Shown here in pieces: positions 1 through 64,000 of a DNA stretch of 64,000 nucleotides. Position 1 is the first letter of the stretch. Every line of letters begins with the position of its first letter. Below the pieces are notes generated by a model that saw only the letters and a program-made list of their open reading frames with translations, had not been told where the DNA came from and ran no database searches. The position numbers and the translations under genes were made by a program. Where the stretch lies: assembly GCA_026162565.1 (NCBI GenBank), contig JAOEIQ010000002.1, forward strand, positions 186,001 through 250,000. The letters run 5' to 3'. The DNA comes from Flavobacteriaceae bacterium NBU2973 (GTDB taxonomy: Bacteria > Bacteroidota > Bacteroidia > Flavobacteriales > Flavobacteriaceae).

Positions 1-2
1 TT

Positions 3-227
3 CCTAACGGTTTAAAAGAAACGTATTGCACAGACCATTGGAGATGTCGTTTTGTATCTATTGATGCAGAAATAGAAATTGGAAAGCCAGTTTATAAAGT
101 TATAGAGTATGAACAAGTTGTTGAATTATTATCAAAGTTATACCATTCTGGATTTGATGTAATTAAAACTGAAAATTTATATGAATTTAACGGCAAGAGG
201 GCTTTCTCTTTAGGACAAGGTGAATAA
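3..227 (+). CDS. icd: NADP-dependent isocitrate dehydrogenase, C-terminal fragment (probable)
   Basis: The reading frame is open from the left edge and stops at 225-227, giving 74 residues of a C-terminus. It contains TDHWRCRF near its start and ends FNGKRAFSLGQGE. From memory this matches the C-terminal end of the long (about 480 residue) NADP isocitrate dehydrogenases of Bacteroidota, which make 2-oxoglutarate from isocitrate in the cytoplasm. Only the tail is visible, so no active-site residue can be checked and the call rests on the tail alone. The gene runs toward thrC and the two converge on a bidirectional hairpin at 287-323. Confidence 0.55.
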   Translation, partial: PNGLKETYCTDHWRCRFVSIDAEIEIGKPVYKVIEYEQVVELLSKLYHSGFDVIKTENLYEFNGKRAFSLGQGE

Positions 228-286
228 AAATATTATTTGGTTGGTTGATAGTAGAATTGATTAATAGCACTTTGAAATTCTATTTT

Positions 287-323
287 AAAAAACACCTATA
301 ATTAGTTAATTATGGGTGTTTTT
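287..323. terminator. Bidirectional terminator between icd and thrC
   Basis: An A-run, then ACACCTATAATTA, a 2-base loop, TAATTATGGGTGT and a T-run form a 16-bp stem with one G-T pair. The left and right U-tracts make it usable from both strands. The thrC stop codon lies in the loop and its last codons lie in the right arm. Confidence 0.85.
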
Positions 324-1613
324 ATTTAATAAATAGGATGCTAATTCATTATATTCTGAAATTTTAATTGAGACTTTTTTACCATTCATGACAGACTGTA
401 TTTGCCTTGGTAACTTTTGTTCTTCTTTAATAACATCTTCAACTACATCTAAAAACTTAACAGGATGCGCAGTTTCAAGAAACACACAATGTGCATTAGG
501 ATTTTCTTTTAGATAAAATTTGGCACCTAAATATCCAATAGCTCCATGTGGATCTGCAACATAATGATGATTGTTGTAAATCTCTTTCATAGCAGCTTTA
601 GTTTCTTCATCTGTAAAACTAAAAGAGGATAAGTTATTTTTTAAAGTTTCAAAATCACTTTTATAAATCTCTTGTATGCGAATAAAGTTACTTGGGTTTC
701 CAACGTCCATGGCATTACTAATAGTTTGTACTGAAGGTTTTGGGTTGTAATTTTCAGTTTTTAAATAAGTAGTTACAACATTATTCTCATTATTTGATGC
801 TACAAAGTGTTTTACTGGTAGACCTAATTGTTGTGCCATCATTCCTGCGCACACATTACCAAAGTTTCCACTTGGTACAGAAAATACAATATTATCATAC
901 TGATTATAGAGTTGTTTATACGCAAACATAAAATAGAGTAGTTGTGGTAACCATCTAGCAATATTTATGGAGTTCGCAGATGTAAGTTGCATTTTACTAG
1001 TTAAGTCTTCATCTAAAAAAGCACGTTTTACCATATCTTGACAATCGTCAAAAACACCATCCACTTCTAAAGCTGTGATATTTTGTCCAAGAGTAGTTAG
1101 TTGTTTTTCTTGAATATCACTTACTTTTCCAGAAGGATATAATATAACTACATTTACTCCTTTTACTCCTAAAAAGCCATTAGCAACAGCTCCACCTGTA
1201 TCTCCTGAAGTTGCCACTAATACTGTTACTTGTTCTCTATTGTCCTTATTAAAATAGCCCAAACATCTGGCCATAAAACGTGCACCAACATCTTTAAATG
1301 CCATAGTTGGTCCATGGAAGAGTTCTAAAGTTGAAATATTTTTATTTAGTTCTACAACTGGGAAATCAAACGATAATGTTTCGTTTATTATTCTCTTTAA
1401 TTCGTCTTTTGGTATTTCAGGTAGTACAAATTGCTTGAGAGCTTCAAACGCTATTTCTTGATAGGTGAGTTTATCAATATTTTCAAAAAAAGATTTAGGC
1501 AAAGGTGTTATAGATTCTGGAAAATATAAGCCTCTATCTGGAGCCAATCCTTTTATGACGGCATTTTTAAAAGTTGTATTTGGTGCTTTATGGTTAAGTG
1601 AATAGTAATTCAT
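306..1613 (-). CDS. thrC: Threonine synthase
   Basis: ThrC converts O-phosphohomoserine to threonine in the cytoplasm with pyridoxal phosphate. The 435-residue length is normal for the long (E. coli/yeast type) threonine synthases. HGPTMAFKDVGARF carries the PLP Schiff-base lysine at K107, and VATSGDTGGAV and SVPSGNFGN are the phosphate and cofactor loops. It is the last gene of thrA-thrB-thrC, starting 1 base after the thrB stop, so it is certainly co-transcribed and possibly translationally coupled. Its final codons form one arm of the terminator at 287-323, which leaves no untranslated 3' spacer. Confidence 0.96.
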   Translation of the reverse strand: MNYYSLNHKAPNTTFKNAVIKGLAPDRGLYFPESITPLPKSFFENIDKLTYQEIAFEALKQFVLPEIPKDELKRIINETLSFDFPVVELNKNISTLELFHGPTMAFKDVGARFMARCLGYFNKDNREQVTVLVATSGDTGGAVANGFLGVKGVNVVILYPSGKVSDIQEKQLTTLGQNITALEVDGVFDDCQDMVKRAFLDEDLTSKMQLTSANSINIARWLPQLLYFMFAYKQLYNQYDNIVFSVPSGNFGNVCAGMMAQQLGLPVKHFVASNNENNVVTTYLKTENYNPKPSVQTISNAMDVGNPSNFIRIQEIYKSDFETLKNNLSSFSFTDEETKAAMKEIYNNHHYVADPHGAIGYLGAKFYLKENPNAHCVFLETAHPVKFLDVVEDVIKEEQKLPRQIQSVMNGKKVSIKISEYNELASYLLNKNTHN

Positions 1614-1614
1614 A

Positions 1615-2541
1615 TTAGTCTATTATTTTAACGCCTTGAGGACTTATTTTGGAATTGAAAATATTAAAATCAATTCCTGTTTTAGCATAGAGGCTTTCCA
1701 TTTCTTTCATCACTTTATCTGCGATTACACTTCCTTTACTTAAAGCGAATATAGTTGGTCCAGCTCCAGAAATTCCTGCACCTAATGCACCAGATTGTAC
1801 AGCAACTTTTTTTACAGAATCAAAATGAGGAATTAATGATTTTCTAACTGGTTCTACAACAACATCTTGAAGCGATCTGCTTATTAAGCCATAATCGCTA
1901 GTATACAATCCACTTATTAACCCTCCAACATTTGACCACTGTGTGATCGCTTTTTTTAATGGGATTTCTTTAGGTAAAACGTTGCGAGCATCTTCAGTTT
2001 TAATTTCAATTTGAGGATGTAAAGCAGTTATATAAAGATCATTTGGAACAGGAAGACTGACAATTTCCAGAGGATTATAACTTCTAATTAATACAAAACC
2101 TCCATAAATTACAGCAGATACATTATCTGCAATTTGCGAACCACAAGCAGCTTCTTCTCCTAGCATTGCAAATTTTACAAGTTCTGTTTTTGTAAACGGA
2201 TTTCCAAGCAACTCATTTATTGCGAACGCTGTTCCTGCTGCACTTGCTGCGCTAGAACCTAAACCACTTCCTGGTTTAAAACCTTTATATATTTCTATGT
2301 CAAATCCAAAATTTAAGTTACTAGCTCTTAACATGGCTTTTGAAACAGTTCCAACTAAATTTTTATCAATATCAAGAGGTAGATCGGCACCTTCAATTGT
2401 ATTGATAATTAATTTAGAATCATCACGTTTAGTGAAAATCATTTCATCTCCTTTACTATCCAACGCTAAACCGAGAGCATCAAAACCACAAGATACATTA
2501 GCAACGGTTGCAGGAGCAAATATGTGAATTCTTTGTTTCAT
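1615..2541 (-). CDS. thrB: Homoserine kinase
   Basis: ThrB phosphorylates homoserine with ATP, supplying the substrate for ThrC. It is a GHMK-family kinase of usual length (308 residues). The ATP-binding glycine/serine loop is visible as PGSGLGSSAASAAG at residues 90-103, and GALGAGISGAGPTIFAL near residue 253 is the third GHMK motif. It lies between thrA and thrC with 1-base gaps on both sides. No anomaly seen. Confidence 0.96.
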   Translation of the reverse strand: MKQRIHIFAPATVANVSCGFDALGLALDSKGDEMIFTKRDDSKLIINTIEGADLPLDIDKNLVGTVSKAMLRASNLNFGFDIEIYKGFKPGSGLGSSAASAAGTAFAINELLGNPFTKTELVKFAMLGEEAACGSQIADNVSAVIYGGFVLIRSYNPLEIVSLPVPNDLYITALHPQIEIKTEDARNVLPKEIPLKKAITQWSNVGGLISGLYTSDYGLISRSLQDVVVEPVRKSLIPHFDSVKKVAVQSGALGAGISGAGPTIFALSKGSVIADKVMKEMESLYAKTGIDFNIFNSKISPQGVKIID

Positions 2542-2542
2542 A

Positions 2543-4987
2543 TTAGTTTTTTGCTAATCTAATGATATCTGCAAAAAGTCCAGAGGCAGTTACATCAGCA
2601 CCAGCACCAGCACCTTTTATAATCATTGGTTGTTTAGGGTAGCGATCTGTATAAAACATAACAATATTGTCTTTACCTTCCAGATTATAAAACGGATGAT
2701 TTTGAGGTATTTCTTCTAAACCAACTTTAGCTTTTCCGTTACTTAAATTTGCTACGTATTTGAGTCTGCAATTTTTTGCTTTTGCAGATGCATACATTTT
2801 TTGAAAATGTGCTTCATCATTTTTCAATGATTCATAAAACTCTGAAACCGTTTTACTTTTCAAGTTATTAGAAGTTAAAAATGAATCGTTACTAACATCT
2901 TCTAGACTCATATCAATCCCGCTCTCTCGAGCAAGAATCAGTATTTTTCTTGCAACATCAATTCCGCTCAAATCAATTTTTGGATCTGGTTCTGTATAAC
3001 CTTCTTCTTGAGCCTTTTTAACTATATCATGAAATGTATTGGTATCATTAAAATTATTAAAAACATAGTTTAATGTCCCTGATAATACAGCTTGTATAGA
3101 ATGTATTCTATCTCCTGAATTTATTAAGTGATTTAATGTGTCAATTACTGGCAAACCAGCACCAACATTTGTCTCGAATAAAAATGGCGCATTGTATTTT
3201 CTAGATAAACCTTTTAAATTTTTGTAATTTGAAAGCTCACTAGAACAGGCAATTTTATTACAGGCTACAATGGCAATATTGCTTTTTAGATAGTCAGGAT
3301 ACATATTTGAAATCTCATCATTTGCAGTAACATCAACAAAAATACTATTGCGCAAGTTCAAAAAATTTATGGTTTTTAAAAAACCAGAAAGGCTTGCTTT
3401 TTCTCCATTTTTTAATTGAGCTTTCCAATCTTTTAAAGGAATGCCATTTTCATTAAAAAGCATCTTCCGAGAATTTGACAAACCAATAACTCGAAGATTA
3501 ATATTTAATGTTGTTTTTAAATAGTGTTTTTGCTGTTTTATTTGTTCTACCAGACGCTCTCCAACATTACCAACTCCAGTAATAAATACGTTTAATTGTT
3601 TTGTTTTTTCTTCAAAAAATCGCTCATGTAATGTATTTAAAGCTTTTTTTACATCCTTTTCATCAATTACGGCTGAAATATTTTTTTCTGAGGCTCCTTG
3701 AGCGATAGCTCTAATATTAATATTGTTTTTTCCAAGAGTACTAAACATTCTGCCACTAATACCTTGATGACTTTTCATATTATCTCCAACTAAAGCGATA
3801 ATTGATAAATTAGTCTCTACTAAAATGGGATTAATTTTTTTTAATGCGATTTCATTTTTAAAGGTATTATCTATTGCAAGTTTTGCTTTTTTAGAATCAA
3901 TCGAATTAATACCAAAGCATATAGAATGCTCTGAAGATGCTTGAGTTATCAAAATGATATTTATTTTCTCATTTGCTAATGTTTCGAATAAGCGTTTAGA
4001 AAATCCTGGAATTCCAACCATTCCATTACCTTCTAAAGTTAATAATGCAATAGTATCTATATGACTAATACCTTTTACTGCTGTTTTGTTGCCATTTTTT
4101 GTTTCAGAAATTAATGTTCCAGTTGCTTCAGGTTCCAAAGTATTTTTGATAATTATAGGAATATTCAAATCCAATACTGGCTGTACAGTTGGAGGATATA
4201 AAACTTTAGCACCAAAATGCGATAACTCCATGGCTTCTTGATAGGATAACTTTTCTATTGGGAAGGCATTTTTTACTACTTTAGGATTAGCAGTATACAT
4301 ACCACTCACGTCGGTCCAAATTTCAAGCTGATCTACTTTTAATGCAGCAGCAACAATTGCAGCTGTAAAATCGGAGCCACCACGACCAAGGGTTGTTTGT
4401 TCACCATCTTTAGAATTAGCAATAAATCCAGGTAGTATTGTTATTTGTTGTTCAGCGTTGCTGAAATAGTCCTTAATATTTTTATTTGTTTGTTTATACT
4501 CTACTTCTGCATTAGTATAATTGTTATTAGTAATTATTAATTGTTGAGAGTTTTTTCGCTGTACATTCAGTTTACGGTCAAGCATTGTTTCCGCAATAAT
4601 ATAAGACGATAATAATTCACCGAAACTCACTAATTTATCTGAAGTTTTTGGAGACAACTCATTGATAAGGTATATGCCATCTAATAAATCTTTTAATTCT
4701 TTTAACTTATTTGTTATAGCATTTTGATTGCTTTTATTTTGCTTCGGAATTAATTCTTTTACAATATCGAGATGCTTTTTCTCGATGGCAATAAATATTT
4801 TTTTATATCCAACATTTTTGGATTTTGCTAAATGGCCAGCCTCTAATAATTTATCTGTAATACCACCAATAGCCGAAACCACACATATAATTTTAGACTG
4901 TTTAGAATACCTATCTAAAATTTGTATTACCTGATTTATATTTTTTGCGGAACCAACTGAAGTTCCTCCAAATTTTAAAACTTTCAT
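2543..4987 (-). CDS. thrA: Bifunctional aspartate kinase / homoserine dehydrogenase
   Basis: This 814-residue fusion performs the first and third steps from aspartate to homoserine. The aspartokinase domain begins KFGGTSVGSA (residues 5-14) and has TTLGRGGSD (198-206). Two ACT domains follow (about 310-455), the usual site of allosteric inhibition by threonine. The NAD(P)-binding loop of homoserine dehydrogenase, GVGNVG, is at 471-476. Length and order match ThrA/MetL-type fusions. First gene of the thr operon. The ATG at 4987 has a short leader region upstream with a TACTTTTG box (5178-5185, minus strand) and a possible leader ORF. Confidence 0.97.
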   Translation of the reverse strand: MKVLKFGGTSVGSAKNINQVIQILDRYSKQSKIICVVSAIGGITDKLLEAGHLAKSKNVGYKKIFIAIEKKHLDIVKELIPKQNKSNQNAITNKLKELKDLLDGIYLINELSPKTSDKLVSFGELLSSYIIAETMLDRKLNVQRKNSQQLIITNNNYTNAEVEYKQTNKNIKDYFSNAEQQITILPGFIANSKDGEQTTLGRGGSDFTAAIVAAALKVDQLEIWTDVSGMYTANPKVVKNAFPIEKLSYQEAMELSHFGAKVLYPPTVQPVLDLNIPIIIKNTLEPEATGTLISETKNGNKTAVKGISHIDTIALLTLEGNGMVGIPGFSKRLFETLANEKINIILITQASSEHSICFGINSIDSKKAKLAIDNTFKNEIALKKINPILVETNLSIIALVGDNMKSHQGISGRMFSTLGKNNINIRAIAQGASEKNISAVIDEKDVKKALNTLHERFFEEKTKQLNVFITGVGNVGERLVEQIKQQKHYLKTTLNINLRVIGLSNSRKMLFNENGIPLKDWKAQLKNGEKASLSGFLKTINFLNLRNSIFVDVTANDEISNMYPDYLKSNIAIVACNKIACSSELSNYKNLKGLSRKYNAPFLFETNVGAGLPVIDTLNHLINSGDRIHSIQAVLSGTLNYVFNNFNDTNTFHDIVKKAQEEGYTEPDPKIDLSGIDVARKILILARESGIDMSLEDVSNDSFLTSNNLKSKTVSEFYESLKNDEAHFQKMYASAKAKNCRLKYVANLSNGKAKVGLEEIPQNHPFYNLEGKDNIVMFYTDRYPKQPMIIKGAGAGADVTASGLFADIIRLAKN

Positions 4988-5063
4988 TTTAAAAGTATTT
5001 AATAATCAATATTAGTTTTTTTAATTGTATGAATACAATATGTAAAGACGGAAGTAAAAAAAT

Positions 5064-5168
5064 TTAATAACCCAAAAGGGTAGTCGTAAACAAACATGTA
5101 TAAACAGATAACAATTCTAAAGATTGAAATTGCGCTAAAGCTCTGTTTATTTTTTGAATGTTTTTCAT
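5064..5168 (-). CDS. Possible 34-residue leader peptide ahead of thrA
   Basis: A 34-codon ORF starts about 10 bases downstream of the TACTTTTG box and ends FTTTLLGY. Three consecutive Thr codons (ACG ACT ACC) lie just before a weak ACCC-TTTT-GGGT hairpin and a run of T residues. The position, the Thr run and the hairpin are what a threonine attenuator would need. However, known thr leaders have many more Thr/Ile codons and stronger hairpins, and AT-rich DNA makes such ORFs by chance, so this is a weak call. Confidence 0.25.
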   Translation of the reverse strand: MKNIQKINRALAQFQSLELLSVYTCLFTTTLLGY

Positions 5169-5177
5169 ATACACTTT

Positions 5178-5185
5178 CAAAAGTA
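5178..5185 (-). promoter_or_regulatory. Candidate -7 box of the thrABC promoter
   Basis: On the minus strand this reads TACTTTTG, a full match to the Bacteroidota -7 consensus TAnnTTTG. It is about 190 bases upstream of thrA, leaving room for a regulated leader. No clear -33 TTTG lies at the right spacing, so the assignment is tentative. Confidence 0.4.
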
Positions 5186-5234
5186 TTATTTTTACTCAAA
5201 TAAAAAAATAAATCACCTACTTTCAGATAAATAC

Positions 5235-6791
5235 ATGAAAATATTCGCCAAAGAACAAATATATCAAGGAGATAAATTAACGTCAGAACGACAGAACATT
5301 TCATCTACAGATTTAATGGAACGTGCTGGTACACAAATTTTTAATTGGATACATATGCGAATGCAAGGTGCCCAAGTGCCTATTCATTTGTTTTGTGGAA
5401 TTGGTAATAATGGTGGAGATGGATTGGTTCTGGCAAGGCATCTCGTAACTCATGGTTATAACGTATTAACCTATATTGTTAATTGTAGTGACAAGCGTTC
5501 TAAAGACTTTTTAATTAATTACGATCGTATAAAAAACGTTACTAAAGACTGGCCAATACTTTTAAGTTGTAAAGAGGAATTTCCTGAAATTCATCGTGAT
5601 GATATAATCGTTGATGCTGTTTTCGGTATTGGTTTAAATCGTCCGGCAGATGATTGGGTAAAATCTTTATTTATTCATTTTAGAAATACAAAGGCTTTTA
5701 CACTAGCAATTGATATTCCTTCTGGATTATATACTGATAAAATTCCTGACGATGAAAATGGAGTGGTTTGGGCTAACTATACCTTAAGTTTTCAATCACC
5801 AAAACTAGTATTTTTTCTCCCTGAAACTGCAAAATATACTCAACAATGGGAAGTTTTGGATATTGGGATAGATCCAGAATTTTTATTTACCACTGAAACT
5901 CAAGTAGAGCTCATTGGTAAGCATGAAGTACTACCAATTTACAAACCACGAGAAAAATATGCTCACAAAGGTGACTTTGGACATAGCTTGATAATTGGAG
6001 GAAGTTTTGGTAAAATGGGTTCTGCATTACTCGCAAGTAGAGCTGCCCTTCAATCAGGCGCTGGTTTAGTTACTGCATATATTCCCATGTGTGGATATGC
6101 AATATTACAATCTGCTTTTCCAGAGGGAATGGTCATAACAGATAGTGATGAGCATATTATTACAAATATAAAGTTTGATATTGAACCAACTGTAATTGGT
6201 TTTGGTGTTGGAGTAGGTACAGCAACAAAAACTATTAATGCATTTGAAACTTTTTTGAAAGCTAACAAATCACAATTAGTAATTGATGCTGATGGACTAA
6301 ATATCTTATCCAAGAAAAAGGCTTTATTAAAGCTATTACCAGAGTCTACTATATTAACGCCTCATCCTAAAGAATTAGAACGTTTAATTGGTAAATGGCA
6401 AGATGATTTTGATAAGCTCAAAAAAACGCAAGCTTTTTCAAAAAAACATAGAGTTATTGTAGTTATAAAAGGTGCTAATAGTATTACTGTTTTTGGAGAT
6501 AAATTATATATCAATACAACTGGTAATCCCGGGATGGCAACTGCAGGAACAGGAGATGTGTTAACAGGAATAATTACGGGCTCACTATCTCAAGGATATA
6601 ATCCATTAGCTGCAACTCTTTTTAGCGTGTATTTGCATGGAAAATCCGCAGATATTGCTATTCAGGATTTAGGGTATCAAAGTTTAACTGCCAGTCATGT
6701 CATAGACTATTTAGGCGAGGCTTATATAGACTTATTTAAACAACCCGAACAACCACAAGTTGAAGAGGAGGCAGCTGAAGATCAATCATAA
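5235..6791 (+). CDS. nnr: Bifunctional NAD(P)H-hydrate epimerase / ADP-dependent NAD(P)H-hydrate dehydratase
   Basis: This repair enzyme restores damaged NADHX and NADPHX. The N-terminal YjeF_N epimerase domain shows GIGNNGGDG (55-63). The C-terminal ribokinase-like dehydratase has LTPHPKELERL and the signature GNPGMATAGTGDVLTG near residues 430-445. I place the start at the ATG at 5235 (MKIFAKEQIY, 518 residues). An in-frame ATG at 5154 would add 27 residues that look like untranslated AT-rich sequence and no family member needs them. It is divergent from thrA and followed by a strong terminator. The acidic tail EEEAAEDQS is a species-specific extension. Confidence 0.95.
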   Translation: MKIFAKEQIYQGDKLTSERQNISSTDLMERAGTQIFNWIHMRMQGAQVPIHLFCGIGNNGGDGLVLARHLVTHGYNVLTYIVNCSDKRSKDFLINYDRIKNVTKDWPILLSCKEEFPEIHRDDIIVDAVFGIGLNRPADDWVKSLFIHFRNTKAFTLAIDIPSGLYTDKIPDDENGVVWANYTLSFQSPKLVFFLPETAKYTQQWEVLDIGIDPEFLFTTETQVELIGKHEVLPIYKPREKYAHKGDFGHSLIIGGSFGKMGSALLASRAALQSGAGLVTAYIPMCGYAILQSAFPEGMVITDSDEHIITNIKFDIEPTVIGFGVGVGTATKTINAFETFLKANKSQLVIDADGLNILSKKKALLKLLPESTILTPHPKELERLIGKWQDDFDKLKKTQAFSKKHRVIVVIKGANSITVFGDKLYINTTGNPGMATAGTGDVLTGIITGSLSQGYNPLAATLFSVYLHGKSADIAIQDLGYQSLTASHVIDYLGEAYIDLFKQPEQPQVEEEAAEDQS

Positions 6792-6820
6792 AAAAAGGCA
6801 CTCATTTGAGTGCCTTTTTT
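6791..6820. terminator. Bidirectional terminator between nnr and the TlpA-like gene
   Basis: A perfect 14-bp stem AAAAAAGGCACTCA / TGAGTGCCTTTTTT with a 2-base loop. It begins at the nnr stop codon, and flanking A and T runs serve both converging genes. Confidence 0.93.
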
Positions 6821-6841
6821 ATCTAAATATTGATTGTATGG

Positions 6842-7903
6842 TTATATTTTTAACGAGTCAAATAAGGCTCTTAATTTTGGACTTGATGGTCTAGGTGCAT
6901 CAGCATTAACAACATTCCCAGAAGGATCAATTAAAATAAATCTTGGAATACCATTAATTTCAAATCCTTGAACAAAATCTGATTTCCAACCCTTATCTGA
7001 AAGTAACTGTGTGCCTCCCAATTCTTTTTCGATTACCATTTTTTTCCATCCTTCTTTTGCAGCATCTGCATCACCTTTAAAACCTCTTCCGTCATCAACA
7101 GAAATACTAACAAATTCAATGTTTTTATCATGATAATCTTTTTCAACTGCTTTTAGTGAAGGAATTTCTCGAATACAAGGCCCACACCAAGTTGCCCAAA
7201 CATCAACATATACATATTTTCCTTTTAAATCTGCCAACGATGTTGTACCACCTTTATGATTCTCAAAGTTCTCAAAGTTAGGAGAAGGGTTTCCAATAAA
7301 CTTTGCAAATTTTGCTGCTCTAGCTTCAGATTGCTCTTTGTAACCTTGGTAAGATTTTAAAATATCTGCTTGAAACGACTCAAAACTTTTGGTTTCATTT
7401 GATAGCAAAGTTGAATCTAAATCTTTAGCATTATTTAAAAACGAAACAAGTTTAGAATGAATTTTACTAGTTTCTGCTTTGAAGTCATCTTCTTCCATAT
7501 CAAAAAGACTAGGAGGATATAGGGTTTCTTCCATCAATGCTTTTTTAGCTAAATAATTACTAGACTCCGAACCATAGCCAGCATAAGAAATGGTTTCGTC
7601 AAATTGCTTGGTGTCTAGGGTCATAGTAATATCATAACCATTTTTTAAATACATACTACTAGATTCATTGCCATCGTAAATACCATAAACGCCAGTTTCA
7701 ACCTTTAGAGTATCACTAAAAGTTCCATCGTCATTTACTTTAATTGTTTTTGAAAAATTGCGACCTTGATACACATATAGAGAGTCACTGTTCATATCAG
7801 TGATTTTTCCAGACAAGGTTACATAGTCTTTTAGTTCTTCTTGCTTCTCACTTTTACATGAAAATATAGAAGCGACCATAAGCATTATTATGATTTTTTT
7901 CAT
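6842..7903 (-). CDS. TlpA/ResA-like thioredoxin-fold lipoprotein with N-terminal DUF4369-like domain
   Basis: A 353-residue envelope protein. The lipobox SIFSC puts the lipidated cysteine at C16. A beta-rich N-terminal domain (about 25-110) resembles DUF4369, and a helical linker leads to a thioredoxin fold with active site WCGPC at 239-243 and the cis-Pro loop GIPRF. Proteins of this build are periplasm-facing thiol-disulfide oxidoreductases. The substrate is unknown. It stands alone, converges with nnr, and has its own well-formed promoter at 7931-7960. Confidence 0.85.
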   Translation of the reverse strand: MKKIIIMLMVASIFSCKSEKQEELKDYVTLSGKITDMNSDSLYVYQGRNFSKTIKVNDDGTFSDTLKVETGVYGIYDGNESSSMYLKNGYDITMTLDTKQFDETISYAGYGSESSNYLAKKALMEETLYPPSLFDMEEDDFKAETSKIHSKLVSFLNNAKDLDSTLLSNETKSFESFQADILKSYQGYKEQSEARAAKFAKFIGNPSPNFENFENHKGGTTSLADLKGKYVYVDVWATWCGPCIREIPSLKAVEKDYHDKNIEFVSISVDDGRGFKGDADAAKEGWKKMVIEKELGGTQLLSDKGWKSDFVQGFEINGIPRFILIDPSGNVVNADAPRPSSPKLRALFDSLKI

Positions 7904-7930
7904 ATTGTTTTTTATTTTTAATTATGATCT

Positions 7931-7960
7931 CAAAAATAAAGAATTCAAAACTTTAAACAA
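7931..7960 (-). promoter_or_regulatory. Promoter of the TlpA-like lipoprotein gene
   Basis: On the minus strand GTTG is followed after 19 bases by TATTTTTG, matching the Bacteroidota sigma-A pattern (-33 TTTG / -7 TAnnTTTG). The -7 box is 27 bases from the ATG at 7903. Confidence 0.65.
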
Positions 7961-8037
7961 CATATTATGGCTATTTATTAACATTGTTTGGTTTTTATAA
8001 AGTGAATGTAGATTTTTGAGCTGATTAAAAACATCTA

Positions 8038-9546
8038 ATGGAAGAGTACCATATTATATCATCGGATTTTTTAGATTTAAAAGCTATTAAATCTATTTTA
8101 GATGACAACAAATTATTAAAGCTTGGTGAGGACGCTATTAATAAAATTGTAAAATGCAGAAGCTATCTTGATGAAAAAATGGCATCACAAAGCCTTCCGA
8201 TTTACGGAATTAATACTGGTTTTGGATCGCTCTGTAATATTAAAATATCTAATAAAGATTTAAACCGATTACAAGAAAATTTAGTTAAATCTCATGCCTG
8301 TGGTACTGGTGACTTAGTTCCTGTAGAAGTTGTTAAGTTAATGCTGTTGTTAAAAATACAATCATTGAGTTATGGTCATTCAGGAGTCCAGTTAGAAACC
8401 GTTAATAGATTGATTGATTTTTTTAATAATGATCTCTATCCATTAATATACACACAAGGTTCTTTGGGAGCATCTGGTGATTTAGCTCCTTTAGCACATT
8501 TGGCACTTCCGTTAATTGGAGAAGGAGAAATGTATTACAATGGAGAAGTGTTTGACTCTAAAAAGATTTTAGAACGGTTTAATTGGAAACCAATACAATT
8601 AAAATCTAAAGAAGGCTTATCCTTATTAAATGGAACACAATTTATGAGTGCTTATGGTATTCATTTATTATTAGAAAGTTATAAGCTTTCATATTTTGCT
8701 GATTTGATTGGTACCATATCTCTTGAAGCATTTGATGGTAGAATAGAACCATTCAATGAGTTAATACATTTAGTAAGACCTCATAAAGGACAGTTAAAAA
8801 CTGCTGAACGAGTTAGAGAGTTTTTAGAAGGTAGTCAATTAATTAGCCAAGCTAAAGTTCATGTTCAAGATCCTTACTCATTTAGATGTATCCCTCAAGT
8901 ACATGGAGCCTCAAAGGATACTCTAGATTTTGTACAAAATACATTTTTAACAGAGATAAATTCTGTAACAGATAACCCAAATATTTTTCCTGATGACGAT
9001 CAAATAATTTCTGGAGGTAACTTTCATGGTCAACCTCTTGCATTAGCATTAGATTATTTAAAGATTGCTGTTTCAGAACTCGGTAATATTTCTGAAAGAC
9101 GAACCTATCAATTAGTTTCTGGCTTACGTGGCTTACCTGAATTTTTAGTTAGCAATCCTGGTTTAAATTCTGGATTGATGATACCTCAATATACTGCAGC
9201 GAGTATTGCAAGTGCTAATAAACAACTGGCCACTCCTGCTAGTATAGATTCAATAGTATCGTCAAATGGACAGGAAGATCATGTAAGTATGGGAGCCAAT
9301 GCAGCTACTCAAGCATTTGAAATAGTTAAAAACTTAAAAAGCATACTTTCAATTGAATTATTAAATGCCTCTCAAGCATTATTTTTTAGAAAACCTTTGC
9401 AATCTTCACAGTTTATAGAATCCTTTTTATCAGCTTACAGAGCAACGGTCGTGTTTGTTGAAGAGGATAAATATCTTCATAAAGAGATAAAAGAAACCAC
9501 TATTTTTATTAGTAATTTTTCGTTGGAAAGTGATTTGATTTTTTAA
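8038..9546 (+). CDS. hutH: Histidine ammonia-lyase family protein (HutH)
   Basis: HutH deaminates histidine to trans-urocanate using the self-formed MIO cofactor. The Ala-Ser-Gly triad that makes MIO is at 145-147 in GSLGASGDLAPL, and Y56 in YGINTGFG is the conserved catalytic tyrosine. Length of 502 residues is normal. No hutU, hutI or hutG gene is within 20 kb, so it may serve a dispersed hut pathway. Aromatic-residue selectivity (His against Phe/Tyr) cannot be settled from the sequence, so tyrosine or phenylalanine lyase activity remains possible. Confidence 0.88.
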   Translation: MEEYHIISSDFLDLKAIKSILDDNKLLKLGEDAINKIVKCRSYLDEKMASQSLPIYGINTGFGSLCNIKISNKDLNRLQENLVKSHACGTGDLVPVEVVKLMLLLKIQSLSYGHSGVQLETVNRLIDFFNNDLYPLIYTQGSLGASGDLAPLAHLALPLIGEGEMYYNGEVFDSKKILERFNWKPIQLKSKEGLSLLNGTQFMSAYGIHLLLESYKLSYFADLIGTISLEAFDGRIEPFNELIHLVRPHKGQLKTAERVREFLEGSQLISQAKVHVQDPYSFRCIPQVHGASKDTLDFVQNTFLTEINSVTDNPNIFPDDDQIISGGNFHGQPLALALDYLKIAVSELGNISERRTYQLVSGLRGLPEFLVSNPGLNSGLMIPQYTAASIASANKQLATPASIDSIVSSNGQEDHVSMGANAATQAFEIVKNLKSILSIELLNASQALFFRKPLQSSQFIESFLSAYRATVVFVEEDKYLHKEIKETTIFISNFSLESDLIF

Positions 9547-9926
9547 TTTAACTCGTTTTTAACTTTTCGTCTAACTACAAAAATACTAGTTAAAGTTCCT
9601 TGTGAGAATAGTATTTATAGTCTAATTTTGGATTATGATTCAATGTGTAAACTTTGGATTATCAAGAACATAAAAACATAATAGCAATTTTTATGTTCTC
9701 TACACACAAAATAAAATTGTTTAATAGCACAACAATTTAATTGATTAATAGCGCATTTATTGACCTGTGAGTATGTTTTATACTTACTATTTATTCAAAA
9801 TTTCAGTATTAATTTATTGTCTTTTTTGAATATGTTTTTTGTTTAACAAAAAGCACATTTTTATGAGTTTATAACTCCCAGAGTTACTAAATAGTGTTAA
9901 AATAATTTTAATTAATTCTAAATGTT
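9547..9926. other. 380-base non-coding region between hutH and the giant secreted protein
   Basis: AT-rich with no ORF that looks coding. It holds one strong hairpin, AGAACATAAAAA / TTTTTATGTTCT (12-bp perfect stem, 11-base loop, 9665-9699), which lacks a trailing U-tract and may be the hutH 3' end or a leader structure. Near 9870 there is a small dyad AACTC-CCA-GAGTT. I see no clear TAnnTTTG promoter, though the downstream gene must have one. Confidence 0.6.
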
Positions 9927-12900
9927 ATGTTTATGAGCAATTTTACCCAAGATGAGAGACCTGCCTGTCGCAGCTCTTTTGTCATGAATTTAACGAGTTG
10001 CTGTAGCAAACTTTTAAAACAATCTAAAAATAACATGTTAAGCTTTTTGCTTCCCATGTTTTTGTTGTTTTCTGTAAGTACGTTACAAGCACAAAAATTA
10101 CAAACAGATCAAGAAAGAAGTGTTTTCTATGAGGTTTGTTTAAGTCAAGCCCCAGAAGGGTTTACTGAAGAGCAAGTTGAAGCAATGGTGGAAGCCGCTT
10201 TCAATTGTTCTAAATTACAAGTAACTAAAAATGTTGTCACTGTTGGTGACGATTGTTTTTGGGAATCATTCCATTCATTTACAATCGAAGGATTTGATGA
10301 GTGTGAAGGAATTTCTGATGTAATTAAGTATTATTATCAAGGTGGAGACAGAACAGCTCCTGAATTAACAGGAACTTTACCTCCAAGTGTTGATAATATT
10401 AACTTATGTTTTAGTATGATACCTCCAGGTCCAACTGCAGAGCAAATAGGTATGCAGTATACTGACAACTGTGGAGGACCAATAATGGTTACTAAAACTG
10501 GCGAGCCAACTGAAGATAGTGATGATTGTTCTTGGGAAGTTACTTACACTTATGTTATTAAAGATGAGTGTGGTAATACCGTTGAGCCTGAAGTAAAAAT
10601 CACGTACACAGGAGGCGATAGTTCTGCACCTACATTAATAGGTGAAATTCCAGCAGATCAAGATAGCCTTAACCAATGTTTCTTAGATAAAGAACAAGGG
10701 CCTACTGAAGCTGAAATCGCTGCACTTTTTACAGATAATTGTACAACAATTACAGAAGCTAACGTTGTTAAGCAAGAAAATTCTAAAGGTAATGATTGTA
10801 AGTGGTTAGCAGTATATACGTATACAGTAACTGATAATTGTGGTAATTCATACCCTCCTTTCGAGATTATGTATTCTGGTGGAGACTATGAAGCACCTGT
10901 TTTAGATCCAGCTCCTGCAAATACGACAATTTCATGTATCGATGAGTTTAATCCACAAGCTATTCCTGCTTTAGGATGGACAGATAACTGTGCTGGAGAA
11001 GGTACTGCACCAGGTATACCTGACTTTTCAGGACTTGGTTTACCTTGTGCTGGTGGAGAAGTTGTAATCAGATGGAATTATACTGATCCTTGTTTAAACC
11101 CAGCTGAAGAAAGAGTACAAGTAATTACTGTATTACCTGCTCCTCAAGCTCAATTCCCTCCAGTAGAGAATACTTCAATACTTTGTGAAAATTTAGATTC
11201 ATATGTACCACCTGTATTAACGGTTAGTAATAACCTTGATTCTATGGTATGTTTAATCGAAGCTGAAGTAGAAGGTACTTGGTCTTTTGATGAAAACTGT
11301 GGAACATTTACTGTTAGCTATTCTTATACAGATGCTTGTGGTAGAGAATCTACAACATCTTTTGACGTAGAAGTAATCGATAATACTCCACCTTCAATTG
11401 AAGCTCCTGCTGCATTCAAAGCAGAGTGTGATGAAGAATGGGCGTTTGGTGACCCAACTTTCTCTGATAATTGTGATGAAAATCCAACATTAGAGATTGT
11501 AAGTACTGTTGAAAATTTAGATGATTGTGGATTAGGTACTGTTACACGTACTTGGAAAGCAACAGATTCTTGTGGAAACTCTGCAACAGATTCTCAAACA
11601 GTATATATAGAAGATAACACGAATCCTACTATTGAGGCAGGAAGTGCTTTTAAAGTAGAATGTGATCAAGAAATCGTTTGGCCAGAACCAGATTTTTCAG
11701 ATAACTGTGATGACAAACCAGAATTAACTATCGTTAGTACTGTGGCAAATCTTGATGAAGATTGCTACACTGGAACTGTAACACGTACTTGGAAAGTAAC
11801 GGACTGTGCTGGTAATACAGCTACAGATTCGCAAACAGTTTATATTGAAGATAATACTGATCCAACAATTACCGCTGCAGATCCAAAAGACGTACAATGT
11901 GATGAAGAGTGGTCATTTGACACACCTGAATTTGCTGATAACTGTGATGAGAATCCTACATTAATGATTGTAGGAGAAGATGTTGCAGATTTAAACGATT
12001 GTGGATTAGGTACAATTACTCGTACTTGGAAAGTAAGCGATTGTGCTGGTAATACAGCTACTGCATCGCAAACTGTTACTATTTTAGATAGTACAGATCC
12101 TACCATTACAGCTCCTGACGATTTTACTGTTGAGTGTGATCAAGAGTATGCTTTTGGTCAGCCAGAATTTGGTGATAATTGTGATGAGAACCCAGTATTA
12201 TCAGAACCAGTAGACACACCAGATTTAGATGAGTGTGGTTTAGGTACTGTAACAAGAACATGGACAGTTACTGACTGTGCTGGTAATACAGCAACAGCTT
12301 CTCAAACGGTTACTATAGTTGATACTACTGCTCCAGTGTTTACATCTGTGCCAGAAGATTTATTATTAGAGTGTGATGAAGAAGCACCAGTAGAAATGGC
12401 TACAGCAGTAGATAACTGCGATAGCGATGTTACTGTTACTTATGCAGATTACGATTTCTATACACCTTGGAAAGCTTTTGTAAGTGGAGATGGTAGTGTA
12501 GACTTAACAACTACACCTGATGGATTTGTAGTAACAGGTTCTAACCAAGGTACTTTTGGTACTCCATGGTTAAATGTAGCATTTACAACTGTGAAGGCTA
12601 TGAACATTAGCTTTGATTTTGACTATGTTAATAGTGACGACTTTGGTGGTGGATGGGATGACCTTGTAGCCATTGTTAATGGAGAAATTGTAGCGAGTTT
12701 AACAGATTCTACAAATGGTATAGGAAGTTTTGATTTACAAGCAGGCGATGTATTTGCAATTGGTATATTCAATCCTTCTGATGATTGTTGTGGTGGAGCT
12801 ACGGTTACTGTAAGTAATCTAGTATATACTCCAGCAGAATTAGAATGTCCAATAACAAACTGCTTTATTAGAGAGTATACTGCAACTGATTGTGCAGGTA

Positions 12901-15900
12901 ATAGCTCTTATGCATCTCAATTTATATTCTTCCAAGATACGACTGCTCCGGAACTTTCTGGTGTTGGAGAGTCTTTCACAATAGAATGTCCAGAAGCTCC
13001 TGTATTTAGTGAGCCTACTGCAACAGATAACTGCGATGCAGAACCAGTAATTACTTTTGCTGATGATGATAAGCGTGATGAGTGTGGTTTAGGTACTATT
13101 ACTAGAACTTGGACAGCGACAGATGCTTGTGGTAATACATCTAATGCATCGCAAACAATAACTATCGAGGATAATGAAGCTCCTGTAATTAGTGGAGTTG
13201 GAGAATCTTTCTCTGTAGAGTGTCCAGAAGAGTGGGCATTTAGTGAGCCAACGGCTTCTGATGCTTGTGATAATGGCGGAGATAACAGTATTAACTTTAA
13301 TGCTTCTGCTCCATTTTTAGCATTCATGGATGTTAATGGACCTTCAGGAAGTTTTGCTCAAGGTTGGGGTGTAGCAGATGCTGTAGCTATAGTTAATACA
13401 GGAGATAATACTCTAACACTTAAGCCTAACAGAGTTAATGATACAGGACCATTCTGGTTTACTAATCCAACTGATTTATTTGGAGAAAAAGTAATGACAG
13501 CCAGTACTTTTGTTCAAGATGAGTCTTTAGCAAATACAGCTTTTACTTTTGTAGGTAATGTATCTGGTTTCTCATTAGATTCTGATTATGCTGTAACAGT
13601 ATTTATTAGAGTATTCCAAGCAGGTTTTTCTAACTTATTAGAAATTAGCGCGCCTATTTCTTCAACTGGAGATTTTTCTGTAACCTATGATGGTGCTTAT
13701 GAAGGTGCTGCTATTGTTCAGTATGGTTTCCAAATGGTTGGAGCTAATGTTAATCCAGGTGCTGAGTATAATGCTGATTACGATGCATTAGGTAGTGTAG
13801 TGATAACAGCTGCTTCTTTAGAAGAGAGTCCGTATCCTACATTAACGTTTGCTGACCAAGATAATAGAGATGAATGTGGTTTAGGTTCTATAACAAGAAC
13901 TTGGACAGCTACTGATTGTGCAGGTAATACTTCTAACGCATCTCAAACAATTACAATTTTTGATAATACTGCACCAGAAATAACAGGTGTAGGAGAGCCT
14001 TTCACTGTAGAATGTCCAGAAGAGTGGGCATTTAGTGAGCCAACTGCTTCTGATCTATGTGATTTAGGAGGTGATACAGGTGGAGGAAATCAATCTGTAA
14101 CTGAAAACTTTGATGGGTTATTCGCTCCAACATTATTTGTGGATCAAAACACGCCAACTAATGATTATTTCAGTTCACCTTATGTAAGTATGACTGCTGG
14201 TACATGGGAAGTATTAGATAATTCTTCTTTCGATTGTCCATTATTAAGTAATCCTAATTCTTTAACTTGGAATACTGACTGTTGTACATCAAATAATGCT
14301 ACTATATCATTTACTACTCCAGCTTCTAATGTAGGATTTACTATAGCTGGTAATACAGAACTTCAAGTGACTGTTAACCATAGTGGTGGTTCTAGTGTTT
14401 ATAACTATAATGGTAATGGAACAACAGGTAATGCTATATCATTAACTGAAACAGATATAACAAGTATTGATTTATTAGTTGTTAGTGGTTTTGCAGGTTG
14501 TTTAGATGAACTATCTTTCAGTGTAAATGGTGGTGGATCTAGCGTAACCTTAACTTTCGCAGACGATGACCAAACAGATGACTGCGGTTTAGGTACGATT
14601 ACACGTACTTGGACAGCAACTGATTGTGCTGGTAACACAGCTAATGCATCTCAAACAGTAACTATTATAGATATTACAGCTCCAGTAATTACTGAAGTTG
14701 GTGAGTCATTTAGTGTAGAGTGTCCAGAAGAATGGGCGTTTAGTGAGCCAGTGGTTTCTGATACTTGTGATGAAGAGCCTTCATTAACTTTTGAAGATGA
14801 TGATAAGCGTGATGAGTGTGGTTTAGGTACGATTACTAGAAATTGGTTGGCTACAGATTGTGCTGGTAATACAGCAACAGCATCTCAAACAATCACAATA
14901 TTTGATGACACAGCTCCAGAAATAACTGGTGTTGGTGAGTCATTTAGTGTAGAGTGTCCAGAAGAATGGGCGTTTAGTGAGCCAACTGCTTCTGATGCTT
15001 GTAATACTGGCGGAATTTCATTCAAGTGTTATTTTAGTGAAACAAATAACCAAACAGGTGATGTAGATTTTACTGGTTCAACAGGTCAAGATGCTGGTGG
15101 TTATGATATTTTCCCTGGAGGTACTTCTAATATACCTGGAACTTATTCATTAGCATTTAATTCTAATCTTCAGAGATGGGAAGTTATTTACAATAGTCAA
15201 TTAGTATTATTTGTAAGTACAGTAACATCAACTTCTCCGTCATGTGATATGGCTGATTGGTCTCCTCTTGATACCAGTTGTGTATTATTAGAAGTTACTT
15301 GTTTACCAGGTTCTCCTGTTTCATTAACTTTCGAAGATGATGATAAACGTGATGAGTGTGGTTTAGGTACGATTACACGTACTTGGACAGCTACTGACTG
15401 TGCTGGAAACACATCTAATGCGTCTCAAACGGTTACTATTTTTGATAATACACCACCAGTATTCAACGAAGAATTACCTGGTCCTGTAACCTATGAGTGT
15501 CATGAAGTAGAGCCTATGGCTGTATTAACTGCTACAGATGCTTGTGATCCAGAAGTAGAGGTTGTTCCTACAGAAGTAAGAACAGATGGTAATTGTCCTA
15601 ACAATTATACATTAACACGTACTTGGAAAGTATCTGACTGTGCAGGTAATACTGCAGAGCACGTACAAATCGTTACTGTACAGGATACGACTGCGCCTAC
15701 ATTAAAAGATGGTGCAGAATTACCAGAAGGTGAGTCTAACTTAAACTTATGTTACGATCAAATGCCAGAAGGGCCTTCTGAAAGTGATATTGCTTTACTT
15801 TATGAAGATAACTGTGGTGTAGTAATGGTATGGAAAGATTCTAAACCGTTAGGTGATGATTGTGACTGGGCAGTAATGTATACATATACTGTTAAGGATG

Positions 15901-17783
15901 ATTGTGGTAACGAGTTAGAACCATTTAAAATTTATTATAATGGTGGCGATACAGAAGCACCTCAATTAAATGATGGCTTCTCTTACCCAGATCCTATTAC
16001 AGGAATCAAAGACTGTAAAGATTTTGCTCACGATGCACCAAAAGCAGATGACTATAGTGGTTATTTCTCTGATAACTGTGGTAGTGTAACTATCGGTGAT
16101 CCAGTAATGGATATGACTGGTGATGATTGTTCTTGGACAATTACGTATACTATGACAGTAGTAGATGATTGCGATAACTATGCAGATCCTATTGTAGTAT
16201 CGTACAGTGGTGGTGATGATATGGCGCCTGAGTATCAAGGAGGTCTTCCAACTGGTGAAAACCAATTAAACCTTTGTTTCGATGAAACATACGAAGGATT
16301 AGGAGAACCAACTGAAGCTGAAGTAGCGTTATTATTTACTGATAACTGTGCAGAACTTACAGCAGAGAATATTACTAAAATCCGTAAAGAGTATACAGAT
16401 GAGGAAAACCCTAACTGTAGCTGGATAGTAGTATTTGAGTACTATGCAACAGATGCTTGTGGTAACTCTTCAGAGATACTTAAAGTTAACTACCAAGGAG
16501 GTGATACAGAAGCACCATCTCAAGATAACTGTGTAAATGAGACTATGACTCTTAAAACTAGTAACGGATTTGCTTGTCCTGCAGAAGCTGGTTTCTCATT
16601 AAGCGTGGGAGATTATATCTATGCAGATGATAATACATGGTCTGTTGCTGGAGTGCCATTATCTCAAATTGGTACTATGGTACCTTGTTTCTCTGATAAT
16701 TGTACAGCTAACGAGGATATTAAGTATACTGTAACAGCTGTTGATACTCCTGATTTTGGTGGAGTAGACGTTTGTCAAACGACTATGACGATTACATTTG
16801 ATGTATCTGACGAGTGTGGTAACACATTCTATGATTTCGTTTGTACGTTTATTATAATTGATGACGAAGCTCCTATCATTGAGTGTCCTACTGAAGTAGT
16901 TGATTTAGGATCTAATCCTGAATTAGACGCTAATGGTATCCCAACGGCTGTTGCTACGAAGCTTGGAGCTTATGATGAGTGTCAAGGTCAAGTTGATGCT
17001 GATTTTGATCCTGAATTAGATGAGATTGCTTCTAGCACTATTCAAGAATTTAATTCATTTAGTATTACTTGTCAGTTTAGTGATGGAAGTACTGCTATTA
17101 GTGCATTCACTGAAATTTTAGGATTTGATGATAATGGTAAAGCAATATTTGCTACTGGAAGTGTTAATACTGCTCAAGAAGTTGAAATGGCCTATAATTA
17201 TACATCTATGCGATGGGAAGTTCAACTTCCAGGTGCTAATTTTATTCTATGGGATTCATCAGCAAATGACTCGGCTTATCCAAGTTGTGATTTAGCAGAT
17301 TGGGCAGATAATAATACTAATTGTACGATCATTGGTGTTGATTGTGATTTTACCGACACTACAGATTGGTCTTTAGATAGAACATTTATTGCAAACGATG
17401 GTTGTAATAACACTAGCGAATGTGTTGTATCTTATATATGGACTACTGGTGAGGATAATAGTTCTCAATCATCTCAACCTAACAATTCTTCTCAAACAGA
17501 GACTATAGAAGAGCCATTAACATTTAAGGCGTACCCAGTACCATTTGATAAAGAAGTAACAATTAGTTATGACTTTAACTATGATACAGATGTAAAAGTG
17601 GAGTTATTTGATACGAAAGGTATTTTAATTAAAGACCTATCAGCTAACAGACACTTACAAGGTACAACTAGCAAAACTACAATTGAAATGTCAGGAATGC
17701 CAAATCAAATGTACTATGTTAAGGTTACTACTAACAGAGGTTCTGTAACGAAGAAAATTATTTCTAAACAAATTAGACGATAA
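9927..17783 (+). CDS. Giant secreted HYR-like repeat protein with T9SS C-terminal sorting domain
   Basis: A 2,618-residue exported protein. An unusually long N-terminal extension precedes the hydrophobic core LSFLLPMFLLFSV and the likely cleavage site LQAQ. A start at MNLTSCC (residue 20) is also possible. Residues about 45-330 hold a GGD-ending repeat with paired cysteines, which returns at about 1,925-2,190. Residues about 489-1,920 hold eleven HYR-like beta-sandwich repeats marked by DECGLGTITRTWTATDCAGN. Four repeats carry large insertions (see findings). The last 80 residues (FKAYPVPFDKEVTISYDF to the C-terminus) are a type A T9SS sorting signal. Likely surface adhesin or matrix protein. 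Cysteine and Asp/Glu content are very high, suggesting disulfides and Ca binding. Confidence 0.9.
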   Translation: MFMSNFTQDERPACRSSFVMNLTSCCSKLLKQSKNNMLSFLLPMFLLFSVSTLQAQKLQTDQERSVFYEVCLSQAPEGFTEEQVEAMVEAAFNCSKLQVTKNVVTVGDDCFWESFHSFTIEGFDECEGISDVIKYYYQGGDRTAPELTGTLPPSVDNINLCFSMIPPGPTAEQIGMQYTDNCGGPIMVTKTGEPTEDSDDCSWEVTYTYVIKDECGNTVEPEVKITYTGGDSSAPTLIGEIPADQDSLNQCFLDKEQGPTEAEIAALFTDNCTTITEANVVKQENSKGNDCKWLAVYTYTVTDNCGNSYPPFEIMYSGGDYEAPVLDPAPANTTISCIDEFNPQAIPALGWTDNCAGEGTAPGIPDFSGLGLPCAGGEVVIRWNYTDPCLNPAEERVQVITVLPAPQAQFPPVENTSILCENLDSYVPPVLTVSNNLDSMVCLIEAEVEGTWSFDENCGTFTVSYSYTDACGRESTTSFDVEVIDNTPPSIEAPAAFKAECDEEWAFGDPTFSDNCDENPTLEIVSTVENLDDCGLGTVTRTWKATDSCGNSATDSQTVYIEDNTNPTIEAGSAFKVECDQEIVWPEPDFSDNCDDKPELTIVSTVANLDEDCYTGTVTRTWKVTDCAGNTATDSQTVYIEDNTDPTITAADPKDVQCDEEWSFDTPEFADNCDENPTLMIVGEDVADLNDCGLGTITRTWKVSDCAGNTATASQTVTILDSTDPTITAPDDFTVECDQEYAFGQPEFGDNCDENPVLSEPVDTPDLDECGLGTVTRTWTVTDCAGNTATASQTVTIVDTTAPVFTSVPEDLLLECDEEAPVEMATAVDNCDSDVTVTYADYDFYTPWKAFVSGDGSVDLTTTPDGFVVTGSNQGTFGTPWLNVAFTTVKAMNISFDFDYVNSDDFGGGWDDLVAIVNGEIVASLTDSTNGIGSFDLQAGDVFAIGIFNPSDDCCGGATVTVSNLVYTPAELECPITNCFIREYTATDCAGNSSYASQFIFFQDTTAPELSGVGESFTIECPEAPVFSEPTATDNCDAEPVITFADDDKRDECGLGTITRTWTATDACGNTSNASQTITIEDNEAPVISGVGESFSVECPEEWAFSEPTASDACDNGGDNSINFNASAPFLAFMDVNGPSGSFAQGWGVADAVAIVNTGDNTLTLKPNRVNDTGPFWFTNPTDLFGEKVMTASTFVQDESLANTAFTFVGNVSGFSLDSDYAVTVFIRVFQAGFSNLLEISAPISSTGDFSVTYDGAYEGAAIVQYGFQMVGANVNPGAEYNADYDALGSVVITAASLEESPYPTLTFADQDNRDECGLGSITRTWTATDCAGNTSNASQTITIFDNTAPEITGVGEPFTVECPEEWAFSEPTASDLCDLGGDTGGGNQSVTENFDGLFAPTLFVDQNTPTNDYFSSPYVSMTAGTWEVLDNSSFDCPLLSNPNSLTWNTDCCTSNNATISFTTPASNVGFTIAGNTELQVTVNHSGGSSVYNYNGNGTTGNAISLTETDITSIDLLVVSGFAGCLDELSFSVNGGGSSVTLTFADDDQTDDCGLGTITRTWTATDCAGNTANASQTVTIIDITAPVITEVGESFSVECPEEWAFSEPVVSDTCDEEPSLTFEDDDKRDECGLGTITRNWLATDCAGNTATASQTITIFDDTAPEITGVGESFSVECPEEWAFSEPTASDACNTGGISFKCYFSETNNQTGDVDFTGSTGQDAGGYDIFPGGTSNIPGTYSLAFNSNLQRWEVIYNSQLVLFVSTVTSTSPSCDMADWSPLDTSCVLLEVTCLPGSPVSLTFEDDDKRDECGLGTITRTWTATDCAGNTSNASQTVTIFDNTPPVFNEELPGPVTYECHEVEPMAVLTATDACDPEVEVVPTEVRTDGNCPNNYTLTRTWKVSDCAGNTAEHVQIVTVQDTTAPTLKDGAELPEGESNLNLCYDQMPEGPSESDIALLYEDNCGVVMVWKDSKPLGDDCDWAVMYTYTVKDDCGNELEPFKIYYNGGDTEAPQLNDGFSYPDPITGIKDCKDFAHDAPKADDYSGYFSDNCGSVTIGDPVMDMTGDDCSWTITYTMTVVDDCDNYADPIVVSYSGGDDMAPEYQGGLPTGENQLNLCFDETYEGLGEPTEAEVALLFTDNCAELTAENITKIRKEYTDEENPNCSWIVVFEYYATDACGNSSEILKVNYQGGDTEAPSQDNCVNETMTLKTSNGFACPAEAGFSLSVGDYIYADDNTWSVAGVPLSQIGTMVPCFSDNCTANEDIKYTVTAVDTPDFGGVDVCQTTMTITFDVSDECGNTFYDFVCTFIIIDDEAPIIECPTEVVDLGSNPELDANGIPTAVATKLGAYDECQGQVDADFDPELDEIASSTIQEFNSFSITCQFSDGSTAISAFTEILGFDDNGKAIFATGSVNTAQEVEMAYNYTSMRWEVQLPGANFILWDSSANDSAYPSCDLADWADNNTNCTIIGVDCDFTDTTDWSLDRTFIANDGCNNTSECVVSYIWTTGEDNSSQSSQPNNSSQTETIEEPLTFKAYPVPFDKEVTISYDFNYDTDVKVELFDTKGILIKDLSANRHLQGTTSKTTIEMSGMPNQMYYVKVTTNRGSVTKKIISKQIRR

Positions 17784-17804
17784 TTCTCTAAAACTATAAA
17801 CCTT

Positions 17805-17833
17805 AAAAGGGCAGCCATTTGGCTGCCCTTTTT
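17805..17833 (+). terminator. Terminator of the giant HYR protein gene
   Basis: AAAA, then GGGCAGCC-ATTT-GGCTGCCC and TTTTT. This is an 8-bp GC-rich stem starting 22 bases after the stop codon. Confidence 0.93.
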
Positions 17834-17885
17834 ATTTGCTTAATACTATAATCAATTATTATAAACAGTATAATAAAATATTATT

Positions 17886-17922
17886 GTCATACAGAAGGCG
17901 CGTAGCAACTGAAGAATCTCAT
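17886..17922. repeat. REP-like intergenic element (GTCAT...GAATCTCAT type)
   Basis: A 37-base unit starting GTCATACAGAAGG and ending CTGAAGAATCTCAT. The same end signature (GTC..T and GAATCTCAT) appears at 48490-48518 with a different middle. From memory, sequences of this form are scattered between genes in many flavobacterial genomes. Family membership is inferred. Confidence 0.5.
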
Positions 17923-17991
17923 TATAATAGTATTGTAGTCTAAATTGCAATCAATAAAGTAAAAAGCTTTAGTTTGATAAACTAAATGTTA

Positions 17992-18384
17992 TCAAACTAG
18001 ATCTTGAGAAGATGGAGGGTTTTTATAAATAGATTTTGCCCAATCAATAGCATCAGATAGTTTATCAAAAATCTCAAAAGGTTTTTGCAGAAACAATCGT
18101 TCGATTTCTGCATTGGCAGCTGATAAAGGCACTTTGCCAACTACTGCGAAGCCTATTAAGTTTTTAATTTTTGAAGTTTGGGTATAAATTACTGGATCTA
18201 CAGAATAGGAGTTAATTCTGTGCGTGATATACACAAAGTTTTTATTACGATAATACGTGTCAGCTAAATTCACGAGTATTTGGTTATGAGACGATAGTAA
18301 ATGAAACCCTTCGTTAATTTCTACTACCAAATACGTATCATAAATATAGACCGTACAAAAGTCGTATTTGAGTATATCTGTCAT
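17992..18384 (-). CDS. Conserved hypothetical protein, STAS/SpoIIAA-like fold suspected
   Basis: A 130-residue soluble protein starting MTDILKYDFC. An in-frame ATG 11 codons upstream is less likely because it leaves almost no leader after the clpC terminator. Predicted strands in YDFCTVYIYDTYLVVEI followed by a helix, and a C-terminal amphipathic helix (FEIFDKLSDAIDWAKSIY), resemble the short STAS-like proteins seen in flavobacteria. I do not recognise it with certainty and assign no function. It is transcribed in the same direction as clpC but separated from it by a terminator. Confidence 0.6.
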   Translation of the reverse strand: MTDILKYDFCTVYIYDTYLVVEINEGFHLLSSHNQILVNLADTYYRNKNFVYITHRINSYSVDPVIYTQTSKIKNLIGFAVVGKVPLSAANAEIERLFLQKPFEIFDKLSDAIDWAKSIYKNPPSSQDLV

Positions 18385-18414
18385 ATATTTTAGGATTAAT
18401 GACACCTTAAGGTA

Positions 18415-18447
18415 CAAAAAAACTCCAACCTTAAAAAGTTGGAGTTT
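18415..18447 (-). terminator. Terminator of clpC
   Basis: Read on the minus strand, AAACTCCAAC, an 8-base loop and GTTGGAGTTT are followed by a T-run. The stem is 10 bp and lies 26 bases past the clpC stop codon. Confidence 0.88.
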
Positions 18448-18472
18448 AATTAATTTGCTTTTTTAACGCTTT

Positions 18473-21016
18473 TTAAGCAGTCTTTTCTGACTTTTCTATC
18501 TTGATAGTCAGTTCATTAGATTTCGCATCTAAATCCATATGTATTTTATCGCCTTCTTGAATCTGTGAGTTAATTATCTCTTCCGCTAAAGCATCTTCTA
18601 TATATTTTTGAATAGCTCGCTTAAGAGGTCTAGCCCCATATTGTTTATCAAAACCTTTGTCAGCAATGTAGTCTTTTGCTTTTTTAGATAGCTTTAACGT
18701 ATAACCTAAATCATTAATTCTGTTAATTAATTTTTTAAGTTCAATATCAATAATCTTATTAATATCTTCTTTTTCAAGCGTATTAAAGACTACTACATCG
18801 TCAATCCTATTTAAAAACTCTGGAGCAAATGCTTTTTTAAGCGCATTTTCTATAACACTTTTTGCATTAGCATCTTCTTGAGCTTTTTGTGCTGCAGTAC
18901 CAAAACCAACTCCAGTACCAAAATCTTTAAGTTTTCTAGCTCCAATATTAGAAGTCATTATGATAATCGTATTTCTAAAATCTATTTTACGCCCTAAACT
19001 ATCAGTTAAATAACCATCATCTAATACTTGTAAAAGCATATTAAATACATCTGGATGTGCTTTTTCAATTTCGTCTAATAGTACAACAGCATAAGGTTTA
19101 CGTCTCACTTTTTCAGTAAGCTGACCACCTTCTTCATAACCAACATAACCAGGAGGTGCTCCAATTAATCTAGAAATGGCAAACTTTTCCATATACTCGC
19201 TCATATCTACACGAACCAATGTGTCTTCACTATCAAAAAGTTCACGAGCTAATACTTTGGCTAACTGTGTTTTACCAACTCCTGTTTGACCTAAAAATAT
19301 AAATGAACCAATTGGCTTATTAGGATCTTTTAATCCAGCTCTATTTCGTTGTATAGCTTTAACTACTTTAGCAACAGCTTCATCTTGACCAATAACTTTT
19401 CCTTTAATCAGTTCTGGTAAATTAGCAAGCTTATTACTTTCAGTTTGTGCAACTCTATTAACAGGAATTCCTGTCATCATAGACACGACATCTGCCACAT
19501 TATCTTCTGTCACTTCTACACGATGTTGTTTGGATTCTTCTTCCCAAGCTTCTTGAGCTTCAGCAAGATCTTTTTCTAAACGTTTTTCATCATCACGTAA
19601 CTTTGCAGCTTCCTCATATTTCTGTTTTTTTACTACAGAATTTTTAGTCTCTTTTACTTCTTCTAATTGACGCTCTAATTCTAAAATTTGTTTCGGTACA
19701 TCTAAATTGGTGATGTGTACTCTAGAGCCAGCTTCATCTAAAGCATCAATGGCTTTGTCTGGTAAAAAGCGTTCGGTCATATAACGATTGGTAAGCTTTA
19801 CACAAGCCTCAATAGCATTGTCAGTATAATCTACATTGTGATGCTCTTCATATTTACCCTTAATATTATTGAGTATTTCAATAGTTTCTTCAACAGATGT
19901 CGGCTCAACTATAACCTTTTGAAAACGACGCTCTAAAGCACCATCTTTTTCAATATACTGTCTATATTCATCTAGAGTGGTAGCACCAATACATTGTATT
20001 TCACCACGAGCTAGAGCAGGTTTAAACATATTAGAAGCATCTAAACTGCCTGTAGCGCCTCCAGCACCTACAATGGTATGAATTTCATCTATAAAAAGAA
20101 TAATATCATCATTCTTTTCTAATTCGTTCATTACAGCTTTCATACGCTCTTCAAACTGACCTCTATACTTGGTTCCAGCAACTAAACTTGCTAAATCAAG
20201 GGTAACTACTCGTTTATTAAATAAAATTCGAGATACTTTTTTACTAACAATTCTATTAGCTAATCCTTCAGCAATGGCAGATTTACCAACTCCAGGTTCA
20301 CCAATAAGTAAAGGATTGTTTTTTTTGCGTCTACTTAATATTTGTGAAACACGTTGAATTTCTTTTTCACGGCCAACAACAGGATCTAATTTTCCTTCTT
20401 CAGCTAACAAAGTAAGATCTCTACCAAAATTATCTAGAACAGGAGTTTTAGACTTCTTAGTACTTTTTGATCCAGATTGACTGAATGGATTTTCTTTTTC
20501 ATTGCCTTCGCTTAAACCGTCATCATCTGAAAAAGATTCTGCTTTTGGTTCTATATAATCGTTGTCTTCGCTTGATATCATATATTTAAATTGCTCTTTA
20601 ACATTATCGTAATCTACTTTTAACTTATTTAAAAGTTTTGTTGTAGGATCATTTTCATTTCTTAAAATGCACAGTAATAAATGTGCTGTGTTTATGGAGG
20701 TACTTTGAAATAACTTCGCTTCCAAAAACGTCGTTTTTAATGCTCTTTCTGCTTGTCTGGTTAAATGCAGATTCTTCTTTTCGTTAGAAGTAATTGTGAT
20801 ATTTGGATTAGCAGGACTCAATATTTCTACTTTTCGTCTTAAATGATTTAAATCGATATCTAAAGCATTTAAAATGTTTATCGCTTTTCCATTACCATCA
20901 CGTAAAAGACCAAGCATGAGGTGTTCAGTCCCAATAAAATCGTGACCTAAACGTAAAGCTTCTTCTTTACTAAATGCTATAACATCTTTTACCCTTGGTG
21001 AAAAATTATCGTCCAT
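18473..21016 (-). CDS. clpC: ATP-dependent Clp protease ATP-binding subunit / chaperone ClpC
   Basis: A 847-residue Hsp100 unfoldase that feeds proteins to ClpP. Two Clp_N repeats occupy residues 1-150. The first AAA+ module has Walker A GEPGVGKS and [17 protein letters not shown]-like motif ([19 protein letters not shown]) and the M-domain follow, marking ClpC and not ClpB. The second AAA+ module has [12 protein letters not shown]. The acidic serine-rich linker after the N-domain (residues about 150-190) is longer than in Bacillus ClpC. It is divergent from gyrA. No CtsR site is recognisable. Confidence 0.96.
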
Positions 21017-21276
21017 AATTATATCCTTTCTGCATTAAAAATAATAAAAACAATAGTATAATGGCAAAAACTATACCTTAATTACTTTTTGTTTGTAGCT
21101 AATTGACAAAAAAAACTTCATATTCGCTATAATTTTAACGATATACTTATTAACGAAAACTAGTATCAAAATTGTTAATAAAAAAACTGAAAATACTGCA
21201 CAGAAGCTACAGTAGGACTAGCAAAATTAGTATATTAGCTCGATTTGAAAACCTACAAAAATTAACATAAAAATTT
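21017..21276. promoter_or_regulatory. clpC-gyrA divergent intergenic region
   Basis: 260 bases without a gene that must hold promoters for both. On the gyrA side TCGATTTG (near 21240) is a one-mismatch -7 box about 30 bases before the ATG. On the clpC side I find no clean consensus. No CIRCE element or heat-shock operator was seen. Confidence 0.35.
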
Positions 21277-23829
21277 ATGGCAGAAGGAGAAAAACTCATT
21301 CCAATTAACATTGAAGATGAAATGAAATCGGCTTACATTGATTATTCAATGTCAGTCATTGTGTCACGTGCGTTACCAGATGTAAGAGATGGTCTTAAAC
21401 CCGTTCATAGACGTGTACTGTATGGTATGCATGAATTAGGCGTTAGATCTAATACAGCACATAAAAAATCAGCTAGAATTGTTGGAGAAGTTTTAGGTAA
21501 ATACCATCCACATGGTGATACATCAGTTTATGATACAATGGTACGTATGGCTCAAGAGTGGAGTTTACGTTATATGTTAGTTGATGGTCAAGGTAACTTT
21601 GGGTCAGTAGATGGAGACAGCCCTGCAGCAATGCGTTATACAGAAGCACGTATGCGTAAGATTTCTGAAGACATGTTGGCAGATATTGATAAAGAAACGG
21701 TTGATCATAAATTAAACTTCGATGACACCCTTGAAGAGCCTACAGTGCTTCCAACACGTATTCCTGGTTTATTAGTTAATGGTGCTTCAGGTATTGCGGT
21801 TGGAATGGCTACTAACATGCCTCCACATAATTTATCTGAAGTGGTTGATGGTACCATTGCGTACATAGACAATAATGATATTGAGATAGATGAATTAATG
21901 CAGCATATTAAAGCGCCTGATTTTCCTACTGGAGGTACTATTTATGGATATGATGGTGTAAAAGAGGCTTTTCATTCTGGAAGAGGGCGTATAGTGATGC
22001 GTGGTAAAGCCATTATTGAAGAAGTTAAAGGACGAGAATGTATTATTGTTACTGAAATACCTTATCAAGTTAATAAAGCAGATATGATTAAAAAAACTGC
22101 TGACTTAATTAATGATAAAAAAATAGAAGGTATTTCTACAATTCGTGATGAGTCTGATAGAAAAGGAATGCGAATAGTTTATGTACTTAAACGCGATGCT
22201 ATACCGAATATCGTTCTTAATAAGTTATTTAAATACACTGCTTTACAATCATCATTTAGTGTTAATAATATTGCATTGGTAAACGGTCGACCTCAATTAT
22301 TAAACTTAAAAGAGCTTATACATTATTTTGTTGAGCATAGACATGAGGTAGTAGTTAGACGTACAACTTACGAATTGCGCAAAGCTGAAGAACGTGCGCA
22401 TATACTTGAAGGACTAATTATAGCATCAGATAATATTGATGAAGTTATAGCTTTAATCAGAGCATCTTCTAATGCTGATGAAGCTCGCGAAAAATTAATT
22501 GAGCGTTTTAAATTATCAGAAGTTCAAGCTAAAGCGATTGTAGAAATGCGTTTGCGTCAGCTTACAGGTTTAGAACAAGATAAGCTACGAAGTGAATACG
22601 ATGAAATAATGAAAACTATTGAGGATTTAAAAGATATTCTTGATAAGAAAGAGCGTCGTATGAACATAATAAAGGAAGAGCTTGAAGTTGTTAAAGACAA
22701 GTATGGAGATGAGCGACGTTCTATAATTGAATATGCAGGTGGCGATTTAAGTATTGAAGATATGATCCCAAATGAGAAGGTAGTAATTACAATATCTCAC
22801 GCTGGATATATAAAACGTACATCTCTTTCAGAATATAAAACTCAAAATAGAGGAGGAGTTGGACAAAAGGCCTCCACAACTAGAAGCGAAGACTTTTTAG
22901 AACATTTATTTGTTGGTACTAACCATCAATATATGTTATTCTTTACTCAAAAAGGAAAGTGTTTTTGGATGCGAGTTTATGAAATTCCCGAAGGAAGTAA
23001 AACATCTAAAGGTAGAGCTATTCAAAACTTAATAAATATTGATCAGGAAGATAAAGTAAAGGCTTTTATCTGTACTCAAGATTTAAAAGAAGAAGATTAC
23101 ATTAACAATCATTATGTAATTATGGCAACTAAAAAGGGACAAGTTAAAAAAACATCTTTAGAACAATACTCTCGTCCTAGAACAAATGGTATTAATGCCA
23201 TAACAATAAAAGACGATGATGAGTTATTAGAAGCTAAGCTTACAACTGGTGAAAGCCAAGTGATGTTAGCTTTAAAATCTGGTAAAGCAATTCGTTTTGA
23301 AGAAGCTAAAACACGACCAATGGGTAGAAATGCTTCTGGTGTTAGAGGGATTAAACTTGCCAACGAAAAAACAGATGAAGTAGTTGGTATGATTGCTGTT
23401 AATGATATGGATAGTAATATTCTTGTAGTTTCTGAAAATGGATACGGAAAACGATCAAGTTTAGAAGATTACAGAATTACTAACAGAGGAGGAAAAGGTG
23501 TAAAAACTATTTCCATTACAGAAAAAACAGGTAATTTAGTAGCAATTAAAAATGTAACGGATTCTGATGACTTAATGATTATTAATAAATCGGGAATAGC
23601 CATACGCATGGCAGTAGAAGATTTAAGAGTTATGGGTAGAGCTACACAAGGAGTTAAATTAATAAACCTAAAAGGATCCGATTCTATTGCTGCAGTTGCT
23701 AAAGTAATGCATGACGACGAAGATGTTGATTTAGATGATGATGGAAATATAATAGTATCTGAAAAGTCTGAAAATAGTGATCATAATCAAGATGGCACAA
23801 CTCTTGATATTAATGAAGACGATAAATAA
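21277..23829 (+). CDS. gyrA: DNA gyrase subunit A
   Basis: GyrA breaks and rejoins DNA during supercoiling. The breakage Tyr is Y121 in [10 protein letters not shown]. The quinolone region reads [17 protein letters not shown] (residues 77-93), wild-type in appearance with Thr-Ser in place of E. coli Ser-Ala. The C-terminal beta-pinwheel contains the repeated blades and the GyrA-box-like segment [11 protein letters not shown], which favours gyrase over topoisomerase IV. The acidic tail ([11 protein letters not shown]...) is usual. 850 residues. The TPR gene starts 29 bases downstream and is probably co-transcribed. Confidence 0.97.
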
Positions 23830-23857
23830 TAACACTTATAATTAAACACTAACAAAA

Positions 23858-25105
23858 ATGAAAAAACTCGTATTAATAGCATTAGCTTTTTCTATTGGTT
23901 CATATTCTTTTGCTCAAAAGAAAGAGATTAAAATGGCTGAAAAAGCTATTAACAAAAGTAATTATGCAGAAGCAAAAGCTGCAATAAATCAAGCAGAAGC
24001 GTTATTAGCTTCTATGGATGATAAAACTAAAGACAAATTTTACTTATTAAAAGGTCAAGCACTGTATGCTAATGGAGCTGGGTCAGATGTCGATATTGAC
24101 ACTGCAATAGAAAGTTTAAAAAACTTACAAAATTCATCTGAAGCAAATGAGTTAACTAAATCTATGGTTAATACTTTTTTAACTAAAGGGAATAATGCCT
24201 ATCAGTCTAGTGATTTTAAAACTTCTTCAAAATATTTTGAACGAGCTTATCGAATTTCACCTATTGACACTTCGTATTTATATTATGCTTCATCTGCTGC
24301 TGTAAATGGAAAAGACTTTAATAAAGCATTAAGTCTTTATGAAGAGTTAAGAGATATGAACTATACAGGTATTGAAAGAGAGTTTACTGCTGTTAGCGCC
24401 GAAACTAATCAAGTTGAAGTATTTGATAATGAACAAATGCGAGACTTATCTGTTAAAGCAGGGACTCATTTAAAACCTAGTGATAGACCAACGGAATCTA
24501 AAAATGCAGAAATTATAAAAAACATTGCATTGATCTATACTCAAAATGGAGAGAATGATAAAGCAGTAGCTGCTCTCAATGAAGCAAGAAAATTAAATCC
24601 TGATGACACAAATTTACTGCTTACAGAAGCTAATGTTTACTATAAAATGGGTAATACCGATAAATTTAAGGAGCTAATGGAGGAAGCATCTTCTAAAGAC
24701 CCAAACAATGTTGAGCTTTTATATAACCTTGGTGTAGTATCTGCTGATTCAGGAGATGCAGAAACAGCAAAAAAATATTACAAAAAAGCTATTGAAGTAG
24801 ATCCATCCTATTCTTCAGCTCAAATCAATTTAGCTGCTCTAATTTTAGCTGATGAAAATAATATAATTGAGGAAATGAATGGTTTAGGAAGTTCTGCGGC
24901 AGATGATAGACGTTATGAAGAGTTACAAGTTAAAAGACAAAACCTTTATAAAGAAGCAGTACCTTATTTGGAGGCTGTAATGAGCCAAAACGCAACCAAT
25001 CTGCAGGCTGCAAAAACACTAATGAATATATATAGTGCAATTGGAGAGGATGATAAGTTTAATGCCATGAAAGCAAAAGTTGAAATGTTAGAATCTGGTA
25101 ACTAA
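23858..25105 (+). CDS. Exported tetratricopeptide-repeat protein
   Basis: A 415-residue protein with a signal peptide (MKKLVLIALAFSIGSYSFAQ, cleavage after AQ). TPR units are clear around residues 230-330 (for example NVELLYNLGVVSADSG and DAETAKKYYKKAIEVDPSYS). The N-terminal part also has TPR-like helices. Such proteins scaffold envelope complexes, but no partner is evident. It follows gyrA by 29 bases and ends at a strong terminator. The gyrA-TPR pairing recurs in flavobacteria as far as I recall. Confidence 0.85.
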   Translation: MKKLVLIALAFSIGSYSFAQKKEIKMAEKAINKSNYAEAKAAINQAEALLASMDDKTKDKFYLLKGQALYANGAGSDVDIDTAIESLKNLQNSSEANELTKSMVNTFLTKGNNAYQSSDFKTSSKYFERAYRISPIDTSYLYYASSAAVNGKDFNKALSLYEELRDMNYTGIEREFTAVSAETNQVEVFDNEQMRDLSVKAGTHLKPSDRPTESKNAEIIKNIALIYTQNGENDKAVAALNEARKLNPDDTNLLLTEANVYYKMGNTDKFKELMEEASSKDPNNVELLYNLGVVSADSGDAETAKKYYKKAIEVDPSYSSAQINLAALILADENNIIEEMNGLGSSAADDRRYEELQVKRQNLYKEAVPYLEAVMSQNATNLQAAKTLMNIYSAIGEDDKFNAMKAKVEMLESGN

Positions 25106-25123
25106 CAGTCGCAATAATTATAT

Positions 25124-25157
25124 AAAAAAAGCGCTAATTATAATTAGCGCTTTTTTT
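25124..25157. terminator. Bidirectional terminator between the TPR gene and the NlpC/P60 gene
   Basis: A perfect 17-bp palindrome, AAAAAAAGCGCTAATTA and its complement with no loop bases. It overlaps the NlpC/P60 stop codon on the other strand. Confidence 0.93.
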
Positions 25158-25905
25158 ATATAATTTTTTTTATCACTCGCAATTTATGAGTATGTAAACC
25201 CTTATCTATATTATAAATACCTGAATGATCTAATCTGTCAATTCTCACTTTACCATGCGCATGAATAATATAATTATCTTTCATAATTATACCAACATGA
25301 ATAATATCACCTTCTGAATTATCAAAAAAAGCTAAATCTCCAGGTTCACTTTCCTCAATAAAACTCAATGCTTCACCTTGAGTAGCTTGCATAGAGGCAT
25401 CTCTTAATAATTTATACCCATTAAGTTTATAAACCATTTGGGTAAAACCCGAGCAATCAATACCAAAAGGTGTTTTTCCTCCCCAAAGATAAGGTGCATT
25501 TAAATACATAAATGCATTCTCTATAATCTTGCTCTTATCTTGTTTTCCAGAAATTTTAGATCCATCAAAAGTATGTTTTAATAATTTTAAACCATTAATT
25601 GAGGAGCCTAATGGTACAGAATATAAGTTTTTACTCTCGTCTTCAACAAACTCTACTAAATCATTTGATAGTAAACTTTCAGAGTTATCCAGAGAGTCAT
25701 ACTCTTCTTTTAAAATCTCTTGATATTGTTTATTATCAACCCAGCCTTCATATTTGTCAAATGCTAAACGAATTCTACTCCAAGATTTACGTTGCTCAAG
25801 AACCTTAAAATGATCTCCATACAAAACTTGGGATATTAATTCACTTTTATCAGATGCTTCAGATCGTAATGGAACAATGCTTAAATTACAAATTCCGTAT
25901 TGCAT
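25156..25905 (-). CDS. NlpC/P60 (C40) cysteine peptidase with N-terminal SH3-like domains
   Basis: A 249-residue peptidoglycan-type peptidase. SH3b-like strands occupy residues about 5-110 (GDHFKVLEQRKSWSRIRLA). The catalytic Cys is C151 in FGIDCSGF and the catalytic His is H203 in GDIIHVGII, followed by IIHAHG. No signal peptide is visible, so export is unproven. The ancestor may act on imported muropeptides as in recycling enzymes. It starts 10 bases after the thiolase gene, so the two are co-transcribed, although no functional link is obvious. Confidence 0.88.
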   Translation of the reverse strand: MQYGICNLSIVPLRSEASDKSELISQVLYGDHFKVLEQRKSWSRIRLAFDKYEGWVDNKQYQEILKEEYDSLDNSESLLSNDLVEFVEDESKNLYSVPLGSSINGLKLLKHTFDGSKISGKQDKSKIIENAFMYLNAPYLWGGKTPFGIDCSGFTQMVYKLNGYKLLRDASMQATQGEALSFIEESEPGDLAFFDNSEGDIIHVGIIMKDNYIIHAHGKVRIDRLDHSGIYNIDKGLHTHKLRVIKKII

Positions 25906-25915
25906 TAAAAAACTA

Positions 25916-27094
25916 TTAGTTACGCTCTAAAACTAGTGCAGAAGCTCCGCCACCACCATTACAAATTGCAGCAGCACCAATTTTTGCATTATTTTGTTCT
26001 AAAACATTTAATAAGGTTATCAATATTCTAACTCCAGAGCATCCTAGAGGATGACCTAATGAAACTGCTCCACCATTTACATTGACATTTTTATCATTTA
26101 AGCCTAATAGTTTCATATTAGCTAAACCAACAACAGAAAAGGCTTCGTTGAATTCAAAATAATCTACATCATTAATAGATATTCCAGCTCTATCTAATGC
26201 CTTTGGCAAAGCTTTAGCAGGAGCAGTTGTAAACCATTTTGGTTCATGAGCTGCATCTGCATAACTTTTTATTGTTGCTAGTGGTTTTAAACCTAATTCA
26301 ATTGCTTTTTCTTTACTCATTAGTACCATTGCTCCAGCTCCGTCATTTATGGTCGACGCATTAGCAGCAGTAACGGTTCCATCTTTCGTAAACGCAGGAC
26401 GTAAAGTAGGAATTTTTTCCATTTTTACATTAGTATACTCTTCGTCTCTAGAAACTATAATTGGTTCTCCACGTCTCTGTGGTACTTCAACAGGGACAAC
26501 TTCATTATCAAATTTTCCAGCATCCCAAGCAGCAGTAGACCGTTTGTAAGATTGAATTGCAAACTTATCTTGATCCTCACGAGAAAACTTATATTCAACA
26601 GCACAAGCATCAGCACAAACACCCATGGCATTTTGGTCATAAACATCAACTAAACCATCTTTTTGCATACCATCAATTAAAGTTATAGGTCCAAATTTAG
26701 TAGAACTACGAGCATGCATATAATGAGGAATTAAACTCATATTTTCCATTCCACCAGCTACAACTACATCTGCATCTCCTAATTTAATAGCTTGAGCAGC
26801 TTGCATGACAGCTTTCATTCCAGAAGCACATACTTTATTTACAGTTGTACAAGGAACAGTATCTGGAATTCCTGCATAAATAGCAGCTTGTCTAGCAGGA
26901 GCTTGTCCTGTACCAGCTTGAACTACATTACCCATTAAAACTTCTTCAACTAATTCTGGCTTGAGATTTATTTTATCAAGCGCTCCTTTAATAGCAATAG
27001 CTCCTAATTTGGGAGCAGGAATTGTAGATAATGATCCAAGAAAACTACCTATTGGTGTTCTTGCAGCAGATACAATTACAACTTCTTTATTCAT
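25916..27094 (-). CDS. Acetyl-CoA C-acyltransferase (thiolase)
   Basis: A 392-residue thiolase that condenses or cleaves acyl-CoAs. The acylated cysteine is C89 in VNKVCASGMKAVMQ. NEAFS, GGAVSLGHPLGCSG and CNGGGGASALV hold the other catalytic His and Cys. The sequence fits a biosynthetic acetyl-CoA acetyltransferase or a 3-ketoacyl-CoA thiolase, and context does not decide between them. No fadB-like gene is adjacent. The NlpC/P60 gene follows at 10 bases. Confidence 0.93.
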   Translation of the reverse strand: MNKEVVIVSAARTPIGSFLGSLSTIPAPKLGAIAIKGALDKINLKPELVEEVLMGNVVQAGTGQAPARQAAIYAGIPDTVPCTTVNKVCASGMKAVMQAAQAIKLGDADVVVAGGMENMSLIPHYMHARSSTKFGPITLIDGMQKDGLVDVYDQNAMGVCADACAVEYKFSREDQDKFAIQSYKRSTAAWDAGKFDNEVVPVEVPQRRGEPIIVSRDEEYTNVKMEKIPTLRPAFTKDGTVTAANASTINDGAGAMVLMSKEKAIELGLKPLATIKSYADAAHEPKWFTTAPAKALPKALDRAGISINDVDYFEFNEAFSVVGLANMKLLGLNDKNVNVNGGAVSLGHPLGCSGVRILITLLNVLEQNNAKIGAAAICNGGGGASALVLERN

Positions 27095-27195
27095 TATATG
27101 GGAAATTTAATTTTGAGAGTACGAAATTAATCAATTTTAGAGGATAATGGAAGTAATGAACTATATAAATGAATTTAAAAAAGAATAGTTTTTAC

Positions 27196-27203
27196 TACAT
27201 TTG
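27196..27203 (+). promoter_or_regulatory. -7 promoter box for the 7TM-HD gene
   Basis: TACATTTG is a perfect TAnnTTTG match, 17 bases before the ATG at 27221. Confidence 0.65.
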
Positions 27204-27220
27204 ATTAGTTACATAAATAA

Positions 27221-29269
27221 ATGAAAGATTTCATTAATAGTTTCTATAAAAACCATTCTCTTATTTACAAGGTGCTCTTGTTTATAAGTGCAACTTTTTT
27301 AATTGTTTACCTATTTCCAAAACGCGGAAAATTTAAATATAATTTTGAAAAAGGAAAACCTTGGCAATCTGAAAATTTATATGCTCCTTTTGATTTTGCT
27401 ATAAAGAAAACTACCGAAGAGTTAGATGAAGAAAAAGAAATAATCAAGAGAAATTCTATTTTATACTTTTCATTAGATAGTTCTATTTTTAAAGAAGTAA
27501 ATGACAACTACGCAAAAGATTTTAAGTCATTTTTTCCAGATTCACTTTCAAAAACTCAAACACAAGGTTTATTTAAGTCCGGACAATCGCTCTTAAGTGA
27601 TATGTATAGTTTAGGTGTTTTGGATGATAATTATGATTTTGATAATGATAAAGTTGTTAAAATTCTGAATAATAGAATTGAAATAAATACGGCTACTTTT
27701 AGCGATTTAATTAATCAAAATGTTTTAGGTCAACACATTGATAACTTTATAAATAATGTTGGTCTACAAGAATTTAGTAATAATTATAAAGCATTGTTTT
27801 TTGAAATTGTAAAGCCCAATTTACAATTAGATAAAAGCTTAACAGATAAAGCTTTAGAAGATGCCATAAGTATTATTTCTCCTACCAGAAGTAGTGTAGA
27901 AAAAGAAACTTTAATCATATCAAAAGGAGAAGTAGTAGAGGGAGATCAGTACAACATACTTAAATCTTTAGAGTCTGAATACAAATCACAAACCTGGAAT
28001 GAATCAAACTATAACTGGATTATTACAGCTTATACAGTATTAGTTTCATTAGCATTATTAATGCTCTTATTGTTTTTACGAAAGTATAGATTGGATGTAT
28101 TTAATAACAATACTAAAGTAACATTCATATTTTTCAATATCATTATCATTGTTTTAATCACCACTTTAATTGTAAACTATAATTCACAATACATTTATGT
28201 AGTTCCAATTTGTATTCTGCCATTAATTTTAAAAGCCTTTTTTGATGCCAGACTTGGTTTGTTTGCTCATGTTATTACAGTTTTATTATTAGGATCTATT
28301 GTACCTAATAGTTATGAGTATATGTTTTTGCAAATAATTGCTGGTATAGTTACTATTTTAACTGTATCTGAGTTATATAAAAGAGCAAATTTATTTATAT
28401 CTGTAGGTCAAATTACTTTAATATATATAATTGCCTATTTTGCTTTTTTTGTGATTCATGAGGGGACTATTGAAACTATTGAATTAGAAACTTTTGGGTT
28501 ATTTATCCTAGGAGGTTTAGCCACATTATTTGTACAACCTCTTATTTATGCATACGAAAAGATATTTGGTTTGGTGTCAGATGTATCTTTATTAGAGTTG
28601 TCAGATACGAATTCTAAATTATTAAAAGAGCTTTCAAATAGGGCGCCTGGAACTTTTCATCATTCACTTAATGTAGCAAATCTAGCTGAAGCTTCTGCTA
28701 ATGAAATAGGAGCTAATGCTATGTTGGTTAGAGTAGGTGCGCTTTATCATGATATTGGTAAAATGAAAAACCCTGAATTTTTTACTGAAAATCAAGCTAC
28801 AGGTACAAATCCACATGATGAATTATCCTCTAAAGAGAGTTCTAAATTAATCATCGACCATGTTATAAGAGGAATTGAAATAGCTAAAAAAAATAAGCTT
28901 CCTGATCGAGTAATCGATTTTATTAGAACACATCATGGTACGAGTACAGTTTATTATTTTTATATGAAAGAGAAGTCAGTAAATGACTCTGTTAATGAAA
29001 CAGATTTTAAATATCCGGGACCAAAACCTTTTAGTAAAGAAACTGCAATTTTAATGATGTGCGATAGTGTAGAAGCTGCTTCAAAAAGTTTAAGAGAGCC
29101 GACATCAAATAAGATTGATGATTTTGTTGAAAATATTATCAACAAGCAAATGGATAACGGACAATTCTTAAATTCTAATATTACTTTTAAAGAAATACAA
29201 TCTATCAAAAAAGTGCTAAAGCGTAAACTAGCAAACATTTATCATTTGCGTATAGAATATCCTGAATAA
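27221..29269 (+). CDS. PgpH-like 7TM-HD family phosphodiesterase (putative c-di-AMP hydrolase)
   Basis: A 682-residue inner-membrane protein. A first membrane helix (about 16-33) is followed by an extracytoplasmic 7TM-HDED domain (about 50-260). A bundle of about seven membrane helices comes next (265-450), then a cytoplasmic HD domain with HHSLNVANLAE near residue 480 and ALYHDIGKMKNPEFF near 507. Members of this architecture (PgpH) hydrolyse c-di-AMP. That activity is inferred here from family. It is monocistronic and ends before the tRNA cluster. Confidence 0.92.
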   Translation: MKDFINSFYKNHSLIYKVLLFISATFLIVYLFPKRGKFKYNFEKGKPWQSENLYAPFDFAIKKTTEELDEEKEIIKRNSILYFSLDSSIFKEVNDNYAKDFKSFFPDSLSKTQTQGLFKSGQSLLSDMYSLGVLDDNYDFDNDKVVKILNNRIEINTATFSDLINQNVLGQHIDNFINNVGLQEFSNNYKALFFEIVKPNLQLDKSLTDKALEDAISIISPTRSSVEKETLIISKGEVVEGDQYNILKSLESEYKSQTWNESNYNWIITAYTVLVSLALLMLLLFLRKYRLDVFNNNTKVTFIFFNIIIIVLITTLIVNYNSQYIYVVPICILPLILKAFFDARLGLFAHVITVLLLGSIVPNSYEYMFLQIIAGIVTILTVSELYKRANLFISVGQITLIYIIAYFAFFVIHEGTIETIELETFGLFILGGLATLFVQPLIYAYEKIFGLVSDVSLLELSDTNSKLLKELSNRAPGTFHHSLNVANLAEASANEIGANAMLVRVGALYHDIGKMKNPEFFTENQATGTNPHDELSSKESSKLIIDHVIRGIEIAKKNKLPDRVIDFIRTHHGTSTVYYFYMKEKSVNDSVNETDFKYPGPKPFSKETAILMMCDSVEAASKSLREPTSNKIDDFVENIINKQMDNGQFLNSNITFKEIQSIKKVLKRKLANIYHLRIEYPE

Positions 29270-29295
29270 TTATTTTAAAAAATTGAATAAAATAG

Positions 29296-29326
29296 TTGCG
29301 TTCTTTATAATGAAAAGTTACATTTG
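29296..29326 (+). promoter_or_regulatory. Promoter of the tRNA cluster
   Basis: TTG (29296-29298), 20 bases, then TACATTTG (29319-29326). This is a good Bacteroidota promoter, and it ends 38 bases before the tRNA-Ser 5' end. Confidence 0.75.
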
Positions 29327-29364
29327 CATCCGCAATTTTATTGCAAAAGTTCTTTAAATAAATA

Positions 29365-29448
29365 GGAGAGGTGCCAGAGTGGTAATGGAGCAGATTGCTA
29401 ATCTGTCAACGCGTAAGTGTTGCCTGGGTTCGAATCCCAGTCTCTCCG
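29365..29448 (+). tRNA. tRNA-Ser(GCT)
   Basis: Acceptor GGAGAGG pairs with TCTCTCC (one G-T pair), discriminator G. The anticodon loop TTGCTAA gives anticodon GCT for AGC/AGT codons. A long class II variable arm (CAACGCGTAAGTGTTG) and T-loop GTTCGAATC are present. 84 bases, no encoded CCA. Confidence 0.96.
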
Positions 29449-29467
29449 CTATTAGATAACCAATTTT

Positions 29468-29542
29468 CGGGGTGTAGCGTAGCCCGGTTATCGCGCCGCG
29501 TTTGGGACGCGGAGGTCGCAGGTTCGAATCCTGCCACCCCGA
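29468..29542 (+). tRNA. tRNA-Pro(TGG)
   Basis: Acceptor CGGGGTG pairs fully with CACCCCG, discriminator A. Anticodon stem CCGCG/CGCGG encloses loop TTTGGGA (anticodon TGG). T-arm GCAGG-TTCGAAT-CCTGC. 75 bases, no encoded CCA. Confidence 0.96.
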
Positions 29543-29743
29543 CAAAAAGCTTAAAACTATTTTGTTGAAAATTTATTTTCATGAAAAATTAATTAAAGCT
29601 TTTGTAAAAAGCCTAGCTTTTTGCAATAACTCTTTCAGGATCAGTTTAGCTAATCTTGTAATTGGTGTTAAGAAGGTAAGTCAACTTGCCAGTTGATTCC
29701 TTCGTGAAAAATGTCTAGTAGACATTTTTAAAACATTCGGTCC
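29543..29743. other. 200-base spacer between tRNA-Pro and tRNA-Arg with three hairpins
   Basis: No gene. It holds AAAAAGC-CTA-GCTTTTT (near 29606), TCAACT-TGCC-AGTTGA (near 29680) and a nearly perfect palindrome AAAAATGTCTA-G-TAGACATTTTT (29707-29729) ending in T residues. The last could terminate the Ser-Pro transcript or mark tRNA processing, and it lies 14 bases before tRNA-Arg. Confidence 0.6.
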
Positions 29744-29817
29744 GGTCGCGTAGCTCAGCTGGATAGAGCATCTGCCTTCTAAGCAGACGGTCACAGGTTC
29801 GAATCCTGTCGCGATCA
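29744..29817 (+). tRNA. tRNA-Arg(TCT), integration target of the island
   Basis: Acceptor GGTCGCG pairs with CGCGATC (one G-T pair), discriminator A. Anticodon stem TCTGC/GCAGA encloses CTTCTAA (anticodon TCT). T-arm ACAGG-TTCGAAT-CCTGT. 74 bases. Its last 14 bases and the next one form the island attachment core, so the tRNA is restored by the element. Confidence 0.96.
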
Positions 29818-29818
29818 C
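29804..29818 (+). repeat. Left attachment site core (attL) in tRNA-Arg
   Basis: The 15-base TCCTGTCGCGATCAC at the 3' end of tRNA-Arg recurs exactly at 56569-56583. A tyrosine recombinase gene starts 231 bases away. This is the standard arrangement for tRNA-targeted integration. Confidence 0.88.
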
Positions 29819-29842
29819 TACAGCACTATAACAAATAGTGAA

Positions 29843-29880
29843 AAAACCTTGCAAACTATATGATTTGCAAGGTTTTGTAG
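29843..29880 (+). terminator. Terminator downstream of tRNA-Arg
   Basis: AAAACCTTGCAAA, an 8-base loop, TTTGCAAGGTTTT: a 13-bp perfect stem, 25 bases after the tRNA. It lies inside the island, so the element supplies the tRNA terminator. Confidence 0.85.
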
Positions 29881-29932
29881 TTTTTAGGCTATAATAAAAT
29901 TTGACATTATTTCATATGTTATGATTACAAAT

Positions 29933-29968
29933 CGGTTAACAAATAACTTTTTGAAAAAGTGTTAACCG
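29933..29968. promoter_or_regulatory. Dyad with CGGTTAAC arms near attL, candidate integrase arm site
   Basis: CGGTTAAC (29933-29940) and GTTAACCG (29961-29968) flank a second inner dyad ACTTTTT-G-AAAAAGT. CGGTTAACA recurs as a single copy 60 bases inside attR (56501-56509). Position at both ends suggests arm-type integrase or accessory-factor sites. It could equally be an operator for the integrase gene. Confidence 0.5.
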
Positions 29969-30048
29969 AATAAGCTATAAAATCTTGTTTTTCAAATAGT
30001 TGATTTGACTTTCGTCTTTAAATAATGTTTAATTAAAAGACGTCAACT

Positions 30049-31299
30049 ATGAGAGCTCGTTCAACATTCTCACTTCTGTTCTGGGTTACTGCTTCAAGAA
30101 CAAAAAACAATCAAGTTCCAATTTACGCACGAATTACTGTAAATGGTAAAAGGGTAAATATCAGCCTTAAGCGTAAGGTTTTTATTTCTGACTGGGATTC
30201 TAAACTCGGTAAGGTTAAAGGAAACAAACAAAACGCTAAACTGTTAAATCAGTATTTAAACCAAATTCGTAATAAAGTTTACGAAGCATATGAGGAATTA
30301 TTAAGCGAAAACAAATTAATCACTTCCCAAGCTATTAAAGCAAGATTTTTAGGAGAAGATGAAAAATCCAGAAGTTTAATCGAGTTGTTTGATTATCACA
30401 ACGAATTGATGGAGCAAAAGCTTCATAAAGATACTATGAAGCATTACAGGACTACTCAAAAATATCTTAAGCAGTTCCTGGTAAAAAAGTATAATACAGA
30501 TAATTTGTTTTTAAACTCACTAAACTATGCATTTATAGTAGATTTTGAATATTACTTAAAAGCATATCAACCAACAGACCACCAACGTAAGATTAGTAAT
30601 AATACAGCTATGAAACATTTACAGCGGTTACGAAAAATGGTTACAATGGCTTTTCATTTAGAGTGGATAGATAGAGATCCATTTGTTAGGTTTAAATCTA
30701 AATTTGAAAAAAGAGAAAGAGAATTTTTATCTACTACTGAACTACAATCATTAGAAGAATTCTCAAGTGAAGTAAATCGTATAAATATTGTAAAAGACTT
30801 ATTTATCTTCAGCTGCTATACAGGTATTTCATTTATTGATATGAATGGTTTAACCAAAAATAATATAGTTAAAGGAATTGATGGTAATGATTGGATTGTA
30901 ACGAAAAGACAAAAAACTAAAACGCCAGTTAAGATACCTATACTTCAACAAGCAAAGGAATTGATAATTAAGTACCAAGACAATCCAAGAGTAATTACCG
31001 CTAATAGTTTATTACCTATTTTATCCAATCAAAAAATCAATAGCTACCTAAAAGAAATTGCAGATATATGTGGGATTAAAAAGAATTTAACCTTTCATAT
31101 GGCAAGACATACTTTTGCAACTACAATCACTTTAAGTAACGGTGTGCCTATAGAAACGGTTTCTAAACTACTTGGCCATAAAAAAATAGCAACTACCCAA
31201 ATATATGCTCGTGTGATAGAAAAGAAAGTAAGTGAGGATATGCGAAAATTGAGTACAGCCTTATCTCAAAATAAGATGAAAAGAACTATAAATAATTGA
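30049..31299 (+). CDS. Tyrosine recombinase / integrase, CTnDOT-like family
   Basis: A 416-residue site-specific recombinase with an AP2-like arm-binding N-terminus, a SAM-like core-binding domain (about 105-205) and a catalytic domain. The catalytic HxxR is H350-R353 in FHMARHTFA, the third box His is H377 in LLGHKKIATTQ, and the nucleophile is Y386 in QIYARV. The first box reads TGIS (258-261), so the usual catalytic Arg I is replaced by Ser, as reported for IntDOT of CTnDOT. It is the first gene inside attL and points away from the tRNA. Confidence 0.94.
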   Translation: MRARSTFSLLFWVTASRTKNNQVPIYARITVNGKRVNISLKRKVFISDWDSKLGKVKGNKQNAKLLNQYLNQIRNKVYEAYEELLSENKLITSQAIKARFLGEDEKSRSLIELFDYHNELMEQKLHKDTMKHYRTTQKYLKQFLVKKYNTDNLFLNSLNYAFIVDFEYYLKAYQPTDHQRKISNNTAMKHLQRLRKMVTMAFHLEWIDRDPFVRFKSKFEKREREFLSTTELQSLEEFSSEVNRINIVKDLFIFSCYTGISFIDMNGLTKNNIVKGIDGNDWIVTKRQKTKTPVKIPILQQAKELIIKYQDNPRVITANSLLPILSNQKINSYLKEIADICGIKKNLTFHMARHTFATTITLSNGVPIETVSKLLGHKKIATTQIYARVIEKKVSEDMRKLSTALSQNKMKRTINN

Positions 31300-31396
31300 A
31301 TTAATAATACAAGTTTAGAAATGGATACCGCAAAATTAAAATAATCGCTAAATAGATGTCAAAACAATTAGTTTTGTAATAGTAACAGAACAAGGT

Positions 31397-32197
31397 CTAC
31401 TTATTAATCGTTCGCAATCCTTTTTTGATAATATAAGCCGTCTCTTTAGTTGGTGATTCTTTTTCCCATTTACTACAAATAGATTTTACCCAATCAGGTT
31501 GAGACTTACTGGCGTCATTAAGCCAATTACTTACGGAATCACGTACATATTTTGAGGCATCAGATTTTAATGGTTCAATAAGAGAAATTCCTTTTTCTGG
31601 ATATTCTTGAAAAGCTTGAATTTTCTTTGTCCATACACCGATAGGACGTAAAGACTCAACTGCAAAACGTCTGATATTCTCATCTTCATCTTTTGTCCAT
31701 TTAGACAAAATATCAATAGCAGTATCTAGGTCTTCAATCATTCGTTCTTTACTAGCAAAAATAACAACCTCTCTTACACCAAAATGAGTATCTGCTGCGT
31801 AAGGTTTCATAGCATTAATTAAATCTGCGACTGAATCAAAATGAGTACTCTCTGCCCAACAAGACCAACATCGTACTAAATCTGATGTATACTCTTTTAA
31901 TACATCATATATAGAATTATCTGAAGTTAGCAATCCTAAAGTTTGACCTATCATTTTTGTATTACTATTGGCTGTAGGCTTCTTTTGAGCATTTACAGCA
32001 ACCTCAAAATCGGAATACCAGTTTTCTTTGCTTAAATCTTTTAAAACTAATTTTAGAAGTGACAACTGGTCTGTTGCCAACCATTCCATTAAATTTCTAG
32101 TTTCTATCAAGCCTTTATTCAAGTATTCGATTACTTCTGGATTAAGGTCTTTTAAGCTTCTTGCGCCCTTTCTGTTTTTAACATGTTCTGGTATCAT
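31397..32197 (-). CDS. HEAT-repeat protein, AlkC/AlkD-like DNA alkylation repair family (probable)
   Basis: 266 residues, mostly paired helices as in HEAT-like DNA glycosylases of the AlkC/AlkD superfamily. ENIRRFAVESLRP followed by LIEPLKSDASKYVRDSVSNWL resembles the conserved AlkC region. I cannot confirm the catalytic acidic and aromatic residues. If correct, it excises alkylated bases without base flipping. It overlaps the upstream 118-residue gene by 4 bases (ATGA), so the two are translationally coupled. Confidence 0.7.
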   Translation of the reverse strand: MIPEHVKNRKGARSLKDLNPEVIEYLNKGLIETRNLMEWLATDQLSLLKLVLKDLSKENWYSDFEVAVNAQKKPTANSNTKMIGQTLGLLTSDNSIYDVLKEYTSDLVRCWSCWAESTHFDSVADLINAMKPYAADTHFGVREVVIFASKERMIEDLDTAIDILSKWTKDEDENIRRFAVESLRPIGVWTKKIQAFQEYPEKGISLIEPLKSDASKYVRDSVSNWLNDASKSQPDWVKSICSKWEKESPTKETAYIIKKGLRTINK

Positions 32198-32550
32198 AAG
32201 TTTTTTTTTCTTGGTTTCGGAATATTCCCAATTAAATCACTATTGTCTTTAATAAGTTGTGCTATTTGTTGAGCACGCTCTTCAAAATTAGGTTCATCTT
32301 CGTGAAGCAAAAGCCACGTTTTTATTTTATACGTTTCTAAATGTCGTAATTCAGGAATCAATGTTTTTAAAGCTTCGTGATGTTCAGTTTTAGTACCTAC
32401 CCAAATGCCATTATCTACAGGGTTTTCTTTTTTTTGTCGTGTAGCCAAAATAATTTTATTACCGTAATAAATAGCCACATTGCCAAACATTTTCTTTGTT
32501 CTAATTGGTAATGGATAAAGAAACTCTAAAATAAAATCGTGTGGAATCAT
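32194..32550 (-). CDS. Small hypothetical protein, TfoX/MmcQ-like
   Basis: 118 residues starting MIPHDFILEFLYPL. KMFGNVAIYYGNKIILATR resembles the start of TfoX_N-like domains (KMFGG.. with following strands), and the C-terminal helix ends in a basic tail (PKPRKKNL). No function is assigned to this group. It is the first gene of a two-gene minus-strand unit with the AlkC/AlkD-like gene. Confidence 0.6.
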   Translation of the reverse strand: MIPHDFILEFLYPLPIRTKKMFGNVAIYYGNKIILATRQKKENPVDNGIWVGTKTEHHEALKTLIPELRHLETYKIKTWLLLHEDEPNFEERAQQIAQLIKDNSDLIGNIPKPRKKNL

Positions 32551-32592
32551 TCTATATTTTCTTCAAAATTAAATCGATTTTTATATTTTACT

Positions 32593-32643
32593 TTCCCATT
32601 CACTACAAATTTCAAAGATTAATTGTTATTCTAACTACATTTG
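32593..32643 (+). promoter_or_regulatory. Promoter and upstream motif of the TPR-LytTR regulator gene
   Basis: TTCCCATTCACTACA (32593-32607), 28 bases, then the perfect -7 box TACATTTG (32636-32643). The ATG begins only 5 bases after the box, so the message is predicted to be leaderless or nearly so. The same 15-mer at the same distance from a -7-like box precedes the 34489 operon. Confidence 0.65.
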
Positions 32644-32648
32644 TATTA

Positions 32649-34355
32649 ATGACAAAAAGACTTGCCATATTACCACTTCAAACTAAAAGCGCGAATATTA
32701 AATTCTTGGTTCCTATTATTCAAGAAGTGCTAATATCTAACATTAGTGCTGAAGCATCCTATGTGGTTATTTCAAAAGATTCAACAAATACAAGTTCAGA
32801 AACCAGTTCTGATTTAAAGATTGTAGGAAAGCAGCTTAATGCTAATTATTTGGTTACTGGAAGCCTTTCAGAGAAAAAGGGTTTAATTGAAGTAACACTT
32901 AAATATAATAACCTCAAAAAAGATAAACAGAAACAAGTAACATTTAAAGTTGATAAAAATGATTTATTCAAATTAGGAGAGTTATCACTAACGCACCTTA
33001 AGAAAATGCTTCGCATTTCTAATGATGAGATTGTAGTTAATGCTAAAATTCAAAATCCTGAAATTCATCAACTGTACGTTCTAGGTAATTATCATTTTAA
33101 TAGATGGACACAAGGCAATGTAAAATTAGCAGTTGAGTATTATGAAAAAGTAATCAATGCCGAACCAGACTTTGCGCCAGCATATCTAAAACTCGCCAAA
33201 TGTCTGGTGTTTCAGGCAGGTCGTGGATATGAACTACCCAAAAACGTATATCCTCAAGCAAGAGAACGGATTGAAAAGGCATTGGAAATCAATCCAAACT
33301 CTGGAGAAGCTATTATCGATAAAAATCTAATTGATTTTTTCTATGAGTTGGATTGGACTAATATTTACAACAGTATAGAAAAAGGTTTAGAGAATTATGT
33401 TGATGCTAGTGAAGCCTATCAACAATTATCATTTTTTTGGTATGGTTTAAAGGAATATGATGCTTCTTTAGATGCCTTATATTCTGCATTGGAATTCGAC
33501 CCAATATCCACAAGTATTCTAAATATGATAGGCGATGTACAATTGAGTGCAAAAAGATATGAAGATTCTGAAAAAACATTCTTATCTATTTTAAAGATGA
33601 TACCTAATGATAATTCCTCTTTAGAAAATTTAATGTACCTAAACTCATTACAAGGTAGCGAACGTAAAGCGACTTCTTATTATAACAAATTAAAAAAAGC
33701 ACTTCCGAACAGTCTAGATTTTACACCAAGAATGGGGTACTTCTTTGGAAAATTTGGAATGGATGATGAAGCAGAATTGTATCTGAAATATTTTAGAGAT
33801 TTATCAAAAAAAGAACCTAATAGAGTACATCATAATTACTTTGCACAGGTATATTCTGGTCGTAATGATTGGGAACAAACAATGAATTATATTGAATGTG
33901 GCTGGAGAGCGCGTACCGGAATTCTCTTTATCCTTACAGACCCACAATTAGAACCTTTATATAAATGGAAACGTTACCAGCAACTAGTTTCTGAAATTAA
34001 ATTACCTCAAGACGTTGAGGATAATAACTATATCACGCTACGTACAGATATTAAGGAAACACTTCGTATTAATCTAAACACATTGCTCTTTCTTAAAGCA
34101 GAAGACAACTATACAAGACTCTATTTTTTCCAAAACTTTAGATTAGAACAGAAATTAGTCCGTGCAACCTTAAAAACAGTAACACCGCAACTGCCCGAAT
34201 ATTTCTCTCGTATTCACAAATCGTATATCATAAATATGCATCAACCGTTTCAACTATTTGGCAACGCAAAAAAAAGATATATCACACAAAATCAACACGA
34301 TACAGAGATTCCCGTGAGTCGAAGTTTTGATGTATCTTCATTAGTTATTGCTTAA
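32649..34355 (+). CDS. TPR-LytTR transcriptional regulator with TolB-like N-terminal domain
   Basis: 568 residues starting MTKRLAILPL. A start at 32541 would run through the promoter and is rejected. Residues about 1-125 resemble the TolB/FlgO-type domain fused to many regulators (LAILPL..., VGKQLNANYLVTGSL). Residues about 130-455 are TPR units (NPEIHQLYVLGNYHFNRW, AVEYYEKVINAEPDFAPAYL). The C-terminus (about 470-565) is a LytTR DNA-binding domain with TLLFLKAEDNYTRLY and FSRIHKSYIINM. No receiver domain is present, so it probably senses through the N-terminal or TPR part. It likely controls itself and the next operon through the shared motif. Confidence 0.88.
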   Translation: MTKRLAILPLQTKSANIKFLVPIIQEVLISNISAEASYVVISKDSTNTSSETSSDLKIVGKQLNANYLVTGSLSEKKGLIEVTLKYNNLKKDKQKQVTFKVDKNDLFKLGELSLTHLKKMLRISNDEIVVNAKIQNPEIHQLYVLGNYHFNRWTQGNVKLAVEYYEKVINAEPDFAPAYLKLAKCLVFQAGRGYELPKNVYPQARERIEKALEINPNSGEAIIDKNLIDFFYELDWTNIYNSIEKGLENYVDASEAYQQLSFFWYGLKEYDASLDALYSALEFDPISTSILNMIGDVQLSAKRYEDSEKTFLSILKMIPNDNSSLENLMYLNSLQGSERKATSYYNKLKKALPNSLDFTPRMGYFFGKFGMDDEAELYLKYFRDLSKKEPNRVHHNYFAQVYSGRNDWEQTMNYIECGWRARTGILFILTDPQLEPLYKWKRYQQLVSEIKLPQDVEDNNYITLRTDIKETLRINLNTLLFLKAEDNYTRLYFFQNFRLEQKLVRATLKTVTPQLPEYFSRIHKSYIINMHQPFQLFGNAKKRYITQNQHDTEIPVSRSFDVSSLVIA

Positions 34356-34400
34356 ACGTTTCCCGTTTACTTCAAAAAATAACTTTCTTTTTATTTCCTT

Positions 34401-34451
34401 TTCCCATTCACTACATAAAAAAAATTGAGACACTTTCTGTATACATCTTTG
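34401..34451 (+). promoter_or_regulatory. Promoter and upstream motif of the 34489 operon
   Basis: TTCCCATTCACTACA (34401-34415) is identical to the copy upstream of the LytTR regulator and is again 28 bases before a -7-like box, CATCTTTG (34444-34451). Both boxes continue into TATT. The imperfect -7 box would fit an activator-dependent promoter. Confidence 0.6.
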
Positions 34452-34488
34452 TATTGTAAATAATTAATAACATATAAAATACAGTAAA

Positions 34489-35283
34489 ATGAACCGTATT
34501 AAATTTTTAACAATGACACTATTGTTGGCCTCGTTTACAGCGTTTGCCTCTTGCGAAAACAACAATAAAAAACCAAAAGTAGTAGCAGAGAATACTACTG
34601 AACCTGTAAAAACTGAAGTAAAAAAAGCAGACATTACTTTTAAAACAGGTAAACTTATTGAAGTAGCCTTACTTACTGTAAAACCAGATGGACAAAAAGC
34701 GTTTATGGAAGAATACTTTCCTAAAGTAATGCCAGTAGCAATGCCTTATGGAGCGAGACCTATTGCAAGTTTTGCAGTTACAAAAACTGTTATGGGAAAC
34801 AAGCCTAACCAGATGGTTGTTTTCTTTGAGTGGGAAAGCCTAGAACAAAAGCGTGCTTTTGAAAGGAATCCTGAATATTTAAAGCTTCGAAACATCAGAG
34901 ACAATGCGCTTTCTTTTTTAAGTCAAGGCTATTTTCAAGTTGAAAAAGATGTCACCGTAAACCTGTCTTCGGACAAAACCTATGACTTTGCAGGCATTTT
35001 TATCAACCCTGAAAAAGCTAATCTACTTCAAGAATATTTTCAAGCAGTTTTACCTACAGCTTCAAAACCTGAATTTGGGTACACACCAATTGTAAATCTT
35101 AATCCATATCAAGGTGCAAATGACCAAAACTATCATCCATCAGTTATTGCTTTTGCAGAGTGGAAAGGTGGTGTAGATTCTCAAGAACGATTTGAAAAAA
35201 CAAAAGTATTTCAAGACAATGTCGCTAAACGAAGTGCAGGAGCACCTTATATAGATGTATTTCACATTGTACCAATACTATAA
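34489..35283 (+). CDS. Lipoprotein with two ferredoxin-like (DUF1330/ABM-type) domains
   Basis: 264 residues. MNRIKFLTMTLLLASFTAFASC carries a lipobox at ASC. Two similar halves follow (about 50-160 and 165-262): EVALLTVKPDGQKAFMEEYF... and AGIFINPEKANLLQEYF..., each ending with an FFEWESLEQ / AFAEWKGGVD strand. This is the dimeric alpha-beta barrel seen in antibiotic biosynthesis monooxygenases and DUF1330, here as an internal duplication. Activity is unknown. The AhpD-like gene follows by 28 bases in the same operon. Confidence 0.65.
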   Translation: MNRIKFLTMTLLLASFTAFASCENNNKKPKVVAENTTEPVKTEVKKADITFKTGKLIEVALLTVKPDGQKAFMEEYFPKVMPVAMPYGARPIASFAVTKTVMGNKPNQMVVFFEWESLEQKRAFERNPEYLKLRNIRDNALSFLSQGYFQVEKDVTVNLSSDKTYDFAGIFINPEKANLLQEYFQAVLPTASKPEFGYTPIVNLNPYQGANDQNYHPSVIAFAEWKGGVDSQERFEKTKVFQDNVAKRSAGAPYIDVFHIVPIL

Positions 35284-35311
35284 TCAATATTTGAAACAAT
35301 AAATAAGAAAA

Positions 35312-35917
35312 ATGGAAACATTAGAAAAGAAAAAAACAGTAAGAGGGTTTGATTTAGAATTACAAGAAAACCCATCAAAAGAAGTGCAAGCCGTATACGA
35401 TTGGTATAATGAAATTTTTCAGTTCGTGCCTAATCTTGGAAAATTGTTGAGCAATTCAGACGCCGCATTGTTATCATACACGCATATGCAATGGCATCTT
35501 GAAAAGTTGGGCAATTTAACGCCAGAAGAAAACAATATTGTACAATTGACTATAGCCGTAGAAAACGAATGTAAATATTGCACTGCTGGGCATACGCTCG
35601 CTGGTAAAGTGCTTTTCGGTTCTGCTGAAGAAGACCTAAACGCTTTACGTAATGGAACTGCATTAAGTAATGAAAAATTCAATGCATTACACGAGTTTGC
35701 AAAGGCAGTTTATAGTACAAGCGGACGCGTAAGTGATACTGTGCTTGAAAACTTCAGAAATGCTGGTTACAACAATGCACAGGCTTTAGATGTCATCACT
35801 AACATTTCGGCTAAAGTATTATCAAATCTCGCGAATCAATTGGCCATAAATGAAGTGGATGAACCAATACAACCTTTTGCTCAAGGACTTGAGGATTTTT
35901 CTTCAAACTATAGGTAA
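35312..35917 (+). CDS. Carboxymuconolactone decarboxylase / AhpD-like protein
   Basis: 201 residues of all-helical AhpD type. The redox centre is ENECKYCTAGH at 84-94, giving the ExxxCxxCxxxH arrangement (C87, C90, H94) of alkylhydroperoxidase D-like proteins. Probably reduces peroxides or reactive metabolites. It shares an operon with the ABM-like lipoprotein, under the promoter with the LytTR-associated motif. A strong terminator follows. Confidence 0.88.
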   Translation: METLEKKKTVRGFDLELQENPSKEVQAVYDWYNEIFQFVPNLGKLLSNSDAALLSYTHMQWHLEKLGNLTPEENNIVQLTIAVENECKYCTAGHTLAGKVLFGSAEEDLNALRNGTALSNEKFNALHEFAKAVYSTSGRVSDTVLENFRNAGYNNAQALDVITNISAKVLSNLANQLAINEVDEPIQPFAQGLEDFSSNYR

Positions 35918-35941
35918 AAACTACAGCTAACTATATTTAGA

Positions 35942-35986
35942 AATAATAGTGATTTGAAAAAAAATCAAGTCACTATTATTTTTTAT
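35942..35986 (+). terminator. Terminator of the ABM-AhpD operon
   Basis: AATAATAGTGA / TCACTATTATT is an 11-bp outer stem with an inner TTGA/TCAA pairing, followed by TTTTATTTT. It starts 25 bases after the AhpD-like stop. Confidence 0.88.
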
Positions 35987-36214
35987 TTTACTTTCCAATA
36001 AGTAGTGATTTTCGATACAATCCTAAAATACACACGCAAAACTATTTTAAAATGCCATAAAAAGTAATCATTTAAAAAAAATAAATACAAGCTCTAACTA
36101 ATTAAATCGAAGAACTCACGCGAGAGTTATATGCAAAATGGTAATATACTTTTCAATTTTACGTAATGGCATCAATATGGATTTATTTAATTTAGTTTAA
36201 CTTTCCAATTTAAT

Positions 36215-37339
36215 ATGATATGGATTATAGTGAGAATGCTGTTATATGATTGGTCATCTTTAATTCTATTTAGTGGTATTATTAATGCCATTATAGCAAT
36301 AGTTTTTTTAATTAAAAATAGTAGCCGCTATAAACCTAAATATGCGTTATGGGTTAATGTGTTTTTGTTTTGTGTTATATTAATTCTTTTTGAGAGAATT
36401 ATTAGGTTTTCAAATTTAGAGACTCACTATCCTAAACTCTTATTTATTACAAGTCCCTTATTCTTCTTTATTCTTCCTTTGGTTTATGTGTTTCAAAATC
36501 AGTTAAATGGTAAGGTCAAGTATTGGTATGTGCATTTTATTTTTCCGATACTAATGCTGTTATTGTTTATGCCAACTATTTTAATGAATGACAATGATAA
36601 GTTGAATATGTACCATGAGGATGGCATAAATGACCCAATTTGGATAGTACTATTGTATCTTTTGTTTGCCATTTATTATTCTGCCAAAACCTTTATAGCT
36701 AATAAAAAACATAAAGTCCATTTGCTGAATACGTCAGCCAATAATGATATTGAGTTACAGCTATTTTCCAATCAATTGGTTTTTTGGGCTAGTATATGCA
36801 TCATTGCCATTCCAGTTTCATTATTGGTACAATATGCTGATTATAATACTGAAGTTTTAGACAAATGCTTGTTCATTATCTTTTCCTTAATTCCACATTT
36901 TATATTGATTTCTATATTCAACATTAAAACTCTCGAAACCGCTAACGAGATACAAATTGAAGAAAAGCAAAGGAGTGTTATTGAACATGAGAATCTGAAT
37001 ACTTCTAAATCTGAACTTACTGCTTTTATGATGAAACATCAACCTTACTTAAGTCAAGATTTGGACTTGCAGACATTGGCTAATTTGATAGGTTGGAATA
37101 GGTCCAATCTTTCTATGGTTATTAATAAAGGCTTTCATAAAAACTTTTATGACTTCATTAATGAATATCGTCTCGAAGCTGTTGTTGAGAAATTGAATAA
37201 CGGTGCCCACAAAGAGTACTCATTAGATTATATTGTTAGCGAGTGTGGTTTTAAGAGTTATGTATCGTTTTACAGAATCTTCAAAAGAATAAAGAAAACG
37301 TCACCAAAGGAGTATTTAAAGCATCTGAAAAATCAATAA
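36215..37339 (+). CDS. Membrane-anchored AraC-family transcriptional regulator
   Basis: 374 residues. About seven hydrophobic helices fill residues 10-240 and an AraC HTH_18 domain ends the protein (about 275-374: LDLQTLANLIGWNRSNLSMVI, YIVSECGFKSYVSFYRIFKRI). Such 7TM-AraC proteins are common in Bacteroidota and presumably sense an envelope or medium signal. A start at the ATG at 36236 is also possible. The serine hydrolase gene follows and has a dyad over its -7 box, which makes it a likely target. Confidence 0.88.
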   Translation: MIWIIVRMLLYDWSSLILFSGIINAIIAIVFLIKNSSRYKPKYALWVNVFLFCVILILFERIIRFSNLETHYPKLLFITSPLFFFILPLVYVFQNQLNGKVKYWYVHFIFPILMLLLFMPTILMNDNDKLNMYHEDGINDPIWIVLLYLLFAIYYSAKTFIANKKHKVHLLNTSANNDIELQLFSNQLVFWASICIIAIPVSLLVQYADYNTEVLDKCLFIIFSLIPHFILISIFNIKTLETANEIQIEEKQRSVIEHENLNTSKSELTAFMMKHQPYLSQDLDLQTLANLIGWNRSNLSMVINKGFHKNFYDFINEYRLEAVVEKLNNGAHKEYSLDYIVSECGFKSYVSFYRIFKRIKKTSPKEYLKHLKNQ

Positions 37340-37397
37340 ATACATTACACTGTATCTCGTGTAATGTTTAAAATTCTTTAGAGATAATTAGTGGTAA

Positions 37398-37430
37398 TAG
37401 ATTTGTGATTTGAAAAGAGTCAATCACAAA
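37398..37430 (+). promoter_or_regulatory. -7 box with overlapping dyad before the serine hydrolase gene
   Basis: TAGATTTG (37398-37405) is a perfect -7 box. TTTGTGATT-N11-AATCACAAA (37402-37430) overlaps it and the expected start of transcription, and ends 4 bases before the ATG. This is typical of a repressor operator. The upstream AraC regulator is a candidate binder. Confidence 0.6.
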
Positions 37431-37434
37431 ACAT

Positions 37435-38613
37435 ATGCGTACACTTATTTTAAGTTTATTTCTAATTACCTATTCCAATACTGTTTTTTCTCAAGATATA
37501 AATGAGAATGCACTAAATGAAATCAAAACTAAAGCCCAAGAAACCCACTCTGATGCCATTATTATAATCAAAGATGGTAAAACAATTTATGAAGATTATT
37601 TCGGGAAAGAAGAGAAGCCAATATATATTGCTTCAGCAGGTAAGTCTTTAGTAAATCTTGCCATAGGGAAACTCATAGACAACAAGCAGCTAGATTCGTT
37701 AGACCAACCAGTTTATACCTTATTTCCAGAATGGAAACAAGGAAAGAAAAAGGATGTCACCATTCGAATGCTTTTAAACCATACTTCTGGCATTCAAAAT
37801 TATCAAAATGCTGGTATCGAATTAGAACCAGCGCCCAATTACAAAGTAAAAAACATTATTGATTTAGCTCTTGCTGCAGAACTCACAAATAGTCCTGGAG
37901 AAAATTTTGATTATAACAATAAAGCAGTAGCCTTATTGGGTGGCATAGTTGAAAGAGCATCAGGAAAACGTTTTGACCATTTTTTTGTGGATGAATTCTA
38001 CAAGCCCATGGACATAGCAGATTACGATTGGGTACAAGATGAAGACGGAAATCCAACAACTCACGGTGCATTTTATATTAAGGCATCAGACTTTATAAAA
38101 TTTGGCGAATTACTCTTAAACAATGGCATATACAATGGCAAACGAATCATTAGCGAATCATGGATTGAAGAATCCTATAAACAAGGCCAAAAATTTGACC
38201 CAAGATTTGGATTGCTTTGGTGGCGAAAACCTGCTTTTGAGAAACGAATTATTGATGATAGCATTTGGAAATCTTGGAAATTTGCCAATGTCAATAAATC
38301 TTTTCTTAAGAAAATGAAACCTTTAAAGAATAAACTCTATGAAAACAAGAATGATTTCTTCAAGGATTTAAAGGGAGTATTTGGTGACCAATGGAGTAAG
38401 ACTCTAAATGAAAGTTTAGGCAGAGATTTGTTGTCAAGCAAACGAATTTACAGCAATGACATTGTTGCGTATTATGCTGATGGATACAGAGGAAATTATT
38501 TAGTCATTATTCCAGAAAAAAATATCGTTGCAGTACGATGTGCCGACCATGAAGGCTTTGATTACCAAACTGATTTTTTTAGGGGTTTTGTGGACTTGGT
38601 AATTCAGTTATAA
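37435..38613 (+). CDS. Exported serine hydrolase, beta-lactamase/class C family
   Basis: 392 residues with a signal peptide ending VFSQ. The nucleophile motif SAGK is at 67-70 (SxxK), and FDYNNKAVALLGG supplies the YxN box. The C-terminal YADGYRGNYLVII aligns with the third box region. Family members are D-aminopeptidases, esterases or PBP-like enzymes and the substrate is unknown. It starts a run of seven plus-strand genes (37435-41942) with short gaps. Confidence 0.85.
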   Translation: MRTLILSLFLITYSNTVFSQDINENALNEIKTKAQETHSDAIIIIKDGKTIYEDYFGKEEKPIYIASAGKSLVNLAIGKLIDNKQLDSLDQPVYTLFPEWKQGKKKDVTIRMLLNHTSGIQNYQNAGIELEPAPNYKVKNIIDLALAAELTNSPGENFDYNNKAVALLGGIVERASGKRFDHFFVDEFYKPMDIADYDWVQDEDGNPTTHGAFYIKASDFIKFGELLLNNGIYNGKRIISESWIEESYKQGQKFDPRFGLLWWRKPAFEKRIIDDSIWKSWKFANVNKSFLKKMKPLKNKLYENKNDFFKDLKGVFGDQWSKTLNESLGRDLLSSKRIYSNDIVAYYADGYRGNYLVIIPEKNIVAVRCADHEGFDYQTDFFRGFVDLVIQL

Positions 38614-38639
38614 ACTAAAACAATTAAAATCATATCACA

Positions 38640-38996
38640 ATGAAAGATTATCTATTGATTATTAAGACAGAAGGAAGCGTTTGGACTGACCTCACACCAG
38701 AGCAATTACAAAAACATATGGAACATGGTGGAGTTTATATAGGAAACCTTATGAAAGAAGGAATCTTAAAAAATGCCAATCCTATTGAAAAATCGGGCAG
38801 TAGAATTGTTACAGAAAATAATGGTATTCTTAATGATGAACCTTTTAACGACGATAAGGAATTAGTTGCAGGTTTTTTCCATAGCACTGCAAAAGATATA
38901 GATGAGGCTGTTAGCATTGCAAAAGAAAACCCAATTTTTAATGATATATCTACTAAAATTGAGGTACATCCATTAATGCCAATTGGAGGAAACTAA
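38640..38996 (+). CDS. YCII-related (DGPF-type) small protein
   Basis: 118 residues of ferredoxin-like fold. MKDYLLIIKTEGSVWTDLTPEQLQKHMEH and the C-terminal TKIEVHPLMPI match the YCII/PhnB-like family pattern. A phospholipase- or chloromuconolactone-type reaction has been proposed for relatives, but no function can be given here. Located 26 bases after the serine hydrolase, probably the same transcript. Confidence 0.75.
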   Translation: MKDYLLIIKTEGSVWTDLTPEQLQKHMEHGGVYIGNLMKEGILKNANPIEKSGSRIVTENNGILNDEPFNDDKELVAGFFHSTAKDIDEAVSIAKENPIFNDISTKIEVHPLMPIGGN

Positions 38997-39030
38997 ATAT
39001 GAATTCAAACGATAATTTTAATAGAATAAA

Positions 39031-40395
39031 ATGAGCTTTAAACCTAAAGCGAAGCGATTAGTCAAGTTAATTCGCGCTATTGAAATTTTGTCATTATTGT
39101 TTGTGGTTCTGCTACTGTCAAGCTGTAATACTGAAAATAATAAAGCAGAAAAACAAGACGACCCAATTTTAGCCTTACCCTTAACTTTTCATACGGGCTA
39201 TGATAATTTTAAGCCATCTTATAAACCATTACTTTGGAAAGACGACATTAACTCTGATGCTATTGAAGGTTTTTACAAAGACACATATAAAAAAATAGAT
39301 GGTATTTCTGATGAATGGAAAGATTTTGGAATTAATAGGATTCGTATAGTTAACCAAGGACAATTTTTTTATCAAAACTTTAAACAAGGAAAAATAAGTC
39401 CAGCATTTTATACGGCAATGATGTCGGCCTATGAAGAATTAGACTCAATCAATAATCTGTACTCACCAAAAGATTTGAAGAGCAGCATTACTTTAGTTAT
39501 CTATAGAGATAAGAACGACGAGCTATTTTACAAGATAGATACAAATCACGATAATTCAGTAAGAGATGAGATAGCCAATAGGGCAGTCGCAATAGATTAT
39601 TCAGATTTAAATTTACAAGCAAAGCGTATTGCCCATGATATTTGGTACGAAGTATATAAATCAGATTCCATTCAAAAGGTAAATACTAAAATTGCGGTCT
39701 ATCTTTATAAGGATAGAACTTTGGCTTATAATTTCCCTACGCATGCAAGTGCAAAGTTAGATACTTTGGAATTTAGTCTTAACCATGGATTTTTTAGTCC
39801 AGGGTTTAAATACAAAACAGATATAACGTTTTTTGATACAACAATCGATAAAGACATTACTGTAAAAAAGAATGATTACTTTAAAATTGACAATGGCACT
39901 ACATTCAAAAATCTTGGTGTTAGAAATAATCATTTGTATTTATATAAAGTACCTGCTGATTCAATCATTCATTCGGCGGAAGTAGGCTTTTACCCACCTG
40001 AATTAAATGAAGCGAATTATTTAACAAAAGACTCGATACATCTTAAAGATTTTAAAGGCAAATATCTTTACCTGGATTTTTGGGGCAGTTGGTGCGCACC
40101 TTGTATAAAGGAAATTCCAAATTTAAAACATACTTATAAAAATATTGACAAATCTAAAATTGAGTTTTTAGGTTTGGCTTATGATAGTAAAACTGAAGAT
40201 TTATTAATAAAAGCATTGGAGAAGTACAAATTAGAATGGCCGCAGATTTTAATGTCAGAAGATTTAAAAAAAATGTATAACATAAGTAAGTTTCCTACAT
40301 CTTTTCTATTAAACCCCAAAGGAAAAATTATTGCCAAAGATTTAAGGGGCGAGCATTTGTTTGATACACTCAACTATTATATAAGAAAATTATGA
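39031..40395 (+). CDS. TlpA-like thioredoxin-fold lipoprotein
   Basis: 454 residues. The lipobox is LLSSC (C32). A unique 250-residue region precedes the C-terminal thioredoxin fold with FWGSWCAPCIKEIPNL and the cis-Pro loop KFPTSF. Envelope thiol oxidoreductase of unknown substrate. Longer than the core copy at 6842 and with an unrelated N-terminal half. Its stop overlaps the next ATG (ATGA), so the following gene is coupled. Confidence 0.85.
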   Translation: MSFKPKAKRLVKLIRAIEILSLLFVVLLLSSCNTENNKAEKQDDPILALPLTFHTGYDNFKPSYKPLLWKDDINSDAIEGFYKDTYKKIDGISDEWKDFGINRIRIVNQGQFFYQNFKQGKISPAFYTAMMSAYEELDSINNLYSPKDLKSSITLVIYRDKNDELFYKIDTNHDNSVRDEIANRAVAIDYSDLNLQAKRIAHDIWYEVYKSDSIQKVNTKIAVYLYKDRTLAYNFPTHASAKLDTLEFSLNHGFFSPGFKYKTDITFFDTTIDKDITVKKNDYFKIDNGTTFKNLGVRNNHLYLYKVPADSIIHSAEVGFYPPELNEANYLTKDSIHLKDFKGKYLYLDFWGSWCAPCIKEIPNLKHTYKNIDKSKIEFLGLAYDSKTEDLLIKALEKYKLEWPQILMSEDLKKMYNISKFPTSFLLNPKGKIIAKDLRGEHLFDTLNYYIRKL

Positions 40396-41216
40396 ATTTA
40401 CAGAACATCAAATGTTTAAACTTAATCATTTGTTTAATCATGATTTTGCCAATCAGTGCACAAAATGAAGACTTCAAGAACCTTATAGCACCCGAAGAAA
40501 TCATTGAATATGCGTTTGAAAATCATCAAATTGTGATGATGAATGAAGCACATTATGGACAAAAGAGAAATATTAGGTCACGTGAGATTGGTAAAGCTAT
40601 TTTACCGGTTGCCCATGCTAAAGGAGTTAGGCATATCGCCATAGAAGCTTTAGGAACTGATACAATGTTTGTAAAAGAGGCAAATCTAACAAGGAAAGTT
40701 CCAAAAGTAAATTATAAATATGGTTATCTGATGCAACCAGAAATGAGAAATTTAATTCAAACGGCATTAGATTTAGGTTGGACACTTATTATGTATGAAG
40801 CAAACCTAAAAGACAAACCAAGCTTTGATAAAAATACTACAGAAGGTTCAAACTGGAGAGAAAAAGAGCAAGCCAAAAATTTAGCAAAGGCGTTGAATAA
40901 GTTAGAAGAGAATTCAAAGTTGCTGATTTGGTGTGGAAATAGCCATAATAGTAAAGAATATGGAGAAACGCCCATAGGAAAATTATTCCCCATGGGATAT
41001 CAATTTTGGCAACTGACAGGAATAGAGCCTTTTGAAATAGACCAACTTGTAACGATTGGTATAAATCCTCATGATAATTATGACAATAATAAAAAGTTTC
41101 AAAAATGGGTACATTACATTGAAGAGCTTCAAAAATCTAAATATGGAACCCTTGGGTTTTTAGATAAAAAACAGAACAAAGCAAGTATTATTTCTCTATA
41201 CAATAAATTAGAATAA
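40392..41216 (+). CDS. Exported erythromycin-esterase/ChaN-like (Tiki superfamily) protein
   Basis: 274 residues with a signal peptide ending ISAQ. IVMMNEAHYGQKRNIRS followed by GVRHIAIEAL and, later, LLIWCGNSHNSKE fit the EreA/ChaN/TIKI fold, in which a conserved Glu-His pair near the N-terminus and a C-terminal His act. Could be a metal-dependent hydrolase or haem-binding protein. Translationally coupled to the TlpA-like gene, and the CPBP gene begins 3 bases after it. Confidence 0.65.
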   Translation: MNLQNIKCLNLIICLIMILPISAQNEDFKNLIAPEEIIEYAFENHQIVMMNEAHYGQKRNIRSREIGKAILPVAHAKGVRHIAIEALGTDTMFVKEANLTRKVPKVNYKYGYLMQPEMRNLIQTALDLGWTLIMYEANLKDKPSFDKNTTEGSNWREKEQAKNLAKALNKLEENSKLLIWCGNSHNSKEYGETPIGKLFPMGYQFWQLTGIEPFEIDQLVTIGINPHDNYDNNKKFQKWVHYIEELQKSKYGTLGFLDKKQNKASIISLYNKLE

Positions 41217-41219
41217 TCT

Positions 41220-41942
41220 ATGATAGAACAATTATCACTAACATTATTAATTTTAATAGGTACGTTGCCTATTATCCTCATTTTTAAAGAGAATAGAGTC
41301 AAACTAACTCAAAATATTGGGTTGGCGTCACTTTATCATATGGTGTATGTGGCTTTAATATTCGTGCCAATTGTATATACCTCATTTCAAATACCAATCA
41401 CACAGCAAAATTGGACAGGAAAGCTCTTGGCTATTCTGTTTTCTATAATGTTTTATTTCGCTACGCGTAAGCATTTTAAAGAATATGATTATGTTTTATC
41501 TCTTCCTAAAAAGAAGTCCCTTTATAGAATACTGGTGGTAGGTTTGATAACACTTTTTATGATGTCTACATTAACTATAGTATTTTCAAAAAGTAAGGAC
41601 TTAAATTTGGAAGTTTTATGCTACCAAATGACCATGCCAGGTTTAGACGAAGAATTATGGCGAGGGATTTTACTTGGACTATTAATGACTATAACCGGAA
41701 GTAGAAGATTTAAATTTGGACATCCAGCAGTTTGGGCAACTACATTAATTTTTGCACTTGGGCATTCTCTTTTTCTTCAAGACTGGGAATTTGCATTTAC
41801 TTTAGATGCGTTTATCATTACAGGTATTTTAGGCTATATTTTAGGTTGGATGACCTACTACTCTAAAAGCATTTTACCAGCTATTATTTTTCATAATCTT
41901 ATGAATTTTTCCACAAACGCACTTGAAATGCTGATTTTATAA
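41220..41942 (+). CDS. CPBP-family intramembrane metalloprotease
   Basis: 240 residues with about seven membrane helices. The Abi/CAAX signature is complete: DEELWRG (E144, E145, R148), ALGHSLF, and FHNLMNF. The family includes Rce1 and bacteriocin self-immunity proteins. It ends the cargo operon. The target is unknown. Confidence 0.85.
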   Translation: MIEQLSLTLLILIGTLPIILIFKENRVKLTQNIGLASLYHMVYVALIFVPIVYTSFQIPITQQNWTGKLLAILFSIMFYFATRKHFKEYDYVLSLPKKKSLYRILVVGLITLFMMSTLTIVFSKSKDLNLEVLCYQMTMPGLDEELWRGILLGLLMTITGSRRFKFGHPAVWATTLIFALGHSLFLQDWEFAFTLDAFIITGILGYILGWMTYYSKSILPAIIFHNLMNFSTNALEMLIL

Positions 41943-42094
41943 CTATTCTACTACGATTTAAAAATATATCCTTTTTCAAGTGGGTTATAAAAACTTATCC
42001 GTACAAGTTAGAGAATAATAATCGGAGTTGATTGTAACATTAGCACTTATAAATTGTCTTGATTATATAAGTAACTGTTCATTTAAACTATATA

Positions 42095-42289
42095 GCAAGA
42101 CACTCGTTTGCAACTACAACCACTTTAAGCAATGGTGCGCCTATCGAAACGGTTTCTAAACTACTTGGTCATAAAAAAATAGCAACTACTCAAATATATG
42201 CTCGTGTGGTAGAAAGAAAAGTAAGCGATGATATGCAAATCTTAAAAGATAAGTTTTCAAAACAAACTAATAATGCCAAAATAGTGTAG
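42095..42289 (+). pseudogene. C-terminal remnant of a second tyrosine recombinase
   Basis: 64 codons and a stop encode ARHSFATTTTLSNGAPIETV onward, through LLGHKKIATTQIYARV, ending NAKIV. This is nearly identical to residues 352-400 of the integrase at 30049 but differs at the C-terminal tail. There is no start codon and no N-terminal part. It is the scar of another integrase of the same family, left when a second element was inserted or lost. Confidence 0.9.
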
Positions 42290-42363
42290 CTTTTATAAAA
42301 ATATCATTTTTTAAATTTATCATAAAATATCATATATTTATCGTTTATCAATAAATATTTATC

Positions 42364-42371
42364 TATATTTG
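42364..42371 (+). promoter_or_regulatory. -7 box of the DUF2975 gene
   Basis: TATATTTG matches TAnnTTTG and lies 28 bases before the ATG at 42400. Confidence 0.6.
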
Positions 42372-42399
42372 CATCGCAATTAAAATATTATTTAAAAAA

Positions 42400-42939
42400 A
42401 TGAAAGCAAAAACTAAACAATTTTTACAGGTTATGAAAGTCCTGACTTGGGCTGTATTTCTTGGTTTATGCATAAAAACTGGAGCTATATTATATACATA
42501 TTTAGTAAGTATTTTTGGTAATACAGCAGCAGCTAACAACTTATACATGGGATTAGATTTGTCTAATCTAAAATCGTATGATGCTACTCATTACTCAACA
42601 TTAGTTTTACTAATAATTATTATATCAGCTATAAAAGCTTTTATGTTTTACTACGTAATCAAAATTTTCATGAATATTAATTATGAAAGCCCTTTTAGTA
42701 AAACTGTAGGTTCTTTAATTAGGAAAATAAGCTACACAGCTCTAACTATTGGTTTATTAGCATCAATAGCTGCAAAGTATAGTCAATGGTTAATTGACAA
42801 AGGAATTAATCTTCCTAATGTATTGCATTATGTATACGGTGGCGCTGAATTTATATTCTTTGCAGGTATACTGTTTATTATTTCCTTGATTTTTAAAACT
42901 GGGATTGAGTATCAAGAAGAACTAGAAGAAACTGTATAA
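42400..42939 (+). CDS. DUF2975 membrane protein
   Basis: 179 residues with four predicted membrane helices (near 15-38, 68-92, 108-128, 148-170). Match to DUF2975 by overall layout, including the loop YESPFSKTVGSLIRKISYTAL. These proteins are almost always paired with the small Cro/CI-type regulator that follows, as here with a 3-base gap. Together they probably form a membrane-tethered regulator pair whose signal is unknown. Confidence 0.85.
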   Translation: MKAKTKQFLQVMKVLTWAVFLGLCIKTGAILYTYLVSIFGNTAAANNLYMGLDLSNLKSYDATHYSTLVLLIIIISAIKAFMFYYVIKIFMNINYESPFSKTVGSLIRKISYTALTIGLLASIAAKYSQWLIDKGINLPNVLHYVYGGAEFIFFAGILFIISLIFKTGIEYQEELEETV

Positions 42940-42942
42940 GCT

Positions 42943-43155
42943 ATGGAAATTATTGTACACCTAGATGTTATGATGGCAAAACGTAAAATGTCACTTAACG
43001 AATTATCAGAAACCGTAAATATCTCATTAGCTAACTTATCTAAACTTAAAACAGGTAAGGTAAAAGCAATTCGCTTTAGTACACTCATTGCAGTTTGCAA
43101 TGCTTTAGACTGTCAACCAGGAGACATTTTAGAATTTTCAAAAGACAAACATTAA
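42943..43155 (+). CDS. Small Cro/CI-type helix-turn-helix regulator (YozG-like)
   Basis: 70 residues, the usual size of the DUF2975-linked regulators. HTH helices are MSLNELSETVNISLANLSKLKTG, followed by IRFSTLIAVCNALDCQPGDIL. It starts 3 bases after the DUF2975 gene and is certainly in the same operon. Confidence 0.92.
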   Translation: MEIIVHLDVMMAKRKMSLNELSETVNISLANLSKLKTGKVKAIRFSTLIAVCNALDCQPGDILEFSKDKH

Positions 43156-43165
43156 AAATTAAATC

Positions 43166-43762
43166 ATGAAATCAAATACGAATAGTTTAAATCACTCAAA
43201 TATGTTTAAAATTATGCGCATTACTATTTTAACAATGGTAATAATGCTAACATCATGCAAAGAGAATAAGGTATCCGCTCAAGATAAAACCACTTCTAAA
43301 ATAGAAACACCAAAAATAGACATTCATACTGCTGTAATAACTGATAATAGAAAAGTTGTAAAGCAGCACATTGAAGCAGGTACTAATATTAATGAAAAGG
43401 AAAAAATGGGTGGCTCAACACCTTTAATTAGTGCAGCATTATTTGGAAAAACAGAAATAGCTAAAATGCTTATAGATGCTGGTGCCAATTTAAACATTCA
43501 AAACAATGATGGCTCAACGGCGTTAATTACTGCTGCATTCTTTTGTAGACCACTAATTGTTGAAATGTTACTAAATAAAAAAGCGGATATGTCTTTAAAA
43601 AACATTTATAAACAAACTGCTTATGATGCTGTGTCTGGTTCTTTTGAGAGTGTAAAACCATCATACGAAGCTCTAGGTAAAATGCTACAACCAATGGGTT
43701 TAAAATTAGACTTTCAATACCTCGAAAAGACTCGACCAATAATAGCTAAAATGCTTAAATAA
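43166..43762 (+). CDS. Ankyrin-repeat lipoprotein
   Basis: 198 residues. The signal region MFKIMRITILTMVIMLTSC holds a lipobox. The true start may be the ATG at 43202 and not 43166. Three to four ankyrin units follow (GGSTPLISAALFGKTEIAKML, DGSTALITAAFFCRPLIVEML). Protein-protein binding role in the envelope is inferred. It follows the HTH gene by 10 bases. Confidence 0.82.
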   Translation: MKSNTNSLNHSNMFKIMRITILTMVIMLTSCKENKVSAQDKTTSKIETPKIDIHTAVITDNRKVVKQHIEAGTNINEKEKMGGSTPLISAALFGKTEIAKMLIDAGANLNIQNNDGSTALITAAFFCRPLIVEMLLNKKADMSLKNIYKQTAYDAVSGSFESVKPSYEALGKMLQPMGLKLDFQYLEKTRPIIAKMLK

Positions 43763-43783
43763 CCAATCAGATTTCACAGTATT

Positions 43784-44134
43784 ATGCTAACAGATATCAA
43801 TCCAAAATTACCAATGCGCAATAAATCCATCACAAGAAATTATTATGTAAATCAACTGGGATTTCAAGAAATAGGTGATTATGGAGGGTATTTAATGGTT
43901 AAAAAAGATAAAATAGAAATTCACTTTTTTGAATTTAAAGCGCTTGACCCAAAGGAAAATTATGGGCAAGTATATATAAGGGTCAACGACATCGATAATC
44001 TTTATCAGTCATTTCTAGAAAGGAAAATTAAAATTCACCCAAACAGTCCATTAGAGTCAAAACCTTGGGGACAAAAAGAATTTGCTTTACTCGACCCAGA
44101 CAATAATCTATTGACATTCGGACAATCCATTTAA
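43784..44134 (+). CDS. VOC-family protein, bleomycin-resistance/glyoxalase type
   Basis: 116 residues. MRNKSITRNYYVNQLGFQE and IEIHFFEFKAL form the first beta-alpha-beta-beta-beta unit and KEFALLDPDNNLLTF the second. Bleomycin-binding relatives share this pattern. Binding of a drug is possible but not shown by sequence. Short gaps on both sides place it in the 42400-46455 transcript. Confidence 0.85.
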   Translation: MLTDINPKLPMRNKSITRNYYVNQLGFQEIGDYGGYLMVKKDKIEIHFFEFKALDPKENYGQVYIRVNDIDNLYQSFLERKIKIHPNSPLESKPWGQKEFALLDPDNNLLTFGQSI

Positions 44135-44143
44135 GGATAGAAA

Positions 44144-45196
44144 ATGACTAGAAGATACGACATAGATTGGTTGCGTGTAATTGCTATTGCCCTATTGTTG
44201 CTATATCATGTTGCAATTGGTTTTCAAAAATGGGGATTAATGATTGGCTTTATAACCAATGATACTTCAATTGATGGCATATGGCCACCAATGACTATGC
44301 TTAATGTTTGGAGAATACCTCTGCTATTTTTCGTGTCTGGTATGGGTGTGTATTTTGCTATACAAAAACGTAATTGGAAACAACTTTTAAAAGAAAGAAG
44401 CATACGTATTTTCATACCCTATGTATTTGGCATACTAACTATAGTTCCAATACACATGTATCTTATGAAGAGGTACTACAATTTTGAAATCAATTACAGT
44501 CCAAATCCAGCACATTTATGGTTTTTAGGTAACATATTTGTATATGTAATACTACTATTACCACTATTCAATTATCTAAAGAAGCATTCAGAAGGGAAAT
44601 TAGTAAGCTGGTTAAAAACTGTTTTTAGTAATCCTTTAGGTTTAGTATTAGTAACAGTAATATTTGTTATTGAAGCGTTATTGCTTAAACCAAGTATTTA
44701 CGAAATGTATGCCATGACTTGGCATGGTTTCTTTCTAGGTTTTATTGCTTTCTTTTTTGGCTTCTGCTTTGTATTAAGTGGTGCTGCATTTTGGAATATG
44801 ATTTTAAAATGGAAATGGTTGTTTTTGGTGACAGCAATTGCCCTTTATGTATATCGATTACTTAAACCGCAAATGCAAGTACCAACTATTCAAATAGTTA
44901 TTGAATCTAATCTTTGGATATATTCAGTTTTTGCATCTGGTTATAAATACTTAAATAAATCAAGTAGTACATTAAGCTATTTAAGTCAAGCGGCATATCC
45001 AGTGTATATCATTCATATGATTTTCCTTTATCTATCCTCGCTAGTCATTTTCCCATTAGAGATTAATGTGTATTTAAAATTTGCTATTGTTTTAATCGCA
45101 ACCTTTTTAGGAAGCATGATTTTTTATGAATTTGTGATTAGAAGAATTTACATAATCAGACCTCTTTTTGGTTTGAAAAACATAAAGCATAAATAA
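44144..45196 (+). CDS. Acyltransferase family 3 membrane protein
   Basis: 350 residues with about ten membrane helices. The N-terminal RYDIDWLRVIAIALLLLYHV carries the conserved Arg and His of the Acyl_transf_3 family. Members O-acylate surface glycans or peptidoglycan. The acceptor is unknown. No glycosyltransferase is nearby. Confidence 0.85.
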   Translation: MTRRYDIDWLRVIAIALLLLYHVAIGFQKWGLMIGFITNDTSIDGIWPPMTMLNVWRIPLLFFVSGMGVYFAIQKRNWKQLLKERSIRIFIPYVFGILTIVPIHMYLMKRYYNFEINYSPNPAHLWFLGNIFVYVILLLPLFNYLKKHSEGKLVSWLKTVFSNPLGLVLVTVIFVIEALLLKPSIYEMYAMTWHGFFLGFIAFFFGFCFVLSGAAFWNMILKWKWLFLVTAIALYVYRLLKPQMQVPTIQIVIESNLWIYSVFASGYKYLNKSSSTLSYLSQAAYPVYIIHMIFLYLSSLVIFPLEINVYLKFAIVLIATFLGSMIFYEFVIRRIYIIRPLFGLKNIKHK

Positions 45197-45216
45197 AACC
45201 TAAAACATAAATAAAT

Positions 45217-46455
45217 ATGAATATTCAAAGTATAGTATTGCGAAAAGTGATTTACGGATTTGTTATAATCATGTTAGTATTAATGTCATCATGCGCTAAT
45301 AAAAAAGACAATAAAAAAGAAGAATCATCAAATGCATCAAAAGTTAGTTTAGTTGATTCTATAATGAAACCAATAGACAATTTCATTTTACAAAAAATGG
45401 AGGAAAACAAGGTTATTGGTTTAGGAGCTGCAATAATAGTAGATAAAGAATTGGTTTGGTTAAAAGGTTTTGGTTATGCAAATAAAGAAAAGCAAATTCC
45501 TTTTACATCAAATACAGTAATGTGTATAGCATCAATTAGTAAAACATTTACTGGTGCAACTATAATGAAAGCTTTAGAAGAAGGATTAGTTTCTTTAGAT
45601 GAAGATATAAACACTTATTTGCCTTTTAAAGTTGTTAATCCAAATTTTCCAAACGAGAAAATAACATTAAGACATTTAGCAACGCATACGTCTAGTTTAA
45701 CAGATGATTACGATGTATATGATAAAACATATAATTTCAGCAATAAAGAATCTGAAGCACTAGGAGATTTCTTAAAAAGCTACTTTACACCAAAAGGAAA
45801 AAATTATTCAAAAAAGAATTTCCTAAATAAAAAACCTGGTACTTACAGAGATTATTCAAATATAGCAGCAGGATTAGCAGGTTATATCATTGAAGTGCAA
45901 ACTGGTAAAAGTTTAAATGAATATGGTAGTAACAAAATCTTTGAACCTTTAAAGATGAATAATACTTCGTGGTCCTTATCGGAAACTGATTTGAATAATC
46001 ATTCCATACAGTATGAAAAGGAAAAAGATTCAATTAAGATTATTCCATTGTATAGTTTAACAACATATCCAGATGGAGGTGTTAGAACTTCGGTATCAGA
46101 TTTATCAAAGTTTTTTATAGCTCTATTAAATGAAGGAAAGTATAAAGAGACTAGAATATTAAAACAGGAAATAGCAAAAGAAATGTTGAAGTTTCAATTT
46201 ACAGAATCCTACAAACCAGAAAATATCAATTTAAAAGAACCAAATAAGAATTCTGGAATCTTTTGGGCAACTAAAAGAGATGTAACATTAATAGGGCATG
46301 GTGGTAGTGATTATGGTGTAAGTACAGATATGTTTTGTGATATAAATAAAGAAGTAGGTATAATAGTATTTAGTAACACTGGAGAAGCAGATACCTATGA
46401 TATTTATAACGAACTATGGAAGTATGGTAAAATGATTAGAAATTCAAAAAAGTAG
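45217..46455 (+). CDS. Serine hydrolase lipoprotein, beta-lactamase/class C family
   Basis: 412 residues. Lipobox MSSC (C26). SISK at 106-109 is the SxxK nucleophile, YRDYSNIAAGL has the YxN box, and GHGGSDYGVSTDM near the C-terminus is the HxG box. All three catalytic elements of the family are present. Unlike the copy at 37435, it keeps a clear HGG box, so the two are not recent duplicates. Substrate unknown. Confidence 0.88.
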   Translation: MNIQSIVLRKVIYGFVIIMLVLMSSCANKKDNKKEESSNASKVSLVDSIMKPIDNFILQKMEENKVIGLGAAIIVDKELVWLKGFGYANKEKQIPFTSNTVMCIASISKTFTGATIMKALEEGLVSLDEDINTYLPFKVVNPNFPNEKITLRHLATHTSSLTDDYDVYDKTYNFSNKESEALGDFLKSYFTPKGKNYSKKNFLNKKPGTYRDYSNIAAGLAGYIIEVQTGKSLNEYGSNKIFEPLKMNNTSWSLSETDLNNHSIQYEKEKDSIKIIPLYSLTTYPDGGVRTSVSDLSKFFIALLNEGKYKETRILKQEIAKEMLKFQFTESYKPENINLKEPNKNSGIFWATKRDVTLIGHGGSDYGVSTDMFCDINKEVGIIVFSNTGEADTYDIYNELWKYGKMIRNSKK

Positions 46456-46466
46456 AATACTATTAT

Positions 46467-47312
46467 TTGAAAGCTTATGATAAAATAGTAGAAGGACTAG
46501 ATAGTCATTTAGAATTTTTAGAATCTGAAACAGAAGATGTATTAACAAAAGCTGAAGAAGGAATCAAAATTGCTAAAAAAGCATTACTTCAATTAAGAAA
46601 AGTTGTTACAAATAAAGACCTTAAATCAAGAGAACAAGAAATAACCATATTCAAAATAATTAAACCCAAAATATATAGTAGGTTAATTTACTATGTAAAA
46701 CTATTTAGTATAGAAAGTAAACGACCTAGAGGAAGCTCTAAATCTCAAAAGAAATACCTAGACTATGAAATTAAGAAACTGCAAGATTATTTTAATGACA
46801 ACCTTGAGTTTTATCAATACTACAGAAGAAGTGAAACATCTTTAGATAATCAATACTTTATTAGAGGTAAAGAAGATATTAGATTACACCCAGATAATTT
46901 CCATTTTTTTATTGATGAAAAATTCTCAACAAGTCATGATTCTACTGTAGCAACAATAATAGCTTATGATATGCTTATTGTTTACCTACAAAAAGAAATA
47001 GAACTAATTGAAAATAAAAACGGAATGGAAACAAGTTATAATGCTTTTCAAAAGCAATCCAAATTATTTTGGACTGGTAATAAAACAGACTTAATAGAAC
47101 TTATTTACGCGCTACATAGTTCTGGCGTTATAAATAGTGGTACTGCAGATATTAAAGAAGTGGCATCAGTATGCGAGCAAATGTTTAATATTAGTTTAGG
47201 CGATTATTATAGAACCTTTTTAGAGATACGTTCAAGAAAAATTAATCAAACTAAATTTATTGATAAGTTAAAAGATTCGCTTACTAATAAAATGCTAGAA
47301 TCAGACGAATAA
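46467..47312 (+). CDS. RteC-like regulator
   Basis: 281 residues in the RteC family, which in Bacteroides CTnDOT activates the excision operon in response to tetracycline through RteA/RteB. The helical N-terminal half and the DNA-binding C-terminal part (FIRGKEDIRLHPDNFHFF..., LIELIYALHSSGVINSG..., FLEIRSRKINQTKFIDKL) fit. The start is a TTG at 46467; no ATG is available. It sits directly upstream of the excisionase-like gene, as in CTnDOT-type elements, but no rteA/rteB pair is present. Confidence 0.85.
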   Translation: MKAYDKIVEGLDSHLEFLESETEDVLTKAEEGIKIAKKALLQLRKVVTNKDLKSREQEITIFKIIKPKIYSRLIYYVKLFSIESKRPRGSSKSQKKYLDYEIKKLQDYFNDNLEFYQYYRRSETSLDNQYFIRGKEDIRLHPDNFHFFIDEKFSTSHDSTVATIIAYDMLIVYLQKEIELIENKNGMETSYNAFQKQSKLFWTGNKTDLIELIYALHSSGVINSGTADIKEVASVCEQMFNISLGDYYRTFLEIRSRKINQTKFIDKLKDSLTNKMLESDE

Positions 47313-47314
47313 AA

Positions 47315-47328
47315 CACCCAACTTGGGT
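47315..47328. promoter_or_regulatory. Palindrome copy 1, ACCCAACTTGGGT, after rteC
   Basis: CACCCAACTTGGGT: a 13-base palindrome around a central C. It begins 3 bases after the rteC stop, and an identical 14-mer lies at 47441-47454. Candidate binding site for RteC or another element regulator. Confidence 0.55.
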
Positions 47329-47334
47329 AGTATT

Positions 47335-47370
47335 AAGTGCAGGTTATTTTCAAATAATTTGCACTTTTTT
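47335..47370 (+). terminator. Terminator after rteC
   Basis: AAGTGCAGGTTATTT, a 2-base loop, AAATAATTTGCACTT and a T-run give a 15-bp stem with two G-T pairs. It lies between the two palindromes and separates rteC from the excisionase operon. Confidence 0.88.
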
Positions 47371-47440
47371 AGTATAGCAATTTTGAAATAGAAACCACAA
47401 AGAAACTCAATATAACTCATTAAAAATGAGCAGATAAAAT

Positions 47441-47454
47441 CACCCAACTTGGGT
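47441..47454. promoter_or_regulatory. Palindrome copy 2, upstream of the excisionase-like gene
   Basis: CACCCAACTTGGGT is identical to copy 1, 126 bases downstream of it. A -7-like CATCTTTG (near 47487) is about 32 bases further on and the gene starts at 47580, so this copy is in activator position. A nearby dyad GTGAAT / ATTCAC (near 47463-47484) adds to the site. Confidence 0.55.
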
Positions 47455-47579
47455 TTTACTTGTGAATAAACTTCAATAATTCACTTCATCTTTGCCTAAC
47501 GAAAGTCAAATTACATTAATGGCTGCCACTGATAACGAGAGTTTGATGTGGTAGCTATTTTAACCTTAAAAATTTAGTT

Positions 47580-47858
47580 ATGGCAGCAACAATTATTACT
47601 ACTGAAGATTTACAAGAATTTAGACACGAACTATTAAATGATATCAAAACATTACTTGACACTCAAACTACTTTCAAGCAAAAGAAATGGCTCAAGTCAC
47701 CAGAAGTTAGAGAGCTATTGAGTATTTCACCAGGAACATTACAAAATTTAAGAATTAATGGAACACTGCCATATACCAAAGTAGGCGGTGTAATCTATTA
47801 TGACTATGAGGAAATCGTTAAGGTAATGGAAGAAAATCGAATTCATAATAAGTTTTAG
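47580..47858 (+). CDS. Excisionase-type helix-turn-helix protein
   Basis: 92 residues. The core LKSPEVRELLSISPGTLQNLRINGTLPYTKVGGVIYYDYEEI is the MerR-like winged-helix pattern of Bacteroidota excisionase/HTH_17 proteins. It follows the RteC gene as in CTnDOT, where Xis proteins act with IntDOT. Excision or replication control is inferred. Confidence 0.85.
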   Translation: MAATIITTEDLQEFRHELLNDIKTLLDTQTTFKQKKWLKSPEVRELLSISPGTLQNLRINGTLPYTKVGGVIYYDYEEIVKVMEENRIHNKF

Positions 47859-47863
47859 ATGTC

Positions 47864-48421
47864 TTGGCAGAAGTTAATTATATCACACACCTCAACACCA
47901 TATTCCAACATTTTTTAGAAGACAATCGGTTAAATCCAACACATATAAGTTTGTATATGGCATTATTTCAGGTTTGGAATAGTACGCGATTTCCCGAAGA
48001 GTTTTTTGTAATACGAGATGAGGTAATGAAACAATCTAAAATTGGTTCTAAATCTACCTATCATCGTTGCTTAAAAGAGTTACATAAATATGGTTACATA
48101 AAATATGAACCTTCACACAATCCATATAGAGGTAGTAAAATTAAGTTAACCAAAAATTGGACAAGCTCTGGACAAGTACTGTACCAACACAGTCCCAAAA
48201 TTGAGACAACCACTGGACAAGCATTGGTACATATATATAAACATAATAAAACAGGAATAAACAATATAAACAGCTCAAACAAAAAATTTAAAAATTCAGA
48301 TAAAGAAGATTTTGAAAACCAAAGCAAACAAAAAAATGCCTGCACCGAGCGCAGTCGAGGTGTCCCAAATATGGACAACCTTAAGGTAAGTAATGACAAA
48401 GATTATAACGAACCCCTTTGA
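47864..48421 (+). CDS. Replication-initiator-like winged-helix protein
   Basis: 185 residues, predicted start TTG at 47864. The ATG at 47860 is in another frame. Residues 1-105 have a helix-turn-helix plus wing (HISLYMALFQVWNSTRF..., SKSTYHRCLKELHKYGYIKY) found in flavobacterial and Bacteroides element proteins next to DnaC-like ATPases. The C-terminal third is low complexity and contains a REP-like sequence (48343-48362) that has been read into the coding frame. Likely binds an element origin. Confidence 0.7.
   Translation: MAEVNYITHLNTIFQHFLEDNRLNPTHISLYMALFQVWNSTRFPEEFFVIRDEVMKQSKIGSKSTYHRCLKELHKYGYIKYEPSHNPYRGSKIKLTKNWTSSGQVLYQHSPKIETTTGQALVHIYKHNKTGINNINSSNKKFKNSDKEDFENQSKQKNACTERSRGVPNMDNLKVSNDKDYNEPL
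48343..48362. repeat. REP-like palindrome within the coding sequence
   Basis: CACCGAGCGCAGTCGAGGTG has CACC and GGTG ends. The pattern resembles the abundant flavobacterial repeat built around CGACTGCGCTC. It falls in frame near the end of the replication-initiator-like gene. Confidence 0.55.
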
Positions 48422-48422
48422 G

Positions 48423-48478
48423 CGTCGGATTCATAACCCGGAGGTGAATTTATATCGTCGGGCTCATAACCCGAAGGT
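48423..48478. repeat. Two tandem initiator-tRNA anticodon-arm-like repeats
   Basis: CGTCGGATTCATAACCCGG (48423-) and CGTCGGGCTCATAACCCGA (48456-) are 23-base units, 20 of 23 identical, with a 33-base period. The second has stem TCGGG/CCCGA and loop CTCATAA, as in tRNA-fMet. The first has a broken stem. They begin at the stop codon of the preceding gene. Confidence 0.7.
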
Positions 48479-48489
48479 TAAACGTAATT

Positions 48490-48518
48490 GTCTTCCTGAA
48501 CTTGATTCAGAATCTCAT
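48490..48518. repeat. REP-like intergenic element (GTC...GAATCTCAT type)
   Basis: A 29-base unit starting GTCTTCCTGAA, with CTGAA-CTTGA-TTCAG inside and AATCTCAT at its end. Shares end signature with 17886-17922. Confidence 0.5.
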
Positions 48519-48528
48519 AAATAAAAAA

Positions 48529-49191
48529 ATGAAAACCAAAACACCACATATAATTACTGAAAAAGGTATAGACTACCAATTAGGAGAATTAAACGATAAT
48601 TTCATAAAATATGATTTCGATAAAATTTTAGCCTATCTCAATGTAAAAGGAAAACTATTGTTCGGTGATAGGTTTAAAATTTACAATGAAGATGAGGTAA
48701 TACTTTACAAGTTGTGTATTTATTTCATTAAAGACTCTGAAGCTTGTAAAAAACAAAATATAGATATTGACAAAGGTATTCTACTAACTGGACCAGTAGG
48801 TTGCGGTAAAACAAGCCTAATGAAATTATTGCGCCATATAGTACCACATCATAAACCGTATAAAATCATTCCTTGTAGAAATACAGTATTTAGCTTTAAT
48901 CATTTGGGTTATAAAACGATTGAAGATTATGGCAATGATAAGTTCTATTGTTTCGATGATTTAGGTGTGGAACCATCTGGTCGTCACTATGGTAAAGACT
49001 GTAATGTAATGGGTGAAATCTTGTTATCTCGTTATGATTTATTTCTAAAGAACAAAATAAAAACCCATTGTACTACCAACCTTAATGCACAAGAATTAGA
49101 AGCAAGATATGGCAATCGAGTACGCTCTAGAATGCGTCAGTTATTTAATTTGATTGCTTTTGATAAAGAGAGTAAGGACAAAAGGAGCTAA
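48529..49191 (+). CDS. DnaC/IstB-like AAA+ ATPase
   Basis: 220 residues starting MKTKTPHIIT at 48529; the extra nine codons upstream (TTG start) seem unlikely. Walker A is GPVGCGKT (88-95) and Walker B CFDDLG (141-146). The arginine-finger end RVRSRMRQLFNLIAFD is present. DnaC-like helicase loaders accompany replication or transposition proteins. Here the neighbour is the winged-helix protein, so helicase loading at an element origin is the best guess. Confidence 0.85.
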   Translation: MKTKTPHIITEKGIDYQLGELNDNFIKYDFDKILAYLNVKGKLLFGDRFKIYNEDEVILYKLCIYFIKDSEACKKQNIDIDKGILLTGPVGCGKTSLMKLLRHIVPHHKPYKIIPCRNTVFSFNHLGYKTIEDYGNDKFYCFDDLGVEPSGRHYGKDCNVMGEILLSRYDLFLKNKIKTHCTTNLNAQELEARYGNRVRSRMRQLFNLIAFDKESKDKRS

Positions 49192-49257
49192 TCATTCTCA
49201 TTTGCAAAAAATCTTTATATATTTATTTGTCTCTTACTTAAAAACTCTTTTTAATTT

Positions 49258-52098
49258 ATGATTCACTGCCTAATAGACACTTGTAGCTTAATCAATCTTT
49301 TATCTAAAGAAGATAGTTTGTTGGATTTGGAAAATCTAAAGTTATGGCAAGAGAAAAATGAGTTGATGATATTACTACCTGAAACTGTAAAAGATGAGTG
49401 GAATCAACATAAAATCAAAGAAAAAGAAAAATACAGGCAAACTGTAAATACAAAATTTAGACATACTCGTGAAATATTAACGAACACTAGTTTAAGTATA
49501 CCATGGAGTTTTCGTGAAATGGTTTATGGTAAGATTGAGACAAAAATTAATGCGGTAGATGATTTACTTGAAAAAGCAAGTGAAATTCCAATAACTACTA
49601 CCGTTAAAGCTTTAATCCCTGATAGACAGCTTTTAAATAACGATAAAAGAAAAGCACCATTTCATAATAAAATTGATAGTGTAAAGGATGCTTATATAAT
49701 ATTTTCAACATTAGAATACCTTAAAGAGAAACAAGCTAATAAATTACTTTTTATTTCAGAGAATAAAAATGATTTTGGTAATCCACAAAACAAAGACAGG
49801 GAGATTCATCCTGACATCTCAAATGATTATCCGTTTATTCAAATCGATTATTATTCAGATATTTTTTTCGCTATAAATGAATACAAAAAAGAAATGCCTG
49901 TTTTACAAGTGTCACAGCCACATGCAATTAAAGATAATGAAGAGGCGTTAAATCAATATAGTAACAAAGGGAAGATTTCTATTGATAAAACCGAACCACT
50001 ACTTAATCAATTATATTATTATTTAAAAATAAGATTCGAAGAGATTAAAATTTTACCATCTTATCTTTTTATAAGATATTATCCTTTTGAAAATGGAGCT
50101 ACATGTTATAGAAATGATTTTGCATTAAGAAATATTAATCCAGAATTGTTGGAAGTACTTAAATCATTTGAAATAATTGATAGAAAATTAATAAACAATT
50201 TTAAATCGAGAAATGATTATAATAAAGCGTCTTTCATTTTAAATACGTTAAGCAGAAATCATATTTTTTACTTGCATGGTAAAAAGCGTGAAGACTTTAG
50301 GGATATTCGTGTTCATAGTAAACAACAAAAACTTAATTTGATTGATAAATATATTCAGTTCAAATTTATTGAAGTTTACACGGAATTAGATAAAGAACAT
50401 TTGTTTAATACAGTAGATGAAAACCTAAAAGCAGGATATTTTTATTACAAAATAGGAGATTTAATAAAATCTAAAGATTGTTTTTTAGAGGCTAGAGAAT
50501 TGGCTCTGAAGGAAAAACAGGAAGTAACACAATTAATCTGTAATCATAATTTACATCATTTAGCTAGGTCAATTGAATTTAGATATTGGAAGCTAGAAAA
50601 TAAAAATTCTATTGTAAAAAAACTGAAGAATATTGATAACCGTCAAACTAAAGTATCAGCACATAACTTAAAGATTAAAGATTTAATTGTTGACAATTCC
50701 TTCTTTACAAACGCACAAATTAAATTACAAACACTCAAAGAAGAAATAGTTGATACGTATCAAGGCTATTTAAGAGGGTCGAGGAGTTCAAATAATTTTG
50801 ATTGGGAAATCTTTTACCAATACGCAACATTGCATCAGTTCTTGAGTAAAAACTATATAGTTTATGAACATTATTCGGATTATGATGATGTAATTAATAG
50901 TTTGGGAGAGTCTGTGTTTGCATCGTTTGCAATAAAGAATGGAATGAATAAAATTAATCATTTAGATGATTATACTTTGTTACATTTTGTTCATTATGCA
51001 AAAACAAAAGATTTAGAAAAGTTTTACAAAAGGTATCATTTGTCGAAGCTCAATTATTTGAAATCTGAAGACGAAGGAGAGGATATCGTAAATCTGTTCC
51101 TTAATTTTATATCTAACAACATTAATGAATTAAAGACTTTGTTAAAACAACAACCAGAACAGGTTAGTGACAAATTTTGGAATGATTACAATAGGTATTT
51201 TACCAACTTACTTTTTTTATGTAGTATTCTAAAACTTGAAAAGGGAATAGTAAAACGTTTATCTGTTGCTTTGATTGAATTTTTGGATAAAAATTTAAGT
51301 TGGTTGTGTCACAAATCAAATGAAAATAGTAAATATATCTATCACTTTTTTATACGACAGCAAGAGTTTATTAGACCAGGAATTATTAAAAGGGTATTAT
51401 TCCTTTCGTATAAGCATAAAGATTTTTTTTCGGAATATTTAAATTCAGAGCTTGTTGATTCATGTTTAGAATTAAAACGAAAAATTAAAGTTACAGATAT
51501 TCAACTATTAAAAAAGATTATTCCTAGTATTCAAAATAGAATTTTTGAAGATGGAAAATTGAATTATTATAATGTCGTAACCCATATTTATCCTCTTCTC
51601 AACTCTAATCAAAAAAAGATTTTTTCTGATTTTTATCTAAAGATTCTAGAGGATAAATTCAACTATTATCTCTTTTATATACTAGTTGTTTACGATGTCT
51701 TTGATATTAATGAAAGTGATTTTTTGAATAAATATATAAATAGTATTGACTTAAAAAACGATGTAGAACATAGAAGTAGGGGCCTTTTAGAAAAACCAAC
51801 GTTTAAACGTTACAATAAAATAGATAGTTTGCTAAATATGTGGTTTAAATACGATTTTGATTTAGAAGACCCAAGAGTATCAAAATTTAAAAAAATTAAT
51901 GACTATTATAATTGGCTATTGGATTTAGAAGGATTTGATTATGATAAGTTTGATATTGATTGGCTAAATGAGTTTGGTACAAGATTTTATTATGCTCATT
52001 TCAGAAAATCTACTACACTTAAAAGCAAAATTAAAAGCATTTTAAATGAAGATTTTGATATTAAGTTGAAGAAGGTTTATTGTGACATCTATAATTAA
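49258..52098 (+). CDS. Large PIN-domain protein with TPR-like C-terminal region
   Basis: 946 residues. The first 180 are a DUF4935-type PIN nuclease: D7 in LIDTCSLIN, E47 in PETVKDEW, D140/D144 in KIDSVKDAYIIF, and D172 in SENKNDF are the expected metal-binding acids. Residues about 380-430 have a TPR-like unit (AGYFYYKIGDLIKSKDCFLEA), and the rest is long, helical and unassigned. The architecture, nuclease N-terminus plus long helical sensor, resembles SIR2- or other effector-TPR defence proteins. No antitoxin-sized gene is beside it. RNA cleavage upon phage sensing is inferred. Confidence 0.75.
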   Translation: MIHCLIDTCSLINLLSKEDSLLDLENLKLWQEKNELMILLPETVKDEWNQHKIKEKEKYRQTVNTKFRHTREILTNTSLSIPWSFREMVYGKIETKINAVDDLLEKASEIPITTTVKALIPDRQLLNNDKRKAPFHNKIDSVKDAYIIFSTLEYLKEKQANKLLFISENKNDFGNPQNKDREIHPDISNDYPFIQIDYYSDIFFAINEYKKEMPVLQVSQPHAIKDNEEALNQYSNKGKISIDKTEPLLNQLYYYLKIRFEEIKILPSYLFIRYYPFENGATCYRNDFALRNINPELLEVLKSFEIIDRKLINNFKSRNDYNKASFILNTLSRNHIFYLHGKKREDFRDIRVHSKQQKLNLIDKYIQFKFIEVYTELDKEHLFNTVDENLKAGYFYYKIGDLIKSKDCFLEARELALKEKQEVTQLICNHNLHHLARSIEFRYWKLENKNSIVKKLKNIDNRQTKVSAHNLKIKDLIVDNSFFTNAQIKLQTLKEEIVDTYQGYLRGSRSSNNFDWEIFYQYATLHQFLSKNYIVYEHYSDYDDVINSLGESVFASFAIKNGMNKINHLDDYTLLHFVHYAKTKDLEKFYKRYHLSKLNYLKSEDEGEDIVNLFLNFISNNINELKTLLKQQPEQVSDKFWNDYNRYFTNLLFLCSILKLEKGIVKRLSVALIEFLDKNLSWLCHKSNENSKYIYHFFIRQQEFIRPGIIKRVLFLSYKHKDFFSEYLNSELVDSCLELKRKIKVTDIQLLKKIIPSIQNRIFEDGKLNYYNVVTHIYPLLNSNQKKIFSDFYLKILEDKFNYYLFYILVVYDVFDINESDFLNKYINSIDLKNDVEHRSRGLLEKPTFKRYNKIDSLLNMWFKYDFDLEDPRVSKFKKINDYYNWLLDLEGFDYDKFDIDWLNEFGTRFYYAHFRKSTTLKSKIKSILNEDFDIKLKKVYCDIYN

Positions 52099-52397
52099 AT
52101 CCCACACAAACCAAAATCCAGTTTGTTGCCATAGCAAAAAGTCTCTGTCTTTTGGTTTATTCCGCTCGCCATCGCTTCACCAAAGCTATGTTACATAATA
52201 CAAGTTATAGTAGCAAAACACTGTTTGTAGGTTTTGCTACGCAAGTTTTAATTGTTTCGTAGCTATAACTGGTATTATGTAAAATATCAGCTAGCCTTTG
52301 CGTCAAAATAGAACTTCAAATAATATTTAGTACCTTTATAGGAACTTCCTTTAAGACATATTAATTAGCATAAGTAATTATATTAATTTAAATCAAT
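52099..52397. other. Non-coding region with structured inverted repeat
   Basis: 299 bases upstream of the MBL-fold gene. 20-base arms TTACATAATACAAGTTATAG (52191-52210) and their complement (52263-52282, one mismatch) enclose GTAGCAAAAC / GTTTTGCTAC (52210-52219, 52231-52240). Partial pairing CAAAGCTA / TAGCCTTTG extends outside to about 52181 and 52300. It may be a MITE or recombination site. The end TACCTTTA near 52350 is a one-mismatch -7 box. Confidence 0.65.
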
Positions 52398-53702
52398 ATG
52401 ATCAAGAGGTATTTAGGCCATAAAACTAAACGATTTTCTTTTCACAATGGCCAAGAAGAAACAAGCTATGTAGCAATATTTGGAGATGAATTTGAACTCG
52501 ATCCTGCTCAAAATAATACAACGTCTAAATTTCGAGATGCTGTATATAGAGGAAGACAAGGAAAAATAAGGTCTAACACTACATTTCTCAATCATAAAGA
52601 ACTGGAGTTTTATTTCCTTGATATAGGCCAGAGAGATGCAGCTTTCATTACCACACCTAACGACACTAAATTATTAGTAGATGGAGGACTTTATGATAGA
52701 GCTCTAGGATTTCTAATATGGAAATATAGATTAGACCAACCAAATAACAGCGTTACTATAGACCATCTTTTTTTAAGTCATGCAGATGGGGATCATGTAC
52801 AAGGGCTTATTCCTTTACTACAACACCCTCGAATTACTGTGTCTAATATTTATCATAATGGTATTGCACTCTATGAAAGTGGTCACAATGAAGAATTGGG
52901 TACTGTAAATAATAATAAGTTAACAACATTACATGACTCTATTAATGAATTGGATAATGCTAATCTTAAAGACGATTATCAAGATTGGGTAAATGCTGTA
53001 AAAGCATCTGGAGCTAATTATAAACGATTAGATGCTAGTGATGGTTTTATTGATGTAGGAGACAATAGTCTTAAATTCGAAATTTTAGGGCCAATATTAA
53101 ATTCAGATGGTACCTTAAATTGGTTTAAGAACAAATCTCATACTATTAATGGGCATTCTTTAATTTTCAGGATCGATTATAATCACGTAAGAAGCTTCTT
53201 TTCTGGAGATCTTAATATTGAAGGTAGTAAACACATTTTAGATGTTCCAGGTAACCAATTAAAAGTTAATGCCCATATTTTTAAAGCACCTCACCACGGT
53301 AGTCATGAGTTTTCACAAGAATTATTATATGCTATAAATCCAATGGTATCTGTGATATCATCAGGAGAGGTTCCAGATCATGGGCATCCTAGAGCAATAT
53401 TTTTAGGAGGATTGGGTAGAGCAGGACGTGGTTCTGAACCTCTTATATTTTCAACAGAGTTATCAGCTTTATTTGTCGATGCTGGTGATCCAGAATCGGT
53501 TGACCATGCAGATAATACTGATACGACCATGGAGGGATTGGACTTTTCAAATTCTTCAGCTAATCGAGAGGCTAGACAAAGATTTAAAAAGCTTTTATCT
53601 GGTATAATTAATGTTCGAACAAATGGAGAAAGAATATACTCATTTAGAAGGGTGCAAATGGGATATCAATGGGAAAGTTACAATCAAAAGTTTTCAAATT
53701 AA
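52398..53702 (+). CDS. ComEC/Rec2-like metallo-beta-lactamase-fold hydrolase
   Basis: 434 residues, soluble. The metal motif is LSHADGDHVQGL (H128, D130, D132, H133), later HHGSHEFSQEL and SSGEVPDHGHP. GQRDAAFITTPNDTKLLVDGG precedes it. This is the DUF4131-free ComEC C-terminal MBL domain without the membrane channel. An N-terminal 60-residue extension lacks matches. Free-standing MBL proteins of this kind occur beside defence genes, and a nuclease or phosphodiesterase role is possible. It stands alone between two repeat-rich regions. Confidence 0.82.
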   Translation: MIKRYLGHKTKRFSFHNGQEETSYVAIFGDEFELDPAQNNTTSKFRDAVYRGRQGKIRSNTTFLNHKELEFYFLDIGQRDAAFITTPNDTKLLVDGGLYDRALGFLIWKYRLDQPNNSVTIDHLFLSHADGDHVQGLIPLLQHPRITVSNIYHNGIALYESGHNEELGTVNNNKLTTLHDSINELDNANLKDDYQDWVNAVKASGANYKRLDASDGFIDVGDNSLKFEILGPILNSDGTLNWFKNKSHTINGHSLIFRIDYNHVRSFFSGDLNIEGSKHILDVPGNQLKVNAHIFKAPHHGSHEFSQELLYAINPMVSVISSGEVPDHGHPRAIFLGGLGRAGRGSEPLIFSTELSALFVDAGDPESVDHADNTDTTMEGLDFSNSSANREARQRFKKLLSGIINVRTNGERIYSFRRVQMGYQWESYNQKFSN

Positions 53703-54002
53703 CTTGCCGTACATGTTGTAGATAAGTTATATACAGGGACTGAAAATCCTTGTGCCTCTTTTCCCCACCACCCTTTCAACGGTGTAGCCTACAGCAATTA
53801 GTAATGTTTTCCAAGTACTTGCGGTAGGTAAAAGGCTAAAGCGTCTGTTTAGAAGGCAGTCGGTCATAGCTTTCACCAACCTCTGCACCGCGCATAAAAA
53901 AAGAGCATTATACTAAATGCCCTTTATTTATCTTTTCAACCGCTTCAACATTAATAATTACTTCCGCCTACGACACTTTGCCCCAAGAAAAGAAAAAAGT
54001 AA
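53703..54002. other. Repeat-like non-coding region after the MBL gene
   Basis: 300 bases without a convincing gene. AGGGA-CTGAAAA-TCCTT (53735-53751) is a perfect tRNA-Phe-like anticodon arm. On the minus strand a 46-codon ORF (53727-53867, MTDCLLNRRFSLLPTAST...) resembles translated repeat sequence that I recall from flavobacterial accessory regions, not a protein. The terminator of the YegP-like gene lies at 53895-53925. Confidence 0.5.
53895..53925 (-). terminator. Terminator downstream of the YegP-like gene
   Basis: On the minus strand AAAGGGCATT, 6 bases, AATGCTCTTT and a T-run (one mismatch in a 10-bp stem). It is about 80 bases past the stop codon of the YegP-like gene. Confidence 0.75.
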
Positions 54003-54329
54003 CTACACTTCTTCAACAGGTGCTTTAGGTGCGTTTGTTTTAACAGAATCGATGCCATTTTCCATTCCAGAAGAACTTTCATACATCTCACTAGTACCAA
54101 TAACTTGCCCATTACTAGCCTTAAGATTAAAATAATGCTTGCCGTTACTTGAAGTTTTTCGTTTAAATCTACTATCTATTTGCGAATTAGTTCTAACAGA
54201 CTCGATACCATTCATACAATTGGCTTTAGTGGTGTATCCCTCACTAGCTAATATTTTTTGACCATTACTTGCTTTTAATCTGAAACGATATTCTGATTTA
54301 GCGTCTTGATATACTTCGAATTTTCCCAT
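54003..54329 (-). CDS. YegP-like DUF1508 protein
   Basis: 108 residues with two DUF1508 repeats: FEVYQDAKSEYRFRLKASNGQ... and HYFNLKASNGQVIGTSEMY. These small proteins are of unknown function and often appear with stress or element genes. The C-terminal SVKTNAPKAPVEEV extension is unstructured. It is downstream of the lysis-like cassette but separated from it by a terminator. Confidence 0.9.
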   Translation of the reverse strand: MGKFEVYQDAKSEYRFRLKASNGQKILASEGYTTKANCMNGIESVRTNSQIDSRFKRKTSSNGKHYFNLKASNGQVIGTSEMYESSSGMENGIDSVKTNAPKAPVEEV

Positions 54330-54364
54330 AATAATATTTGATATGTTTTGTATCTAAATATACT

Positions 54365-54393
54365 AAAAAAAAGTGCTTCAAATGAAGCACTTT
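54365..54393 (-). terminator. Terminator of the 261-residue/DUF5675/membrane-protein cassette
   Basis: On the minus strand AAAGTGCTTCA-TT-TGAAGCACTTT followed by a T-run. An 11-bp perfect stem 3 bases past the end of the last small gene. Confidence 0.92.
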
Positions 54394-54396
54394 AGA

Positions 54397-54579
54397 TTAT
54401 GGTTTTCCTCTTTTCCGAATCCTCTTATGAATACACTTAACTAAAATTGAAACTATGTAACTAACGACAGCCCCAACAATTGCCAAAACAACGGTAGTAA
54501 TTAAATCTTCAACACCAATATTCACAATTGATGAAAAAAAAGTACCACCAATAATGGCAGATTTAGTGTTGCTATCCAT
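54397..54579 (-). CDS. Small membrane protein, one predicted helix (holin-like size)
   Basis: 60 residues starting MDSNTKSAIIGG at 54579. A start 8 codons upstream is possible. A long hydrophobic segment (IVNIGVEDLITTVVLAIVGAVVSYIVSILVKC) ends in a strongly basic tail HKRIRKRGKP. It overlaps the end of the upstream membrane-protein gene by 8 bases. Size, single or double helix and basic tail are holin-like, but this is a weak inference. Confidence 0.7.
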   Translation of the reverse strand: MDSNTKSAIIGGTFFSSIVNIGVEDLITTVVLAIVGAVVSYIVSILVKCIHKRIRKRGKP

Positions 54580-54811
54580 CGTTGGCTGTATTGTCGTCTG
54601 CATTTTCCTCGTCTTTAATTACAGCTTGACTTACTGCGGTGGCCACAGTTCCCGCAACTGTTATATAAGTTGCAATTTTCACAACCAAAACAGGCATCGC
54701 AACTGGTGCAGCAATAATAGCACCACCTGCAGTAGCTAAAGCAATACCAATGTTGCGTAAAGTTCTAAAGAATTTAGGAGTTGGTTTTTTATATCGTTCT
54801 ACAATGTTCAT
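54572..54811 (-). CDS. Small membrane protein, second of the cassette
   Basis: 79 residues. A basic N-terminus (MNIVERYKKPTPKFFRTLRN) precedes two hydrophobic stretches (GIALATAGGAIIAAPVAMPVL and IATYITVAGTVATAVSQAVI) and an acidic tail. Glycine-alanine-rich helices as in holins or pore-forming peptides. It overlaps the DUF5675 gene by 23 bases, showing tight coupling. Confidence 0.7.
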   Translation of the reverse strand: MNIVERYKKPTPKFFRTLRNIGIALATAGGAIIAAPVAMPVLVVKIATYITVAGTVATAVSQAVIKDEENADDNTANDG

Positions 54812-55211
54812 AATTTTGTGATTTAATAGTTAATAAAATGGTTTCTTTTCTATCTTTAGCTTGATACACCAAAGACAATAGTTTTTGCATAGCATTTTTA
54901 GAGTAAATGCCTTTGCCTATACCACTCAAATAAGTTACTGGAGCAATACACCCTTGAAGCTCTTTTAAGGCATCATTTGCAGGATGAAACAGAATGTAAC
55001 TTCTGCCTTTTACAGCTTTTAAAATCAAGTGATATTTAAACCGTTTTGAAAAACGTGGTTCAACTTCATACTGTCCTTCAGGAATGCAAGACACATTTCG
55101 CTTGTTATTTTTCCAGGGTAATTCTATGGTATGGCAAAGGAATGTTTCAGAGCTAAAGAGAGTACCATTGGTACCCTCTTTAAAATACGCTCTGTAAAGT
55201 GTCAATTCCAT
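54789..55211 (-). CDS. DUF5675 protein, possible L,D-transpeptidase-like fold
   Basis: 140 residues. ELTLYRAYFKEGTNGTLF and CIPEGQYEVEPRFS start the domain. LFHPANDALKELQGCIAP near residues 75-91 places H76 and C88 in a spacing reminiscent of the YkuD His...Gly-Cys pair. That similarity is my reading and not a database result. If real, the protein would act on peptidoglycan. It lies between the 261-residue gene (2-base gap) and two membrane proteins, the layout of a lysis cassette. Confidence 0.7.
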   Translation of the reverse strand: MELTLYRAYFKEGTNGTLFSSETFLCHTIELPWKNNKRNVSCIPEGQYEVEPRFSKRFKYHLILKAVKGRSYILFHPANDALKELQGCIAPVTYLSGIGKGIYSKNAMQKLLSLVYQAKDRKETILLTIKSQNYEHCRTI

Positions 55212-55213
55212 AA

Positions 55214-55969
55214 TTATGGAGTATCTACAGTCACAACAGCTAAAGCGTTGTAAGCACCGTTTTTAAGCGCGTACATTTGTCCGTTTACCTCTTGATAAAA
55301 CTCAATGCCTAACACTTGCACAACAGGCAATGTTGAGTTAGCTGTTAAAGCTGCTGTCAAATCAATTGGAGCAGTATCGACAGCAGTATAAGGCAGAATT
55401 GCCGTTTCGTCATTTTCAAACGTTGAGGTTTCATTGGCGAAATCCAATTCTGTAGCACCCATAACCACTTTAAAGTGAGTTGTTCCTGCAGGAGCTGCAA
55501 TTCTAACAACAGGAGAAAAGGCTGTTAAACTTAAAGTTGCCTCACCAGAAACTCTGTCAAAAGCCTTGGTAAATGCCGCAAATAAGGTTGAGCCTAACTT
55601 ACCATTCAAATTGAATTCAAAGTTTTCCAATAAGCTTAAATCACCATCTTGTAAGGTTCTTAAACCTCTTATATTTGTCGTGTCGGTTTTGGTAATCGCT
55701 ACAAGCGTTTTGGTTAATCGAGAAACTACACGTTTGTCTTTTGCATTTTGCAAAAGCACACGAATCGCATTTCTCAATAGTTTACCACCTTTACCAGCAC
55801 GTCCAAATTCAGAGCCATTTTCACGTGTTCTCTGAAACGCAGGATCATTTGCAATACGATTTGCATCCACGCCACCTTTTTCACGTGCAAGGTGTCCATC
55901 AGAAGTTTTGTAAAAGAAAATACCACCGATAGTTCCTTTTAGTTTAATAATTCCAGTTTGCTTTGCCAT
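55214..55969 (-). CDS. Conserved 251-residue protein of unknown function (MAKQTGIIKLKGTIGG type)
   Basis: I start it at the ATG at 55969 (MAKQTGIIKLKGTIGGIFFY); a longer form from 55999 reads through a dyad and is less likely. N-terminal beta turns (KLKGTIGG.FFYKTSDGHLAR) and a basic helical region are followed by a beta-rich, Thr/Ala-rich second half. I recall similar N-termini in Bacteroidota proteins of unknown role beside DUF5675 genes. It has no signal peptide and could be structural. It heads the cassette. Confidence 0.65.
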   Translation of the reverse strand: MAKQTGIIKLKGTIGGIFFYKTSDGHLAREKGGVDANRIANDPAFQRTRENGSEFGRAGKGGKLLRNAIRVLLQNAKDKRVVSRLTKTLVAITKTDTTNIRGLRTLQDGDLSLLENFEFNLNGKLGSTLFAAFTKAFDRVSGEATLSLTAFSPVVRIAAPAGTTHFKVVMGATELDFANETSTFENDETAILPYTAVDTAPIDLTAALTANSTLPVVQVLGIEFYQEVNGQMYALKNGAYNALAVVTVDTP

Positions 55970-55981
55970 AATAATTCGTTT

Positions 55982-56000
55982 TTTGATTAATGAAATCAAA
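55982..56000. promoter_or_regulatory. Dyad TTTGATT-N5-AATCAAA upstream of the cassette
   Basis: A 7-bp inverted repeat 13 bases upstream of the proposed start of the 251-residue protein. Candidate operator; no matching regulator known. Confidence 0.4.
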
Positions 56001-56085
56001 TCACGTAATTTTATGGCTCGTTGTTAAAAATCCAATTCCGTTTTCGGTTATCCATTCCGATACAACCAAAAACGTCATTAAAATA

Positions 56086-56109
56086 TTGATAACACTATCG
56101 TGTTGTCAA
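56086..56109. promoter_or_regulatory. Dyad TTGATAACAC-TATC-GTGTTGTCAA between the cassette and the HTH gene
   Basis: 10-bp arms with one mismatch in a divergent intergenic region. It lies between the minus-strand cassette and the plus-strand 65-residue HTH gene, so it could be the operator of that small protein. Confidence 0.45.
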
Positions 56110-56191
56110 CATTTTAACAACGCATCATCATCACCATAAAGTAAAACAATGAAGTATGTTTTAAGTATAGATGAAGCATACATAGTGTATT

Positions 56192-56389
56192 ATGAATACG
56201 AAAAGAGCTTGCATATACCCAAAAGATATTCAGCGTATCACAGGACGCAGTGAACGCTATGGACGCAAGTTATTGAATGATATAAAGAACTTCTTTGGAA
56301 AAGAATCTTACCAATTTATTACCATAAAAGAATTTGCCGAATACAGTGGTATTGAAGAAGAAACAGTAAAACAATATATTACTGATTAA
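56192..56389 (+). CDS. Small HTH-like DNA-binding protein
   Basis: 65 residues, MNTKRACIYPKDIQRITGRS to the C-terminus. Two helix-turn-helix-like pairs (IYPKDIQRITGRSERYGRKLL and ITIKEFAEYSGIEEETVKQYI). Similar short proteins occur at flavobacterial element ends. It is the last gene before attR and divergent from the cassette, so it could control it or excision. Confidence 0.7.
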   Translation: MNTKRACIYPKDIQRITGRSERYGRKLLNDIKNFFGKESYQFITIKEFAEYSGIEEETVKQYITD

Positions 56390-56500
56390 TCATAATATTT
56401 GAGCCTTTTTAGCTTGAATTAATGAGGTTAAAAACGTAAATTTGTTTTAGGATTGAAAGTCAAATTTATTTGAATAATATCAAATAAAAATTTTGCAATT

Positions 56501-56509
56501 CGGTTAACA
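56501..56509 (+). promoter_or_regulatory. Candidate integrase arm site near attR
   Basis: CGGTTAACA, identical to the arm near attL (29933), lies 60 bases inside attR. Its presence at both ends of the island suggests an integrase or excisionase binding site. Confidence 0.45.
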
Positions 56510-56568
56510 TAGTTTGTAACAAGTAGTTGAAAACCAATAAATACAAGCGATTGAGAATTCTAATATGT

Positions 56569-56583
56569 TCCTGTCGCGATCAC
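56569..56583 (+). repeat. Right attachment site core (attR)
   Basis: TCCTGTCGCGATCAC, an exact 15-base copy of the tRNA-Arg 3' end. The T-loop side of the tRNA is absent, so this is the displaced 3' end of the original gene. Confidence 0.88.
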
Positions 56584-56960
56584 ATTAAGCCATTTCAACA
56601 TGACGGGCTTTTTTGTTTGAATGAGATTTGAACTTGTTTCATAATCAAAATGAAAACAAAAATGAACAAATTTATGATTTCTAGCTTTTCATTTAGACTA
56701 CGGAACGCTATCATGAAATACAATCGTGTTGCGATCATGAATAAATAGTTCGATACAAAAAACGCCAAGTTTACTTGAGTATTTTTTTGCTTGAGCGATT
56801 TTCAAAGCAATATTGTACCTATAAAAGTTCAAATTTATTTGATTTTAATAATAATTAAAGTTGCTTAATATATTAATACTTGATAGGCAAATTAGCAAAT
56901 GTAAATTTTAGTACTGTAATGTTTATTATATTCTTTAGTAATAACTTAATTTAAGTTTAA

Positions 56961-56986
56961 TAGTGCCAAAACATACAATGGCACTA
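56961..56986. promoter_or_regulatory. Inverted repeat upstream of the second AraC gene
   Basis: TAGTGCCA, 10 bases, TGGCACTA: an 8-bp perfect dyad, about 45 bases before the AraC start. Possible autoregulatory operator. Confidence 0.5.
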
Positions 56987-57029
56987 ATAACAATTAAGAA
57001 AAAGGTAGTTTTGCTTTTTATTGGTGCAT

Positions 57030-58145
57030 ATGAATTTAGATATTATTGATATTATTTTACTATTGGGAATAAGCCAAGGAATTTTCTTGTCTATTTCTAT
57101 TAAACTAATTAATAATAAGAACAAAGACGCTAACAATTGCTTATCATTATTATTGTTAATTGCTACAATCATGTTGTTCTGTAGATTTGCTGCTTTCAGG
57201 ATTTCGCAAGAATGGGTTTGGCGTTTTGGTATTTTAATTGACACCTCAATATTTGTATTTGGTCCACTAATATATATGTATTCAAAAAGGTTAGTAATTA
57301 ATACTAAAGAACCTTATAAATTAGATTGGTATCATTTTATAATGCCTTCAGCTCATTTAGTATATTACTTTTGGACGCTATCTTTTTCTTTAAAAGATTT
57401 CAATACTATGTATTTTTCTGGTAAGCTAAATTGGGGTTTTTTTTTAGTACAAGCTTTCGGTATAATCTCGCTAACGTTTTATTGGTTTAAAACATTTTTT
57501 ATTGTAAAACAGTATAAAAATCAAGAAGCTAAAGAACTGTCATTTATCCAAACAGTCTATAATTATTTAAGAGTATTATTAATAACATATGGTATTTGCA
57601 TAGCTGCTTGGTTTGTTAGTTTTATCAGTGCAAATTTCTTCGGTAGAATATTGAATTTTATTAGTTACGACATTTTATGGATATCGATACCCATTTTCAT
57701 ATATGCCATAGGGTACTATAGTCTTAAGCAGCCGGAGATTTTCAGAATTACCCCAGCTATTGAAAAAGAATCTGATTCCAATCGTTTAAAACCAGAACAA
57801 ATTCGAAAACTTCAAAAAAGCCTAAATTACTTGATGAATGAAGAAAAAGTTTATACAAATCAAGACTTAACTCTAAAATATTTAGCGTCAAGATTAGACT
57901 CCTCAATCAATGATCTGTCTTGGTTACTAAATCAGGTTTATCATGAAACATTTCGAGATTATATCAATAGATATAGAGTTGATGCATTTTTAGAGAGAGT
58001 AAAGCAAAATAAACATAAATCACATACAATATTAAGTTTGGCATTTGATGTAGGATTTAATTCAAAATCTACATTTAATAGAGTTTTTAAATCAAGGATT
58101 GGAAAAACACCAAAGGAGTATTTAAAAAATAAAAAAGTAGCTTAA
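57030..58145 (+). CDS. Membrane-anchored AraC-family transcriptional regulator
   Basis: 371 residues from the ATG at 57030. The TTG 3 codons upstream is not needed. N-terminal membrane helices (residues about 5-230) and a C-terminal AraC domain (LTLKYLASRLDSSINDLSWLL, SLAFDVGFNSKSTFNRVFKSR). Same architecture as the island gene at 36215 but only distantly similar. It precedes a run of exported-protein genes and probably controls some of them. Confidence 0.88.
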   Translation: MNLDIIDIILLLGISQGIFLSISIKLINNKNKDANNCLSLLLLIATIMLFCRFAAFRISQEWVWRFGILIDTSIFVFGPLIYMYSKRLVINTKEPYKLDWYHFIMPSAHLVYYFWTLSFSLKDFNTMYFSGKLNWGFFLVQAFGIISLTFYWFKTFFIVKQYKNQEAKELSFIQTVYNYLRVLLITYGICIAAWFVSFISANFFGRILNFISYDILWISIPIFIYAIGYYSLKQPEIFRITPAIEKESDSNRLKPEQIRKLQKSLNYLMNEEKVYTNQDLTLKYLASRLDSSINDLSWLLNQVYHETFRDYINRYRVDAFLERVKQNKHKSHTILSLAFDVGFNSKSTFNRVFKSRIGKTPKEYLKNKKVA

Positions 58146-58223
58146 AGTTGGTATCATTGTAAACAATGGGGCGACTGCAATGGGTATTGAGGGTAGTTTA
58201 GCAAGAAAATTAAATCTTGTATT

Positions 58224-59342
58224 ATGTATAAAAAAATTACACTTTTTGCTTTTCTATTTTTCATTGCAGTATCATTTTCACAAACAGTCTCAACTGTTAC
58301 AGATGGTAACTTTTATGACGGTATTGGACAAGACTCACACGGGAATATTTATTGTTCTGATTTCTTTGGAGATTCTGTATATAAATATGATACCAATGGA
58401 AATGTAACAACATTTAAAAATGGATTTACCAACCCGAATGGGGTTGATGTTAACGAACAAGACGAAATATTTATTTGTGAAAATGGAGCAAGTACCATTC
58501 ATAAATACGATACTAATGGCTCATTAATAACATCTTACACATCTGGTGTTAATGGCCCAACAGGTATAAGAACAATAACAGGTACAACTAATATGTTATT
58601 TGTAGAGTATGGAAATAATACATTAAAGCGTTTAGAGCAAGACGGTACGGTTACTACATTATTTTCTGGATTTCCTTTAAATGGTCCTTCAGGAATAGCA
58701 TTTATAAATGGTGAAACGTACATATCTAATTTTAACGATAGGAAAATCATGCGATTTGAAAACAATATGATGATAATGATAACCCAACTTCCAGCAGATG
58801 GACCAAATAATAATTTTCTTGGCTTTTTATCTGCATCGAATAGTCAATTATTTGCTACACAATGGGGAGCTCATAAAATTTATTCAATAGACCCAACAAC
58901 AGGAAATACAAGTGTATATGCAGGCTCAACAAATGGTATTACAGATGGTGATATTTCAGTAGCACAGTTTAGCTTCCCAAACGGTATATATGCTGATGTA
59001 GAAAACAATATACTATATGTTTCAGAAGCTGGTACAAATAACTTGCGTATTATCGAAAATGCCGCACTTTCGATTGATAGATTCAATTCTAATTTAATTG
59101 ATTTAAAACTTATAACAAATAATCAAAACGATACGCTTAAAATAACTGCAAACCTAAATTCTAATAAAAATATTTCTATAAAATTATTTGAAATTACCGG
59201 AAAAGAAGTGTTAAAAAGAAACTATACAAATACCAATACCTCGTTTAATGAAACAATCGGTATTGAAAATTTGAGCTCTGGTATTTACGTACTTTTATTC
59301 TCTCAAGAAGGACAAATAATAAGTAGGAAAATCATCATTTAA
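58224..59342 (+). CDS. Secreted NHL/SMP-30-type beta-propeller with T9SS sorting domain
   Basis: 372 residues with a signal peptide ending SFSQ. Five to six NHL-like repeats (GNFYDGIGQDSHGNIYCSD, GFTNPNGVDVNEQDEIFI, SFPNGIYADVENNILYVSE). The C-terminus (ISIKLFEITGKEVLKRNY to LLFSQEGQIISRKIII) is a type A T9SS sorting signal, so the protein is exported to the surface. Six-bladed propellers of this kind bind ligands or have lactonase-type activity. The LRR gene follows by 11 bases. Confidence 0.88.
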   Translation: MYKKITLFAFLFFIAVSFSQTVSTVTDGNFYDGIGQDSHGNIYCSDFFGDSVYKYDTNGNVTTFKNGFTNPNGVDVNEQDEIFICENGASTIHKYDTNGSLITSYTSGVNGPTGIRTITGTTNMLFVEYGNNTLKRLEQDGTVTTLFSGFPLNGPSGIAFINGETYISNFNDRKIMRFENNMMIMITQLPADGPNNNFLGFLSASNSQLFATQWGAHKIYSIDPTTGNTSVYAGSTNGITDGDISVAQFSFPNGIYADVENNILYVSEAGTNNLRIIENAALSIDRFNSNLIDLKLITNNQNDTLKITANLNSNKNISIKLFEITGKEVLKRNYTNTNTSFNETIGIENLSSGIYVLLFSQEGQIISRKIII

Positions 59343-59352
59343 ACTGTAAGAA

Positions 59353-60546
59353 ATGAAAACTCAAAAAACATATTTTATTATACTTTTTCTAGTAATTGCT
59401 AGCTTATGCTTCGCTCAAAATGAAAGTAAATCAATCAACATTCCTGATTTTTATTTGGAAAATGCAATAAGAAGCTATTTAGACAAACCTACAGGTAAAA
59501 TAACACAAGCAGATTTGTCATCACTTGAGCGCTTGGTAGCTGTTGGAAGAAACATAACCAATTTACAAGGACTTGAACATGCTAAAAATCTTACATATTT
59601 AAGATTAGATAACAACAAAATAGTAAATCTAAATCCAATTAGTCAACTTATAAAGCTGGAGGTTTTAAGTGTAAGCGGTAATGAGATTGTAGACGTTTCA
59701 GCAATTAGCAATCTTATCAATGTAAAATCACTGTATATAGATAGAAATAAAATTTCAAGTATAAATAGCCTTTCCACTTTAGTAAATATTAAAAATTTTA
59801 TAGGAGATTTTAATCAAATCACAAATATTAATGCTATTAAAAATTGGAAGAATTTAACGCATTTTAATATGGCTTTCAATCAACTTAATGATTTATCGCC
59901 ATTTAAAGAACTTTCAAAACTAAAAGGCATTTGGATTATAGAGAACAAAGTAAGTGATCTTACACCAATTGCTCATCTTATTGACCTTGAAATGCTAATT
60001 CTTGAAAAAAATCCTGTTAGCAGTATTGAACCAATAATAAGTCTCAAAAAATTAGTGCAGCTTAATTTAATGGAAACTAAAGTTAAAGACTTTGGTACAT
60101 TATCTAAACTACCCAATGTCGGTGTATTGGTATTAAGAAATAACAAAATCAACAACATTAACTTTTTAAAAGATATGCAAACTATAGAATGGCTGGATAT
60201 TAGGGATAATGATATAGATGATATTTCGGTTTTAAATACATTACCAAACATCAAAAAGTTATTTATCTCAAATAACAAAATAAAATCTATCCTACCGCTT
60301 TCTAAAATAGATGGATTACGATGGGTTGCTATGGAAAATAATGAAATAGACACTTTATGGCCTATTTACAATATGGCTAGCCTTACTGATATAATGGTTT
60401 ATGGTAATAATTTTGACAGTAATAACAAACAGTCTAAATTGAATAAAACAATTGTTGATAAATTTAGAAATGAAGGTAAAAACATCAACACAAATACTGT
60501 AGAAATCGGTTCAATTTATCAATTATATCCAAGTAGAAAATACTAA
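59353..60546 (+). CDS. Exported leucine-rich-repeat protein
   Basis: 397 residues with signal peptide ending CFAQ. About twelve 20-22-residue LRRs of the internalin type (NLTYLRLDNNKIVNLNPISQ, LEVLSVSGNEIVDVSAISN). No sorting domain, anchor or enzymatic part is present, so it is probably periplasmic or a binding module for the adjacent secreted proteins. Confidence 0.9.
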   Translation: MKTQKTYFIILFLVIASLCFAQNESKSINIPDFYLENAIRSYLDKPTGKITQADLSSLERLVAVGRNITNLQGLEHAKNLTYLRLDNNKIVNLNPISQLIKLEVLSVSGNEIVDVSAISNLINVKSLYIDRNKISSINSLSTLVNIKNFIGDFNQITNINAIKNWKNLTHFNMAFNQLNDLSPFKELSKLKGIWIIENKVSDLTPIAHLIDLEMLILEKNPVSSIEPIISLKKLVQLNLMETKVKDFGTLSKLPNVGVLVLRNNKINNINFLKDMQTIEWLDIRDNDIDDISVLNTLPNIKKLFISNNKIKSILPLSKIDGLRWVAMENNEIDTLWPIYNMASLTDIMVYGNNFDSNNKQSKLNKTIVDKFRNEGKNINTNTVEIGSIYQLYPSRKY

Positions 60547-60634
60547 TCAATACCTCTATATTGTAATAAATGAAGTAATTAAAATTATAAACAAAACACG
60601 CACTTAAATAATTAATTCCTCAAAATAAAATTAA

Positions 60635-61774
60635 ATGAAACAGTTAAATAATCATTTTAAAATAGTAATAGTTTTAATCTTTCTAATGTGCCAAACAGCT
60701 TACAGTTGCACTGTAGTAAGTGTAATCGATAAATATGGACAAGTATGGAATCTTAACAACGAAGATGGTCCCTATGGTGTCGCAAATTTTTTAAATGTGT
60801 TCCCGAAAACGCAAAATATAAAATATGGCTATTATACGCTATCGTATTTTTCACCGGAATTAGGCAAAGGTGGAGGTATACAAGGAGGTATGAATGAAGC
60901 AGGACTAACGTTTGACTTTAATGCAATAGATGCAGTAAAAGGTTTTGACCCTTTAACAAAAAAAGCCTTTCCAGAGGGTGATAACGCCATACTACCTCAT
61001 ATTTTAGCGAATATGAGTACTGTAGATCAAGTGGTGGAATTCTTTTCTAAATATTGGTTTCAAAATGGTTTCACAGGTGCTCAAATGCATGTTGCGGATA
61101 AGCACGGTACTTTTGCAATGATTAGTCCTTCAGGAATAAAAGTCCAAACAAAAGGACAACCCTTAATTTCTACTAATTTTGATATCTGTGGCAACGAAAG
61201 TGGTGCTTCTTGTTGGAGATATCCTATTGCAGAATCAACATTGAAAAATGACGAAATTAATCTTTTAACTTTGATGGATATTGCCTTGGAAACAAGACAA
61301 AAAAATGGGTCTACCATGTACACCAATATTCAAAATCTATCAACTGGCTATATTTGGCTATTTTCTAAACACGACCCAAATGTTGTTGTGAATACAAATA
61401 TTAATGATTTACTTAATAAGGGACAAAAATCATACACATTTAGTGATTTAGAGTCCATAACTAATTCACGACCTAAACGCATTTGGGAAAAACCAATACC
61501 TATTTCCATATCAGATCAGATTAAAAACAAATATACAGGAACTTACAATAACTGGTTTGCCGGTGATGTTGTTGTAAAGAGCGTGAAAGAGGGACTAGAA
61601 ATTTTATTCGCAGATGGTAATAAGGCAGTCTTTCAACCAATTGCGGAAAATAAGTATGCGCTATTAGATGCTGATGTGCAAATTGAATTTTTGTTTGATA
61701 AGAAATCTAATCAAATGGCATTATACTTATACGAAAATGGATATTGGTCTTTTAAAGCTTGGATAAAGAAATAG
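60635..61774 (+). CDS. Linear amide C-N hydrolase, choloylglycine hydrolase family (Ntn)
   Basis: 379 residues with a signal peptide ending TAYS. The next residue, C25, becomes the N-terminal nucleophile of an Ntn hydrolase. NLNNEDGPYGVANFL and GGGIQGGMNEAGLTFDFN resemble the substrate-loop and oxyanion segments. Relatives cleave bile salts, penicillin V or N-acyl amides. The exported form suggests acyl-homoserine-lactone or peptide amide substrates. The C-terminal 90 residues add a domain not usual in the family. Confidence 0.82.
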   Translation: MKQLNNHFKIVIVLIFLMCQTAYSCTVVSVIDKYGQVWNLNNEDGPYGVANFLNVFPKTQNIKYGYYTLSYFSPELGKGGGIQGGMNEAGLTFDFNAIDAVKGFDPLTKKAFPEGDNAILPHILANMSTVDQVVEFFSKYWFQNGFTGAQMHVADKHGTFAMISPSGIKVQTKGQPLISTNFDICGNESGASCWRYPIAESTLKNDEINLLTLMDIALETRQKNGSTMYTNIQNLSTGYIWLFSKHDPNVVVNTNINDLLNKGQKSYTFSDLESITNSRPKRIWEKPIPISISDQIKNKYTGTYNNWFAGDVVVKSVKEGLEILFADGNKAVFQPIAENKYALLDADVQIEFLFDKKSNQMALYLYENGYWSFKAWIKK

Positions 61775-61789
61775 CATTGTAAATAATTT

Positions 61790-62917
61790 ATGATTAAAGA
61801 AAGTATGAGAAAATATCGATTATACTTTATTATTTGCTTTTGTACAATTTTTACATCTTGTAAAAATGACATTGCATCTAAAAATAAAGAGCAATTATTT
61901 ACGCTTCAAGGAGAAATAACAGGAGTAAAAGATAGTGTTCTATTCTTGCTAAAAAACATAAAATCGAATACTACGGTAGATAGTGCTTATGTATTAAATG
62001 GAAGGATATCATTAGAAACCAAATTAGATTCCAAATTTCCAGAAGATTTACTGCTTATTTCTCTTTTTCCTGAAGTAAAGTATACAAAACTTCTTGTTAA
62101 AAATGAAGCTGTAACATTTAAAGCTGATATTAAAGATTTTCCTTGGAACATAGATGTTATTGGCTCAAAGCATCAAGATAATGCAGAAAAATTCAACAGA
62201 ATAATGCATCAAAGGCAAACATTAAACAGTGAGTTAATCTCCAAATATGATTCTAATAAAGAGCTGTTAGCAGAAAAAACAAAATCCTTATCAGATTCAC
62301 TTGACAATGAAATGGTTAAACTAATAAAAGAGAACTTTAATGGTTATGCTGCACTAATTAATTTTAAACACTACAAGAAGAGGTTTTCAAATGAAGAATT
62401 GGTTGAACTTTATAGTAGTTTGAATAATGATTTGAAACAGACCAAGTACGGAAAAGCTGTAAAGTTGCAAAGTGAGTTTCCTAATCCAAAAGTTGGTGAT
62501 AATTACTATGATTACAAAGCAGTTAATCAAAATGGAGATACAATATCACTTTCAAATATCAATAATAAATATATACTAATACATTTCTCCTCTCTAGCCT
62601 GCTACGGAAGCCAGTTATCATTGCCAGACCTAAAAGATATTTATAAATCTCACAAAGGCAATTTAGAAATTGTTTCAATATCTACAGATGTTAACAAAGA
62701 ACAGTGGCAAAATCATGTTAAAAGAGATTCTATTCCTTGGCAATATTTATGGGATGGAAAAGGAGATTACAGTGATGCTTTTATTAAGTACAGATGTACA
62801 GGAACACCAGACTATGTTTTGCTGTCTCCAGAAAAAATAATATTAGAAAAGTGGTGGGGTTATGGGAAAGGAATTTTTGATGAAAGAGTTGTAACTCATT
62901 TAAATTCGAGTCAATAA
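61790..62917 (+). CDS. TlpA-like lipoprotein with degenerate CxxS active site
   Basis: 375 residues. Lipobox FTSC at C24. N-terminal DUF4369-like domain (about 35-130), then a helical linker and a thioredoxin fold. The active site reads CYGS (271-274), replacing the second Cys by Ser, while the fold and the cis-Pro loop (GTPDYV) are intact. It may act as an isomerase or a mixed-disulfide trap. It follows the Ntn hydrolase by 15 bases. Confidence 0.85.
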   Translation: MIKESMRKYRLYFIICFCTIFTSCKNDIASKNKEQLFTLQGEITGVKDSVLFLLKNIKSNTTVDSAYVLNGRISLETKLDSKFPEDLLLISLFPEVKYTKLLVKNEAVTFKADIKDFPWNIDVIGSKHQDNAEKFNRIMHQRQTLNSELISKYDSNKELLAEKTKSLSDSLDNEMVKLIKENFNGYAALINFKHYKKRFSNEELVELYSSLNNDLKQTKYGKAVKLQSEFPNPKVGDNYYDYKAVNQNGDTISLSNINNKYILIHFSSLACYGSQLSLPDLKDIYKSHKGNLEIVSISTDVNKEQWQNHVKRDSIPWQYLWDGKGDYSDAFIKYRCTGTPDYVLLSPEKIILEKWWGYGKGIFDERVVTHLNSSQ

Positions 62918-62946
62918 TACTAATTTTTAGGCTCAAATTAGACTAA

Positions 62947-64000
62947 TTACTTTTTAGCACAAGAAATTACATATCTCTTATCAAGCCAATTAGTAGTAAA
63001 AAATAAATAGACATCTCCACCATCCATAATTTTAAACTTTTTTTTGATTTGATCGACACTTTCAGGGAAGTTTCTTGTTGAAATATTGGCCTTCGTCAAT
63101 TTTAATGATTTGATAATTTTCTTGTTATAAGGTAATACCTGAATAATTTTAAAAGTTCTTCCAGGAAAATTCTCTATTAAATTTTTACTTGTATATAAGT
63201 GTGTATGCTTATGTAATTTGAATACATTATATCTTTTGGCTATAGATTTAAATGCACCAGATTTTAAAATTGAGGAGTTAGGTTCATACAAATAATCAAG
63301 CGGTTCATTATAGTCTACTTCAACTTGAGATTCAGTTAAAAGATCAAATGAGAAACTCTCAATACCGTCACTTTTTATGTTGATTGTTTCGATATTTACA
63401 GTATCGGTAAAATTATTCTCCAAAATCCAGAGTAATTCTTTTACTTCATTATTTACAGAAACTACATGAACTTTCTTTACACTTTTTAATTCTTTAAGAC
63501 CAATAGAAATATCTAATAAAGGAGACGTTTTTATCATAATGTTATTAGAATAATCAAATAACATTTCTAAATGATCTGGAACATTAGGAAGACAATCTTT
63601 TAAAAAAAATACTTTTCCTTTACTGTCATGTCGCCTAGATGGATCTATAAAAATCCAATCGAATTTTTTTGAGGTACTTTTTAAATATGCTAATCCATCT
63701 CCTGTAAAACAAGTAACGTTTGTAATATGTAATTGCTTGTAGTTATGATTTACAATTTCTGAAAGCTTACTATTTAAGTCACAGTGAATACCCTTTTTAA
63801 ATTGTTTAGAAAAGTAATACGAATCAATACCAAAACCTCCTGTTATATCTATAACAGACTCACCAGATAATAATGACGCTTTGTATTTAGCAGTTTCTTC
63901 AGACGAGGTTTGCTCAATATTCAGCTTATTTGGATAATAAATATTTGGAGCAGAAAACCAAGTTGGTAATTTTTTTTGGCACTTTTTTTTTGCTTCAATT
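62947..64000 (-). CDS. Class I SAM-dependent methyltransferase with THUMP-like C-terminal domain (5' end outside)
   Basis: The reading frame stays open from 62947 to the right edge (at least 351 residues). The internal Met at 63564 is not the start, since the motifs lie upstream. DITGGFGIDSYYFS with HCDLN is the SAM-binding loop and DWIFIDPSRRHDSKG is the DPxR-type motif of the THUMP-like methyltransferases. A C-terminal THUMP-like domain follows. RNA base methylation is the expected function. Its start is beyond the window. Confidence 0.88.
   Translation of the reverse strand, partial: IEAKKKCQKKLPTWFSAPNIYYPNKLNIEQTSSEETAKYKASLLSGESVIDITGGFGIDSYYFSKQFKKGIHCDLNSKLSEIVNHNYKQLHITNVTCFTGDGLAYLKSTSKKFDWIFIDPSRRHDSKGKVFFLKDCLPNVPDHLEMLFDYSNNIMIKTSPLLDISIGLKELKSVKKVHVVSVNNEVKELLWILENNFTDTVNIETINIKSDGIESFSFDLLTESQVEVDYNEPLDYLYEPNSSILKSGAFKSIAKRYNVFKLHKHTHLYTSKNLIENFPGRTFKIIQVLPYNKKIIKSLKLTKANISTRNFPESVDQIKKKFKIMDGGDVYLFFTTNWLDKRYVISCAKK

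Follow-up and report, generated by a model that had tools for sequence, protein, structure and literature searches.

A 15-bp word, TTCCCATTCACTACA, that recurs at fixed distances from promoter boxes in a 64,000-nucleotide stretch of Flavobacteriaceae bacterium NBU2973 (hereafter, the window) is read here, with a probability of roughly 80%, as the operator for the product of the TPR-LytTR gene at 32649-34355: judged from the sequence, this protein would act as an activator both at its own promoter (P1) and at the promoter of the following operon (P2), and would also act on the divergently oriented operon. LytTR regulators and their feedback are already known; for the variety that bears TPRs, and for its operator and geometry, our literature searches returned no description, and the matches listed for CCCATTCACTAC concern eukaryotes by title. 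To our knowledge, operators in Bacteroidota are poorly known. At the locus described here a regulator, its likely operator, a fixed promoter geometry and candidate targets emerge together from sequence, and a single protein together with three short DNA fragments would suffice to test the proposal.

The earlier note on this DNA had pointed out that the TPR-LytTR gene and the operon after it are preceded by the same motif at the same spacing, and this was borne out. Exact copies of TTCCCATTCACTACA lie on the plus strand at 32593-32607 (predicted operator O1) and 34401-34415 (predicted proximal operator O2b), each exactly 28 nt ahead of a -7-type box and in flanks that differ between the two; 100 dinucleotide shuffles of the window give an expectation of 0 exact copies by chance. 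With up to three mismatches allowed, 8 occurrences are seen in the window versus 2.2 expected. Two additional copies had been missed in the earlier note. One of them, TTCCCGTTTACTTCA at 34360-34374 on the plus strand (predicted distal operator O2a), is located 41 bp upstream of O2b, and the two together form a 27-nt direct repeat (78%, spacing 41). The other, at 31463, differs from the word by a single mismatch; we rejected it as a site because it lies within coding sequence (C-S-K-W-E, on the other strand), lacks a -7 box at 27-29 nt and has no conserved counterpart in the orthologs. A shorter related string that the note had seen recurring near 35990 was dismissed as well: the 11-nt string TTTTACTTTCC does have exact copies at 32586 and 35986, and its 6 matches with at most one mismatch versus 4.4 expected amount to chance. 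Its 5′ part is not conserved in orthologs, and the copy near 35990 sits at the end of a terminator-like repeat.

The sigma-A -7 box of Bacteroidota, TAnnTTTG, is placed at -12 to -5 in the available part of PMC9723704, the source of the consensus used here. P1 (box TACATTTG, 32636-32643, plus strand, 28 nt after O1) and the promoter of the divergent operon (box TAATTTTG, 32564-32571, minus strand, 21 nt from O1) match this consensus in full, and the -7-like box of P2 (CATCTTTG, 34444-34451, plus strand, 28 nt after O2b) is one letter off, with CA replacing TA; the same CATCTTTG is found in 4/4 close loci. Relative to the predicted starts, O1 spans approximately -55 to -41 of the regulator promoter and approximately -48 to -34 of the divergent promoter, i.e. 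the -33 region of the latter. A -33 TTG-type element is part of the sigma-A promoter of Bacteroidota. By reading the close-clade and distant-locus sequences, we found no conserved TTG at around -33 in either P1 or P2. If the box is taken to occupy -12 to -5, as in the accessible text of PMC9723704, transcription from P1 is predicted to start at 32648, immediately before the ATG at 32649. The regulator message had been described as nearly leaderless, and the computed leaders agree: 1 nt in the window and in two orthologs, and 0 nt in the third (L039). The accompanying remark that both boxes continue as TATT is correct for the window, but this detail is not conserved in orthologs.

The regulator itself (568 aa, plus strand) combines TPRs at approximately residues 150-410 with a LytTR domain (PF04397) at residues 470-559, which scores 42.5 bits versus a Pfam gathering cut-off of 22.6. 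FhRhHRS, given as the LytTR DNA-contact motif in the available part of PMC4227749, is kept as FSRIHKS, with R521 and H523 invariant in all nine rows of alignment A1, one row of which, L009, begins late (the start codon of L009 is not settled). A search of solved structures with the regulator matched only TPR proteins. Behind P2 lies an operon of two likely target genes, the first encoding a putative 264-aa lipoprotein with a DUF1330 domain (34489-35283, plus strand; E 2.4e-8) and the second a CMD/AhpD-like protein of 201 aa (35312-35917, plus strand) that falls just below the Pfam cut-off. The earlier note had proposed that the LytTR protein controls an ABM-AhpD detoxification pair; the operon is retained as a likely target, but its first product is assigned to DUF1330, with the ABM match sub-threshold (0.01), and the AhpD likeness of its second carries the reservation just given. 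A solved-structure search with the DUF1330 alignment returned no match. An inverted repeat with a T-rich tail at 35929-35993 (plus strand, 29-nt arms, 79%) is likely the terminator of this operon. On the minus strand, the divergent operon encodes a small protein of 118 aa (32194-32550; weak TfoX_N match, E 0.056), which adjoins the regulator in 3/3 orthologs, followed by a HEAT/DNA-alkylation-repair-like protein of 266 aa (31397-32197). Farther downstream, the gene for an AraC-type regulator (HTH_18) at 36215-37339 is followed by those for a beta-lactamase-fold protein and a YCII protein.

A scan of genome contigs returned three close orthologs of the regulator, in Aquimarina litoralis (L037, 84%), Winogradskyella haliclonae (L038, 90%) and a Winogradskyella MAG (L039, 78%), and all three have the same genes flanking the regulator on either side. 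With W. haliclonae as the best match, the source organism probably belongs to Winogradskyella. Absence of the motif upstream of orthologs had been named beforehand as a refuting outcome; we looked for it, and the motif is present in 3/3, with one site before P1 and a pair of sites before P2 whose members are 41, 42 and 41 bp apart. With the window included, the word thus stands before P1 at 4/4 loci, with 14 of the 15 columns of O1 invariant, and the pair stands before P2 at 4/4 loci, O2a being kept at 41-42 bp from O2b. The gap between site and box is 28 nt in seven of the eight close-clade promoters and 27 nt in one, and on the other side of O1 the divergent gene has a minus-strand TAnnTTTG box, separated from the site by exactly 21 nt at all four loci. 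In L039, P1 and the regulator are separated by a DUF2652 gene; the site remains at the promoter, not at the regulator gene. This DUF2652 gene (L039:2938-4004), which heads the regulator operon, is predicted to be fully leaderless, and its reading frame is interrupted in the MAG. Close to the locus in the window lies an ORF (30049-31299) that looks by eye like a tyrosine-type integrase; the distribution of regulator orthologs over Aquimarina (84%) and Winogradskyella (78-90%) suggests transfer.

Distant TPR-LytTR proteins, 20-22% identical over A1, are encoded in five genomes of the same order (G094, G017, G353, G396 and G171, with the loci L008, L009, L042, L043 and L044, respectively), and two others lie outside the order (G822, L079; G963, L081). 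In the gap that separates the regulator from the following gene, the word is present in 5/5 distant loci within the order and in 0/2 outside it (5/7 overall). The claim of a predicted LytTR operator before the regulator's own gene and the next operon finds strong support in this comparison: the site is kept in 3/3 close orthologs and in 5/5 distant loci of the order, though the word was not found in L079 and L081. The distance from site to box is 28 nt in L008, L009 and L044 and 29 nt in L043; L042 has the word and no box at 27-29 nt. Using a scoring matrix that was built solely from the 12 close-clade sites and that includes the box, we obtained scores of 27.3 for L008, 24.2 for L009, 26.5 for L042, 20.1 for L043 and 21.1 for L044, the 28-nt gap in L008 belonging to a proximal copy, GTCCCATTGTCTACA, with a score of 26.8, and the copy scoring 27.3 lying farther upstream. 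As a control, the best score over the whole length of each of 93 other loci, which partly overlap, of which 85 have any match and of which approximately nine contain other LytTR genes, did not exceed 22.4 (mean 15.0), a control maximum that L043 and L044 do not reach. When each gap was shuffled with dinucleotides preserved, the observed score was reached in 0, 1, 0, 2 and 6 of 5000 shuffles (L008, L009, L042, L043 and L044), counts that are no blind test since the gap downstream of the regulator was chosen after the motif had been seen there.

Upstream of the site there are secondary copies of the word, at 41 bp and again at 59 in L008 and at 20 bp in L009, in L044 and, weakly, in L043. These periods of 20 bp, and of 41-42 bp at P2 and in L008, can be set against the layout given for LytTR sites in the available part of PMC4847170, i.e. 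pairs of 9-11 nt repeats with spacers of 11-13 nt; at P1, we found no convincing second half-site 20-22 bp from O1. Autoregulation, as claimed earlier, is supported at the four loci of the close clade only; at none of the five distant loci does a clear site, accompanied by a box, precede the regulator's own gene. One candidate upstream of the L043 regulator, TTCCCATTCATAACA, was rejected because it falls within the last part of the preceding gene and is not accompanied by a box.

The genes directly behind the distant sites vary. A DUF1330-like gene occupies this position in three regions (L107/L042, L110/L009 and L109/L044), an alpha/beta hydrolase gene in L108/L043 and a gene for an SRPBCC protein in L111/L008. 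A 242-277 aa relative of the DUF1330 protein of the window is present in all five regions, either directly behind the site or deeper in the cluster; it exceeds the Pfam gathering score in L109 and L111 but falls short of it in L108, and in L107 and L110 it is recognised solely by pairwise comparison with the window protein (E 3e-14 and 1e-15). A looser spaced pattern has two matches in the G396 genome, both in successive gaps of the regulator's gene cluster, before the hydrolase gene and before an SRPBCC gene. Across the five distant genomes, two of its six matches fall elsewhere, one in coding sequence and one in a terminator-like stretch.

The degenerate word TTCCCRTTNACTWCA has four exact matches in the 3.05 Mb genome of the organism itself, all of them within the 3 kb of the locus, and the strict spaced pattern is found in one of 397 family genomes, namely this same genome; on these grounds the regulon looks local. 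With up to two mismatches, TTCCCRTTNACTWCA matches at 113 places versus 85 for a reversed control, so these matches are mostly noise; 30 of the 113 places were examined. Four matches with one mismatch elsewhere in the genome were rejected as sites, all being in coding sequence. Further matches at C3, C10 and C22 were inspected; the ones at C3 and C10 are coding, and L006 is without a listed ORF of 90 aa.

Several known LytTR systems offer points of comparison. The LRS systems (HdrRM/BrsRM and the LRS-like operons of Bacteroides), as described in the available part of PMC6193735, are similar to the present locus in their LytTR regulator, predicted positive feedback and sites just upstream of the promoter. 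In B. theta, the proximal LRS repeat ends 34 nt before the -7 box, TATCTTTG, while here TTCCCATTCA ends 33 nt before the box, and TCC and ATTCA are common to the B. theta repeats and the word (PMC6193735, available part). However, LRS sites are repeat pairs with an 11-12 bp spacer, whereas here P1 has a single 15-bp site and P2 a pair spaced by 41 bp; the regulator here also carries TPRs, and no membrane inhibitor gene of the kind described in that text is seen. Judged by family, none of the neighbours (DUF1330 lipoprotein, CMD, TfoX-like, HEAT) is an LRS-type membrane-protein partner.

AgrA is a phosphorylated response regulator without a TPR part, and the letters of its site are unlike the word. 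In Staphylococcus aureus, AgrA binds as a dimer to direct repeats whose centre is near -60, switches on promoters that have suboptimal elements and controls its own operon (PMC4227749, available part). The LytTR domain of E. coli YpdB reads a direct-repeat pair, GGCATTTCAT, in which the second site is bound with lower affinity and in dependence on the first; unlike the protein here, YpdB is a response regulator, with other letters and another target (PMC4847170, available part). The rhlI site of Pseudomonas AlgR, CCGTTCATC, shares 6/9 letters with CCATTCACT here, the other three being transitions, but AlgR is a response regulator from another phylum acting on another promoter type, and the likeness is one of nine letters only (PMC4064291, available part).

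Since the word and its spacing are kept beside distant relatives of the regulator while the downstream genes change, the word is very probably the regulator's landing site. The LytTR domain would bind it at approximately -55 to -41, in promoters with a sigma-A -7 box and without a conserved -33 element, and the bound regulator would most likely be an activator aiding RNA polymerase. Activation at P1 and P2 is proposed because the Bacteroides LRS repeats, whose distance from the -7 box is almost identical, are interpreted as activating sites (PMC6193735, available part). At P1, the regulator would drive its own near-leaderless message in a positive feedback, and at P2 the two sites, 41 bp or four helical turns apart on the same face, would drive expression of the operon for the DUF1330 lipoprotein and the CMD/AhpD-like protein; signals are likely received by the TPR part. 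An effect on the divergent operon is proposed because of the stretch that O1 covers there: binding would probably also repress this operon, co-activation being less likely. Repression is put forward less surely than activation, on the basis of CoxC, which sits on the -35 box, where O1 lies at the divergent promoter (PMC11347149, available part).

It is conceivable, albeit unlikely, that the regulator binds the word and represses P1 and P2, in a negative feedback released by a signal. CoxC, a LytTR repressor, indeed has repeats that overlap the -35 box (PMC11347149, available part), and O1 lies over the -33 region of the divergent promoter; at P1 and P2, however, the word ends upstream of the -33 region, the B. 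theta repeats that end at nearly the same distance are read as activating (PMC6193735, available part), and the lack of a conserved -33 TTG in both promoters, together with the weak box of P2, argues against repression. A still less probable explanation is that another regulator, e.g. an unlinked factor or the product of the AraC-type gene at 36215, binds the word and controls the whole locus, with the TPR-LytTR gene merely one of its targets. In its favour, LytTR binding to the word is a prediction and P1 lacks a clear second half-site; against it, the AraC gene adjoins the locus in none of the three orthologs, the word tracks the TPR-LytTR gene across loci that have no other common regulator that we could see, and the exact word is found nowhere else in the genome. 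Conservation contradicts the notion that the two copies reflect chance or a recent local duplication without function, which we consider very improbable: O1 and O2b have unlike flanks, 14 of 15 columns at P1 are kept across four loci and the distant loci retain both word and spacing, even if the one-mismatch copy in nearby coding sequence (31463) indicates that the word can arise without function.

The operator reading, with the regulator as an activator, may be extended, tentatively, to a whole family. The TPR-LytTR proteins could constitute an undescribed family of one-component regulators in Flavobacteriales, with an operator of approximately 15 bp that is locked 28 nt before the -7 box, is repeated on the same helix face (20/41 bp) and governs secreted DUF1330 proteins as well as SRPBCC, hydrolase and CMD enzymes, and a cyclase-like partner may supply the signal. 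Such a partner is hinted at by the DUF2652 gene of the L039 operon, whose product may be cyclase-like, and by a weak Guanylate_cyc match in the L079 fusion; if this is true, the module would respond to a small molecule in a nucleotide-linked manner. The 28-nt distance to the -7 box could be used to seek targets of other LytTR proteins in Bacteroidota.

The L079 fusion (L079:976-3258) is a 760-aa protein with the Guanylate_cyc match at its N-terminus (E 7e-4, below the cut-off), TPRs and LytTR, encoded divergently to an SRPBCC gene. Another pairing of cyclase, TPR and LytTR is seen in L010, where a gene for a cyclase-like TPR protein (657 aa, by eye; L010:946-2919) stands beside a convergent LytTR response-regulator-like gene (2916-3599). 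In L109, the distant locus lies near ORFs that by eye are intron-RT-like and integrase-like.
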